Shown here: one piece after another, positions 1 through 43,408 of the stretch
How positions within the stretch are numbered: the stretch's first letter is position 1
Layout of the letters: every line of letters starts with the position of its first letter
NCBI RefSeq assembly: GCF_003697815.1
Contig: NZ_RDQG01000028.1
Location: 1 to 43,408 of the forward strand
Direction of reading: 5' to 3'
From: Halalkalicoccus subterraneus
GTDB lineage: Archaea; Halobacteriota; Halobacteria; Halobacteriales; Halalkalicoccaceae
DNA length: 43,408 nucleotides
Notes under the pieces: model-generated
Databases searched by the model: none
The model's input: the letters and a program-made list of their open reading frames with translations, nothing else
Told to the model about the DNA's origin: nothing
Translations under genes and position numbers: made by a program

Positions 1-1
1 A

Positions 2-211
2 GCCAACGAGATCATCGAAACCACCGCCGAAAAGGGCCTGCTCTCGGGGAAGTCCCCGACGGGCTATGCCGCCGCGGCGATCTACGCCGCCTCGCTACTC
101 TGTAACGAGAAGAAGACTCAACGCGAGGTCGCCGACGTCGCCCAGGTCACGGAAGTCACCATCCGGAACCGGTATCAAGAACAGATCGAAGCGATGGGGA
201 TCCACAGCTAA
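2..211 (+). CDS. tfb: Transcription initiation factor IIB (TFB), C-terminal fragment
   Basis: The window opens inside this gene; 69 residues and the stop are visible. The sequence ([16 protein letters not shown], then a helix-turn-helix ending in [18 protein letters not shown]) matches the end of the second cyclin-like repeat of archaeal TFB. TFB binds TBP-bound promoter DNA at the BRE and recruits RNA polymerase. The N-terminal zinc ribbon, B-finger and first cyclin repeat lie upstream of the window. Haloarchaea usually carry several TFB paralogues, and which one this is cannot be told from the tail. Family assignment is firm. Confidence 0.93.
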
Positions 212-313
212 CCCGACCTCTCACTGCGGTCGGCGTTCCGCGTCCCATAGTGAATCGCCTCCGAACGCCCGCCAGCCGAACGTTCAAGCCGCTTCGCGTC
301 CTAGAAGAGACGA

Positions 314-1621
314 ATGCGACTCGACGAGTATCTCGAGGGGTTCGAGCGCGACGAGGCCGCCGAGCGCCGCCGGCTCGCCCGCGAGAAGTCCTACGGGATC
401 ACCCGCTACCTCGACGAGGTCGAGGACCGATTCAACGACGCGCTCTCGGGGGACTCGTTGGTCGGTTCGACGGCCCCCTCCATTTTCGTCGGCCACTCGA
501 ACTACCCGAAGGTGTCGACCGGCCTGCTCTCGCCCGTCGGTGACGAGGACCGTGCGTCGGAATATGCCACCGACGGCGAGTGGTACCGTCAAGGGCTCTC
601 GATCGACGACGTCGTCCAGCGCCGGACTGGACTGTTGAACGCCAACCGATTCACCGACGTCCGCTCGGTCGGGGAGAGTCCGGCCACCGACAAGACGGGC
701 TCGCCGAACGTTCACGACGTCTGGGACGGCTTCGTCGGCACCCAGCGGGAGGTCGCCATCGCCGACCGACCCGTCGACGTCGAGATCGGGCTCTCCGATT
801 CACGGCTTGACTTCGATTTCCCCGACGGTGACACCGCCGCGCCACGGGGCCCGCGCACGGGCGCCGAATCCGCGACTCTCACCGAGAACCCCCACGTCCC
901 CCGCGCCGTCGAAAAAACGTTAGAGGACGACGACTGGCGTGCCGAGGGCGCGATGAGCTATCTCTACCGACGAGGGTTCGACGTCTACGAGATCAACCGC
1001 ATCCTCTCGGCGGGCGCGCTCGGCGAGGCCGACACTCGACGATTGGTCCCCACCCGCTGGTCGATCACCGCCGTCGACGACACCGTCGGGAAGTTCCTTA
1101 GAGGATCCATTCGCTCGAACCCGAGCGTCGACGAGACGCAGGTGTTCTCCAGCGAGTACATGGGCAATCGCTACTGGGCGGTCCTTTCTCCGGGCAACTG
1201 GGAGTTCGAACTCGTCGAGATGAAGGCACCGGGAAGCGTCTGGAACCCCGTCGGTTCGGACGTCTGGATCGCGAGCGACCACGAGGGCTACGAGGGCCGA
1301 ACGGGGTATGTCGACGGCGGCACTGCAGGAGCGTACTACGCGACCCGGCTCGCCGCCCTCGAGTACCTCGAAGAGATCGGCCGGCAGGCGAAGGTGCTCG
1401 TGTTGCGCCACGTCTCCGACGAATACTGGGCGCCGGTGGGAGTGTGGCAGATCCGCGAAAGCGTGCGGGACGCCTTCGAGGGCGAAAGCGGGGTCGCCGA
1501 GACCTTCCACGAAGCAGTTGGCGGAATCGAACCGCATCTCCCCGTCTCGACGGGGCAGTTGCGGCGGTCCTCGGAGATGGTCGCGGGCGTGCAGGCCTCC
1601 CTTGCGGACTTCGCGCCCTGA
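314..1621 (+). CDS. nreA: DNA repair protein NreA
   Basis: A 435-residue protein of the archaeal Nre family (DUF650/DUF651 domains). Recognisable stretches include the N-terminal SIFVGHSNYPKV region and the C-terminal half with QIRESVRDAF. Nre proteins are known to act in DNA damage repair with PCNA. The last nine residues, QASLADFAP, have the form of a PCNA-interacting (PIP-like) motif, placed at the extreme C-terminus as in other archaeal Nre proteins. No cysteine is present, so an N-terminal zinc finger found in some relatives is missing. The ATG at 314 is followed by the expected family N-terminus. The gene follows the TFB gene by about 100 bp and reads in the same direction. Confidence 0.92.
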   Translation: MRLDEYLEGFERDEAAERRRLAREKSYGITRYLDEVEDRFNDALSGDSLVGSTAPSIFVGHSNYPKVSTGLLSPVGDEDRASEYATDGEWYRQGLSIDDVVQRRTGLLNANRFTDVRSVGESPATDKTGSPNVHDVWDGFVGTQREVAIADRPVDVEIGLSDSRLDFDFPDGDTAAPRGPRTGAESATLTENPHVPRAVEKTLEDDDWRAEGAMSYLYRRGFDVYEINRILSAGALGEADTRRLVPTRWSITAVDDTVGKFLRGSIRSNPSVDETQVFSSEYMGNRYWAVLSPGNWEFELVEMKAPGSVWNPVGSDVWIASDHEGYEGRTGYVDGGTAGAYYATRLAALEYLEEIGRQAKVLVLRHVSDEYWAPVGVWQIRESVRDAFEGESGVAETFHEAVGGIEPHLPVSTGQLRRSSEMVAGVQASLADFAP

Positions 1622-1673
1622 CCGCAGACAGGCAGGGGCGAACGCTTATTCGCCCCTCGTCCGTAGCGGGCCC

Positions 1674-1898
1674 ATGGACGCGGACGTACTGATGGCCGTG
1701 GGCTCGTTTTCCCCGGTCGAACTCGGCCTGCTCGCACTGATCGGAGTGACGATCGTCCTGCCCGTCGTGCTGGCGCTGGCGCTCGAACGGTTCGTCTACG
1801 AGGGCCGGGCGGCCGACCCGGTCGGCTTCGCGGAGTTCGAGGGACGCTTCGAGAACGGGGAGACGTGGGCCGAGCAGATCCGCGAGAACGAGGAGTAG
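1674..1898 (+). CDS. Small single-span membrane protein, function unknown
   Basis: A 74-residue protein with one hydrophobic segment (about residues 14-38, rich in Leu, Val and Ala) followed by an acidic soluble tail. A box A-like CTTATT at about 1645-1650 lies 26 nt before the ATG, which supports this start and a leaderless mRNA. The stop codon abuts the stop of the convergent DUF302 gene (1898/1899). I do not recognise a family. Small tail-anchored or single-span proteins of this kind are common in haloarchaea, and nothing here indicates a job. Confidence 0.72.
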   Translation: MDADVLMAVGSFSPVELGLLALIGVTIVLPVVLALALERFVYEGRAADPVGFAEFEGRFENGETWAEQIRENEE

Positions 1899-2441
1899 CT
1901 ATTCGTCGTCATCGCGCCGGGCACCCGAGTGCTTGCCCTGTCCCTCGCGTTTGCCGCCCTGTCGTCCACGCGGTTCCTCACCACTCCCGGACGCGTCGGT
2001 CGTCTCGAGGTCGTCGAAGGCCTCCTCAACCATCCGCCCTGTCCCGTCGACGACCGCTTCCCAGTCGTCGTTGTCGGGGGCGATCCCGTTCAGCCGGGCG
2101 ATCTTCATGATCGAGACGTGATAGACCTGCTGGAGGCCGGGCTCGACCTCCCAGACGACGACGTTACAGGGGAACAACGCACCGATCTCGCGGGTGACCT
2201 CGAGGGCCTTGTCGGCCATCTCGGGGTTGCACGCGCCGAGCACGTAGTAGGGGTCGCGATCGGCGTCGATCTTCTCGCGCAACAGGTCCGAGGGCGAGAA
2301 CTCGACGGGCACGCCGAAGCCGGCCGATTCGAACGTCTGTCGGACGTGCTCGATCGCCTCGTCGTGGTCCATGTTCAGCGTCACGCTTCGTTCGCCGATG
2401 TCAGCTCGGGTGAGCTGTTCCGGATCGATCGGAAGGCTCAT
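1899..2441 (-). CDS. DUF302 domain protein
   Basis: A 180-residue protein whose middle (about residues 20-135) is a DUF302 domain: the pattern HDEAIEHVRQTFESAGFGV, then YYVLGACNPEMADKAL, and a final strand with PCNVVVWE. DUF302 proteins have a small alpha/beta fold; the biochemical role is not established. The C-terminal 45 residues are a charged low-complexity tail rich in Gly, Arg, Lys and Asp, probably disordered. The start at MSLPIDPEQ is chosen because a long T-run (on this strand) centred near 2468 lies about 26 nt upstream, as expected for a leaderless promoter. The frame stays open upstream, but that part overlaps the CPBP gene. Confidence 0.85.
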   Translation of the reverse strand: MSLPIDPEQLTRADIGERSVTLNMDHDEAIEHVRQTFESAGFGVPVEFSPSDLLREKIDADRDPYYVLGACNPEMADKALEVTREIGALFPCNVVVWEVEPGLQQVYHVSIMKIARLNGIAPDNDDWEAVVDGTGRMVEEAFDDLETTDASGSGEEPRGRQGGKREGQGKHSGARRDDDE

Positions 2442-2482
2442 GTCGGGTACGTCGTCCGAGGGCGCCAAAAAAGACTCGCCGG

Positions 2483-3139
2483 CTACAGCGGCAGGGGGAG
2501 CCACGAGAGCCACTGGAGAACCCGGTCGGGCGAAACGAGCGGCTCGTGGAGGACGAGCCAGTCGAGCAGAACGAGTCCGCCGCCGTGGGCGACGACGGAG
2601 GGCAGGATCGAGTCGGCGTGATAGTCGACCGCGCCGAACAGCACGTCCGTCGGCCCCGAGAGGATCAGCTCGACGGGGGGTTTGGAGACGTGAAGCAGCG
2701 TGTACAGGACGGGGCTGATGAAGATGCACTTCGCGCCGAGGTCCCTGACGCCGACACAGAGCAGCCCCCGGAAGTAGGTCTCGGTGGCGAGCGCGAGGAC
2801 GAACAGCTGGATCGCGTGGGGGACGAACGCTAGGTCGGGCGTCGTCTGCCACATCGGGTAGAACTCCCGGACGCTGGGGAGCGTCGAACCCACGAGATAG
2901 AAGGGCAATACGAACACCGAGAGCAACAGCGTATCGCGGATCGCCCGGCGATCTATTTTCCAGCCGATGTGTCTACCGTGGACCAGCCCGAGGCCGAGCG
3001 GGATCACCAGATACAGCAGGGTATCGCGGACGACCCGCTCGGTGATCGATGTCGTCCCCCAGCTCACCCAGACGACGAGAACGACCCCCGCGACCAGCAG
3101 GGCGCGCTGAATCCACGAGAGCCGCTCTGCGATCGCCAT
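2483..3139 (-). CDS. CPBP-family intramembrane protease-like protein
   Basis: A 218-residue, very hydrophobic protein with about six membrane segments. It resembles the CPBP (CAAX protease/bacteriocin-processing, Abi) family of integral membrane metallo-endopeptidases. The key motif is usually EExxxR; here it reads E120-T121-xx-R124 (ETYFRG), so one of the two acidic residues is replaced. A later His is present (LLHVSKPP). The altered motif makes catalytic activity uncertain. The start codon lies immediately downstream of the stop of the DUF5789 gene (3140-3142), so the two are likely co-transcribed from the promoter near 3456. Family assignment is fair and activity is open. Confidence 0.8.
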   Translation of the reverse strand: MAIAERLSWIQRALLVAGVVLVVWVSWGTTSITERVVRDTLLYLVIPLGLGLVHGRHIGWKIDRRAIRDTLLLSVFVLPFYLVGSTLPSVREFYPMWQTTPDLAFVPHAIQLFVLALATETYFRGLLCVGVRDLGAKCIFISPVLYTLLHVSKPPVELILSGPTDVLFGAVDYHADSILPSVVAHGGGLVLLDWLVLHEPLVSPDRVLQWLSWLPLPL

Positions 3140-3430
3140 CTACTCGTCGGTCGGTATCGGCCCGTCACCGGTGACCTCGCGACAGGCGGTGACGAACTCC
3201 TGTCGGCTCTCGAAGTACGGGTTCTCGACCGAGTCGAGCAGTTCGCCGACGGCCTGCGGTCCGTCGGGGGTTCGGACGACGCTGTCGCCCTCCTTGCGCC
3301 TGATCTCGCTTTGCTGGACGGGCCAGTTGAGTCGGGAAGCGACCCGCGCGATGGGGGCTCCATCGACGTCCGCACCCTCGCCGAGTTCGACGAGCGGGGC
3401 GTCCTCCTCCTCCTCTTCGTCGTCGCTCAT
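3140..3430 (-). CDS. DUF5789 family protein
   Basis: A 96-residue acidic protein starting MSDDEEEEE, with the body LVELGEGADVDGAPIARVASRLNWP (two pieces) and VVRTPDGPQAVGELLDSV typical of the haloarchaeal DUF5789 family, whose function is unknown. The frame could start 10 residues further upstream, but MSDDEE is the more usual family start and lies about 26 nt downstream of an AT-rich stretch near 3456. It is the first gene of a probable two-gene unit with the CPBP gene, whose ATG directly follows this stop. Confidence 0.82.
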   Translation of the reverse strand: MSDDEEEEEDAPLVELGEGADVDGAPIARVASRLNWPVQQSEIRRKEGDSVVRTPDGPQAVGELLDSVENPYFESRQEFVTACREVTGDGPIPTDE

Positions 3431-3511
3431 GGCCGTCGATTCGCGAGGGGCGTGATTCAAGCTTTCGATCGGCCTGAAAGGCTTTTACTGCGGGCAATAC
3501 AACGACTCGGT

Positions 3512-4087
3512 ATGTACGTCCGAGGTGCCAAGAATCGAGACGAGGCCTGGCTCCTCGACGAGATCGAGCGACTGGATCTCGACGAGGCGGCGTTTCGCTC
3601 CCGGGAGTACGTCGTCGCGCTCGACGAGGAATCGGGCGAGAAGGCCGGGTTCGGTCGACTGCGACCCCACGAGGAGGCGGCCGAGCTCACCAGCCTCGGC
3701 GTCACCGACCCGTGGCGCGGTCAGGGCGTCGGCGCGCACGTCGTCGAACGACTCGTCGAACACGCCGGCGACGAGGGGTTCGAGACGGCCTACGCGCTTG
3801 CACCAGAGCCCGACTACCTGCTCCAGTTCGGCTTCGAGCCGGTCGAGCGATCGGCGCTGCCCGAATCCCTCCAGGCGCGCCTCGAGGCGAAACGCGAACG
3901 TCACGACGAGGTGCTCGCGATGGGTCTGGATATCGACTCGTTCTCGATGCCCGACCGGCTCCGCGAGCGGTTCAAGGAGGCCTCGCCGGTCGCCGAGGCC
4001 GGTCCCGACGCGGAATCGATCCCGGCCGAGGAGTTCGGGATCGACCCCAAGAGTGCGACCTACAAGTACGACACCGGCCGTCAGTAG
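3512..4087 (+). CDS. GNAT-family N-acetyltransferase
   Basis: A 191-residue protein with a GNAT fold in its first 120 residues: strand ELTSLGVTDPWRGQGVGAHVV contains the acetyl-CoA pyrophosphate-binding loop (R/Q-x-x-G-x-G/A form, here RGQGVG), and the later strand YLLQFGFEPV is the usual GNAT C-terminal beta strand. The C-terminal 70 residues carry an extra conserved-looking tail (EEFGIDPKSATYKYDTG). The acceptor substrate cannot be told. The ATG lies 26 nt after a TTTTA box A at 3483-3488. The 3' end overlaps the convergent small membrane gene by 7 bp. Confidence 0.87.
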   Translation: MYVRGAKNRDEAWLLDEIERLDLDEAAFRSREYVVALDEESGEKAGFGRLRPHEEAAELTSLGVTDPWRGQGVGAHVVERLVEHAGDEGFETAYALAPEPDYLLQFGFEPVERSALPESLQARLEAKRERHDEVLAMGLDIDSFSMPDRLRERFKEASPVAEAGPDAESIPAEEFGIDPKSATYKYDTGRQ

Positions 4088-4332
4088 TCCTCGCGTTCGG
4101 TGATGAAACCGTTCTTGAAGGCGATCCACGTCAGCACGCTTATGAAGAGGATGGGCGGGAGGATGGCGAACCCCCAGATCGGGTTGAGTCCCCACCCGAT
4201 GACGAGCACCACGTCGAAGATCCCGAGCGCCACGAACGGGAGGGTGTACTTCGTTGCCCGCCAGCGATCGCTGTCCTCGTCCGTCGGAATCGGCGAGCCC
4301 TCGCCCTCGTCGGGGGCGATCGGCGTGTCCAT
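4081..4332 (-). CDS. Small two-span membrane protein, function unknown
   Basis: An 83-residue protein with an acidic N-terminal 30 residues followed by two hydrophobic segments (about 34-51 and 56-74) and a short charged tail FITEREDY. It is not a family I can name. Two ATGs are possible: 4341 (MSPMDTP) and 4332 (MDTPIAP). The second is preferred because a T-run on this strand centred near 4357 lies 25 nt away, matching leaderless spacing. The gene is divergent from the mutase gene at 4424, and its 3' end overlaps the GNAT gene. Confidence 0.74.
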   Translation of the reverse strand: MDTPIAPDEGEGSPIPTDEDSDRWRATKYTLPFVALGIFDVVLVIGWGLNPIWGFAILPPILFISVLTWIAFKNGFITEREDY

Positions 4333-4391
4333 AGGGCTCATTGTAGCCCGGCGACAAAAAGTGACGCGAACCGCCCCGCGCGATTGACGAC

Positions 4392-4399
4392 CGCTTAAG
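4392..4399 (+). promoter_or_regulatory. Box A of the methylmalonyl-CoA mutase gene
   Basis: The palindromic CTTAAG centred near 4397 lies 27 nt before the ATG at 4424, which is the spacing expected for a TATA box serving a leaderless transcript. It sits in the 91-bp divergent region shared with the small membrane gene. Confidence 0.55.
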
Positions 4400-4423
4400 A
4401 GCCTGCGCACGGTAGAGTTTGGC

Positions 4424-6106
4424 ATGTTCGACCAGAAGGAACTCGAATCGATCCGCGAGGGGAAATCACAGTGGGAGGCGGAGACGCGCGGGCCCACCGT
4501 CGAGCGCTTCGGGGAACGAAAGGAGACCTTCACGACCGACACCGCCGGCCACGAGATCGATCCCCTCTATACGCCCGACGACGTCGCGGATCTCGATTAC
4601 GAGGAGGACCTCGGATTTCCCGGCGAGGACCCCTATACCAGGGGAGTCTACTCGACGATGTATCGCGGGCGCCTCTGGACGATGCGCCAGTACGCCGGCA
4701 TGGGCAGTGCCGTCGAGACCAACGAGCGCTACCACTACCTCATGGACCAGGGCCAGACCGGCCTCTCGATGGCGTTCGACTTACCCACGCAGATGGGCTA
4801 CGACTCGGACGCCGAGATGGCGGCCGGCGAGGTCGGCAAATCCGGTGTGGCGATCGATTCCCTCGACGACATGCGGACCGTCTTCGAGGAGATCCCCCTC
4901 GATGAGGTCTCGACGAGCATGACGATCAACGCGCCCGCGGCCGTCCTGCTCGCGATGTACATTGCCGTCGGCGACGAGCAGGGCGTCCCCCGCGAGGAAC
5001 TCAGAGGAACGATCCAGAACGATCTCCTGAAGGAGTACATCGCCCGCAATACCTACATCTACCCGCCCGGTCCTTCGATGAGAATCATCACCGACGTCTT
5101 CGAGTTCTGCGCCGAGGAGGTGCCCAACTTCAACACGATCTCCATTTCGGGCTATCACATCCGCGAGGCCGGCGCCTCGGCGGCCCAAGAGCTGGCGTTC
5201 ACCCTCGGAAACGGCATCGAGTACGTCGAGGCCGCGCTCGACGCCGGCCAGGACGTCGACGAGTTCGCCCCCCAACTGTCCTTTTTCTTCAACGCACACA
5301 ACGACATCTTCGAGGAGGTCGCGAAGTTCAGGGCGGCCCGCCGGATGTGGGCGCGGATCATGGAGGAACGGTTCGACGCCAGTACTGAAAAAGCGAAGCA
5401 GCTGAAGTTCCACACCCAGACCGCCGGATCGATGCTGACCGCCCAGCAGATCGAGAACAACGTGGTTCGAGTGGCCTATCAGGCACTGGCGGCGGTACTG
5501 GGCGGTACCCAGAGCCTCCACACCAACGGCAAGGACGAGGCGCTCGCGCTGCCGACCGAGAAGTCGGTCAGGACCGCCCTGCGGACCCAGCAGATCCTCG
5601 CCCACGAGTCGGGCGCCGCCGACACCATCGACCCGCTTGCCGGCTCGTACTACGTCGAGGCGCTCACGGACGAACTCGAGGAGGAGGCCTTCGAGCTCAT
5701 CAGAGAAGTCGACGACCGGGGCGGAATGCTGCAGGCCGTCGAGGACCAGTGGGTCCAACGGCAGATCCAAGACGTCGCCTACGAACGCCAGCGTGAGATC
5801 GAGGAGGGCGAGCGGGTCATCGTCGGCGTCAACGAGTACGAGGTGAGCGAGGAGCCCGAGATGGACATCGAGGAGGTCACCGAGGAGGACCAGCAGCGCC
5901 AGATCAGCCGGCTAGAGGGAGTCAGGGAGGGGCGCGACGACGAGGCGGTCGCCGAGGCGCTTGCGGCGCTCGAGACGGCCGCCGAGGGCACGGAAAACGT
6001 CATGCCTCCGATCCTCGACGCCGTAAAGGCCGAGGCGACGACCGGCGAGATCTGCGACGTGCTTCGCGAGAGCTTCGGCGAGTATCATCCGGGCAGCGCG
6101 CTGTGA
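4424..6106 (+). CDS. mcmA1: Methylmalonyl-CoA mutase, large (catalytic) subunit
   Basis: A 560-residue protein covering only the catalytic TIM-barrel part of methylmalonyl-CoA mutase, which interconverts (R)-methylmalonyl-CoA and succinyl-CoA using adenosylcobalamin. Diagnostic stretches are [20 protein letters not shown] (substrate and radical-site region), [16 protein letters not shown] and [13 protein letters not shown] with the active-site His. The B12-binding domain (DxHxxG) is absent, as expected for the split archaeal enzyme; the partner small subunit is not in this window. The epimerase that supplies its substrate is present at 41922. The start is supported by a box A at -27. Confidence 0.95.
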
Positions 6107-6175
6107 GCCGCTTTCGAAGGACGAACTTGCTGACGCATCCCGAACGCCTATTCCTCTCACGCCCCTTTTTCGGGT

Positions 6176-7000
6176 ATGGACTCACCGACCAGTGACGACG
6201 TAGCGACCGTGAACGGAATGCCGATGCTCGGGCTCGGCACCTGGCAAAACGAGGACGAAGAGGAGTGTGCCGAAAGCGTCCGAGCGGCCCTCGAAACGGG
6301 CTATCGCCACATCGACACCGCCCAGGCCTACGGCAACGAGGAGAGCGTCGGCGAGGGGATCGAGCGCGCCGGCGTCGACCGCGAGGACGTCTTCCTCGCG
6401 ACGAAGGTCTGGATCGAGAACCTCGAGCCGGAGGACGTGGTCGAGAGCACCGAGGAGAGCCTCGAAAAGCTCGGCGTCGACTACGTGGACCTGCTGTACA
6501 TCCACTGGCCGGCCGGCGAGTACGACCCCGAGGACACCTTCGACGCGCTCTCGACGCTGGTGGCCGACGGCCTCGTCGAGAACGTCGGCGTCTCGAACTT
6601 CGAGCCCGAACAGCTCGACGATGCCCGGGAGGCGAGCGATATAGATATCTTCGCGAACCAGGTCGAGTGTCACCCCCTCCTCCCCCAGGAGTCCCTGCGA
6701 GCCTACGCCGACGAACACGACATCCCGCTGGTTGCCTACTCGCCGCTGGCGCGCGGGGAGGTCTTCGACGTGCCCGAACTCGAAGAGATCGCCGAGAAAC
6801 ACGACGCCAGCGCCGCACAGGTCAGTCTCGCGTGGCTCCGCGAGAAGGGGATCGCGGCGATCCCGAAGGCGACCGGCGAGGAGCACATCCGCGACAACTG
6901 GGAGTCCCTGGCGCTCGAACTCGACGCCGAGGACGTCGAGGTCATCGACGGGATCGATACACAGGAACGCCAGGTCGACCCCGATTTCGCCCCCTGGTAG
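6176..7000 (+). CDS. Aldo/keto reductase
   Basis: A 274-residue protein of the aldo/keto reductase superfamily, which uses NAD(P)H to reduce carbonyl compounds. The catalytic tetrad is intact: D47 and Y52 in GYRHIDTAQAYGNE, K77 in LATKVW and H110 in YIHWP. The signature GVSNF and the cofactor-binding IPKATGEEHIRDN near the C-terminus are also present. The length is typical of AKR5-like 2,5-diketogluconate-reductase relatives, but the substrate is unknown. It follows the mutase gene by 69 bp. A CTATTC box about 26 nt before the ATG suggests its own promoter. Confidence 0.93.
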   Translation: MDSPTSDDVATVNGMPMLGLGTWQNEDEEECAESVRAALETGYRHIDTAQAYGNEESVGEGIERAGVDREDVFLATKVWIENLEPEDVVESTEESLEKLGVDYVDLLYIHWPAGEYDPEDTFDALSTLVADGLVENVGVSNFEPEQLDDAREASDIDIFANQVECHPLLPQESLRAYADEHDIPLVAYSPLARGEVFDVPELEEIAEKHDASAAQVSLAWLREKGIAAIPKATGEEHIRDNWESLALELDAEDVEVIDGIDTQERQVDPDFAPW

Positions 7001-7047
7001 GTACTGTCGGCCATAAGACTAAAGATATTTTATGTTAATTGAGCGGT

Positions 7048-7575
7048 ATGACAGCGCGGTCACGCCCGACGAGCCGGGCGGGGGCGATCCGACTCGATCT
7101 CTGGCGGTTGTACGAGCGGTGGATGGAACTGTGCTTCCGGCGAAACGACGACGCGCCGGCGGTGCGCGCGCCGGTACCGAACACGGCGGTCGGACGCCTC
7201 GCATACGGTAGCTGGGCGGTACTGGGCGCGCTGGTCGTCGCGGGCCTCTATCCGCTGGTGACGATCGGATTCGGACTACGCCCCTGGGCGCGCCGCGCCG
7301 AACGGGTGGCCGGTTTCGAACCCGGAGCCGCATGCGGCGGTCGGACGGCGATGGTCCTGCTCGCGTACCCCGCGCTCGCGATCGCGGTCGGTCTCGCGAT
7401 CGCGAGCGGGTTAACGGCCGTTCCGGGACCCCATCCGACGGGGTTGCTCGGGGCCGAGATCGATCGCGGGGGGTTCGTATCGGTGATGGGGCTTGCGATC
7501 CCCGTGGGCTGGACGGTCGGTTGCGCCGTCAGGCTCGCTGACCTCGTTCGGCCCGCACGTCGGAAGAAAACCTAA
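7048..7575 (+). CDS. Multi-span membrane protein, function unknown
   Basis: A 175-residue protein with a basic N-terminus (Arg-rich, residues 1-45) and three to four hydrophobic segments: about 55-75, 100-122 and 140-160. No known family is recognised. ATG at 7048 is chosen; an in-frame TTG lies three codons upstream. The preceding 45 bp (7001-7047) are unusually AT-rich for this genome (ACTAAAGATATTTTATG) and contain the likely box A. Codon use is like the neighbours. Confidence 0.72.
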   Translation: MTARSRPTSRAGAIRLDLWRLYERWMELCFRRNDDAPAVRAPVPNTAVGRLAYGSWAVLGALVVAGLYPLVTIGFGLRPWARRAERVAGFEPGAACGGRTAMVLLAYPALAIAVGLAIASGLTAVPGPHPTGLLGAEIDRGGFVSVMGLAIPVGWTVGCAVRLADLVRPARRKKT

Positions 7576-7613
7576 ACGGTTATTGCGGCGGAGGAGTGAG
7601 ACGTAGGATACCT

Positions 7614-7763
7614 ATGCCGCTCATCGACACGGTTCGGACCTATCTCACCGAAACGGAGCCGGTGATCTCTGAATGCCGACAGTGCGGAACGACGGTCGAA
7701 TCGGGCGCCGAGGAGTGTCCCGCGTGTGGCGAGGCGGCGATCGCCCGCTATCACGTCGCCTGA
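7614..7763 (+). CDS. Small zinc-ribbon protein (49 aa)
   Basis: A 49-residue protein starting MPLIDTVRTYL. It holds two CxxC pairs, ECRQCG (C21, C24) and ECPACG (C35, C38), spaced as in a single zinc ribbon. Such micro zinc-finger proteins are numerous in haloarchaea; several affect physiology, but the target of this one is unknown. The reading frame is intact from ATG to TGA, and the Cys pattern argues against a chance frame. It lies between two small membrane-protein genes reading in the same direction. Confidence 0.78.
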   Translation: MPLIDTVRTYLTETEPVISECRQCGTTVESGAEECPACGEAAIARYHVA

Positions 7764-7815
7764 AGCGAGCGGGGCGAACCGACAGTCTCATCCTCACCGC
7801 GACGAAGCATCGAGT

Positions 7816-8004
7816 ATGGAGTTCGATCTCCCGAAGACGGCCGCGGTGTTCGTCGCGTTGATCGCCCTCGGCGTCGTCGGGACGATGCCGATGATGGGGG
7901 CCGGGACCGTACTCATGATGGTGCTGCCCTCGATGGTGATCTTCGGCCTGCTCGTGCTCGCGATCGGCGTCAAACACGGCGAATACCGCGCAACGACCCG
8001 ATAA
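7816..8004 (+). CDS. Small two-span membrane protein (62 aa)
   Basis: A 62-residue protein that is almost entirely hydrophobic: segment 1 at about residues 9-30 and segment 2 at about 32-51, rich in Met, Gly, Val and Leu, then a short tail KHGEYRATTR. I recognise no function. The ATG at 7816 follows the zinc-ribbon gene by 52 bp. A hairpin at 8033-8054, shared with the convergent TRAM gene, probably ends its transcript. Confidence 0.7.
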   Translation: MEFDLPKTAAVFVALIALGVVGTMPMMGAGTVLMMVLPSMVIFGLLVLAIGVKHGEYRATTR

Positions 8005-8032
8005 ACCCGAGGCTCGACGGGATGTGAAAACC

Positions 8033-8054
8033 GGCCGATCCGAACGGACCGGCC
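8033..8054. terminator. Stem-loop between convergent genes
   Basis: The arms GGCCGATCCG (8033-8042) and CGGACCGGCC (8045-8054) form a 10-bp stem with one A-C mismatch and a minimal AA loop. It lies in the 69-bp gap between the ends of two convergent genes, so it may act on both transcripts. No long U-run follows, so termination activity is inferred from position. Confidence 0.45.
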
Positions 8055-8073
8055 AACGAGGGAAATTGTGGAG

Positions 8074-8472
8074 CTATTCGTCGATGACTTCGCCGACCGC
8101 GAAGTTCGATTTGACCTGACTGACCTCGACTTTCACCTGCTCGCCGATCTCGGCACCGGGGACGATGATGACGTAGCCACGCTCGACGCGGGCGATGCCG
8201 TCGCCCTGCTTGCCGATGTCCTCGATCTCGACGTAGCGGATCTCGCCCTCCTCGACCGGCGGTTGGGGTTCGGTGGAGGGTCGGCGGTTGGTGGTCGTCT
8301 CGGTTTCCGTGGTTTCGGTCGCCTCGCGGGAGACAAGCGCGACGCGGTACGTTTTACCGGGTTCGAGCGATCCCGTTTCGATCTCGCTGTCGGGGATCTC
8401 GACGGTGTACTCGCCGTCGCGTTCGGTGAGTTCGGCGTTGAACAGACACAGGAGCTTATCAGATATTTGCAT
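8074..8472 (-). CDS. TRAM-domain RNA-binding protein
   Basis: A 132-residue protein with a TRAM domain in its C-terminal half (about residues 74-130: VEIEDIGKQGDGIARVERGYVI (in part), VPGAEIGEQVKVEVSQVKSNFAVGEV). TRAM is a small beta-barrel that binds RNA; stand-alone TRAM proteins in archaea have been proposed to act as RNA chaperones. The N-terminal half is a separate small domain joined by a Thr/Pro/Glu-rich linker (about 50-72). Unlike most genes here, the start is preceded by a Shine-Dalgarno-like GGAGGT 4-5 nt before the ATG, pointing to a leadered transcript. Confidence 0.88.
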   Translation of the reverse strand: MQISDKLLCLFNAELTERDGEYTVEIPDSEIETGSLEPGKTYRVALVSREATETTETETTTNRRPSTEPQPPVEEGEIRYVEIEDIGKQGDGIARVERGYVIIVPGAEIGEQVKVEVSQVKSNFAVGEVIDE

Positions 8473-8555
8473 GGAGACCTCCGGCCTAAGCGTGGGAGTC
8501 GTGCCTAATAGTAGTTACTCCCACTCGGCCCACCCGGCGACGGCCGCGCCGGACG

Positions 8556-9191
8556 TCATTCGCCGCGGATCTCGCGTCCGTCCGACCGCTTCGGGCCCTC
8601 CGAATCGTAGACGACGGTCGGCTCGTCGACTGGCCGGTAGTTCTCGCGCACGCCGATCGCTTCCTCGAGTTCGCGGACGGCCCGCTCCTTGAGCGCCCCG
8701 GCGAGGTCCTCGGCCTCCTCCCGCGAGATGTCGCGGCCCAGTCCCTCACACTCGTGGGCCCGTACCATCCCCTCCGAATCGACCGCCTCACCCATCGGCT
8801 GGCTCGTTCCCGCGAGCGCCACGCTGAACGGATAGGTCCGACAGATCAGCGGCCGGTCCTCGTGGACCGAACAGGCTCCTACCCCCTCGCTTTCCTCGTA
8901 GAAGACACAGTCCCCGCAGGCGTCCGTCTGCAGTGCCCACTCGAAGGTCTGACCCTCCCCGTCGTCCAGCCCGTAGGGCATGGGGCGGGCGACGTCGTTC
9001 CACTGGCGGTCCTCGGACTCCAGTTCCCTGACTTCGTCGGGGAACACCGTCGCGGTGTGTGGGTCCTCGGCCTCGCGGGTACAGCAGGCCCCACAGCGGG
9101 TGCACTCGAAGCCGATGGACTCGATGGCGTCGGCGATCTCCGCCACGTCGAGCCCGCGGGCGCGTTCGAGTTCCGCTTCGAGCGACTCCAT
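8556..9191 (-). CDS. YkgJ-type Cys-cluster protein
   Basis: A 211-residue protein of the YkgJ/CxxCxxCC family (putative zinc- or iron-chelating domain). The N-terminal CTRCGACC motif holds four cysteines (C30, C33, C36, C37), followed by CGDC and the closing signature CSVHEDRPLICRTYPF. The biochemical role of the family is not settled. The start at 9191 is supported by a TTTT-containing box A about 25 nt upstream in the 36-bp gap after the MBL gene. The C-terminal 60 residues are charged and helical. Confidence 0.88.
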   Translation of the reverse strand: MESLEAELERARGLDVAEIADAIESIGFECTRCGACCTREAEDPHTATVFPDEVRELESEDRQWNDVARPMPYGLDDGEGQTFEWALQTDACGDCVFYEESEGVGACSVHEDRPLICRTYPFSVALAGTSQPMGEAVDSEGMVRAHECEGLGRDISREEAEDLAGALKERAVRELEEAIGVRENYRPVDEPTVVYDSEGPKRSDGREIRGE

Positions 9192-9227
9192 ACGAAAGCG
9201 AGCGCTTGGGAGAGGAAAAGCCCGTCG

Positions 9228-9968
9228 TCAGATCCGGGCGCACTCGCCGTCCCACTCGACGACTCCCTCCGCGACGAGCTTTTTCAGATGAGCTTCGACG
9301 GTCAGCGAGGCGAGATCCGCAACGCCTGAAAGGTCCTTCCCGTAGGCCGCATCCCGGACCGCCTCCATCGTGTGATTCCCGGCCTCGACCGCCCCCCGGA
9401 CCCGGCGTTCGCGCTCCAGCCGGTGGTCGATCAACCAGTCGAGGCGCTCTTTCGGGTGGTCGATCGGGTCGCCGTGGCCCGGGTGAAGCGTTTTCGGATC
9501 GTACTCTTTGAGCCGCCGAAGCGAGTCGAGGTACGCCTGCATGTCTGCCCCGTCACCGCCGACGAAGACGCTGCTCTCCGCCATCACCAGGTCCCCACAG
9601 AGGACCGCGCCGTCGGTCGCGAAGGCGACGTGGTCCGGGGCATGACCGGGCGTTTCGAGCACGGAGAGGCCGGCGAGGCGATCCCCCACGGCGAACGTCT
9701 CATCGGGTTCGATCCCCGTCGCGGCCTCGAAACGCGCTTCGTGGCCCGCCAGCGCCCACACAGTCCGAGAATCGGCGTACTCGGCGAGCGCGCCGACGTG
9801 GTCGGGGTGCGTGTGGGTGACCGCGACGTGGTCCGCGGTCCCGACGGCGGCGTCGAGGGCGTCGGTGCGCGCGCCGGGATCGATCAGGAGGTCGCCAACG
9901 ACGTAGGCGTTGGTCGAACCGGTCGGTGCGCGGGTGGTGGTCGAAACCGAGAACCGATCGATCTGCAT
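9228..9968 (-). CDS. MBL-fold metallo-hydrolase
   Basis: A 246-residue metallo-beta-lactamase-fold hydrolase. The metal ligands are in place: H52-T-H54-P-D56-H57 (THTHPDHVG), a later His in ETPGHAPDH, the bridging Asp in LCGDLV, and the final His in HPGHGDP. The C-terminal 60 residues form a small helical, winged-helix-like domain (AVRDAAYG and the LTVEAHLKKLVAEGVVEWDG region), as in the LACTB2/glyoxalase II-like subgroup. The substrate is unknown. The HTH gene ends only 30 nt upstream, so the two probably form one transcription unit. Confidence 0.9.
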   Translation of the reverse strand: MQIDRFSVSTTTRAPTGSTNAYVVGDLLIDPGARTDALDAAVGTADHVAVTHTHPDHVGALAEYADSRTVWALAGHEARFEAATGIEPDETFAVGDRLAGLSVLETPGHAPDHVAFATDGAVLCGDLVMAESSVFVGGDGADMQAYLDSLRRLKEYDPKTLHPGHGDPIDHPKERLDWLIDHRLERERRVRGAVEAGNHTMEAVRDAAYGKDLSGVADLASLTVEAHLKKLVAEGVVEWDGECARI

Positions 9969-9998
9969 GCGGGGCGTTCGCGCTTCAGCGGCGAGAAC

Positions 9999-10274
9999 CT
10001 ACCGGCGAAGCGAATAGACCTGCTTTCTCGCGTCGCGGAAGCTGTATCGGGAGCTGACGATGTCGACTTCCTCTAGGCGGTTCAGCGCGTAGCGAACGGT
10101 TCGGTCGGGCAGCAGCGATTCCTCGGCAAGCTGGCCCTGCGAGAGCGGTGCGTCGGTCTCCAAGACCTTCGCAACGAGTTTGGCGCTCGGCGGGAGTTCG
10201 ACGAGGCGTTCGGTGTATTCTTCCTCCGAGAGCGACGCCTCGTCCCTCCCCTGACTGTCCGCACGTGTGCTCAT
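9999..10274 (-). CDS. Winged-helix (MarR-like) transcriptional regulator
   Basis: A 91-residue DNA-binding protein. The core ELPPSAKLVAKVLETDAPLS, then QLAEESLLPDRTVRYALNRL, then a basic wing ending DARKQVYSL is the pattern of short haloarchaeal MarR-like winged-helix regulators. ATG at 10274 (MSTRADS) is preferred; an ATG two codons upstream at 10280 is possible. It is divergent from the PPOX gene across an AT-rich 126-bp region and is followed by the MBL gene. Autoregulation or control of the divergent gene is plausible but inferred from position only. Confidence 0.85.
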   Translation of the reverse strand: MSTRADSQGRDEASLSEEEYTERLVELPPSAKLVAKVLETDAPLSQGQLAEESLLPDRTVRYALNRLEEVDIVSSRYSFRDARKQVYSLRR

Positions 10275-10316
10275 ACCCATCACTCGCAAGGGGTAATGGT
10301 AAACGTTGGCTATAGG

Positions 10317-10354
10317 TGTGTGAAAACAATATATACACAGTAAGGAGTATAATC
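10317..10354. promoter_or_regulatory. AT-rich divergent promoter region with inverted repeat
   Basis: Between the HTH and PPOX genes lies a markedly AT-rich stretch (CAATATATACACAG and GGAGTATAATC). TGTGT (10317-10321) and ACACA (10335-10339) form 5-bp inverted arms around a 13-bp spacer, a size compatible with a dimeric regulator site. A TTTACC box for the HTH gene is near 10297, and a CTTT-containing box for the PPOX gene is near 10372. Confidence 0.4.
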
Positions 10355-10400
10355 ACCATACCAAGACAACGGCTTTCCGCCGGTTCGTCGTTGATCGGGT

Positions 10401-10799
10401 ATGGGCGAGATACCCGAGGAGTACGAGGGGCTGTTCGGCAAGAAGACGTTCGCACACGTCGCGACGCTGATGGAGGACGGGACGCCACAGGTGACGCCGG
10501 TGTGGGTGGATTACGACGGCGAGTTCGTCCTGATCAACACCGTCCGTGGCCGCCAGAAGGAGCGCAACCTGACCCGCGACCCGAAGATCGGCCTGTCGAT
10601 CCTCGACCCGAACGACCCCTATACGTACGTCTCGATCCGCGGGGAGGTCGCGGAGGTGACCGAGGAGGGCGCAGTCGAGCACATCGACTCGCTGGCCCGG
10701 CGGTACATGGACGTCGAGGAGTACCCCTATCACGACGGGGAGGACGCCGAGCGCGTGATCGTCAAGATCCGACCGGAGCGCGTGATCACGGGCCAGTGA
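10401..10799 (+). CDS. PPOX-class flavin/F420-dependent oxidoreductase
   Basis: A 132-residue protein of the pyridoxamine-5'-phosphate-oxidase-like split-barrel fold, closest in appearance to the Rv1155-type F420-dependent group. Typical stretches are FAHVATLMEDGTPQVTPVWV at the N-terminus, INTVRGRQKERNLTRDPKI (cofactor phosphate-binding region) and YVSIRGEVAEV. The single split barrel is full length for the family. The substrate is not known. The gene is divergent from the HTH regulator and 39 bp upstream of the methyltransferase gene. Confidence 0.88.
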   Translation: MGEIPEEYEGLFGKKTFAHVATLMEDGTPQVTPVWVDYDGEFVLINTVRGRQKERNLTRDPKIGLSILDPNDPYTYVSIRGEVAEVTEEGAVEHIDSLARRYMDVEEYPYHDGEDAERVIVKIRPERVITGQ

Positions 10800-10838
10800 G
10801 TCAGTAGGACTTTATCCCTCGACTGAGGTAGTGGGACC

Positions 10839-11549
10839 GTGAAGGGCAAGGAGTGGTACCAAGCGGCCGAGGTCGCCGAGGAGTACGAAGACAAGCGGTT
10901 CTCCGGGGGCGGCCGGCTGATCGACCGTCAGGAGAAGGAGGCGGTTAGCTCCGCTCTCGGCGATCTTCAGGACAAAACGGTTCTGGAGATCGCCTGCGGG
11001 ACAGGCCGGTTTTCGGTGATGCTCGGCGCACGCGGCGCCGAGGTCGTCGGCCTCGACATCTCCGATGCGATGCTCGCGCAGGGCCGCGAGAAGGCCCGCG
11101 GGGCGGGTCTCTCCGAGCGCGTCGAGTTCATCCGCGGCGACGCCGCCCGGCTGCCGTTTCCGGACGATCACTTCGACGCGGTGCTGGCGATGCGGTTTTT
11201 CCACCTCATCCCCAATCCCGATAGATATCTCGAGGAGATCCGCCGGGTGACGAAGGGACAGCTGGTCTTCGATACGTTCAACACGCCGAGCACACGCTCG
11301 ATCTACAACTGGCTGTTGCCGATGGGCTCGCGGCTGTACGACGACGAGGACGTCCGTGCGATGCTCGACCGGACGGGCTACGAACTCGACGGCACGAGTC
11401 ACGACTTTTTGCTGCCCTACGGACTCTACCGAGGGATCTCGCGGTCGATCGCCGACGGACTCTATCGGCTCGAATCGGGCTTGAGACACACCGATCTGGG
11501 CGACGGGTTCGCCTCAGTGTCGTACTGGAACGCCCACGTGCGTCAGTGA
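10839..11549 (+). CDS. Class I SAM-dependent methyltransferase
   Basis: A 236-residue Rossmann-fold methyltransferase. Motif I is VLEIACGTGRFSVML, the acidic residue binding the SAM ribose is in VVGLDISDAML, then come GDAARLPFPDDHFDAVLAMR (motifs II/III) and a helical C-terminal half. It resembles UbiE/COQ5-like or methyltransferase-11 domains; the substrate is unknown. The start is the GTG at 10839, supported by an ACTTTATCC box A centred near 10813 at leaderless spacing. No ATG lies nearby in frame. Confidence 0.9.
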   Translation: MKGKEWYQAAEVAEEYEDKRFSGGGRLIDRQEKEAVSSALGDLQDKTVLEIACGTGRFSVMLGARGAEVVGLDISDAMLAQGREKARGAGLSERVEFIRGDAARLPFPDDHFDAVLAMRFFHLIPNPDRYLEEIRRVTKGQLVFDTFNTPSTRSIYNWLLPMGSRLYDDEDVRAMLDRTGYELDGTSHDFLLPYGLYRGISRSIADGLYRLESGLRHTDLGDGFASVSYWNAHVRQ

Positions 11550-11612
11550 CCGACGGACGAGGACAGTATCAGTCCACTGTATTTTTAGTGCTCCGGTCCG
11601 GTATCCGGTGGT

Positions 11613-12569
11613 ATGGAGTTCTCCGTCGTGGTCCCGACCCTGAACGGCCGGCACCAGCTCGTGGGGTGTCTCGACGCGCTCCGGGAGCGACTGCCGGCCG
11701 CGGAGGTCATCGTCGTCAACGGGCCCTCGACGGACGGTACCAGCGGAATGGTCCACGAGCGTCCCGACGTGGACGTACTGGTCGAGATCGCCGACAGGAA
11801 CATCAACGTCGCGCGAAACGCCGGACTCGAGATCGCGCGCGGCGACGTGGTGGCGCTGCTCGATCAGGGCCATCGGATCGAGGACGGCTGGGCGAGTGCG
11901 GTCGAGCGAGGGATCGACGCCGACGGGCACGCGATCACCGGGCCAACCCACCGCCCGATTCGCGGGGGGATCACCACCGAAGCCCGCGAGCACCGGACCA
12001 TCGCCGGCCGGGACGTGACCTACTTCAACGGCGGGAACGTCGCGCTGAGCCGCGCGGCGGTCGAGGAGCTCGACGGGTTCGACGAGTACCTCGAAACGGG
12101 CGGCGCGCGCGATCTCGCCCACCGGCTCGCGGGCCAGAAGCGGGCGGTGAGCTGGCAGCCCGGTATGGGCGTCAAGAAGAGCGTCGAGACCGACGGCGGG
12201 GGCGACGGGGATCCACGAATGATCAGCCGGGCGAGCGCGTTTCTGGGCGACGAGGCCCACCGACGCTGGGGGCTCAAGTACCGGGCGCTCGCCTACCGGC
12301 TCGCGAAGAACTACGGCCCCCGACCCACCGTCCTCCGGCGGCTCGCGGGCCACACGGCCGTCGACGGGGTCGCCTCGACCCGCGGCGTGCTCAAAGGGGG
12401 CCTCACGCCGACGGCGTGGATCGGCGGCGGAAGCGCGGTGACCGCCAACACGCTGATCGGGCTGAAAGACGGGTTTCAAGCGCGCGTGAGCGACCGGACG
12501 CCCCGACGTAACCCCTACGGGATCTCGGGTCGCCAGGACCGAGCCGTCGAGCAGTACGACTGGCGGTGA
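11613..12569 (+). CDS. Family 2 glycosyltransferase
   Basis: A 318-residue protein with a GT2 (GT-A fold) N-terminal domain: FSVVVPTLNGRHQLVGCLDA, VIVVNGPSTDGT and INVARNAGLEIARGDVVALL. The usual metal-binding DxD is not seen; the corresponding stretch reads LLDQGHRIEDGW. The later part NGGNVALSRAAVEELDGFDEYLETGGA matches the acceptor-side ED-like region of the family. The C-terminal 100 residues are basic and Gly-rich without clear membrane spans. The sugar and acceptor are unknown. A TTTTTAG box A about 27 nt before the ATG supports the start. Confidence 0.88.
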   Translation: MEFSVVVPTLNGRHQLVGCLDALRERLPAAEVIVVNGPSTDGTSGMVHERPDVDVLVEIADRNINVARNAGLEIARGDVVALLDQGHRIEDGWASAVERGIDADGHAITGPTHRPIRGGITTEAREHRTIAGRDVTYFNGGNVALSRAAVEELDGFDEYLETGGARDLAHRLAGQKRAVSWQPGMGVKKSVETDGGGDGDPRMISRASAFLGDEAHRRWGLKYRALAYRLAKNYGPRPTVLRRLAGHTAVDGVASTRGVLKGGLTPTAWIGGGSAVTANTLIGLKDGFQARVSDRTPRRNPYGISGRQDRAVEQYDWR

Positions 12570-12684
12570 GCGGGCCGTCGGGCCGTGACCCGCCTCGAAC
12601 CGCCATCCGGACAGCGGGGCGAGTGCCATCCGATCGCCTTCCCCGGTATTGTCACTCCCTATCAGGCGGAAAATAATAGAAAAA

Positions 12685-12693
12685 CTTATATAG
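12685..12693 (+). promoter_or_regulatory. Strong TATA box of the thermosome gene
   Basis: CTTATATAG lies in the most AT-rich stretch of the 156-bp gap before the thermosome gene and is preceded by a run of A residues that could serve as BRE. The centre is about 37 nt before the ATG, which predicts a leader of roughly 11 nt. GAGG at 12715-12718 could pair with 16S rRNA, though it would lie at the very 5' end of the message. Confidence 0.6.
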
Positions 12694-12725
12694 AACCGCT
12701 AACGACCCATATCTGAGGAATACAC

Positions 12726-14309
12726 ATGTCACAAGCATCACAGCGGCGCATGGGCGGACAGCCGGTCTTCATTCTCAACGACGACAGCTCGCGAACGAAG
12801 GGGCGGGACGCACAGTCCTCGAACATCGCGGCGGGCAAGGCGGTGGCGGAGGCCGTACGCACCACGCTCGGCCCCCGTGGGATGGACAAGATGCTCGTCG
12901 GTTCATCCGGCGAGGTCGTCATCACCAACGACGGGGCGACCATCCTGAACGAGATGGACATCGAGCACCCCGCGGCCCAAATGATCGTCGAGGTCGCCCA
13001 GACCCAGGAGGACGAGGTCGGCGACGGGACGACGACCGCCGCGGTGCTTGCCGGCGAACTGCTCGCACAGGCCGAGGACCTCTTCGAGGACGACGTCCAC
13101 CCGACGACGATCGTCGAGGGGTATCACGAGGCCGCCCGCATCACACAGGAAGCGATCAACGAGATCACCGTCGAGGGCGAGGTCGACGACGACCACCTCC
13201 GGGCCGTCGCCGAGTCCAGCATGACCGGCAAAGGTACCGGCGACATCAGTGCCGAGAAGCTCGCGGAGATCGTCGTCGACACCGTCAAAGGGGTCCGAAC
13301 CGACGAGGGCATCGCGCGCGACGAGATCCGCGTCCAGACTCAAGTGGGAGGGAGTTCGAGCGCGACGAAGCTCGTCGAGGGCGTCATCGTCGACGAAGAG
13401 CCCGTCAACGAGAACATGCCCCGTTCGGTCGAGGACGGGACGGTTGCGGTGCTGGACATGGAACTCGGTGTACGGGAAGCGAACATCGACGCCGAGTACA
13501 ACATCACCGACATCGACCAACTCAACGCCGCCATCGAGGCAGAAGAGGGCGAGCTCCGAGGCTATACTGAAAAGCTCTCGGAAGCCGGCGTCGACGTCGC
13601 GTTCGTCACCGACGACGTCGAGGACCGCGTCGCGAGCGCGCTCGCGGAGGCGGGCATTCTGGCCTTCGAGAACGTCGGCAACGAGGACGCCCGTGCGGTC
13701 GCCCGCGCGGTCGGCGCGAAGCGCATCGGTAGCCTCGAAGACCTCGACACCGACGACTTCGGGTACGTCGAATCGATCGCCGTCGAGACATACGGTGATG
13801 ACGAGCTCGCGTTCGTCGAGGGCGGCGCCGAGGCCGAGGCCGTCACGCTGTTCCTCCGTGGGGGTACCGAGCACGTCGTCGACGAGCTCGAACGTGCCAT
13901 CGACGACGCGCTGGACGTCGTGACCGCCGCACTCGATTCGGGCGGGATCGTCCCCGGCGCGGGCGCGACCGAGATCGCGATCGCCGAGCGCGTTCGGGGC
14001 GAGGCTGCGAGCGTTTCGGGTCGCAAACAGCTCGCGGTCGAGGCGTTCGCCGACGCCGTCGAGGTACTGCCCCGCACGCTGGCGCGCAACACCGGGATGG
14101 ACCCCATCGACGCGCTGGTCGACCTGCGCTCGGCGTACGACTCCACTGGCAGTGCGGGCATCATCTCGAAGGGTCAGACCGGCGAGGTCGCCGACCCCAT
14201 CGAGGAGGGCGTCTTCGATCCCGCCGCCGTCAAGCGCGAGGCCGTCGAGAGCGCCACCGAGTCCGCGACGATGATCGTCCGTATCGACGACATCATCTCC
14301 GCGGACTGA
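12726..14309 (+). CDS. ths: Thermosome (group II chaperonin) subunit without GGM tail
   Basis: A 527-residue group II chaperonin subunit. Family hallmarks are the N-terminal [36 protein letters not shown] and the ATPase loop [15 protein letters not shown], and later [18 protein letters not shown]. These subunits build double-ring ATP-driven folding chambers in the cytoplasm. The protein ends [10 protein letters not shown], with no C-terminal GGM repeat as found in many archaeal thermosome subunits. Haloferax also has one subunit (CCT3) that I recall as lacking it. Haloarchaea usually carry two or three paralogues; which one this is cannot be fixed here. A strong TATA box precedes it. Confidence 0.95.
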
Positions 14310-14356
14310 GCCGCGTCGCTTTCCGAAGCCGGATTCTTCGTGCGAATCGGGTCCCG

Positions 14357-14968
14357 TCAGTCGCTCGTTTCCGAGCCGTCACTGACGACGAGTTCGAAAT
14401 AGAAGGCAGCACCCTCCGACACTTCCCCGCTTCTCGCGCCGACACCGATACGGAACCGGTACGTCTCGGGTTCCAATCCGGGCGTGTCGCTGTAGAGTTC
14501 GTAGGTTCGTGTAACCGACTCGCCGCCCTCGAGTTCCTCGACGAGGCCGATGTCCTGAACCGCGGTTACGTGCCGTCCGTTCGTGCCGACGTGACTCGAT
14601 TTCTCGTAGGCGTCCGTCCAGAGCGTAACACCGGGTTCGTCGGACGCGTCCGTCGGCTCCAGCCACGGGACGCCGAACGGCCACGGCGCGCCCGAGGAGA
14701 CCTCGATCGGCTCGTCGCCCTCGTTTCGGAGCGCGAACTCGATCCCGAAGGGATCGTCCTCGGTGATCGACTCACGGCGCACGTCGAACCCGAGTTCGAG
14801 CGGCAGGTTCTCGGTCGGCGATTCTTCTGCTATCGCTACGGAAACGGTGTAGAGTATGTCAGTACTGCCGTCGTTCCCCGCACCGGACGAGCCGTCACCA
14901 AGACAGCCGGCGCCGGGGACACAGAGCAGGCTCGCTGCGGTCAGTCCGAGCACGGTGCGCCGTCGCAT
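14357..14968 (-). CDS. Predicted Tat-exported lipoprotein, function unknown
   Basis: A 203-residue protein with an N-terminal signal: MRRRTVLGLTAASLL has the twin-arginine pattern, followed by a lipobox ending in Cys (GAGC, C22). Haloarchaea export many lipoproteins by the Tat pathway, so a cell-surface lipid-anchored protein is predicted. After a Gly/Ser-rich linker, the rest looks like a beta-sandwich of the intracellular-proteinase-inhibitor or DUF-type kind (IEFALRNEGDEPIEV, VTRTYELYSDTP). No enzyme motif is seen. Its stop is 47 bp from the stop of the convergent thermosome gene. Confidence 0.83.
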   Translation of the reverse strand: MRRRTVLGLTAASLLCVPGAGCLGDGSSGAGNDGSTDILYTVSVAIAEESPTENLPLELGFDVRRESITEDDPFGIEFALRNEGDEPIEVSSGAPWPFGVPWLEPTDASDEPGVTLWTDAYEKSSHVGTNGRHVTAVQDIGLVEELEGGESVTRTYELYSDTPGLEPETYRFRIGVGARSGEVSEGAAFYFELVVSDGSETSD

Positions 14969-15110
14969 ACGGAACCGTCGGCCCGCCTCACGAAAGGTCT
15001 TCGTAGGAATCGAGCCCCAGCAACAGGACCGCCAGCCGGGAGCGAGAACGAGACGGAACCGTCCGCGGGGTTCATCCGCCAGACGCTGCACAGCAACGAC
15101 GGGTAGGCCC

Positions 15111-15884
15111 TTAGAACGAGACCGTCACGTCGGAGCCGACGCCCACGCCGAAGGCCTCGTCGCCGCGGCCGGCGTTGACCGCGAGTTCGACGTTTCCGTG
15201 GCTGCCGACGGTGACGAGCCGATGTCCGGGTTCGACGCGCGCGTAACTCCGTTCTGCGGGAGCGGCGGTGCCGTTGACCGCGACCTCCTCGCCGAAGCGC
15301 TCCTCCAGTACGCTCCCGGGAATGTTGGTGATGGCGTTGCCGAAGCGATCCGTGACGAGTACCTCGCCGCTCGCCTCCCGGCCCCGGAGGTCGGGCTCGG
15401 GAAAGCGCAGGTCCTCGGGGTCGTCGACCGGCGAGAGCCACTCGAGTCCTCCTACCGCTTCGACGCCGGTCTCGTGGACCGCCGCGGCGGCGGGCGCGAA
15501 GACGTCGCGGCCGTCGAACGTGGATCCCTCGCCGCCGGTGGCGGGGAACTCCTCGTGGTCGGGGTCGATCGCGAACGCCTCGGGTTCGCCGAGTTCGCGT
15601 GCCGCCGGGAGGAGCACGCCGTTGTCGGGACCGACGAGCGCGTGCTCGCCTGCCTGAACGACCAGCGCGTTCCGCTCGGTGCCGACGCCGGGATCGACCA
15701 CCGCGAGGTGGACCGCCGGCGGGAACCACGGCAGGACCTCCCGCAGCCAGAAGGCGGCGGTGCGGGGCTCCTGACGGGGGAGGCCGTGGGCGACGTCGAC
15801 CAGGCGGGCGTCCGTCCGCGAGAGGAGCACGCCTTTCATCGTCGCCGGGTACGGCTCGCCGAAGTCGGAGGTCAGCGTGATCAT
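15111..15884 (-). CDS. SAM hydrolase (SAM hydroxide adenosyltransferase, DUF62)
   Basis: A 257-residue protein of the DUF62/fluorinase-like family, which cleaves S-adenosylmethionine to adenosine and methionine with hydroxide as nucleophile. Visible signatures are ITLTSDFGEPYPATMKGV at the N-terminus, VVDPGVGTERNALVV and GPDNGVLLPA, then a C-terminal small barrel with RFGNAITNI. The start overlaps the stop of nadM by 4 bp (15881-15884), so the two genes are translated from one message. Pairing of SAM breakdown with NAD synthesis may reflect adenosine-nucleotide economy, which is inference. Confidence 0.9.
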   Translation of the reverse strand: MITLTSDFGEPYPATMKGVLLSRTDARLVDVAHGLPRQEPRTAAFWLREVLPWFPPAVHLAVVDPGVGTERNALVVQAGEHALVGPDNGVLLPAARELGEPEAFAIDPDHEEFPATGGEGSTFDGRDVFAPAAAAVHETGVEAVGGLEWLSPVDDPEDLRFPEPDLRGREASGEVLVTDRFGNAITNIPGSVLEERFGEEVAVNGTAAPAERSYARVEPGHRLVTVGSHGNVELAVNAGRGDEAFGVGVGSDVTVSF

Positions 15885-16399
15885 ATCCCGTTGGTATCGC
15901 TCTCGCTGACCCGCTGGAGACGTTCGATACCGTTGGTCTCGGAGATCACGTCGACGACGGGGTCGGGGACCAGCGACTCCCAGTCGCGGTCCTCGATCAT
16001 GCGCTCTCTGACCTCGGTACCCTCGAGCTCCTCGCGGTTGAACATCGGCGATTGGCGCACCTCGACGCCGGCCTCCTCGAACAGCCGGATCACTAAGGGA
16101 TTGTTCGAGTAGGCGACTTGGAACTCAGGGCTCATCGACTGGACGTGGCTAACCCAGACGGAGTTGCGATCGAGGTCCTCGATGGGGACCGCGTAAGTCA
16201 CCAGCTCGTAGTCGACGAGCGATTTCGTGATCATCATGATGCGCTCGCCGGCGGTGAAGGGATCGTGTATCGAGTGGGAATCACCGGCGCTGCCGATCCC
16301 GAGGACGAGTTCGTCGACCTCGCTTGCGATCCGATCGACCATGCGGTGGTGGCCGTTGTGGTACGGCTGGAAGCGACCGATGTAGAACCCCCGTGTCAT
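15881..16399 (-). CDS. nadM: Nicotinamide-nucleotide adenylyltransferase
   Basis: A 172-residue archaeal-type NMN adenylyltransferase, forming NAD+ from NMN and ATP. It has the nucleotidyltransferase signature GRFQPYHNGHH near the N-terminus (HxGH-type motif), the GIGSAGDSHSIHDPFTAGER stretch that binds substrate, and the GTEVRERM segment corresponding to the family's second phosphate-binding motif. The length is typical. The start at 16399 is supported by a CTTTTGG box A on this strand near 16430. It is divergent from lon across 117 bp and overlaps the SAM hydrolase gene downstream. Confidence 0.95.
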   Translation of the reverse strand: MTRGFYIGRFQPYHNGHHRMVDRIASEVDELVLGIGSAGDSHSIHDPFTAGERIMMITKSLVDYELVTYAVPIEDLDRNSVWVSHVQSMSPEFQVAYSNNPLVIRLFEEAGVEVRQSPMFNREELEGTEVRERMIEDRDWESLVPDPVVDVISETNGIERLQRVSESDTNGI

Positions 16400-16470
16400 C
16401 GTCTTGACCCACCCGACAGTGCGAGCCACCAAAAGCGTAGCGAGTCGTCCACTGAGGGCGGCAGGGAGAA

Positions 16471-16479
16471 AGTATATCA
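16471..16479 (+). promoter_or_regulatory. Box A of the lon gene
   Basis: AGTATATCA in the nadM-lon divergent region is the best TATA-like match before lon. Its centre lies about 42 nt upstream of the ATG, predicting a short leader of some 15 nt. Confidence 0.5.
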
Positions 16480-16516
16480 GTTGCGCAACCCTCGTTTCCA
16501 CCAGCGACCAGATTCT

Positions 16517-18553
16517 ATGAGCAACGAGAGAGACACCGGAGATCGCCCCGTAGACGGGGTGAGCGAGTCGTCGGACATCGATCCCGACGACGCCCAAGAC
16601 GAATCCCCGCAGGACGACTCGGGGGATGGGTTCGGCAGCGATGTCGACGTCGGTTTCGACGCCGACATCAAGGAGGACGAAAGCGGCCTTCTGGGAGGGT
16701 TGCAGATCGAGTCCACGGAGGACATCAAAGTCCCCGAGAAGCTCGTCGATCAGGTGATCGGCCAGGACCACGCCCAGGAGATCGTCCGCAAGGCCGCCAA
16801 ACAGCGACGGCACATCCTCATGATCGGCGCGCCCGGCACCGGGAAGTCGATGCTGGCCAAAGCGATGACCCAGCTCCTCCCGAACGAGGACCTCCAGGAC
16901 GTCCTGATCTACCACAACCCTGACGACGGCAACGAGCCGAAGGTTCGCACCGTGCCCGCAGGGAAGGGCGATCAGATCGTCGACGCCCACAAGGAGGAAG
17001 CCCGCAAGCGAAACACGATGCGGACCATCCTGATGTGGCTGATCATCATCGTGATCCTCGGGTATTCGCTGTTCATCGGGAACATTCTCTTAGGAATCAT
17101 CGCCGCCGCGATCATCTACCTCGCGTTCAAGTACGCGAACCGCGGCAGCGACGCGATGATCCCGAACCTCCTGATCAACAACGCCGACCGCACCACCGCG
17201 CCCTTCGAGGACGTGACCGGCGCCCACGCCGGCGCGCTGCTGGGCGACGTCCGCCACGACCCGTTCCAGTCGGGCGGCATGGAGACGCCGAGCCACGACC
17301 GGGTCGAGGCCGGCGGGATCCACAAGGCCCACCGCGGCGTGCTGTTCATCGACGAGATCAACACGCTCGACGTGCGAAGCCAACAGCACCTGATGACGGC
17401 GATCCAGGAGGGCGAGTTCTCCATTACCGGGCAAAGCGAGCGCTCCTCGGGCGCGATGGTCCAGACCGAGCCCGTCCCGACGGACTTCATCATGGTCGCG
17501 GCGGGCAACCAGGACGCACTGGAGAACATGCACCCCGCGCTGCGCTCGCGGATCAAGGGCTACGGCTACGAGGTGTTCTTCGACGACACCATCGATGACA
17601 CCCCCGAGATGCGCCGCAAGTACGCCCGTTTCGTCGCCCAGGAGGTCGACAGGGACGGCCGACTCCCGCACTTCACCCGTGACGCGATCGAGGAGGTCAT
17701 CCTCGAGGCCAAGCGCCGGTCGGGCCGAAAGGACCATCTCACGCTCGAATTCCGTAACCTCGGCGGTCTGGTCCGGGTGGCAGGCGACATCGCCCGCGCG
17801 GAGGACGCCGAGTTCACGACCCGCCAGCACGTCCTCGACGCGAAGGACCGCTCGCGCTCGATCGAACAGCAGCTCGCCGATACGTTCATCGAGCGCTACA
17901 GCGACTACGACATCTCGATGAACGAGGGCGGCGTCGTCGGCCGCGTCAACGGCCTGGCGGTCATGGGCGGGGACAGCGGGATCGTGAAACCGATCATGGC
18001 CGAGGTCACCCAGGGCCACGGCGAAGTGATCGCGACGGGCAAGCTTCAGGAGATCGCCCAGGAGTCGGTCCAGAACGTCTCGGCGATCATCAAGAAGTTC
18101 ACCAACAACGACATCAACGAGATGGACGTCCACATCCAGTTCCTCCAGTCCTACGAGGGCGTGGAGGGCGATTCGGCGTCCGTCTCGATCGCGACCGCAG
18201 TGATCAGCGCCTTAGAGGAGATCCCGATCGCCCAGAACGTCGCCATGACCGGTTCGCTGTCGGTCCGGGGCGACGTACTGCCCGTCGGTGGGGTCACCCA
18301 CAAGATCGAGGCGGCCGCGAAGGCCGGTATCGACACGGTGATCATCCCCAAGTCCAACGAGCAGGACGTCATGATCGAGGACGAGTACAAGGACCAGATC
18401 GAGGTCGTCCCCGTCAGCCACATCAGCCAGGTGCTCGACATCGCCCTGGTCGGCGAACCCGAAAAGGACGGGCTGGTCGATCGCCTGAAGAACATCACGA
18501 CCGCGCTCGATCGGGACCGACAGGTCCCGAGCGGCTCTCCGACGCCGCAGTAG
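16517..18553 (+). CDS. lonB: Membrane-anchored ATP-dependent Lon protease (LonB)
   Basis: A 678-residue archaeal LonB. An acidic N-terminal 60 residues precede the AAA+ domain: Walker A GAPGTGKS (104-111) and Walker B VLFIDE (D279, E280). Inserted between them are two membrane spans (about 169-186 and 187-205), the hallmark of LonB and absent from bacterial LonA. The C-terminal protease domain has the Ser-Lys dyad S553 (GDSAS) and K596 (THKIEAA), 43 residues apart as in Lon generally. It degrades misfolded and regulatory proteins at the membrane. The CPBP gene starts 2 nt after the stop, so both are likely co-transcribed. Confidence 0.97.
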   Translation: MSNERDTGDRPVDGVSESSDIDPDDAQDESPQDDSGDGFGSDVDVGFDADIKEDESGLLGGLQIESTEDIKVPEKLVDQVIGQDHAQEIVRKAAKQRRHILMIGAPGTGKSMLAKAMTQLLPNEDLQDVLIYHNPDDGNEPKVRTVPAGKGDQIVDAHKEEARKRNTMRTILMWLIIIVILGYSLFIGNILLGIIAAAIIYLAFKYANRGSDAMIPNLLINNADRTTAPFEDVTGAHAGALLGDVRHDPFQSGGMETPSHDRVEAGGIHKAHRGVLFIDEINTLDVRSQQHLMTAIQEGEFSITGQSERSSGAMVQTEPVPTDFIMVAAGNQDALENMHPALRSRIKGYGYEVFFDDTIDDTPEMRRKYARFVAQEVDRDGRLPHFTRDAIEEVILEAKRRSGRKDHLTLEFRNLGGLVRVAGDIARAEDAEFTTRQHVLDAKDRSRSIEQQLADTFIERYSDYDISMNEGGVVGRVNGLAVMGGDSGIVKPIMAEVTQGHGEVIATGKLQEIAQESVQNVSAIIKKFTNNDINEMDVHIQFLQSYEGVEGDSASVSIATAVISALEEIPIAQNVAMTGSLSVRGDVLPVGGVTHKIEAAAKAGIDTVIIPKSNEQDVMIEDEYKDQIEVVPVSHISQVLDIALVGEPEKDGLVDRLKNITTALDRDRQVPSGSPTPQ

Positions 18554-18554
18554 C

Positions 18555-19259
18555 GTGGCCAACTGGGCGACGTTCGTCGGCCTGACGGGCGTCGTCACCC
18601 TCTTGCTTCTCGCGCTGTCTCACGCCTCGCAAACCGCGATCAGCGAACCCGATTCCGACATCGACGTCGAGCCGACGAGCGGCCTCTTGCTCGTGAACGT
18701 CGCGCTTTCACAGGGCGTCTTTCTCAGCCTGCTTCTCGCCGCCGCGTGGTACACGCAGATTCCCCGTAGCGCGCTCGGCGTCAGTGGTGGGTCGACCGGG
18801 ACTGCGGCGCTCGGTGCCGGTCTCGCGGTCGGGACCGCCCTCTACGTCGCCTCGGAACTGGGTGGGGCGGTCGCCGACCGGCTGGACGTCGAGTACGACG
18901 AGGGGCTCAGAGAGCTCCTCGCACCGGATTCACCGGGCGGCTGGGCGGTACTGTTGGGGCTCGTCCTTCCGGTGATCGCCGTCTTCGAGGAGGTCCTCTT
19001 TCGGGCCGCGCTGATCGGCGCAGTAGCGGCGGGCTACGGCGTTTCGCCGTGGCTCCTGGCCGTTCTGTCCTCGATCCTCTTCGCGCTCGGCCACGGTGCA
19101 CAGGGCACCAGCGGGATCGTCGTCACCGGCCTGCTGGGGTTCGCGCTCGCGGCGGCGTTCATCGTCACCGAGAGCCTGCTCGTGGTCGTCCTCGCACACT
19201 ACCTCGTGAACGCCCTCGAATTCCTGATCCACGAGGGGATCGGGATCGAGTGGCTCTAA
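18555..19259 (+). CDS. CPBP-family intramembrane metalloprotease
   Basis: A 234-residue membrane protein with about six to seven spans and a complete CPBP/Abi signature: EExxxR as E145-E146-VLF-R150, a His in FALGHGAQG, and HYLVNALEF (HxxxN/B type). Members process prenylated proteins or peptides or act as membrane proteases; the substrate here is unknown. The start is a GTG one base after the lon stop codon, so it must share the lon transcript. I recall a similar lon-abi order in Haloferax. The 3' end overlaps the convergent MGMT-like gene by 4 bp. Confidence 0.92.
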   Translation: MANWATFVGLTGVVTLLLLALSHASQTAISEPDSDIDVEPTSGLLLVNVALSQGVFLSLLLAAAWYTQIPRSALGVSGGSTGTAALGAGLAVGTALYVASELGGAVADRLDVEYDEGLRELLAPDSPGGWAVLLGLVLPVIAVFEEVLFRAALIGAVAAGYGVSPWLLAVLSSILFALGHGAQGTSGIVVTGLLGFALAAAFIVTESLLVVVLAHYLVNALEFLIHEGIGIEWL

Positions 19260-19714
19260 GGGCTCGATTCGAGCTCCCGAAGCCGTCGGTCGAGCCCTGC
19301 AGGGAGTGCGCTCGGACCGTCGACGACGCGGTGTGAGGGCAGCAGGATCGGAACCGGATTGGCCTCCAGGGCGGCCCGGACGACCCCCTCGTCCTCCTCG
19401 GAATCGAGCCCCGGTACCGTCCGGGTGAGGGTCGCCACGTCCGTCGTCTCCCCGTATGGGACCTCGCGCACCCGTTCGAGCACCGCACGGTGGTCCGTCG
19501 GGACCGTGAGCGCGATCGGGACGTCCTCGAAGTCGTCTGACTCGCCGGCCAGAACGCGCTCGATCTGATCGAGCAACGGGTGGCCACGCGTCGCCTCATC
19601 GGGTGGCTCCTCGGGAATCGAGAGACTGATGACGCGTCGGGAGGCGATCCCGATCCGCACCACACCGAACTCCCCGAGCGCCCGAGCGTAGATTCCCGTG
19701 TCGCTTTCGTCCAT
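19256..19714 (-). CDS. MGMT/alkyltransferase-like protein lacking the acceptor Cys
   Basis: A 152-residue protein aligned by eye with O6-methylguanine-DNA methyltransferase: the helix-turn-helix VPYGETTDVATL (residues 86-96), then a helix with GVVRAALEANPVPILLPSHR. In active enzymes the last part reads PCHR; here the methyl acceptor Cys is replaced by Ser (S127, codon TCA at 19334-19336). It therefore cannot be a classic suicide alkyltransferase. Alkyltransferase-like (ATL) proteins, which flag alkylated bases for other repair pathways, also lack this Cys but usually have Trp or Ala. The start MDESDTG is preferred over an upstream GTG-type start. Confidence 0.85.
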   Translation of the reverse strand: MDESDTGIYARALGEFGVVRIGIASRRVISLSIPEEPPDEATRGHPLLDQIERVLAGESDDFEDVPIALTVPTDHRAVLERVREVPYGETTDVATLTRTVPGLDSEEDEGVVRAALEANPVPILLPSHRVVDGPSALPAGLDRRLRELESSP

Positions 19715-19757
19715 ATCGATTGGAGGGCCGAGGGCGACTTCAACCCCGTGGCGCAAG

Positions 19758-19766
19758 TCTTATGTG
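19758..19766 (+). promoter_or_regulatory. Box A of the trpCBA operon
   Basis: TCTTATGTG centred near 19762 lies about 28-30 nt before the trpC ATG at 19792, close to leaderless spacing. A perfect inverted repeat sits between it and the start codon. Confidence 0.5.
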
Positions 19767-19773
19767 CAAATCA

Positions 19774-19787
19774 GTACGTTAGCGTAC
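19774..19787. promoter_or_regulatory. Candidate trp operator (perfect inverted repeat)
   Basis: GTACG (19774-19778) and CGTAC (19783-19787) are perfect inverted arms around TTAG. The site lies between the box A and the trpC start codon, where a bound protein would block transcription initiation. Which protein binds is unknown; no regulator gene is adjacent. Confidence 0.5.
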
Positions 19788-19791
19788 AGTG

Positions 19792-20544
19792 ATGAACACT
19801 AGTGATGCGCTCGCGCCCGCCGTCGAGGCGATCCTTCGGTCGGCCCGCGAGCGCGAAGGGGGGCACGAGCCGCTTGCGGTCGAGGCCCGGTCGTTCCCCG
19901 AGGCGGTCGCCGCCGCGGAGCGCGAGGGACGGGTCCCCGTAATCGCCGAGGTCAAACCCACGAGCCCGACGACGGAGGGCGTCCGGGAGGACGAGCCCGT
20001 CGAGTTGGCTCGAGAAATGGTCGCCGGCGGGGCGGCGGCGCTGTCGGTGCTGACTGAGCCCGAGCACTTCGGGGGGTCGCCCGAAACGCTGGAGCGGGTG
20101 CGCGAGGCCGTCGACGTGCCGGTGCTCAGGAAGGACTTCCTGCTTCGGGAGGACCAGCTCGACGTCGTCGAGTCCGATCTCGTTCTCCTAATCGCACGGT
20201 TCGTCGACGACCTCGCGGGGCTTATCGAAGCGGCGAGAGAACGGGGATTCCAGCCGCTGGTCGAGGTTCACACCCGCGAGGAACTCGAGGAAGCGCTCGC
20301 GGCCGGCGCGGAGATCGTCGGGATCAATAACCGCGATCTCGCCCGGTTGGAGGTCGATCTCGCGACCTTCGAGTCGGTCGCGAAGGAGGCCCCCGAGGAC
20401 GTGCTACTGGTCGCAGAAAGCGGGATCAGTTCGGAGGAGGACGTCCGGCGGATGCGGACGGCGGGCGCGGACGCGCTGTTGATCGGTACCGCCATCATGG
20501 ACGGGGACGTACGCGAGAACACCGAGGAGTTCACCACGCAATGA
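19792..20544 (+). CDS. trpC: Indole-3-glycerol-phosphate synthase
   Basis: A 250-residue TIM-barrel enzyme converting CdRP to indole-3-glycerol phosphate in tryptophan synthesis. Conserved pieces are [13 protein letters not shown] with catalytic E53 and K55, VLRKDFLL with the second catalytic Lys, GINNRDL, VAESGI and [11 protein letters not shown] for phosphate binding. ATG at 19792 is chosen over the GTG directly before it. It is the first gene of trpCBA: its last codons overlap the trpB start by ATGA. The order CBA with trpDEGF elsewhere is common in haloarchaea. Confidence 0.96.
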
Positions 20545-21779
20545 GCACGCACGAGACCAAGTTCGGACGCTACGGCGGCCAGTACGTACCCGAGGCGCTG
20601 ATGCCCGCGATCGAGGAGCTGGAGGACGCGTATCAGCGGTACGTCCTCGAAAACGAGGACGGGTTCATGGACGACTTCCGCGCCCGTCTACGGGACTTCG
20701 GCGGGCGACCCACGCCGCTACAGCACGCCGAGGCGCTCTCGGCGCGTTACGACCGGGAGGTGTATCTCAAACGCGAGGACCTCCTCCACGGCGGGGCGCA
20801 CAAGCTGAACAACGCTCTCGGGCAAGCGTTGCTCGCCAAATACATGGGCAAGGAACGGATCATCGCCGAGACCGGTGCCGGGCAACACGGCACCGCGACG
20901 GCGATGGCGTGTGCCCATCTGGGACTGGACTGCGAGATCTATATGGGCGAGCGCGACATCAACCGCCAGCGTCCCAACGTCTTCCGAATGCGACTGAACG
21001 GCGCGGAAATGAACCCCGTGACGACGGGACGGGGAACCCTCAAGGAGGCCATCTCGGAGACGATGCGCGACTGGGCCACCTCGGTCGAGGACACCCACTA
21101 CGTGATCGGCAGCGTCGTGGGCCCGCATCCGTTCCCGCGGATGGTCCGGGACTTTCAGGCGGTGATCAGTGAGGAGGCCCGCGGGCAGATCGAGGAGAAA
21201 ACAGGACAATTGCCCGACAGCGTGCTCGCGTGTGCGGGCGGGGGCTCGAACACGATGGGGGCGTTCCACGAGTTCATGGGGGAGGATGTCGATCTCTATG
21301 CCGTCGAGGCCGGCGGCAGTAGCCTCGAAGTGGACGAGAAGGGTGGCGTGGCGCCGAACTCCGCGTCGCTTTCCACTGGCAGCGAGGGCGTCCTCCACGG
21401 CGCGCGAACCAAACTGCTACAGGACTCGGACGGCCAGATCATGGAGTCACACTCGGTCTCGTCGGGGCTCGACTACGCGGGCGTCGGCCCCGAACTCGCC
21501 CATCTCGTCGACGAGGAGCGAGTGACTCCGGTGAACGTCGACGACGACGGGGCTCTCGAGGGCTTTCACCGGCTCTCCCAGTTGGAGGGAATCATCCCTG
21601 CGCTGGAGACGGCCCACGCCTTCGCCTTCCTCGAAGAGGAGTACGAGGACTTGGGAGAGGTCGTGATCGTCAACGTCTCGGGGCGCGGAGACAAGGACCT
21701 CGAATCGGTGATCGAGGAGACCGCCGAACGCGAGATCGAAGGGGCACCTGACATGGACGTCTTCCAGGGGGGACTATGA
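20541..21779 (+). CDS. trpB: Tryptophan synthase beta chain
   Basis: A 412-residue PLP enzyme that joins indole and serine to make tryptophan. K88 in [15 protein letters not shown] is the PLP lysine, [15 protein letters not shown] matches the family's central region, and [12 protein letters not shown] is the PLP phosphate loop. The N-terminal [17 protein letters not shown] and length identify the TrpB1 type that works with TrpA. It overlaps trpC and trpA by 4 bp on both sides, so the three are translationally coupled. Confidence 0.97.
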
Positions 21780-22657
21780 GTCGGAGTCGTATCGACGAGG
21801 CCTTCGCGGACGGGCCGGCCTTTATCCCCTATCTCGCGGCGGGCGATTCAGGCGTCTCCGGGAGCGAAGCGACCGGAGGCTCGGAAGACCTACGGTCTTC
21901 CGGCGTCGAGTCGACCAAGGAGTACGTCCGCGCGCTGGTGCGTGGCGGCGCGGACGTGGTCGAACTCGGCCTTCCGTTCTCGGAGCCGATCGCGGAGGGC
22001 TCGACCATCCAGAACGCGATCGTCCGCTCGCTCGCGGGCGGGATGACCCCCGAGACCTACTTCGACTTGGTCGAGGACCTCGACATCGAGGTGCCGATCG
22101 TCTGCATGACCTACTACAACCTGATCTATCGCTACGGCGACGAGGAGGGACCGGAGCCGTTCGTTCGGCGCGCTGCCGAGGTCGGTATCGACGGGTTCGT
22201 CGTTCCCGATCTGCCCGCCGAGGAGGCCGACCCGCTCCGGGAGGCCTGCGATTCCTACGGGCTGGACTTGGTGTTCATCGTCGCGCCGACGACGCGCGGC
22301 GAGCGCCTCGAACGCATCATGAGCCAGGTCTCGGGCTACGTCTACGTGCAGGCGCGCCTCGGAACCACGGGCGCGCGCGCCGACGTGAGCGACCAGACCG
22401 ACGCGAGTCTCGAACGCCTGGAGGAGTGGGACGTCCCCAAGGCGGTCGGCTTCGGGATCAGCGAGCGCGAACACGCGGAACGCATCGTCGCGGGCGGCGC
22501 GGACGGGATTATCGTCGGCTCGGCCCTGGTCGACATCATTGCCGAGGGCGATACGGACGATGGAACCGTCGCCGAACGCCTCGAACGCAAGGCTCGCGAA
22601 CTGAAGGAGGGTGCGCTCGCGGGGGCGGCTGACCGGCCGCAACCGGAACGTCCATAA
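21776..22657 (+). CDS. trpA: Tryptophan synthase alpha chain, with a 17-residue insertion
   Basis: A 293-residue TIM barrel that cleaves indole-3-glycerol phosphate to indole and G3P. The catalytic Glu lies in [20 protein letters not shown] (E66 by count) and the Asp-loop appears as FSEPIAEG, with Glu where many bacterial enzymes have Asp, as usual for haloarchaea. Residues 28-44 are extra: they interrupt [14 protein letters not shown], where relatives read like AAGDPDYESSLEYV. The extra DNA is the 51-bp palindromic element at 21857-21907, and the frame is kept. The C-terminus is also Gly/Ala/Pro-rich and extended. The next gene's box A overlaps its stop codon. Confidence 0.95.
21857..21907. 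repeat. 51-bp in-frame palindromic element inserted in trpA
   Basis: Two adjacent hairpins fill this stretch. The first has arms CTCCGG (21856-21861) and CCGGAG (21873-21878) around a GAGCGAAGCGA centre. The second has 9-bp perfect arms CGGAAGACC (21882-21890) and GGTCTTCCG (21894-21902) with a TAC loop. The six bases GGCGTC occur at 21851-21856 and again exactly 51 bp later at 21902-21907, like a target duplication. Removing one 51-bp unit leaves an uninterrupted TrpA sequence of normal length at this loop. This resembles palindromic elements known to insert in frame in Rickettsia genes. Confidence 0.75.
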
Positions 22658-22661
22658 CCGC
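22653..22661 (+). promoter_or_regulatory. Box A of the ADH synthase gene
   Basis: CATAACCG-type sequence overlaps the trpA stop codon (TAA at 22655-22657) and is centred about 27 nt before the ATG at 22685. ADH synthase may therefore have its own leaderless promoter in addition to read-through from trpCBA. Confidence 0.4.
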
Positions 22662-22684
22662 TCCATGCCGGAGTGTCTCATACT

Positions 22685-23479
22685 ATGACCGCAGGCTTCG
22701 ACGCGCGACTCGACAGGATCAGTACCGGCGAAAAGTACCTCATCGTCCCGATGGACCACGGGATCACGATGGGCGCGGTGAAGGGACTAAAGGACATCGA
22801 GGGGACGATCGACGCGGTGACCCGGGGCGGCGCGGACTGCGTGCTCACGCAAAAGGGGATCGCCTCGCGAGTCCATCCGAACACCAACGGCGCGGGCTAC
22901 GTCGTCCACGTCAACGGCTCGACCACCATCGGCCCCGACGAGAACGACAAACGCGTGACCTGCACGATCGAGGAGGCGATCCGCGCGGGCGCGGACGCCG
23001 TCTCCTTCCACATCAACGTCGGCTCGGACTACGAGCCCGAGCAGATCGAGGGGCTCGCCGAACTGAGCGGGAAAGCGGAACGCTTCGGCATCCCCGTGCT
23101 GGCGATGGCCTACGCGCGCGGGCCCGGAATCGACAGCGCCGACCCCGAGGCGCTGGGCCACGCGGTGCGCCTCGCGGAGGAACTCGGCGCCGACGTCGTC
23201 AAGACGGGCTACTCGGGCGACGCCGAGAGCTTCCAGCACGTCATCGAGTCGACGCGCCTGCCCGTCGTGATCGCGGGCGGGGCGCGAGGCACCGACGAGG
23301 ACACCCTCGAGAAGGTCCGCGGGGCGGTCGACGCCGGCGGCGCGGGCATCTCGATGGGCCGGTCGATCTTCCAGCACGACGACCCCGAGGCGATCACGCG
23401 GGCGGTCTCGACGATCATCCACGAGGGCGCAAGCGTCGACGAGGCCATCGAGGAAGCAGGACTCGTGATCGAAGCCTGA
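22685..23479 (+). CDS. aroA': 2-amino-3,7-dideoxy-D-threo-hept-6-ulosonate synthase (ADH synthase)
   Basis: A 264-residue class I aldolase-like TIM barrel (DeoC/FbaB superfamily). In archaea this family makes ADH, the precursor of 3-dehydroquinate, replacing DAHP synthase. Visible features are IVPMDHGITMGA at the N-terminus with the conserved Asp/His, DAVSFHINVGSDYE, VVKTGYSGD with the Schiff-base Lys, and VIAGGARGTDED and GISMGRSIFQ for phosphate binding. Fructose-bisphosphate aldolase is the alternative, but linkage to trpCBA and to DHQ synthase II at 25334 favours the aromatic role. ATG at 22685 is preferred to an upstream in-frame GTG-type start. Confidence 0.92.
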   Translation: MTAGFDARLDRISTGEKYLIVPMDHGITMGAVKGLKDIEGTIDAVTRGGADCVLTQKGIASRVHPNTNGAGYVVHVNGSTTIGPDENDKRVTCTIEEAIRAGADAVSFHINVGSDYEPEQIEGLAELSGKAERFGIPVLAMAYARGPGIDSADPEALGHAVRLAEELGADVVKTGYSGDAESFQHVIESTRLPVVIAGGARGTDEDTLEKVRGAVDAGGAGISMGRSIFQHDDPEAITRAVSTIIHEGASVDEAIEEAGLVIEA

Positions 23480-23487
23480 AGACGGCT

Positions 23488-23498
23488 GCAGGCACAAC
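23488..23498. promoter_or_regulatory. 11-bp promoter motif, copy 1
   Basis: GCAGGCACAAC begins exactly 42 nt before the ATG of the broken sulfite-oxidase-like gene at 23530. An identical copy lies at the same distance from the next gene. The position is just upstream of where a box A would lie for a leaderless message, as for an activator site. Confidence 0.55.
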
Positions 23499-23529
23499 GA
23501 CTAACGACGGCGACGGCAAAGCGCCGCCC

Positions 23530-24431
23530 ATGCCACGCGAGCTCCGTCCCGGCGACGAGCCGGCACTTGACGAGGAGTTCCCGAACCTCACGGTGCTTTC
23601 GCGATCACCCGAGAACGCCGAGGTCGCCACCCGATCGGATCTCGACGGGCTGTTGACGCCAGCGGGGACACACTACATCCGGAACCACTACCCGACGCCC
23701 GAAACCGACGCCGAGGGATGGACGGTATCACTGACGGGGCTGGTCGAGGGAAGCGGGGAGACCGGGGCGGACGCCGACGGCCCCGCCGTCGGGATCGAGG
23801 AACTGCGCGAGGACTACCCCACCGAGTCGGTCGTTCACACGATGGAGTGTTCGGGCAACGGCCGCACGTTCTTCGAACCCGATGCGGAGGGCCACAGCAG
23901 TTGGAGTACCGTCTGCGGTTCGACGACGGGACGGATCCCGAGGAACTGGACTGCGTGGAGACCACGGATACATACGAGCAGATGGCGGCCGACGAGCCGC
24001 GCCACGCCTACTTCTTCGACCAACTCCCCAAATCGTTGATCACGGCCCCCGCCGACGGTGCGACCCTGTCGGCGGACGAGGCCGTCGAGATAGAGGGGCT
24101 CGCGTGGGCGGGCGAGAACCCCGTCGAGAGCGTCGAACTCTCGACGGATGGCGGCGGGACGTGGGTCGACGCCGACCTCGGGGAGCAAGCGCTCGGGCGC
24201 TACGCATGGCGGCGCTTCCGGGCCGAGTGGAACCCTGAGGCGGGCAAGCACCGACTGCTCGCGCGGGCGACCGACACGACGGGACGAATCCAGCCGACGC
24301 GGGTCGCCGAACCCGATCCCGAACAGACGGAAATCGAGGACGATAGCTACCCGTGGAACACGCAGGGCTACGGTAACAACGCCCACCGGCCGCTGGGAGT
24401 CTCGATACACGTCGGACTCGACGACGCGTAG
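23530..24431 (+). pseudogene. Sulfite-oxidase-like molybdopterin oxidoreductase, internally deleted and frameshifted
   Basis: The 5' part (23530 to about 23895) encodes the start of a molybdopterin-binding oxidoreductase: THYIRNHYPTPETDAEGW, VHTMECSGNGRTFFEP. The 3' part (about 23897-24431) encodes, in another frame, the end of the same kind of protein: EYRLRFDDGTDP, DTYEQMAADEPRHAYFFDQLPKSLI, then the Mo-cofactor dimerisation domain to GVSIHVGLDDA. About 100 residues of the central Mo-binding domain, including the expected GNAEW- and PGW/VKW-type stretches, are absent. Total length is about 300 codons against roughly 400 expected. A deletion that also shifted the frame explains this; a single sequencing error does not. 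It lies between two aromatic-pathway genes. Confidence 0.85.
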
Positions 24432-24440
24432 TCGCCGACC

Positions 24441-24451
24441 GCAGGCACAAC
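24441..24451. promoter_or_regulatory. 11-bp promoter motif, copy 2
   Basis: A second GCAGGCACAAC begins exactly 42 nt before the ATG of the SDR gene at 24483. It repeats copy 1 at 23488 with the same spacing, although the sequence around it differs. Confidence 0.55.
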
Positions 24452-24482
24452 TCGTTTGGCCGACGAGCGAGGTCCCCCTAGT

Positions 24483-25271
24483 ATGGGACAGGTACACTAC
24501 GACTTCGCGGACGAGACGGCGATCGTGACAGGCGGTTCCTCGGGCATCGGCCGGGCGATCGCGCTGGCGTTCGGCGACGCGGAGGCGACCGTGATCGTCG
24601 CCGATAAACAGGAAGAACCGAAGGACCCCGACAGCGACGTTCCGACCCACGAGGTCATCGCGGAGTCGGGGGGTAACGCCGAGTTCGTCGAGACGGACGT
24701 CGCAGACCCCGAGCAGGTCCGCTCAGTGGTCGAGGCCGCCCGCGACTACGGGGGAGTCGACGTCATGGTCAACAACGCGGGCGTGTTCATCGGCGGTTCG
24801 TTCACCGAGTACGACAGCGAGGACCTCGATACGGGCTACGAGGTCAACATTCGAGGAATGTTCGTCGGCACCCAGGCCGCCGCGAACGACATGCTCGACC
24901 GAGAGGCCGAGGGGGCGATCGTTAATACCGCCTCGATCAGCTCGAACCTCGCCCAGCACGGCCAAGTGGCGTATGACACCACAAAAGGTGCGTTGCGGAT
25001 GTTGACGCGGGGAGCGGCCCTCGAACTCGCTTCGGAGGGGATCAGAGTGAACGCCACCGCACCGGGTCAGATCGCCACGGAGTTCACCGAGAACGGTACC
25101 GAGCGCACCCAGGAGCGTGCCGGCGACGGGGAGTTCCTCAAACCGATCCCGATGGGGCGGGCGGGCTTTCCTGAGGACGTGGCCGACGCCACCCTCTATC
25201 TCGCGAGCGACGCTGCCGGCTACACCACCGGCGAACTGCTCCCCGTCGACGGCGGCTGGCAGATCGCCTGA
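24483..25271 (+). CDS. Short-chain dehydrogenase/reductase (SDR)
   Basis: A 262-residue classical SDR. The NAD(P) loop is TGGSSGIG (residues 16-23), NNAG supports the cofactor, the catalytic Ser is in VNTASISS, and Tyr/Lys are in AYDTTK. The end VDGGW is typical. It probably oxidises or reduces an alcohol, sugar or 3-oxoacyl substrate, but the sequence does not say which. The start MGQVHYDF is preferred over an upstream in-frame start because an 11-bp motif and a plausible promoter fit this ATG. It sits between the broken sulfite-oxidase-like gene and DHQ synthase II. Confidence 0.92.
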   Translation: MGQVHYDFADETAIVTGGSSGIGRAIALAFGDAEATVIVADKQEEPKDPDSDVPTHEVIAESGGNAEFVETDVADPEQVRSVVEAARDYGGVDVMVNNAGVFIGGSFTEYDSEDLDTGYEVNIRGMFVGTQAAANDMLDREAEGAIVNTASISSNLAQHGQVAYDTTKGALRMLTRGAALELASEGIRVNATAPGQIATEFTENGTERTQERAGDGEFLKPIPMGRAGFPEDVADATLYLASDAAGYTTGELLPVDGGWQIA

Positions 25272-25333
25272 AGCGGGGCGCGCGGCGGGCCCGAATGGTT
25301 GGTTTCAAGCCCGCCCCGTGCGAGCGACGAGAC

Positions 25334-26509
25334 ATGACGCGATCCGTGTGGCTGAAAGCCGACGACGCGGTCGGCGACTGGGAGACGCGCAAACGACGAA
25401 TCACCGCCGGGCTGGAGGCCGGCGTCGACTGGGTCCTCGTCGACGAGGACGACGTCGAGCGCGTGCGCGAACTGGGCAGCGTGAACGTCGCGGCCTTCCG
25501 TTCGGGTGGCGACGTCCACGTCATGGACGCCGAGGAGTCCGAGACCGAGCCCGACCCGGACGCCGTCGTGGTCGGCAAGAAAGGCGAGGGCGACGGCACC
25601 GTCGACCTCCCCGAGGACTTCTCGGGGTCGGCGGACCTCTCGGCGCTGCGGCGCGAAGCGGAGCTCGCGACGGGGGCCTATATCAGGATCTTCGACGAGT
25701 ACTACGAGTCCTTCGCCGAGCAGGCGGCCGAGGAGGCCGACTACACGGTCGTCGTCGGCGAGGACTGGACGATCATCCCGCTGGAGAACCTGATCGCCCG
25801 GATCGGCGAAGAGACCGAACTGATCGCCGGCGTCCAGAGCGCCGAGGAGGCCCGCACCGCCTTCGAGACCTTGGAACTGGGTGCGGACGCCGTGTTACTC
25901 GATTCGGACGATCCCGATACGATCCGCGAGACGGTCGCCGTACGCGACAGCGCCGAGCGCGAACACCTCGATCTGGACTGGGCGACGGTCACCGAGATCG
26001 CCCAAACGGGCAGTGCCGACCGGGTCTGTGTCGATACGGGCAGCCTGATGGACCACGACGAGGGGATGCTCGTCGGATCGATGAGTCGAGGACTGTTCTT
26101 CGTCCACGCCGAGACCGCCGAGTCGCCGTACGTCGCCTCGCGGCCCTTCCGGGTCAACGCCGGGGCGGTCCACGCCTACGTTCGCACGCCGGACGGCGGC
26201 ACGAAGTACCTCTCGGAGCTCGAAAGCGGCGACGAGGTCCAGATCGTCGACGCGAACGGGGAGACCCGCGAGGCGATCGTCGGCCGCGTGAAGATCGAGA
26301 GCCGGCCGATGTTCCGCGTCGAGGCCGAAACCGAGAACGGGGATCGGGTCGCGACGTTGCTCCAGAACGCAGAAACCATCAAGGTCCGGACCCGCGAGGG
26401 GCGAAAAGCCGTGACCGACCTCGAGGAGGGCGACGAGGTGTTGCTCTACTACGAGGCGGTTGCGCGCCACTTCGGCGAGGCCGTCGAGGAGCGCATCATC
26501 GAGAAGTGA
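25334..26509 (+). CDS. aroB': 3-dehydroquinate synthase II
   Basis: A 391-residue archaeal DHQ synthase II, unrelated to bacterial AroB, that oxidatively deaminates and cyclises ADH to 3-dehydroquinate. Family stretches include the N-terminal SVWLKADDAVGDWETRK, WTIIPLENLIA, ADRVCVDTGSLM, GMLVGSMSRGLFFVHAE, SRPFRVNAGAVHAYV and the final LLYYEAVARHFGEAVEE. It works directly after ADH synthase at 22685, from which it is separated by a pseudogene and an SDR gene. The 3' end overlaps the convergent zinc-ribbon membrane gene by 14 bp. Confidence 0.95.
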   Translation: MTRSVWLKADDAVGDWETRKRRITAGLEAGVDWVLVDEDDVERVRELGSVNVAAFRSGGDVHVMDAEESETEPDPDAVVVGKKGEGDGTVDLPEDFSGSADLSALRREAELATGAYIRIFDEYYESFAEQAAEEADYTVVVGEDWTIIPLENLIARIGEETELIAGVQSAEEARTAFETLELGADAVLLDSDDPDTIRETVAVRDSAEREHLDLDWATVTEIAQTGSADRVCVDTGSLMDHDEGMLVGSMSRGLFFVHAETAESPYVASRPFRVNAGAVHAYVRTPDGGTKYLSELESGDEVQIVDANGETREAIVGRVKIESRPMFRVEAETENGDRVATLLQNAETIKVRTREGRKAVTDLEEGDEVLLYYEAVARHFGEAVEERIIEK

Positions 26510-26918
26510 GGTCGGGTCCTTCGGGTTCGGCCTCGGGGTCGAGCGGTTCGGTACACCAGTGACAGAAGTCGAGTTCGAGGTCGTCGACCTCGCGTCCGCA
26601 GTGCGGGCAGCGGTGGCCCTCGACGCGCTGGCGCTCCTGACTCGCCTGCCAGTAGGCGTCGGCGGCGCTGAACCCGATCACGACGAAGAGCGCTAGCTGT
26701 GCCTCGAACGGAAGGTCCGCGGAAAGCGCGAGGGCGTCGCCGAACGAGTTGACCCCGTCGACGAGCCCCTCCGGAACGAACAGGACGAACGAGAGGACGA
26801 CCATCCAGAACCACAACAGGGCACGGAACCAGGCCCGGAGGTAGACGTGGCCGAGGCCGGGAACGGCGATCGCTAGAAAGGCCGCGAACCACGGTCGCTT
26901 GTGCGACTCCCCGCTCAT
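26496..26918 (-). CDS. Membrane protein with C-terminal zinc ribbon
   Basis: A 140-residue protein with about three hydrophobic segments (about 9-27, 30-50 and 70-88) followed by a zinc ribbon with two CxxC pairs, CPHCG and FCHWC, near residues 104-122. The N-terminal AFLAIAVPGLGHVYL-type stretch resembles small membrane proteins of the TM2/DUF kind. Function unknown. A TATAAG box on this strand near 26946 lies about 27 nt before the start, supporting ATG at 26918. Confidence 0.82.
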   Translation of the reverse strand: MSGESHKRPWFAAFLAIAVPGLGHVYLRAWFRALLWFWMVVLSFVLFVPEGLVDGVNSFGDALALSADLPFEAQLALFVVIGFSAADAYWQASQERQRVEGHRCPHCGREVDDLELDFCHWCTEPLDPEAEPEGPDLTSR

Positions 26919-26984
26919 TGCCGGGAAGTCTAGTCCACTGCTACTTATAGTATCGGAAGCGAACCCCGATTCCTCGAAGCCGCC

Positions 26985-27128
26985 TCAGAGGCCGAGCAGC
27001 CGCAGGACGACCCCGAGACCGACGACCAGCAACCCGAGGCCGAGCCCGATTCCGGGGATGGGGATCGGCAGCAGGCCGATACCGAGGACGATACCCAGCA
27101 GTATCACGATCGTCGAGATCTTGATCAC
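26985..27128 (-). CDS. 47-residue hydrophobic membrane microprotein
   Basis: A GTG-started frame encoding 47 residues: a short basic start (MIKIS), then two hydrophobic segments around the turn LLPIPIPGIGL, ending VLRLLGL. It has the same layout as the 46-residue protein encoded just upstream on this strand. The composition is strongly Gly/Leu/Ile with Pro at the turn and unlike a chance frame of this GC-rich genome. Function unknown. The GTG start is the only plausible one. Confidence 0.6.
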   Translation of the reverse strand: MIKISTIVILLGIVLGIGLLPIPIPGIGLGLGLLVVGLGVVLRLLGL

Positions 27129-27184
27129 ACGTATCGTGGTCGGGGAACGCCCAAAGGGCTTGACCCGGCATCTGAACTGACCGA

Positions 27185-27325
27185 TCAGTGGCCGGTCTTC
27201 CAAGCGGCGAGCCCGGCAAGGGTCACGAGGATCCCGTAGAGCAGTCCGGTGCCCGGCAGCGGGACGGCGCCGAACAACAGGCCGAGCACGCCGACCGGGA
27301 GAAGTACCGTCGAAACGTTGGTCAT
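27185..27325 (-). CDS. 46-residue hydrophobic membrane microprotein
   Basis: An ATG-started frame encoding 46 residues: two hydrophobic segments joined by AVPLPGTGLLYG, ending AAWKTGH. The turn PxPGxGL is shared with the neighbouring 47-residue protein downstream (PIPGIGL), suggesting a tandem pair of related two-span membrane proteins. A GGCTTT-containing box about 26-30 nt before the ATG may be its promoter. Function unknown. Confidence 0.6.
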   Translation of the reverse strand: MTNVSTVLLPVGVLGLLFGAVPLPGTGLLYGILVTLAGLAAWKTGH

Positions 27326-27413
27326 ATCGGTACCAATCGGCCGGAGGAGAAAGCCTTTGGGCCGGCAGTGGCTCGATCACCACCGCTAAGTACCACAGCG
27401 TCATTGCTCACCC

Positions 27414-28436
27414 ATGAGCGATCTGGGCAAGATCGACCGCGAGTTCTTCGACGAGCAGATCTACCCGCACCTCGGTGCCGACCGGGAGGACGTCCGGCTC
27501 GGGCCACAGCACGGCGTCGATTTCGGGGTAATCGACGTGGGCGATCGGGTCGTCGCGCTCGCGACCGACCCCGTCTTCGTCATGCCCTCGTTGGGCTTCG
27601 ACCGGGCGGCGTGGTTCGCCTTCCACATCCTGATGAGCGACGTCGCGGTCTCCGGGCTCCGCCCGACGCACCTCTCGATCGACCTCAACCTGCCCGCCGA
27701 GATCACCGACGAGCAGTTCGCGACGGTCTGGAAGACGATGCACGCCGAGGCCGAGGACCTTGGCGTCTCGGTCGTGACCGGCCACACCGGGCGATACGCG
27801 GGCTGTAACTACCCGATGGTCGGCGGCGGCACCGCACTCGCCGTCGGCGATCCCGCGGATCTGGTGCGCCCGGACGGCGCGCGGGCGGGCGACGAGGTGA
27901 TCGTCACGAAGGGACCGGCGATCGAGGCGACGGGGCTGCTCGCGATCCAGTTCGAGGACCTCCTCGATCTCGATGGGGAAGCGATGGAGGCCGCAAAGGA
28001 GCGTTTTTACGACATGAGCCCCGTGCGTGACGCGTTGGTCGCGGCCGCGGCCGGACCGGTCACGGCGATGCACGACGCCACCGAGGGCGGGATGTATGGA
28101 GGGCTCCACGAGATTGCACGGGCCGGCGGCGTGCGGATCGACGTCGAGCGCGACGCGGTACCGGTCCTGGGCGGGGTCGAGGAGACTTGCGGGGCCTTCG
28201 AGATCGACCCGTGGATCTCGATCAGCGAGGGGACCCTGCTGGTGACCGTCGAGAGCGGCGGGGCCACGGACGTGCTCTCGGCGCTCGAATCGGAAGACAT
28301 CCCGGCGGCGCGCGTCGGCGAGGCGAGCGCGGGCACGGGCGTCTACTTCGACGGCGAACCCGTAGAGCGCCCCGAGCGCGATCCCTTTTGGGCGGCCTTC
28401 GAAGAGGGAATGGCCGAGTTGGAGGGCGAAGAATGA
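27414..28436 (+). CDS. AIR-synthase-related (PurM/HypE superfamily) protein
   Basis: A 340-residue two-domain protein of the PurM-like superfamily (AIR synthase, HypE, SelD, ThiL). The N-terminal domain has a conserved ATD-type strand ([17 protein letters not shown]) and the C-terminal domain [17 protein letters not shown], matching the HypE-like subgroup. These proteins activate carbonyl or carboxyl groups with ATP. The true AIR synthase has a different signature, so this is a paralogue of unknown substrate. It overlaps thiD-thiN by ATGA, which suggests a link to thiamine synthesis. A CTAAGT box lies 26 nt before the ATG. Confidence 0.88.
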
Positions 28437-29803
28437 CCCGCAGACCGGCCCCGCACACCCCGCCGGTGGCACTGACGATCGCGGGCAGCGATTCGGGCGG
28501 CGGCGCGGGGATCCAGGCCGACGTCAAGACGATGGAATCGCATGGAGTGTTCGCGACGAGCGCGATCACCGCGGTCACCGCCCAAAACACCCGCGGGGTC
28601 GAGCGCTCGCACGTTCTCCCCACCGCGGAGATCGACGCCCAGATCGAGGCCGTGACGGACGACTTCGAGGTGGGCGCGATCAAGACCGGCATGCTCGCGA
28701 CGAGCGGGATCGTCGAGCTAGTGGTCGAAACGCTCGCCGACTACGACGGACCGGCGGTGATCGACCCGGTGATGGTCGCAACCAGCGGGGATCGACTGCT
28801 CGAACCCGAGGCCGAGGCGGCCTACGAGGCACTGATCGCCGAGGCCACCGTGGTGACACCGAACGCCGACGAGGCCGCCGTCCTGACCGGGATCGATCCC
28901 GAGGACGCCGACGACGCCCGCGAGGTCGGCGAGGCGCTCGTCGAAACGGGTGCGGAGGCGGCGCTCGTCAAGGGCGGACACCTGCCGACCGAGGACGTAC
29001 AGGACGTGCTCGTGACGGACGAGGGAAGCGAGGTCTTCGAGCACGCGCGGGTCGACACCGAGGCGACCCACGGCTCGGGCTGTACCCTCGGGTCGGCGAT
29101 CGCCGCCCGCCTCGCACGCGGCGAGGACCTCGACCGAGCGGTCCCGGGCGCGCTCGACTTCATGGAGCGCGCCGTCAGGTACTCGCTCGACGTGGGAGAG
29201 GGTCCGGGGGCGGTCCACCACCTCGCCAGCCTCCGAGACCGCGCCGAGCGCGAGCCGACGGCCGAGAGAGTGCAAGGAATCGTCGAGCGGTTCGTCGCGG
29301 AGGACCTTCGAGAACTCGTCCCCGAGGTGGGGATGAACGTCGTCGGGGCGACACCCTACGCCGAATCAGTGGGCGAGACCGCCGCCGTCGAGGGACGGAT
29401 CACGAGAACGATGTCGGGCATCGCGCCCAATCGGGGGGTTCGCTTCGGGGCGTCGAGTCACGTCGCGCGCTTCCTGCTGTCGGCCCGCGAGTTCGCGCCC
29501 GACCTCCGATTCGCGGTGAACTGCCGGTTCGACGACGACGTCGAGGCGGCGCTCGACGCCCTCGACGCCCCGATCGCCGAGTTCGACCGGGGCGAGGAGC
29601 CCGAGAACGTGAAAGCGGCGGAGGGTAGTACGATGGGGTGGGGCGCTCGCCAGGCGTTCGACGTCGAGGAGACGCCCGCGGCCGTGATCGACCGCGGAGA
29701 GGTCGGCAAGGAGGCGATCGTCAAGTTGGTCGCGCCCGACCCTGAGACAGTGATCGAACGGACGCTGGCGGTCCGGGACGCGCTCGACGGGGCGCCGGAC
29801 TAG
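28433..29803 (+). CDS. thiD: Bifunctional HMP-P kinase (ThiD) / thiamine-phosphate synthase (ThiN)
   Basis: A 456-residue fusion. Residues 1-265 are ThiD, a ribokinase-like kinase that phosphorylates hydroxymethylpyrimidine twice: [34 protein letters not shown] and the anion hole [14 protein letters not shown]. Residues about 275-456 are ThiN, the archaeal thiamine-phosphate synthase that replaces Thi[36 protein letters not shown] and [11 protein letters not shown]. Both steps of thiamine-phosphate assembly are thus in one chain. It is translationally coupled to the upstream AIR-synthase relative and overlaps the convergent MTHFS-like gene by 4 bp. Confidence 0.94.
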
Positions 29804-30498
29804 CGAACGCGATCGAGCACCGGGATCTCCGCGATTCGCTCCGCGGGGAGCAGCGACCAGTCGATCCCCGACGGTTTCTCCCCGCCCTCGGTCCGAATCA
29901 CGCGTTCGGGGGTACATACGAGATCCATCGGCACGTCGTGGGCGGCGGGGGCGGGAGCGTCGTCGACCACCTGCGTCTCGTGGACGGTCGTCGCCGTCGG
30001 GGTGTCGTCGTCGACGAGGTCGAGTTCACGGAGGACCGCGAATTCGAGGTCCGAGTAGCCCTCGCCCTTGCCGACCCGCGCGCCGGTTTCGGTCATCGCC
30101 ACGCTGCCCGACACCACGAGGTCGATCGCGGGCATCCCGTCGGGACCTCTCGGAACGCCGTGTTTCGCTACCCCTGAAACGGTCGTCGCTTCGTCGATAT
30201 CGCTCACCTCGGCAGGATCGAGTTCGAGGAACGGTTTCTCGCTTTTCAGCCGCGGCTGGGCCATGTAGAGGGTCTTGCCCTCACGGAGCGCTCGCCGGCG
30301 TACGGGAAGTTGCGGGGCGTCGGGGTTGGCCTTGACCGTCTCCACCTCGTCCCACTCGGGTGTTTCGACCAGTCGTTCGGCCGCCTCGTCGGCCCCCGCG
30401 AAGTTGGGGATCCGGCCGTGGGGCGGGAACGGGAACCGGGCGATCCCCTCCGATTCGAGCGCGTCCCATATCCGCTCGCGTAGCGCCTGTTTGTCCAT
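29800..30498 (-). CDS. 5-formyltetrahydrofolate cyclo-ligase family protein
   Basis: A 232-residue protein of the MTHFS family, which converts 5-formyl-THF to 5,10-methenyl-THF with ATP. Visible signatures are a basic N-terminal region starting MDKQALRERIWDALE, KTLYMAQPRLKSEKPF and VGKGEGYSDLEFAVLRELDL, the glycine-rich nucleotide-binding motif of the family, then a C-terminal VHETQVVDDAPAPAAHDVP (in part). Haloarchaeal members differ from the bacterial enzyme, so the exact substrate (folate or a pterin analogue) is uncertain. Confidence 0.88.
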   Translation of the reverse strand: MDKQALRERIWDALESEGIARFPFPPHGRIPNFAGADEAAERLVETPEWDEVETVKANPDAPQLPVRRRALREGKTLYMAQPRLKSEKPFLELDPAEVSDIDEATTVSGVAKHGVPRGPDGMPAIDLVVSGSVAMTETGARVGKGEGYSDLEFAVLRELDLVDDDTPTATTVHETQVVDDAPAPAAHDVPMDLVCTPERVIRTEGGEKPSGIDWSLLPAERIAEIPVLDRVR

Positions 30499-30578
30499 GT
30501 GTGAGCTACGGGGAGACGGGAGGAAAGCCCCGACGGTTCGGCCACAACGGGTTTGGAGATCGCTGCTCGAACCCCACC

Positions 30579-30794
30579 ATGGACGAGAGACGCTGTCCCG
30601 ACTGTGGGGTGACGATGGACACCGGAACGCTGATCGGTTCGGCCGACCGCGAGGCGGTGAAGCTCCGCACCGACGAGTCTGCCGGCGGCGTGCTCGGGAA
30701 GCTCGGAATGAAGGAAACGCTGCCGGTCACGGCGTGGGCCTGTCCGGAGTGCGGGCTGGTTCGGCTCTACGCCGACGACTCCGCGTCGGCGTGA
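30579..30794 (+). CDS. Small zinc-ribbon protein (71 aa)
   Basis: A 71-residue protein with CPDCG at residues 6-10 and CPECG near residue 55, the two halves of one zinc ribbon separated by a 44-residue insert with a Gly-rich segment (DESAGGVLGKLG). The layout resembles the small nucleic-acid-binding or DUF6487-like Zn-ribbon proteins. Function unknown. The ATG at 30579 gives MDERRCPDCG, with the first zinc knuckle near the N-terminus as usual. It precedes mutS by 40 bp on the same strand. Confidence 0.8.
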   Translation: MDERRCPDCGVTMDTGTLIGSADREAVKLRTDESAGGVLGKLGMKETLPVTAWACPECGLVRLYADDSASA

Positions 30795-30834
30795 ACCCGA
30801 CACGGTTTTGGCGATCACGGGCGACCGTTACGTC

Positions 30835-33501
30835 ATGACAGAGGGCGGAATCGTCGGGGAGTTCCTCGGGTTGAAGGAGGGGACCGACGCCGATCTGTTG
30901 ACGATGCAGTGTGGGGATTTTTATGAGTTCTTCGCCGACGACGCCGAGTTAGTGGCGGAGGAACTCGACCTGCGAGTCTCGGAGAAGTCCTCCCACGGCT
31001 CGTCGTACCCGATGGCGGGCGTGCCCCTCTCGGAGCTCACGCCGTATCTCAAGGCGCTGGTCGAGCGGGGCTACCGGGTCGCGGTCGCAGAACAGTACGA
31101 CACCGACGACGGGGGCCACGCCCGCGAGATCGTCCGGGTGGCGACGCCGGGTACGCTCATCGAGACGAGCGACGAGGACGCTCGATACCTCGCGGGGATC
31201 GTCCGCGTCGCCGATGACTGCTACGGACTCGCGTTCGCGGAGGTGACGACCGGACGATTCCTCGTCACTCGGGTCGAGGGCGAGGACGCCGCGGCGCGTG
31301 CGATCACCGAATGCTACCGCTACGACCCCGTCGAGATCCTGCCAGGACCAGATCTTAGAGAGGACGAGGACTTTCTCAACTCGCTTTCTCAACGGACCGA
31401 CGCCGAGGTGACCCGCCACGAGGAGAACGCCTTTGCGCCCGGCGCGGCGACCCACACTACCAGGGAGCAGTTCGGCCGCGAGACGCTGGCGAGCCTGGAT
31501 CTGGAGCCCGAGGGCCCGGAGGTCCGCGCGGCGGGCGCGGTGCTCTCGTACGTCGCGGAGACGGGATTGGGAGTGCTTCCCTCGATGACGCGGCTGCAGC
31601 CCTACGGCGCCGACGACTTCGCCTCGTGTGACGTCACGACCCAGCGCAACCTCGAGATCACTGAAACGATGACCGGCGCGGGCCGGTCACTGTTCGAGAC
31701 GGTCGACCACACCGTCACGAGCGCGGGCGGGCGGCTGCTGAAGGAGTGGCTCGGGCGCCCCCGGCGGTCGCTCCGCGAGCTCCATCGCCGCCAGGAGTCC
31801 GTGGCGGCGCTCGCAGAGCGCGCGCTGGCCCGCGAGGACCTCCGGGAGCTGCTCGGGGAGGCCTCCGACCTCGAACGGCTCGCGGGCCGGGCGACCCACG
31901 GCAGCGCCGACGCACACGCCCTGCTGCGGGCGCGCGACACCCTCGCCCTCCTGCCCGCCCTCGCCGACCTGATAGCGGACGACGACCGGCTCGCGGACTC
32001 ACCGGTATCGAAGGTCGTCGAGCGACCGGACCGCGAGGCCGCGGCGGAGCTCCGCGAAGCGCTCAGTGAGGCGTTGGCCGAAGAGCCGCCGAAAACACTC
32101 AAAGAGGGCGGGCTGATCGACCGGGGCTACGACGCCGATCTCGACGAGCTGGTCGGGCGCCACGAGGCGGCACTGGAGTGGATCGACACCCTCGGCGAGC
32201 GGGAGAAGGAGGCTCATGGAATCACTCACCTGCAGGTCGACCGCAACAAAACCGATGGATATTACATCCAGGTCGGCAAGAGCGAGGCCGAGACGGTTCC
32301 CGAGAGCTACCGGCAGGTGAAGACGCTGAAGAACTCGGTGCGCTTCACCACCGACGCCCTCGAGGAGCGCGAGCGCGAGGTGCTTCGACTCGAAGAACAG
32401 CGCGGTGAACTCGAGTACGAGCTGTTCTGCGAGCTGCGCGAACGGGTCGCCGAGCGGGCGGATCTGCTGCAGGACGTCGGACGGACGATCGCGGAGCTCG
32501 ACACTCTGGCGAGCCTCGCGACCCACGCCGTCGAGAACCGTTGGGTCCGCCCCGAGCTGGAGGACTCTCGGGCGCTCGACATCGAGGCGGGCCGGCACCC
32601 GGTCGTCGAGCGGACGACGGAGTTCGTCCCGAACGACCTTTCCCTAACTGATGACCGCGAGTTCCTGATCGTCACCGGCCCGAACATGTCCGGCAAATCC
32701 ACGTACATGCGCCAGGTCGCGCTGATCGTCCTGCTGGCGCAGGTGGGGAGTTTCGTGCCCGCCGAGTACGCGAGAATCGGCCTCGTCGACGGGATCTACA
32801 CCCGCGTGGGTGCGCTCGACGAGCTCGCACAGGGCCGCTCGACGTTCATGGTCGAGATGCAGGAACTCTCGAACATCCTCCATTCGGCCACGGAGGACTC
32901 GCTGGTGATCCTCGACGAGGTCGGCCGCGGAACGGCGACCTACGACGGGATCAGCATCGCGTGGGCGACCACCGAGTACCTGCACAACGAGACCCGCGCG
33001 AAGACGCTGTTTGCGACCCACTATCACGAGCTGACGGCGCTCGCCGACCACCTCCCGCGCGTCGAGAACGTCCACGTCGCGGTGGATGACGAAGGTGACG
33101 ACGTCACCTTCCTGCGGACGATCCGCGAGGGGCCGACGGACCGCTCCTACGGGGTCCACGTCGCGGGGCTTGCGGGCGTTCCGGGCCCCGTCGTCTCGCG
33201 GTCGGACGAGGTGCTCGAACGACTGCGCGCGGAGAAGGCGATCGAGGCGAAAGGCGGGGGTAGCGAGTCGAGTGGGGGATCCGGAACCCAGCAGGTGGTC
33301 TTCGACGTGGGCTCGGGACAGTTCGCAACGGCCTCGACCGACGGCGGGGACAGCGGGAACAGCGGGGATGACGCCGACGAGCCGCTCGATCCCGAAGCCG
33401 AGGCGGTCCTCGCGGAGCTCTCGGGGACGGAGCTCGCGAACGTCTCGCCCGTCGAGTTGATCGGGAAGGTCCAGGAGTGGCAATCGAGGGTTCGCGAATG
33501 A
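30835..33501 (+). CDS. mutS: DNA mismatch repair protein MutS
   Basis: An 888-residue MutS. The mismatch-reading motif is GDFYEFF (F-x-E) near residues 26-32. The connector, lever and clamp domains follow, then the ATPase: Walker A GPNMSGKST (from G615), then Walker B VILDEVGRGT, and the FATHYHEL segment. Near the C-terminus is a low-complexity linker rich in Gly/Ser followed by the short dimerisation region. It recognises mismatches and recruits MutL. ATG at 30835 is supported by the family N-terminus (MTEGGIVGEF). Its last codon overlaps the mutL ATG. Confidence 0.97.
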   Translation: MTEGGIVGEFLGLKEGTDADLLTMQCGDFYEFFADDAELVAEELDLRVSEKSSHGSSYPMAGVPLSELTPYLKALVERGYRVAVAEQYDTDDGGHAREIVRVATPGTLIETSDEDARYLAGIVRVADDCYGLAFAEVTTGRFLVTRVEGEDAAARAITECYRYDPVEILPGPDLREDEDFLNSLSQRTDAEVTRHEENAFAPGAATHTTREQFGRETLASLDLEPEGPEVRAAGAVLSYVAETGLGVLPSMTRLQPYGADDFASCDVTTQRNLEITETMTGAGRSLFETVDHTVTSAGGRLLKEWLGRPRRSLRELHRRQESVAALAERALAREDLRELLGEASDLERLAGRATHGSADAHALLRARDTLALLPALADLIADDDRLADSPVSKVVERPDREAAAELREALSEALAEEPPKTLKEGGLIDRGYDADLDELVGRHEAALEWIDTLGEREKEAHGITHLQVDRNKTDGYYIQVGKSEAETVPESYRQVKTLKNSVRFTTDALEEREREVLRLEEQRGELEYELFCELRERVAERADLLQDVGRTIAELDTLASLATHAVENRWVRPELEDSRALDIEAGRHPVVERTTEFVPNDLSLTDDREFLIVTGPNMSGKSTYMRQVALIVLLAQVGSFVPAEYARIGLVDGIYTRVGALDELAQGRSTFMVEMQELSNILHSATEDSLVILDEVGRGTATYDGISIAWATTEYLHNETRAKTLFATHYHELTALADHLPRVENVHVAVDDEGDDVTFLRTIREGPTDRSYGVHVAGLAGVPGPVVSRSDEVLERLRAEKAIEAKGGGSESSGGSGTQQVVFDVGSGQFATASTDGGDSGNSGDDADEPLDPEAEAVLAELSGTELANVSPVELIGKVQEWQSRVRE

Positions 33502-35444
33502 GTCGCGACGAACACGAGATCCGCGCGCTCGACGCCGCGACGGTGGACAAGATCGCCGCCGGCGAGGTGGTCGAACGGCCCGCATCGGTCGTGAAGGAGC
33601 TCGTCGAGAACGGTCTCGACGCCGATGCAAGCGAAATCACCGTCGAGGTCGATGCGGGCGGAATCGACCGGATCCGGGTCGCCGACGACGGGGTCGGAAT
33701 GAGCGAATCGAGCGCGAAGAAGGCGGTCCAACAGCACACCACGAGCAAGCTCCGGGATATTTCGGACTTGGAGCGAGGTGTCTCGACGCTCGGCTTCCGG
33801 GGCGAGGCGCTCTATACCATCGGCGCGGTGTCGCGACTCACCGTCACGACGAAACCCCGCGGCGGGGAGACGGGGACGAAACTCACACTGGCGGGTGGCG
33901 AGGTCGAGGGCTGCGAGCCGGCGGGCTGTCCCGAAGGGACCGCCGTCGAAGTAACGGATCTGTTCTACAACACGCCCGCTCGGAAGAAATACCTCAAACG
34001 CGAGGCGACGGAGTTCGACCACGTCAACACCGTCGTCACGCGCTATGCGCTCGCCAATCCGGCGGTCAGGTTCGTGCTCGAACACGACGGTCGGGAGGTC
34101 TTCGCGACGACCGGTCAGGGCGACCTCCAGTCGACAGTACTCTCGATCTACGGCCGGGAAGTCGCCCGCGCGATGGTTCCGATTGGGGAGCTCGCGTCGG
34201 GGCCCTTAGAGGGGCTTTCGGGCTACGTCAGCGACCCCGAAACCACGCGCTCGAACTCGGCGTACATCTCGACGTACGTCAACGGGCGGTACGTCCGTGC
34301 GAAAACGGTTCGGTCGGCCGTCATCGATGCCTACGGCACGCAGTTGGCCCCCGACAGGTATCCGTTCGCCGTTCTCGATCTCGACGTCCCACCCGAAACG
34401 GTCGACGTGAACGTCCACCCCCGGAAGATGGAGGTCCGCTTCGGCGAGGAAGACGCCATTCGCGAGCAGATCGAGGAGACCGTAGAGAACACCCTGCTCG
34501 AACACGGGCTGATCCGGGCGTCGGCCCCGCGCGGGCGGTCGACCCCCGAGGAGACGGCGATCGCGCCGGAGTCCGGGGAGAACGACGCGGCGGGTGGCTC
34601 GTCGTCCCCGTCGGGGGCGTCCGGGACCGGGTCGGACACCGGCGGCTCGGCGGAACGATCTCCGTCGCGAACTCACGGGGTCGGCGACGCCACCGGGACA
34701 TCGGGCACCGGTGGCGAAACGAGCGCGGAGGGAGGCGTTACGGGTGGGCGAGAGACGAGGGGCGACGAGTCGGGCGAACGCCGGTTTCGTGCCCCGGCGA
34801 CCCAGACGACGGTCGGCGAGCCACGCTCGCCGGACTACGAGCGACTGCCCGACCTGCGGGTGCTCGGCCAGCTACAGGGAACGTACGTCGTCTGTGCGGC
34901 CGACGACGGACTCCTCCTCGTCGACCAGCACGCCGCCGACGAACGGGTCCACTACGAACGCCTCCGGGAGGAACTGGGCGGCGAGACGACGACCCAGGCG
35001 CTCGCCACGCCGGTCGAACTCGAACTGACGGCCCGCGAGGCCGAGCTGTTCACCGCCTACGAGGACGCGCTCGCGCATCTCGGGTTCGCCGCGAGCCTCG
35101 ACGGGCGGACGGCGCGGGTCACGACCGTCCCGACCGCCTTCGACGCGACGCTGTCGCCCGAACTCCTGCGGGATGCCCTCGACGAATGCGTCTCGGGTGA
35201 CCCCAGCGATACGGTCGATTCGACCGTCGACGACCTGCTGGGCGACCTCGCGTGCTACCCTGCCGTGACGGGCAATACCTCGCTGACGGAGGGGTCTGTC
35301 GTCGAGCTACTGGCGGCGCTCGACGCCTGTGAGAACCCGTATGCCTGCCCGCACGGGCGACCGACGGTGATCCGAATCGACGGTGAGGAGCTCTCCGATC
35401 GGTTCGAGCGCGACTATCCGGGCCACGCGGGACGCCGGGACTGA
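33498..35444 (+). CDS. mutL: DNA mismatch repair protein MutL
   Basis: A 648-residue MutL. The N-terminal GHKL ATPase has KIAAGEVVERPASVVKEL, ENGLDADA (ENSLDA in most relatives), DDGVGM and STLGFRGEAL. A disordered linker (about 335-440) rich in Gly, Ser, Thr and Glu follows. The C-terminal domain carries the metal-binding endonuclease motif DQHA(x)2E(x)4E as D476-Q-H-A-A-D-E-R-V-H-Y-E487, plus CPHGRP at residues 617-622. This argues for a nicking MutL, which suits an organism without MutH. Translation is coupled to mutS. The stop abuts that of the next, convergent gene. Confidence 0.96.
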   Translation: MSRDEHEIRALDAATVDKIAAGEVVERPASVVKELVENGLDADASEITVEVDAGGIDRIRVADDGVGMSESSAKKAVQQHTTSKLRDISDLERGVSTLGFRGEALYTIGAVSRLTVTTKPRGGETGTKLTLAGGEVEGCEPAGCPEGTAVEVTDLFYNTPARKKYLKREATEFDHVNTVVTRYALANPAVRFVLEHDGREVFATTGQGDLQSTVLSIYGREVARAMVPIGELASGPLEGLSGYVSDPETTRSNSAYISTYVNGRYVRAKTVRSAVIDAYGTQLAPDRYPFAVLDLDVPPETVDVNVHPRKMEVRFGEEDAIREQIEETVENTLLEHGLIRASAPRGRSTPEETAIAPESGENDAAGGSSSPSGASGTGSDTGGSAERSPSRTHGVGDATGTSGTGGETSAEGGVTGGRETRGDESGERRFRAPATQTTVGEPRSPDYERLPDLRVLGQLQGTYVVCAADDGLLLVDQHAADERVHYERLREELGGETTTQALATPVELELTAREAELFTAYEDALAHLGFAASLDGRTARVTTVPTAFDATLSPELLRDALDECVSGDPSDTVDSTVDDLLGDLACYPAVTGNTSLTEGSVVELLAALDACENPYACPHGRPTVIRIDGEELSDRFERDYPGHAGRRD

Positions 35445-35711
35445 TTACGAGGCCGTCTCTCGGCCGGGCGCGTCGCCGACGCGGTCGGGTCGGCGCTGGA
35501 GGCGTTCGAACAGGCGGTACTCCCGATACGTCTGCAAGCCCAGTACGGGGACGGCCCCGCCGAACAACGCCAGCGCGACGGGCAGGTCGAGCAGTGCCGC
35601 CCCGGCAGTTCCGAGGACGCTCCCCACACAGAGGCCTGCCCCGGCGTAGAGCCGCCGGCGGGTCCGCTCGATCGCCCCCCGTTCGTGGTCAGCGCCATCG
35701 GTCGGGAACAT
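35445..35711 (-). CDS. Small two-span membrane protein, function unknown
   Basis: An 88-residue protein with two hydrophobic segments (about 23-42 and 45-60) and basic ends, rich in Arg at the C-terminus (LFERLQRRPDRVGD). No family is recognised. A TATCTTAAC box on this strand centred near 35736 lies about 25 nt before the ATG, which supports both the gene and its start. The stop codon directly abuts that of mutL. Confidence 0.74.
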   Translation of the reverse strand: MFPTDGADHERGAIERTRRRLYAGAGLCVGSVLGTAGAALLDLPVALALFGGAVPVLGLQTYREYRLFERLQRRPDRVGDAPGRETAS

Positions 35712-35845
35712 GGGTGGCGATACGCGCGCGACCGTTAAGATACCCCGCCAAGCGCACTGAAAGTGAAACAGCCAGAGGGGAACGGGGTCACCCTACGAGA
35801 GCGCGAAGGGGGTTGATTTTTGACGCCGCGCGAGAACTGCGGGGT

Positions 35846-36799
35846 ATGACCGACCTCGTGACCTTCGGCGAGACCATGATCCGGCTCTCGCCGCCGGACG
35901 ACGAACGTCTCGAAACCACGACCGAACTGGAGGTCCGCGCCGCCGGCGCCGAGAGCAACGTCGCGGTCGCGGCCGCGCGGCTGGGTACCGAAGCCGTCTG
36001 GACCTCGAAACTGCCCGACTCGCCGCTGGGGCGGCGGGTGACGAGCGAACTCGAGAGCTACGGACTCGAAACCGACCCCGTCCTGAGCGACGAGGGGCGC
36101 CAGGGCACCTACTACATCGAGTTCGCCGGCGAGCCGCGGGGAACCGACGTGATCTACGACCGGGCGGACGCAGCGGTGACGACCGCCCGCGCCGAGGAGC
36201 TCCCGATCGAGCGCATCAGGGAAAGCGAATGGTTCTACACCAGCGGAATCACGCCCGCGCTCTCGGATACCCTCGAAGAAACGACCGAGGAGCTGCTGCG
36301 GGCAGCACGGGAGGCGAGGACGAAGACGGCCTTCGACCTGAACTACCGGAGCAAGCTCTGGTCGCCCGCGGCGGCCCGCGAGACCCTCACCGGGCTCTTC
36401 GAACACGTCGACGTGCTCGTGACGGCGGTGCGCGACGCGAGGAACGTCCTCGACGCGACGGGCGACCGCGAGGCGATCGCCCGCGAGCTCGCCGACGAAT
36501 GGGGCTTCGAGACGGTCGTACTCACGCTCGGGGCCGAGGGCGCACTCGCCGTCCACGACGGAGACCTCACTCGCCAGTCGGCGTTCGAAACCGAGACCCT
36601 CGATCCCATCGGGACCGGCGACGCCTTCGTCGGGGCCTTCCTCGCGAAACGGATCGGAGGCGGCGATATCGGTGGGGCGCTCGAATACGGCGCGGCGACG
36701 GCGGCGCTCAAGCGAACGATCCCCGGCGACATCGCCGTCGTCACCTCCGTGGAGGTCGAAAGCGTGATCGACACGGCCGAAAGCGGGATCTCGCGGTAG
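35846..36799 (+). CDS. kdgK: 2-keto-3-deoxygluconate kinase (PfkB family)
   Basis: A 317-residue PfkB-family carbohydrate kinase. It has the family's N-terminal AAGAESNVAVAAARLG and the C-terminal catalytic LDPIGTGDAFVGAFLA with the base Asp in GTGD. The N-terminus MTDLVTFGETMIRLSPP is the pattern of haloarchaeal KDG kinases, which phosphorylate 2-keto-3-deoxygluconate in the semi-phosphorylative Entner-Doudoroff pathway. Fructokinase is the main alternative. A GATTTTTGA box A centred near 35819 lies 27 nt before the ATG. Confidence 0.88.
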   Translation: MTDLVTFGETMIRLSPPDDERLETTTELEVRAAGAESNVAVAAARLGTEAVWTSKLPDSPLGRRVTSELESYGLETDPVLSDEGRQGTYYIEFAGEPRGTDVIYDRADAAVTTARAEELPIERIRESEWFYTSGITPALSDTLEETTEELLRAAREARTKTAFDLNYRSKLWSPAAARETLTGLFEHVDVLVTAVRDARNVLDATGDREAIARELADEWGFETVVLTLGAEGALAVHDGDLTRQSAFETETLDPIGTGDAFVGAFLAKRIGGGDIGGALEYGAATAALKRTIPGDIAVVTSVEVESVIDTAESGISR

Positions 36800-36852
36800 G
36801 TCACCGACCCCGACCGGGCAACGGCTAAACGGCCGCGGGCCGAAGGAGGGAT

Positions 36853-38253
36853 ATGACCCACGTCGCGATCGTCGGGGCCTACGGCAGCGCGGGCGTCGCG
36901 GTTGCCGAGTCGCTGGCCGACGCCGACGAGGACGTCGAACTGACGCTGATCGACGACGGCGAACCGGGCGGCGGACTGTGTATTCTCAGAGGCTGTATGC
37001 CCTCGAAGGCGGTGCTCTCGGCGGGCGCTCACAAGTTCCAAGCCCGCCACGACGACCGGCTGTCGGGCGTCCCCGAGGTCGATCTCGCGCGCGTCGTCGA
37101 GACGAAAGACGAGCAGGTGCTCGGCTTCGCGGAACACCGCCGAGCGGCGGTCCACGACCTCGCAGAGCGCGAAAGCGTCGAGTTCATCCATGAGACTGCC
37201 CGCTTTACCGGCCCGCACACACTGGCGGTGGACGACCGGGAGATCGAGGCCGATTACGTCGTGATCGCGACGGGTTCGACGCTGAACGTGCCGGACCTAC
37301 CCGGAATGGACGAGGTCGATCCCATGGGCAGTGCCGAGGTGCTCGATACGACGGAGTTCCCCGATTCGGGGATCGTGATGGGCTTTGGCTACATCGGGCT
37401 CGAACTCGTGCCCTACCTCGCCGAGGCCGCCGGAATGGAATTAACAGTGATCGAGCATGACGACCGCCCGGTCGACGAGGCCCCGCCCGAGTACGGCGAT
37501 ACGATCCTCGATCTCTACCGCGAGGCCTTCGAGATCGAGGTCCTGACGAACGCACGCGAGCGCTCGGTCGAGGCGACCGCCGAGGGCGGCGTGCGCATGG
37601 AACTCGACTGTGAGGGGAAGACGGAGACGATCGAGGCCGACCAGCTCTTCACGTTCACCGGCAGGAAACCGAACCTGGATGGCGTCGGAATCGAGCACAC
37701 CGACCTCTCGCCCGAGGAGGGCTGGGTCGAGGACACGATGCAGGCCCGCGACGACCCTCATACGTTCGTCGTCGGGGACGTCAACGGCCACGAGCCGATC
37801 CTTCACGTCGCCAAAGAGCAGGGGTTTCGGGCCGCCGAGAACGTCCTCGCACACGCGGAGGGCCGCGAACTCGAACCCTACGAGAACGTCCACCACCACG
37901 TGATATTCAGCGGGTTGGGCGTCTACCCGTTCGCTCGACTGGGCCACACTGCAGACAGCGCCCGGGAGGCGGGCTACGACCCGATCGAGGTGAGCCGGCA
38001 GGCGAGCGACGACGGCGTGTTCACAGTGAAAAACGTCCCCGAGGGGCTCGCGACGCTCGTGGTCGCACGGGACGGCACCGTGCTGGGCTATCAGGGGCTG
38101 CACCACCACGCCGACTCGATGGCCAAGACGATGCAGGTCGTCGTCGAACTCGGGCTCGACGTCCGGGAGCTACCTGATAGAGCGTATCACCCGACGCTTC
38201 CCGAGATCCTCGACGGGCTGTTCCGCGAGGCGAGCGCCCGACTGGACGGGTAG
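36853..38253 (+). CDS. Lipoamide-dehydrogenase/mercuric-reductase-like flavoprotein
   Basis: A 466-residue class I pyridine nucleotide-disulfide oxidoreductase. The redox pair is C43-ILRG-C48 in LCILRGCMPSK, followed by the second Rossmann motif (GFGYIGLELVPYLAE), the FAD-binding VVGDVNGH, and the His-Glu dyad of the partner active site in YHPTLPEIL. The first FAD loop reads GAYGSAG, one residue longer than the usual GxGxxG. No E1/E2 genes of a 2-oxoacid dehydrogenase are adjacent, so this is probably not the pyruvate-complex E3. Physiological substrate unknown. A GGAGG lies just before the ATG, and a CTAAAC box lies at -26. Confidence 0.88.
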   Translation: MTHVAIVGAYGSAGVAVAESLADADEDVELTLIDDGEPGGGLCILRGCMPSKAVLSAGAHKFQARHDDRLSGVPEVDLARVVETKDEQVLGFAEHRRAAVHDLAERESVEFIHETARFTGPHTLAVDDREIEADYVVIATGSTLNVPDLPGMDEVDPMGSAEVLDTTEFPDSGIVMGFGYIGLELVPYLAEAAGMELTVIEHDDRPVDEAPPEYGDTILDLYREAFEIEVLTNARERSVEATAEGGVRMELDCEGKTETIEADQLFTFTGRKPNLDGVGIEHTDLSPEEGWVEDTMQARDDPHTFVVGDVNGHEPILHVAKEQGFRAAENVLAHAEGRELEPYENVHHHVIFSGLGVYPFARLGHTADSAREAGYDPIEVSRQASDDGVFTVKNVPEGLATLVVARDGTVLGYQGLHHHADSMAKTMQVVVELGLDVRELPDRAYHPTLPEILDGLFREASARLDG

Positions 38254-38341
38254 TCGCGGTTCATGGTAGTGGTGCGGCGGCCGGCGCGAGCGCGGGCGGC
38301 ACCCCGCCGTCCGCGCGAGCGGGACGGGGAAGGGCTGGTAT

Positions 38342-38388
38342 CGCTAAGAGCAGCCGTCCAATCGGACGGCTGCGATGCGAATTTAGCG
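38342..38388. repeat. Nested inverted repeat between convergent genes
   Basis: An inner perfect 10-bp stem, GCAGCCGTCC (38350-38359) and GGACGGCTGC (38364-38373) with an AATC loop, lies within a 6-bp outer pair CGCTAA (38342-38347) and TTAGCG (38383-38388). It follows the flavoprotein gene and precedes the 3' end of the convergent FNR-like gene, so it may terminate either transcript or be an intergenic mobile palindrome. Confidence 0.6.
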
Positions 38389-38402
38389 GACTACAAGGAC
38401 GA

Positions 38403-38424
38403 GCGGCTGCTGCCAAGCAGCTGC
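38403..38424. repeat. Second hairpin in the same gap
   Basis: Arms GCGGCTGCT (38403-38411) and AGCAGCTGC (38416-38424) pair over nine positions with one G-U, around a GCCA loop. It lies nine bases before the stop of the FNR-like gene (38433), so on that strand it would form just after the stop codon, as a terminator does. The rest of the 180-bp gap (38254-38432) is GC-rich with repeated GCGCGAGCG; no gene is seen. Confidence 0.55.
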
Positions 38425-38432
38425 GAGGGCTT

Positions 38433-39053
38433 TCAGCCGAAGTTCTCGACCTTCGCCTCCTCGGGATCGCCCCCCGCCGCTTCCAGTGCGTCGAGCGCCT
38501 CGGTGACGAACTCCTGAAAGCCGTAGACGAACACCTGCTGGCCCTCGTAGTAGCTCGCGACGTGATCCGCGAGTTCGTCTGTGACGACGACGGTCGCGCC
38601 CGCCTCCTGCAGGTCGGCCAGCCGGTCCTCGTGGACGGGCTCGTCGTCGCAGTAGACGATCGTGACGCCGTTATCGTCGGCGATCGCGCGCTCGCCGATC
38701 CCGACTGCGGGACCGACGCCCGGCCCGCCCGCCAGTATCAGCGAGTCGTCCTCGTCCTCGTAGTAGGCGCTCCCATACGGACCCTCGACGGTGACTGTCT
38801 CGCCTTCCGCGCTCTCGATCCACGGTCCGAGCTCGCCCTCGGGGTCGATCCCGATGGTGGTCTCGATGGTGTCGCCGACGTCGGGCGACGAGAGGGTGTA
38901 GAAGCGCGAGACGTGCTCGCCCTCGACTTCGGTCGAGAGCTTGACGAACTGGCCGGGTCGGGCGTCGAACCCGTCGGGCGTTTCGAGGGCGACCGCGACG
39001 GTGTCGGCCCCGACGTCCCGGACGGCGGTGATGGTGGTTTCGGTCGGCTCCAT
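38433..39053 (-). CDS. FAD/NAD(P)-binding oxidoreductase (ferredoxin-NADP reductase-like)
   Basis: A 206-residue flavoprotein of the ferredoxin-NADP reductase fold. The N-terminal barrel has the FAD-binding RFYTLSSP (RxYS type), and the C-terminal domain has the nucleotide-binding LILAGGPGVGPAVG and a final VYGFQEFVTEALDALEA. No iron-sulfur domain is attached, so it must pass electrons to or from a separate carrier. Which donor or acceptor is unknown. The start at 39053 is supported by a CTTTTTC box on this strand near 39080. It is divergent from korA across 110 bp. Confidence 0.9.
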   Translation of the reverse strand: MEPTETTITAVRDVGADTVAVALETPDGFDARPGQFVKLSTEVEGEHVSRFYTLSSPDVGDTIETTIGIDPEGELGPWIESAEGETVTVEGPYGSAYYEDEDDSLILAGGPGVGPAVGIGERAIADDNGVTIVYCDDEPVHEDRLADLQEAGATVVVTDELADHVASYYEGQQVFVYGFQEFVTEALDALEAAGGDPEEAKVENFG

Positions 39054-39163
39054 ACAAACGGGTACTCGCGGACGAGAAAAAGGGCTTGCTCTCGCGGCCG
39101 GATTTCCCCCTACTGGGCGTTTCAGAAGGCTTTTTGTCCGGGGACGGGCTACTCCTAACCCAC

Positions 39164-40912
39164 ATGCCTGAGGACTTAAACTGGGCCGTCGGCGGGGAAG
39201 CCGGCGACGGGATCGATTCGACGGGGAAGATCTTCGCCCAGGCTCTCTCACGGGCTGGACGACACGTCTTCACCTCCAAGGACTTCGCCTCGCGGATCCG
39301 CGGGGGCTACACCGCCTACAAGATTCGAACCTCCGTCGACGAGTTAAACAGCGTCGTCGACAGGCTCGACATCCTCGTCGCGCTGACCCAACGCACCATC
39401 GACGAGAACCTCGACGAACTCCACGAGGACAGCGTCGTCATCTACGACGGCGAGCGCTCGTGGGACGCCGAGGTGCCCGACGAGCAGATTCCCCTCGACG
39501 TCCCCCTCAAATCGCTCGCGGAGGACGCCGGCGGCGCGATCATGCAAAACGTCGTCGCGCTCGGTGCGGCCTGCGAGGTCGCGGGGTTCCCGATCGAGCA
39601 CCTCGACAGCGCCCTCGAGAAGCGATTCGGCGAGAAGGGCCAGAAGCTCGTCGACAACAACCAAGAGGCCGCCCGCAAGGGTCGTGACTACGTTCAGGAG
39701 AACTACGACCACGACTTCGGCTACAGCCTCGAGACCACCGACAACGACTACGTCCTGCTCAACGGCGACGAGGCGATCGGCATGGGCGCGCTCGTCGGCG
39801 GCTGTCGCTTCTATGCGGGCTATCCCATCACGCCCGCGACGAACGTGATGGAGTATCTCACGGGACGGATCGACGAGTACGGCGGTACCGTCGTCCAAGC
39901 CGAAGACGAGCTCTCGGCGATCAACATGGCGCTCGGCGCCGCGCGCTCCGGCGCTCGGGCGATGACCGCGACCTCCGGGCCGGGGATCGACCTGATGACC
40001 GAGACGTTCGGGCTGATCGCGACCACCGAGACCCCGCTCGTGATCGCCGACGTGATGCGCTCGGGCCCCTCGACGGGGATGCCGACAAAACAGGAACAGG
40101 GCGACCTCAACATGACGCTCTACGGCGGTCACGGCGAGATCCCACGGTTCGTCCTCGCCCCGACCACCATCGCCGAGTGTTTCCACAAGACCATCGAGGC
40201 GTTCAACCTCGCCGAGAAGTACCAGACGCCGGTCTACGTCGTCTCGGACCTCGCGATGGCCGTCACCGAACAGACGTTCTCGCCGGAGGAGTTCGACATG
40301 GACGAAGTCGAGATCGACCGCGGGAAGGTCGTCGACGAGGACAACATCGACCAGTATCTCGACGAACAGGACCGGTTCCAGCCCCACTACGACGCCGGCG
40401 ACGGGATCAGCCCCCGAGCGTTCCCCGGCACCGTCGAGGGCGCACACATGACGACCGGCCTCGAACACGACGAACTGGGCCGGCGGACCGAGGACACCGA
40501 CGAGCGCGTTCGGCAGGTCGACAAACGGAACCGGAAGGTCGAGACCGCCCAGAACGAGGAGGACTGGTCTCCCCGCGAGTTCGGAAACGAGGACGCCGAG
40601 AACCTCGTGTTGACCTGGGGTTCGAACGAGGGCGCGATCCGAGAGGCGATGCAGAAGCTCGATATCGACGTGCGTTTCATCTCGGTGCCGTACATGTTCC
40701 CGCGGCCGGACCTGACGGAGGCCGTCGAGAGCGCCGAGACAACCGTCGTCGTCGAGTGTAACGCGACGGGGCAGTTCGCCGACGTCGTCGAACGCGACAC
40801 CCTTACACGGGTCGAGCGCATCAACAAATACAACGGCATCCGGTTCAACGCGGACGAGCTCGTCGATCGGATCACGGAGACGTTCGCCGCCGAATCGGAG
40901 GCGAAAGTATGA
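39164..40912 (+). CDS. korA: 2-oxoacid:ferredoxin oxidoreductase, alpha subunit (gamma-alpha fusion)
   Basis: A 582-residue subunit in which an N-terminal gamma-type domain (GGEAGDGIDSTGKIFAQA, about residues 1-190) is fused to the alpha domain (FYAGYPITPATNVMEYL, about 200-582, with EDELSAINMALGAA and TATSGPG). It oxidises 2-oxoacids such as 2-oxoglutarate or pyruvate to acyl-CoA and reduces ferredoxin, together with the beta subunit. Haloarchaea use such enzymes in place of dehydrogenase complexes. The length and two-subunit form match the korAB type. A CTTTTTG box lies about 30 nt before the ATG. The end overlaps korB by 4 bp. Confidence 0.94.
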   Translation: MPEDLNWAVGGEAGDGIDSTGKIFAQALSRAGRHVFTSKDFASRIRGGYTAYKIRTSVDELNSVVDRLDILVALTQRTIDENLDELHEDSVVIYDGERSWDAEVPDEQIPLDVPLKSLAEDAGGAIMQNVVALGAACEVAGFPIEHLDSALEKRFGEKGQKLVDNNQEAARKGRDYVQENYDHDFGYSLETTDNDYVLLNGDEAIGMGALVGGCRFYAGYPITPATNVMEYLTGRIDEYGGTVVQAEDELSAINMALGAARSGARAMTATSGPGIDLMTETFGLIATTETPLVIADVMRSGPSTGMPTKQEQGDLNMTLYGGHGEIPRFVLAPTTIAECFHKTIEAFNLAEKYQTPVYVVSDLAMAVTEQTFSPEEFDMDEVEIDRGKVVDEDNIDQYLDEQDRFQPHYDAGDGISPRAFPGTVEGAHMTTGLEHDELGRRTEDTDERVRQVDKRNRKVETAQNEEDWSPREFGNEDAENLVLTWGSNEGAIREAMQKLDIDVRFISVPYMFPRPDLTEAVESAETTVVVECNATGQFADVVERDTLTRVERINKYNGIRFNADELVDRITETFAAESEAKV

Positions 40913-41772
40913 GCTCTCAGGCACACTTCACCGACTTCAAGTCGGACAAGCAACCCACGTGGTGTCCCGGCTGCGGCGACTTCGGGACGATGAACGGCAT
41001 GATGAAGGCGCTCGCGAACACCGGCAATAGCCCGGACGACACCTTCATCTGTGCCGGTATCGGCTGCTCGGGCAAGATCGGGACGTACATGCACTCGTAT
41101 GCGCTCCACGGCGTCCACGGGCGCGCGTTACCGGTCGGCACGGGCGTGAAGCTCGCGAACCCCGACCTGGAAGTGATGGTCGCCGGCGGCGACGGCGACG
41201 GCTACTCGATCGGCGCGGGCCACTTCATCCACGCGGTGCGCCGGAACGTCGACATGACCTACGTCGTCATGGACAACCGCATCTACGGGCTGACGAAGGG
41301 ACAGTTCTCGCCGACCAGTCGGGAGGACTTCGAGACCTCGACCTCGCCCGAGGGGACCAAGCAGTCGCCGGTTCACCCGCTGGCGCTCGCGATGGCCGCG
41401 GGCGGCAGCTTCATCGCCCAGTCCTTCTCCTCGGACGCCCAGCGCCACACCGAGATCATCGAGCAGGCCATCGAGCACGACGGCTTCTCGCTGGTCAACA
41501 CCTACAGCCCCTGCGTGACGTTCAACGACGTCGACACCTACGACTTCTTCCGCGACTCGCTGGTCGACCTCGACGAGGAGGATCACGACCCCACCGACTA
41601 CGATCAGGCCCGACAGAGAATCATGGACTTCGATAACATCTATCAGGGCGTGCTCTACCAGGACGACGACAGCGTCGGCTACGAGAAGCGCCTCGGTATC
41701 GAGGGGCCGATGAACGAGATTCCCGACGGTGCCCCGGAGGACGCGATGGACCTCGTTCGCGAGTTCTACTGA
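40909..41772 (+). CDS. korB: 2-oxoacid:ferredoxin oxidoreductase, beta subunit
   Basis: A 287-residue thiamine-diphosphate-binding subunit. CPGCGDFG near the N-terminus and GIGCSGKI give conserved Cys residues, probably ligands of a [4Fe-4S] cluster with the later Cys in YSPCVTF. GGDGDGYSIGAGH with VVMDNRIYGLTKGQ is the TPP/Mg binding region (GDG...N). The C-terminal region is typical of KorB/PorB. It is translationally coupled to korA. An oligo-T stretch follows the stop codon. Confidence 0.95.
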   Translation: MSSQAHFTDFKSDKQPTWCPGCGDFGTMNGMMKALANTGNSPDDTFICAGIGCSGKIGTYMHSYALHGVHGRALPVGTGVKLANPDLEVMVAGGDGDGYSIGAGHFIHAVRRNVDMTYVVMDNRIYGLTKGQFSPTSREDFETSTSPEGTKQSPVHPLALAMAAGGSFIAQSFSSDAQRHTEIIEQAIEHDGFSLVNTYSPCVTFNDVDTYDFFRDSLVDLDEEDHDPTDYDQARQRIMDFDNIYQGVLYQDDDSVGYEKRLGIEGPMNEIPDGAPEDAMDLVREFY

Positions 41773-41776
41773 AGTC

Positions 41777-41790
41777 GGGTTTTCGTTTTT
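41777..41790 (+). terminator. Oligo-T terminator after korB
   Basis: GGGTTTTCGTTTTT (41777-41790) begins 5 nt after the korB stop. Paired T-runs are typical of archaeal intrinsic termination. The remaining gap to 41921 shows no gene and contains the promoter of the next gene. Confidence 0.6.
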
Positions 41791-41890
41791 CGGAAAGCCA
41801 GTATCACCAGTCTTGGCCATCGTTTCCGCATACGTTCGGAGCTCTCGGAACCGATAAGACAAGAGTACAGGGACGAACCGCCGAGGGAGC

Positions 41891-41900
41891 GAACTATACC
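41891..41900 (+). promoter_or_regulatory. Box A of the epimerase gene
   Basis: GAACTATACC is centred about 26 nt before the GTG at 41922, matching a leaderless promoter and supporting the GTG start. Confidence 0.5.
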
Positions 41901-41921
41901 GACCGGCACGCTACGGGCAGT

Positions 41922-42305
41922 GTGCGCTTCGATCACGCCGGCATCGCGACCGACGACGCAGAAGGACTGACCGAACTGTTCGAGACCGTGTTCGACGCCC
42001 TACCGGTCCACCGGGAGACGTTCGACGGCATGGACGTCAGGTTTCTCGATCTCGGGAACGGCTACTTCGAACTGCTCGAACCCCGCGAGGGAGGGGCGAT
42101 CGGACGCTATCTCGAACGTAACGGGCCCGGAATCCACCACCTCGCGCTCGGTACCGAGGACATCGAGGGAGCACTCGAAACAGCCCGTGAGGAGGGTATC
42201 GAACCCATAGACGAGGAGCCCCGTCAGGGGGCGTGGGGACACGACGTCGCCTTCCTCCACCCGAAATCGACGGGCGGAATCCTGATCGAGTTCGTCGAAC
42301 ACTGA
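41922..42305 (+). CDS. mce: Methylmalonyl-CoA epimerase
   Basis: A 127-residue vicinal-oxygen-chelate enzyme that interconverts the (S) and (R) forms of methylmalonyl-CoA, feeding the mutase. Metal ligands are H5 in RFDHAGIAT, the His of GIHHLAL, and the final Glu in ILIEFVEH; FELLEP carries the central Glu. The start is a GTG supported by a box A at -26. Its mutase partner's large subunit is 37 kb away at 4424; the small subunit is not in the window. It ends one base before the end of the convergent acetyltransferase gene. Confidence 0.93.
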   Translation: MRFDHAGIATDDAEGLTELFETVFDALPVHRETFDGMDVRFLDLGNGYFELLEPREGGAIGRYLERNGPGIHHLALGTEDIEGALETAREEGIEPIDEEPRQGAWGHDVAFLHPKSTGGILIEFVEH

Positions 42306-42863
42306 TCAGTCGAGTTCCCTGAGAACCCGCGCCGGGTTTCCGCCGACGACCACGCCTGCGGGAACGTCCTCGGTGACGACCGCGCCCGAGGCGATCACCG
42401 CACCCTCTCCGACGGTGACGCCCGGATTGAGTACCGCCCGCCCGCCGATCCAGACGTCGTCGCCGACAGTGACCGGCTCGCCGGATTCGATGCCCGCCGC
42501 ACGTCCCTCGGCGGCGAGCGGATGGGTCGCGGTGTAGACGTGGATCCCCGGCCCGAGCAGGCAGTTGTCGCCGAACTCGACCCGGCAGACGTCCAGAATC
42601 ACGCAGTCGAAGTTCGCGTAGAAGTCCTCGCCCACGGAGATGTTCGAGCCGTAATCGCAGTGAACGGGCGGTTCGACGGTGGCGTCACCTTCGACGGAGT
42701 CGAACAGCTCTTCCAAAATTCGCTCGCGCCGGTCGGGTTCGTCCGCCGCAGTGTGGTTGTACTCGCGGGTGAGTTCGCGGGCGCGCTGGCGCTCGACGAC
42801 GAGCTGTGGGTCGCTCGCGTCGTAGAGTTCCCCACACAGCATCTTCTCACGCTCGCTTGGCAT
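42306..42863 (-). CDS. Maltose-type O-acetyltransferase (left-handed beta helix)
   Basis: A 185-residue acetyltransferase with an N-terminal Mac domain (MLCGELYDASDPQLVVERQR, about 8-60) and a left-handed parallel beta helix of hexapeptide repeats (about 70-180: ISVGEDFYANF, WIGGRAVLNPGV, VIASGAVVTEDV). The catalytic His is in YTATHPL. It transfers acetyl from acetyl-CoA to a sugar; maltose/galactoside acetyltransferases are the closest type. The substrate is not known. The start at 42863 precedes the family's expected N-terminus. It overlaps no gene but abuts mce at its end. Confidence 0.9.
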   Translation of the reverse strand: MPSEREKMLCGELYDASDPQLVVERQRARELTREYNHTAADEPDRRERILEELFDSVEGDATVEPPVHCDYGSNISVGEDFYANFDCVILDVCRVEFGDNCLLGPGIHVYTATHPLAAEGRAAGIESGEPVTVGDDVWIGGRAVLNPGVTVGEGAVIASGAVVTEDVPAGVVVGGNPARVLRELD

Positions 42864-42996
42864 AGCTGGTATCGAGCGTTCGCCGGGATACGGGTTGCTG
42901 TTCCATGACGGACCGTCGTCATACGGCCGCAGAAACGGGGCTACACCCCGCGAAGGCGGCTTTTTGGAGGAAGTTTTTGCTTCGAGTGGTGTGGTC

Positions 42997-43019
42997 CGAG
43001 AGACGCTTTGCGTCTCTCG
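42997..43019. repeat. Perfect 10-bp hairpin (intergenic)
   Basis: Arms CGAGAGACGC (42997-43006) and GCGTCTCTCG (43010-43019) pair perfectly around a TTT loop. It sits in the 280-bp gap (42864-43143) upstream of the acetyltransferase gene and downstream of the EF-2 gene, both on the minus strand. No convincing gene is seen in the gap; it holds two such hairpins and T-runs at 42961-42965 and 42974-42978. Confidence 0.65.
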
Positions 43020-43076
43020 TCATTGCCGCACTACGTCCGGCAGGCAGCCAGAGAGTTCCGATTTCTGGCCACATCA

Positions 43077-43101
43077 CGAAAGAGCGCTTCGCGCTCTTTC
43101 G
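43077..43101. repeat. Perfect 11-bp hairpin (intergenic)
   Basis: Arms CGAAAGAGCGC (43077-43087) and GCGCTCTTTCG (43091-43101) pair perfectly around a TTC loop. It lies about 43 bases past the EF-2 stop codon on the minus strand and could be a terminator, but its likeness to the hairpin at 42997 suggests a dispersed palindrome family. Confidence 0.65.
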
Positions 43102-43130
43102 AACGACGCGAAGCGCGCACCCGAGAAGTG

Positions 43131-43134
43131 AAAA
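43131..43134 (-). terminator. Short T-run after EF-2
   Basis: On the minus strand the EF-2 stop codon is followed within about ten bases by TTTT in a pyrimidine-rich context (CCTTTTCACTTCTC). This is a weak but plausible archaeal terminator, possibly helped by the hairpin at 43077-43101. Confidence 0.35.
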
Positions 43135-43143
43135 GGTCCGTGT

Positions 43144-43408
43144 CTAGAAGTAATCGATCGATTCGGGCAGTTCGAGCTTCATGCCCTTTCGCTCGCGGAT
43201 CTCCATGATCGTCTCGCGCTGGAGGCTGTCGGACATCACGCGGAAACCGGCGTTCTCGGTGTTCCACGAGGCACGCCCCTCGGTCGCGCTACGGATGTCC
43301 GAGGAGAAGCCGATCATCTCGTCGACGGGGGCGATCCCCTCGATGACCATCAGGTCACCCTCCTGGTACATGTCGTCGACGCGGCCGCGGCGACCCTGGA
43401 TCTCGCCG
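43144..43408 (-). CDS. fusA: Translation elongation factor EF-2, C-terminal fragment
   Basis: The window ends inside this gene; the last 87 residues and the stop are visible on the minus strand. The sequence [10 protein letters not shown], then [20 protein letters not shown], then ATEGRASW and the terminal [12 protein letters not shown] matches domain V of archaeal/eukaryotic-type EF-2, the GTPase that moves tRNAs and mRNA on the ribosome. The GTPase domain and the diphthamide site lie beyond the window. Assignment is firm. Confidence 0.95.

Follow-up and report, generated by a model that had tools for sequence, protein, structure and literature searches.

The closest described relatives of the protein analysed here are the MGMT and Ogt alkyltransferases of Pfam family PF01035, represented by SsOGT (4zyd) and M. 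tuberculosis OGT (4bhb), and the Cys-less ATL proteins, including Atl1, E. coli YbaZ and TTHA1564. ATLs are described in PMC10779285 as retaining the Arg finger and Tyr of MGMT, having neither the N-terminal domain nor the Asn hinge, and mostly carrying Trp at the catalytic Cys position. YbaZ, included as a control, has the Arg finger and the Tyr and keeps the active-site His and Glu (read by eye). In TTHA1564, Ala stands at the Cys position. DNA binding has also been removed from an alkyltransferase by engineering: five HTH mutations are reported to abolish it in SsOGT-H5 (PMC7216122), and S100A, R102A, M106T and K110E are given as the four H5 mutations retained against DNA binding in a later variant (PMC9519396).

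We analysed a 43,408-nucleotide stretch of DNA from Halalkalicoccus subterraneus (the window), which encodes a Cys-less protein of this fold that we call the pseudo-alkyltransferase (Table 1). The initial annotation had reported Ser at the catalytic Cys position, giving PSHR, and had concluded that a suicide alkyltransferase cannot work without this Cys; the first statement is confirmed for the window protein, and the second we regard as right. Its coding sequence shares four bases at the 3′ end with the convergent CPBP gene. The open reading frame list gives a longer reading with a TTG start (19256-19756, minus strand), but the ATG is likely the true start, because the Met that it encodes is aligned in 56 of 59 relatives. 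The protein scores 31.3 bits with Pfam PF01035, above the cut-off of 27, and the NCBIfam ogt model scores 27.8 bits, below its cut-off of 46.4; in a Pfam search of the window's genome it is the sole match, with no second PF01035 protein found. An AF2 model built from 58 input sequences (pLDDT 94.0, pTM 0.87) matches archaeal SsOGT (4zyd_A) across both domains (residues 6-152, Z 17.2, rmsd 2.3, 140 aligned), and matches the ATL structure 3gva_A over residues 70-152 only (Z 8.9, rmsd 2.8, 76 aligned). The two-domain MGMT fold is thus present, and the agreement of the model with crystal structures of MGMT in both domains shows that the likeness of PSHR to the MGMT motif is not due to chance.

Table 1 Features of the pseudo-alkyltransferase locus, in positions of the window
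Feature	Position	Strand	Note
Lon-type protease ORF (lonB)	16118..18553	+	Name from position and literature (see text)
CPBP/Abi-type membrane protein gene (presumed product)	18555..19259	+	Convergent with the pseudo-alkyltransferase
Pseudo-alkyltransferase CDS	19256..19714	-	152 aa; ATG start 19712-19714
Glu149 (human Glu172)	19268..19270	-	114/115 family rows; remaining row is a gap
His128-Arg129 (human His146-Arg147)	19328..19333	-	Invariant, 115/115 family rows
Ser127 codon TCA	19334..19336	-	Catalytic Cys position (human Cys145); PSHR where MGMT has PCHR
Asn119, Asn hinge (human Asn137)	19358..19360	-	Kept in 114/115 family rows
HTH recognition helix, residues 106-117	19364..19399	-	Helix in the model; acidic, without Arg finger
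Arg113	19376..19378	-	Human Gly131 position, not the Arg finger; Arg in 96/115 family rows
Val93	19436..19438	-	Position of base-flipping Tyr114; Tyr in 19/19 outgroup MGMTs
trpC (name assumed from sequence and gene order)	19789..20544	+	Divergent from the pseudo-alkyltransferase
trpB	20541-21779		Follows trpC

The pseudo-alkyltransferase belongs to a family found throughout the haloarchaea. Among haloarchaeal genomes at least 90% complete (n=292), which were used for searches with both the family profile (A1) and a haloarchaeal Cys-MGMT profile (A2), A1 returned one match at E<=1e-35 in each of 292/292 genomes and covered 76/76 genera; one homologue, L063, was excluded from A1 owing to an out-of-frame C-terminus. 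The named relatives are haloarchaea. At residue 127, 115 unique family rows read Asp in 106, Ser in six, and Gly, Ala and Cys in one each, and two further basal rows slightly under the score line read Ser (L078) and Cys (L081). Asp, Ser, Gly or Ala thus takes the place of Cys, and Trp occurs in 0/115. A DNA-level search for the pattern NPxPxxxPDHR[VI] found it in 77/81 haloarchaeal genomes vs 0/311 other genomes in a sample of the phylum; the four haloarchaea without it read Ser (G000, G005 and G012) or Cys (G020). The named set was found partly with a PDHRV-containing pattern, so that its 78/80 Asp is biased and is not usable as a count. Taken across these alignments, the residue that characterises the class at the position of Cys is Asp (PDHR), not Ser. 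The suggestion that the Ser form might be a distinct class therefore stands in part: the Cys-less class is real, but Ser is not its defining residue, and when haloarchaeal homologues were collected Ser was not fixed among them, not even within the window's genus. By contrast with this universal family, haloarchaeal Cys-MGMTs are patchy, being recognised by A2 (1e-20) in 101/292 genomes and in none of the other 191/292. Open-access literature searches found no paper describing the pseudo-alkyltransferase family.

Comparison with MGMT and Ogt proteins points to loss of the features that engage DNA. The two groups share the two-domain fold over the full length (Z 17) and the NPxPxxxPxHRV motif, and the family keeps the Asn hinge, His, Arg and Glu. 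In each of the 19 outgroup MGMTs, Cys stands together with Tyr114 and the Arg finger, whereas the family typically has Asp for Cys (Ser in the window), has lost the Arg finger, Tyr114 and the Tyr158 loop, has an acidic recognition helix and carries a longer loop before the helix (34-35 vs 28-30 residues in most rows). The window protein was initially described as keeping an Arg-containing recognition helix, a reading that does not hold: R113 aligns with human G131, the Arg-finger position (human R128) is Gly110 and the helix is acidic. The Tyr158 loop is likewise absent from it.

We placed these changes on a tree of 70/125 family rows, 18/39 haloarchaeal Cys rows and 19/19 outgroup rows. The family forms a single clade (support 100/90), in which five rows from the small-genome families f10 and f12, all Cys or Ser forms, are sister to the crown (99/93). 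Haloarchaeal Cys-MGMTs, although of the same Pfam family and from the same organisms, form a clade of their own (100/100), keep Cys and Tyr and have a near-neutral recognition helix; the sister of the family among MGMTs is a three-way split. Haloarchaeal rows below 150 bits (n=41) include the basal L078 and L081, and clean groups were used for helix, finger and loop counts, with L091 left out of the helix counts as its motif is absent. Mean helix charge, taken as the net charge of the 14 residues preceding the Asn hinge, was -3.11 in the crown (n=119) and -3.80 in the basal rows (n=5), vs +0.23 in haloarchaeal Cys-MGMTs (n=39) and +2.95 in the outgroup (n=19). Since haloarchaeal Cys-MGMTs work in the same salty cytoplasm, the acidity of the family helix is not merely a halophile effect. 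The Arg finger is present in 18/110 crown, 0/5 basal and 19/19 outgroup rows; the Gly131 position carries Arg or Lys in 92/110 crown, 5/5 basal, 0/38 haloarchaeal Cys and 0/19 outgroup rows; and a Tyr158-like aromatic occurs in 1/120 crown, 5/5 basal, 37/39 haloarchaeal Cys and 19/19 outgroup rows. Position 93 reads Val in 81, Leu in 13, Thr in eight, Ile in four and Tyr in three of 115 rows, with other residues in the remainder. Haloarchaeal Cys-MGMTs (L032-L061 and L082-L094) are themselves mostly without the Arg finger, with Val in 25, Ile in 12 and Arg in one of 38 unique rows, so loss of the finger alone is no proof of lost DNA repair.

These distributions allow the losses to be ordered. 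At the family base, the aligned rows show that the Arg finger was lost, the recognition-helix Gly became Arg and the helix turned acidic at a stage when the family still had Tyr114 and the Tyr158 loop and some lineages still had Cys. In crown haloarchaea they show Cys replaced by Asp, Tyr114 by mostly Val and the substrate loop by a shorter DGPSAAP-type loop. They further show that a few lineages later exchanged this Asp for Ser, Gly or Ala, and that Ser arose on two separate occasions in the window's genus, one of them being the window's own Ser. Throughout, the fold, Asn hinge and active-site His, Arg and Glu are shown by the same comparison to be nearly invariant under purifying selection. 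DNA binding thus appears to have been lost before the nucleophile, because the basal rows keep the loop, and two of the five keep Cys, yet have a finger-less acidic helix. Those two, L079:3615-4079 and L081:2996-3442, combine PCHR, Tyr114 and the Tyr158 loop with such a helix, and judged from these residues they are possible natural DNA-blind alkyltransferases of the SNAP-tag kind.

The natural helix also resembles those of alkyltransferases engineered not to bind DNA. SsOGT reads TSPRAVGMALSKNP in the wild type and TAPAAVKTALSENP in H5, and the haloarchaeal consensus has lost the finger, has Arg for Gly with an adjoining Thr (50/110), has Ala-Leu, and has Glu or Asp before the Asn (57/110). 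Scored for four H5-like features, 29/110 crown rows have all four and 27/110 have three, 17/19 outgroup rows have none and 2/19 have one, and the window helix has two. The family profile scores SsOGT-H5 (6ga0) at 43.2 bits vs 39.2 for the wild type (4zye), and SNAP-tag (6y8p) at 40.9 vs 37.0 for its wild type (1qnt). Common to SNAP-tag, SsOGT-H5 and the family are a helix without the Arg finger, Gly changed to Lys or Arg, Met or Gly changed to Thr, and a basic end turned to Glu or neutral. The engineered forms nevertheless retain Cys and still react with free benzylguanine, whereas Cys and the Tyr loop are both missing from the crown family; a closer parallel is offered by the basal L079 and L081, which have the two.

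The gene order lon, CPBP, pseudo-alkyltransferase (convergent), trpC, trpB is common among haloarchaeal loci. In basal genomes the pseudo-alkyltransferase lies by lon, and trpC is absent from the stretch examined. The lonB name in the window is taken from position and from PMC4343526, which presents lonB and abi of H. volcanii as one transcription unit. Because two Cys-bearing outgroup MGMTs (L134 and L136, 2/19 outgroup loci) also have lon nearby, this shared neighbourhood suggests that the pseudo-alkyltransferase is an old lon-linked MGMT, descended from a lonB-linked Cys-MGMT gene. On the other side, a conserved element precedes trpC (window 19759-19788), consisting of CTTATG and a pair of TGTACA-like boxes, spaced by about 20 bases, which read TGTGCA and CGTACA in the window; many further loci, among them L014, L022, L029 and L069, also have the element upstream of trpC. 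We take it to resemble the archaeal TRP box of TrpY, and an open-access search found no literature on TrpY with TGTACA.

Residue 127 is Asp in four of the seven species that make up the window's genus here, Ser in two and Gly in one, and the six congeners alone read Asp in four and Ser and Gly in one each. A one-off loss of Cys was expected to leave Cys in close homologues, and none of the six has it. L003, which groups nearest to the window in the tree (support 85/82, or 88/86 with residue 127 masked), has Asp, the second Ser species, L005, pairs with the Asp-bearing L006, and the two Ser codons, TCA in the window and AGC, come from different codon families. Ser therefore derives from Asp: on these pairings Ser has replaced Asp at least twice in the genus, and the Gly there is also from Asp. 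Pairwise dN/dS among the seven congeners is 0.21-0.38 (window vs its Asp sister, 0.209; NG86, rough at such divergence), by which measure the gene is under purifying selection in the genus. Ser was rejected as a class marker, occurring in 7/70 tree rows scattered over several tree positions, and residue 127 changes state at least eight times across the 70 rows. In the basal group, L078, L080 and L092 (family f10, genus g11) have the Ser codons TCG, TCC and TCT, the latter two one step from Cys codons, and judged by codon and tree position this basal-group Ser is of separate origin from the Asp lineage. A sequencing error, or a mutation confined to this strain, might be suspected from the minority status of Ser and the Asp of the sister species, but the genus data leave this reading almost no probability and we reject it: two other species of the genus also depart from Asp, one with Ser and one with Gly, Asp (GAC or GAT) to TCA takes three base changes, and the gene is otherwise intact, with the low Ser/Asp sister dN/dS given above.

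The explanation that we regard as probable is that the pseudo-alkyltransferase belongs to a universal single-copy haloarchaeal family, derived most likely from a lonB-linked archaeal Cys-MGMT, in which DNA binding disappeared before Cys did and which would now have a DNA-independent binding role. Such a protein would carry out no alkyl transfer and would neither bind nor flip alkylated bases in DNA; by elimination, its remodelled pocket or surface may hold a small ligand or a partner protein, and any small residue would do at position 127. The conserved R113 could still act as a displaced finger and confer some DNA binding. The initial annotation had instead proposed a marker of alkylated bases, which in the manner of an ATL would bind O6-alkylguanine without transfer and recruit UvrABC. 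Like ATLs, the family has a Cys-less MGMT fold with His and Glu kept; UvrA is encoded in the window's genome (1344.7 bits), which has no other PF01035 protein; the 191/292 genomes without Cys-MGMT present a gap that such a protein could fill; and human AGT C145S is described as binding the lesion stably (1t38, PMC10779285). We nonetheless consider an ATL-type lesion marker unlikely, because the Arg finger, which ATLs keep, the flipping Tyr114, which they also keep, and the Tyr158 equivalent are all lost, and the helix is acidic and H5-like. The pseudo-alkyltransferase also differs from ATLs in having the N-terminal domain and Asn hinge and no Trp, and its best two-domain structure match is MGMT, the ATL match being confined to the C-terminal part. 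A winged-helix transcription regulator, for example of the divergent trpCBA operon, would account for the HTH-bearing fold, for the divergent placement beside trpC in many genomes and for the deeply conserved two-box element between the genes, but seems improbable. The element stays with trpC where the pseudo-alkyltransferase lies farther off (L022, L029, L012 and L178), and neither TGTACA nor CTTATG occurs upstream of the pseudo-alkyltransferase in 36/47 non-adjacent rows (adjacency being a rough distance rule, by which some 'non-adjacent' rows are just 150-168 bases away), so by position the element is not its target. The trpC-free neighbourhood of the basal gene and the acidic recognition helix of the crown argue in the same direction.

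A turnover enzyme is a further alternative. Haloalkane dehalogenase forms an alkyl ester on Asp and hydrolyses it, and by analogy Asp127 could serve as the nucleophile of a turnover dealkylase in which His128 and Glu149 would activate water to hydrolyse an alkyl ester formed from a free, non-DNA compound. Asp is nearly fixed in the crown, His and Glu are conserved (115/115 and 114/115), and early loss of DNA binding is what a shift to free substrates would predict. We find this very doubtful, as several lineages, in which purifying selection is seen where measured, keep the gene after exchanging Asp for Ser, Gly or Ala; the protein of the window, without a nucleophile, would be dead; and the Tyr and the loop that bind guanine have been lost. 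Because YbaZ keeps both residues, moreover, invariant His and Glu are no proof of catalysis, and their conservation may be structural. It is equally doubtful that the family records a stepwise natural conversion, in which the f10/f12 stage would act like SNAP-tag on free alkylated guanines, the crown Asp-His-Glu would form a turnover enzyme with the ester of a free metabolite on Asp127, and the chemistry would have been lost again in a few lineages including the window's.

An MGMT-like gene has probably been reused here for another job. Name transfer from the PF01035 match would call the protein a DNA-repair enzyme, when it lacks features of catalysis and base flipping that such work requires. 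How O6-alkylguanine is handled in the approximately two thirds of haloarchaeal genomes with no recognised Cys-MGMT becomes a testable question, and a universal single-copy gene with a recorded order of loss, DNA binding and then the nucleophile, makes a good case of enzyme repurposing whose role is directly testable in model haloarchaea with genetics. The homologue left out of the family profile, L063:3157-3684, shows a C-terminal frame change after DAPSAA, a frameshift or assembly error.

Follow-up and report, generated by a model that had tools for sequence, protein, structure and literature searches.

A conserved 11-base promoter element at the same position in front of two neighbouring genes of Halalkalicoccus

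The upstream activator sequence (UAS) of bop and crtB1 in Halobacterium salinarum is a short sequence present in both promoters, through which a single regulatory system can control the two loci (PMC3184054). The basal promoter of haloarchaea consists of a BRE (CGAAA), a TATA box (TTWT) and a -10 element (WW) (PMC4983044). Here we describe an 11-base sequence, GCAGGCACAAC, that precedes two consecutive genes in a window of 43,408 nucleotides, which is the whole stretch of DNA that was analysed. A preliminary description of the window had reported identical 11-mers 42 nucleotides before both genes, and this was borne out together with the range given for them, 23488-24451. The copies occupy 23488-23498 and 24441-24451 on the forward strand, and each extends from -42 to -32 relative to the ATG of its gene, at 23530 and 24483, respectively. 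The element is real and conserved and is ordinary in kind, being promoter-proximal, joined to the predicted BRE and common to two neighbouring genes. It leaves general understanding unchanged, and its interest lies in being a well-bounded conserved promoter element, first spotted by eye and then confirmed comparatively.

The two copies lie among three genes on the forward strand. The first, identified by PF01791 and by synteny, encodes a DeoC/LacD-family aldolase of the ADHS type (22673-23479), closes the trpCBA run and has its stop codon 8 nt before copy 1. It is followed by a broken molybdopterin gene of the sulfite-oxidase-like kind (23530-24431) and by a gene for an SDR-family oxidoreductase of 262 aa (24483-25271; PF13561/PF00106), whose orthologue is found in the same place in all Halalkalicoccus genomes compared. 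The upstream order is trpC, trpB, trpA and aldolase, and the SDR gene is followed by that for 3-dehydroquinate synthase II. Three relatives carry about 1.1 kb of extra DNA between the last two genes (L062:11985-12900, L065:11637-12900) that is absent here and that contains, in G004 and G005, a divergent ArsA-type ATPase gene. An Rfam search of the window gave no match.

The molybdopterin-oxidoreductase (PF00174) and dimerisation (PF03404) domains of the oxidase gene are in two different frames, and its pieces correspond to positions 1-127 and 238-414 in the intact protein of G005. Residues ~128-237 are thus missing through an internal deletion accompanied by a frame shift. Intact orthologues preceded by the site are present in G002, G003, G004 and G005. 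The intact protein has its best NCBIfam matches to the SoxC/SorT/SorA sulfite dehydrogenases, all below the cut-offs, and for this reason we limit the name to sulfite-oxidase-like. The orthologue in G004 (L062:9755-11059) is open and has an insertion of ~20 residues, MGVRKSRALSSQSEASNASDD, in the C-terminal domain. The suggestion that the site here had outlived its first gene proved weak or trivial, because the gene was broken recently, its remaining sequence being 79-85% identical to G005 without further stops, and is intact in four relatives.

We derived a promoter profile from the upstream regions of 261 genes taken from 400 kb of G005 and the window. The regions are A-rich from -34 to -32 and T-rich from -29 to -26, with A at -11/-10, and the position matrix has the consensus CAAAAGTTTTT; this is the signature of leaderless haloarchaeal promoters (compare PMC4983044). 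Against this profile the CAAC end of each copy (23495-23498 and 24448-24451) is a predicted BRE, the TFB recognition element, with AA at -34/-33 and box A directly downstream. The oxidase gene has a weak box A, CTAAC (23501-23505), centred near -27, of which TAAC is kept in G002, G004 and G005. The box A of the SDR gene is GTTTG (24454-24458), and its TTT is invariant in all five genomes that have both genes. In both promoters box A falls at -29 to -25, within the interval of about -30 to -25 expected of leaderless promoters. The preliminary description was therefore right to place the 11-mer directly upstream of box A, but not upstream of the core promoter, since its CAAC end would be the BRE. 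Only GCAGGCA is left unexplained by the core promoter consensus, and plain selection on the core promoter consequently fails to account for its conservation.

That conservation was apparent when we set the sequences upstream of 29 window genes against those of their orthologues in four species. The block from -42 to -32 of both genes was 95% identical to the window, whereas the sequence from -60 to -43 was only 40% identical. In 19 other promoters the same block averaged ~55% identity, and ~80% was reached only at box A. Both G002 and G005 contain GCAGGCACAAC exactly twice per genome, at -42 of the oxidase and SDR orthologues. The oxidase copy is also exact in G004, where the SDR copy has one change, and G003 has GCAAGCGCAAC at the oxidase gene (two changes) and GCAGGCAAAAC at the SDR gene (one change). 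Both sites are therefore kept, exactly or nearly, in 5/5 genomes with both genes, across ~10% protein divergence. In G002 a 5-kb insertion has replaced everything upstream of copy 1 and left the copy intact, and the promoter halves downstream of the two copies differ, yet each copy was kept. Because the island of conservation is sharp and copy 1 survived the insertion, the block is under selection, and we take GCAGGCACAAC to be a real cis element selected across the genus. Sequence, fixed distance from box A and conservation are thus shared by the two promoters, as in a shared upstream activator site. These results also show that haloarchaeal promoters can be footprinted with a few species, and that the BRE can be told apart from a putative regulator contact in this way.

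Other features of the upstream regions were noted. Between the oxidase box A and the ATG lies a degenerate inverted repeat, CGGCG...CGCCG (23508-23526, forward strand), with longer arms in G002, G004 and G005. It reads GGCGGCGAAGCGCCGCC in G002 and GCGCCGAATCGGCGC in G004, its orthologues are at L063:9985-10017, L062:9724-9756 and L065:9397-9429, and changes between species affect both arms. This repeat, which the SDR promoter does not have, could be an operator. Another inverted repeat, GTACGTTAGCGTAC, followed by AGTG, lies at 19772-19791, right before the start of trpC, with which the trpCBA run begins. The region upstream of trpC shows ~80-96% conservation within the genus, and the repeat is similar to the TGTACA TRP box to which TrpY binds in a methanogen. 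A box A island, CAACGGCTTTCCG (10368-10381), upstream of the gene at 10401-10799 is 97% conserved at -33 to -23, and the sequence directly upstream of it is unconserved.

We consider a common regulator, acting through a conserved site of the activator type that is fused to the BRE, to be the most likely reason for the shared element, although we give it only about an even chance. The 11-mer would then be a composite element of two leaderless promoters, in which TFB would contact the 3' CAAC as the BRE beside box A and the regulator would contact the 5' GCAGGCA joined directly to it. A single DNA-binding protein, or a specific combination of TFB and TBP, would recognise the block and recruit the basal machinery to both genes, and the oxidase and SDR genes, each with a promoter of its own, would show a joint response. 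While the position, uniqueness, conservation and BRE overlap of the 11-mer were observed directly, the common regulator, its sign and its identity are what we infer from them. Activation is more likely than repression because the site abuts the BRE from upstream. If a protein does bind, the locus would be a compact case of neighbours, one of them recently inserted, placed under shared control by twin sites and not by an operon. Several points count against a common regulator. The oxidase and the SDR have no functional connection that is known to us, and start-anchored near-matches show no genome-wide excess, as described below. In addition, what the MoCo-less genomes G001 and G006 have at -41 of the SDR gene is only GCCGGCCCAAC; the exact word must therefore be dispensable at that gene there. 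We also read the loci of G002, G004 and G005 for a regulator gene in the inserts and found no convincing one; the inserts contain the ArsA-type ATPase gene in G004 and G005, and membrane, ion-channel-like and multicopper-oxidase genes in G002.

The main rival, which we consider rather unlikely, is duplication of a promoter segment without a dedicated regulator. As the oxidase gene inserted itself between those for the aldolase and the SDR, about 16 bp of the SDR promoter would have been duplicated or captured to form the upstream half of the oxidase promoter, and both copies would have been kept as strong BRE-containing core promoters. As in a target-site-type duplication, the copies flank the inserted oxidase gene as direct repeats around a segment that is absent from relatives. 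The oxidase gene is missing from G001, G007, G015, G042 and G052, in which the aldolase gene is directly followed by the SDR gene, and what the short contig end of G006 shows is a junction of this kind. At the SDR promoter of the MoCo-less genomes G001, G006 and G007, GCNGG comes directly after the aldolase stop codon, with GCCGGCCCAAC right after the stop in G001 and G006 and GCAGGTCGGAT there in G007. The SDR site therefore seems to be the older one and the oxidase copy the newcomer. The preliminary description had argued that a recent duplication does not explain the copies; an old duplication may have occurred all the same, and the copies in G005 have as much as 16 bp in common (CGACTGCAGGCACAAC). 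However, the additional bases of that stretch, CGACT, are variable in the four remaining genomes, and an insertion repeat has no reason to fall at exactly -42 of the incoming gene unless it was selected. Nor does a core promoter call for GCAGGCA, which is conserved nonetheless. Neutral decay of the repeats and a link to a mobile element were not found, as both copies are ~95% conserved and no transposase lies beside the oxidase gene in the loci read. A duplication may have occurred at insertion, but only the part overlapping both promoters is kept. In the core tree G003 falls outside the other species (100) and the oxidase-less G001 is nested among oxidase-bearing species, whereas its SDR promoter looks like that of G006. 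Loss or replacement may have taken place in G001.

Coincidence is improbable. Two independently conserved promoters would share CAAC as a common BRE and match at seven further bases by chance. When the upstream regions of the 261 genes were compared pairwise in register, runs of up to 10 bases occurred in 6/33,930 pairs, but no pair reached 11. Extrapolation gave ~6e-5 per pair for an 11-base match, or ~0.2% over the ~40 adjacent pairs of the window. By pair statistics alone the match is thus unusual, though possible in a large scan, and a search by eye for any repeat involves many implicit comparisons. In the 3.61 Mb searched (101 contigs), GCAGGCACAAC occurs twice, compared with an order-2 Markov expectation of 0.62 and with three occurrences of the reversed word. 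The stronger argument against chance is that none of the five genomes has lost either site, three species having the same pair exactly and the other two nearly so. The contention that the match goes beyond chance was thus upheld, as the only two copies in the genome are both at -42 of adjacent genes and are conserved across Halalkalicoccus.

We also searched seven Halalkalicoccus genomes for a wider regulon, using the 11-mer, the 9-mer AGGCACAAC and the 8-mer GGCACAAC anchored to the ATG. A wide regulon was not found with any of these words. With up to two mismatches, 91 start-anchored matches were obtained versus 184 for the reversed control. Sites at start codons thus showed no excess over the control, and the regulon of several genes that the preliminary description had proposed to look for is not seen. 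Recurrent near-matches such as GCAGGTCCAACCGTTATG were in front of unrelated genes, look like ordinary promoters and were rejected. Homologues of the oxidase elsewhere (~40-53% identical) had no such site within 250 nt upstream. The 9-mer core identified three conserved gene sets only. At 29-33 nt before the ATG, AGGCACAAC has exactly three matches each in this genome and in G002, at the oxidase gene, the SDR gene and a gene that immediately follows the one for a NarJ/TorD-type chaperone and encodes a membrane protein of 86 aa. As ~0.4 anchored AGGCACAAC-type matches per genome are expected by chance, this third member is a lead only. The site thus serves only the oxidase and SDR genes and possibly a third.

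The 86-aa gene is almost confined to the genus and lies beside a cluster for a formate-dehydrogenase-like enzyme, an iron-sulfur protein and a cytochrome b (PF00384, PF02613, PF01292). The site in front of it, AGGCACAACG, is kept in 5/7 genomes, with near-forms in G003 and G006. In the present genome GAAGGCACAACGTTTTTG lies at -42 of this gene (L213:9930-10261; G000:C8:51958), with its core kept in the genus. The oxidase site and the third site have changed in parallel to GCGCAACG in G003, as one regulator would explain, although a single base is concerned. A molybdenum-linked set of three genes, in which a site with the AGGCACAACG core would also drive the operon beside this cluster and the regulator would respond to molybdoenzyme use, agrees with the three anchored matches, the kept promoters and the proteins of the cluster but is the least probable explanation, given the number of matches expected by chance, a third site that reads GAAGGC... 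and in some genomes is displaced by a base or two, and an SDR without known molybdenum link. Doubtful as well is a more specific form of common control, in which an undescribed haloarchaeal regulator would recognise GCAGGCA plus BRE and jointly control the oxidase gene, the SDR gene and the accessory operon on the formate-dehydrogenase side. The possible tie to molybdoenzyme genes nevertheless makes the element testable.

As in insertions with flanking direct repeats, a gene missing in relatives is enclosed here by two direct repeats of 11-16 bp; unlike them, the locus has no transposase or mobile-element ends, and its repeats are conserved at a promoter-defined distance from the start codons. 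Like the haloarchaeal basal promoter, both promoters have CAAC at the BRE position with box A 2-3 nt further on, ~27 nt before the predicted leaderless start, but GCAGGCA, upstream of the BRE, is outside the basal consensus and conserved at both genes. The closest precedent is the bop/crtB1 UAS, which is under Bat/Brz control. It too is a short site common to the promoters of two loci and lies close upstream of the TATA box, and its known sequence differs from GCAGGCACAAC. In contrast to that system, the genes described here are neighbours and the site includes the predicted BRE.
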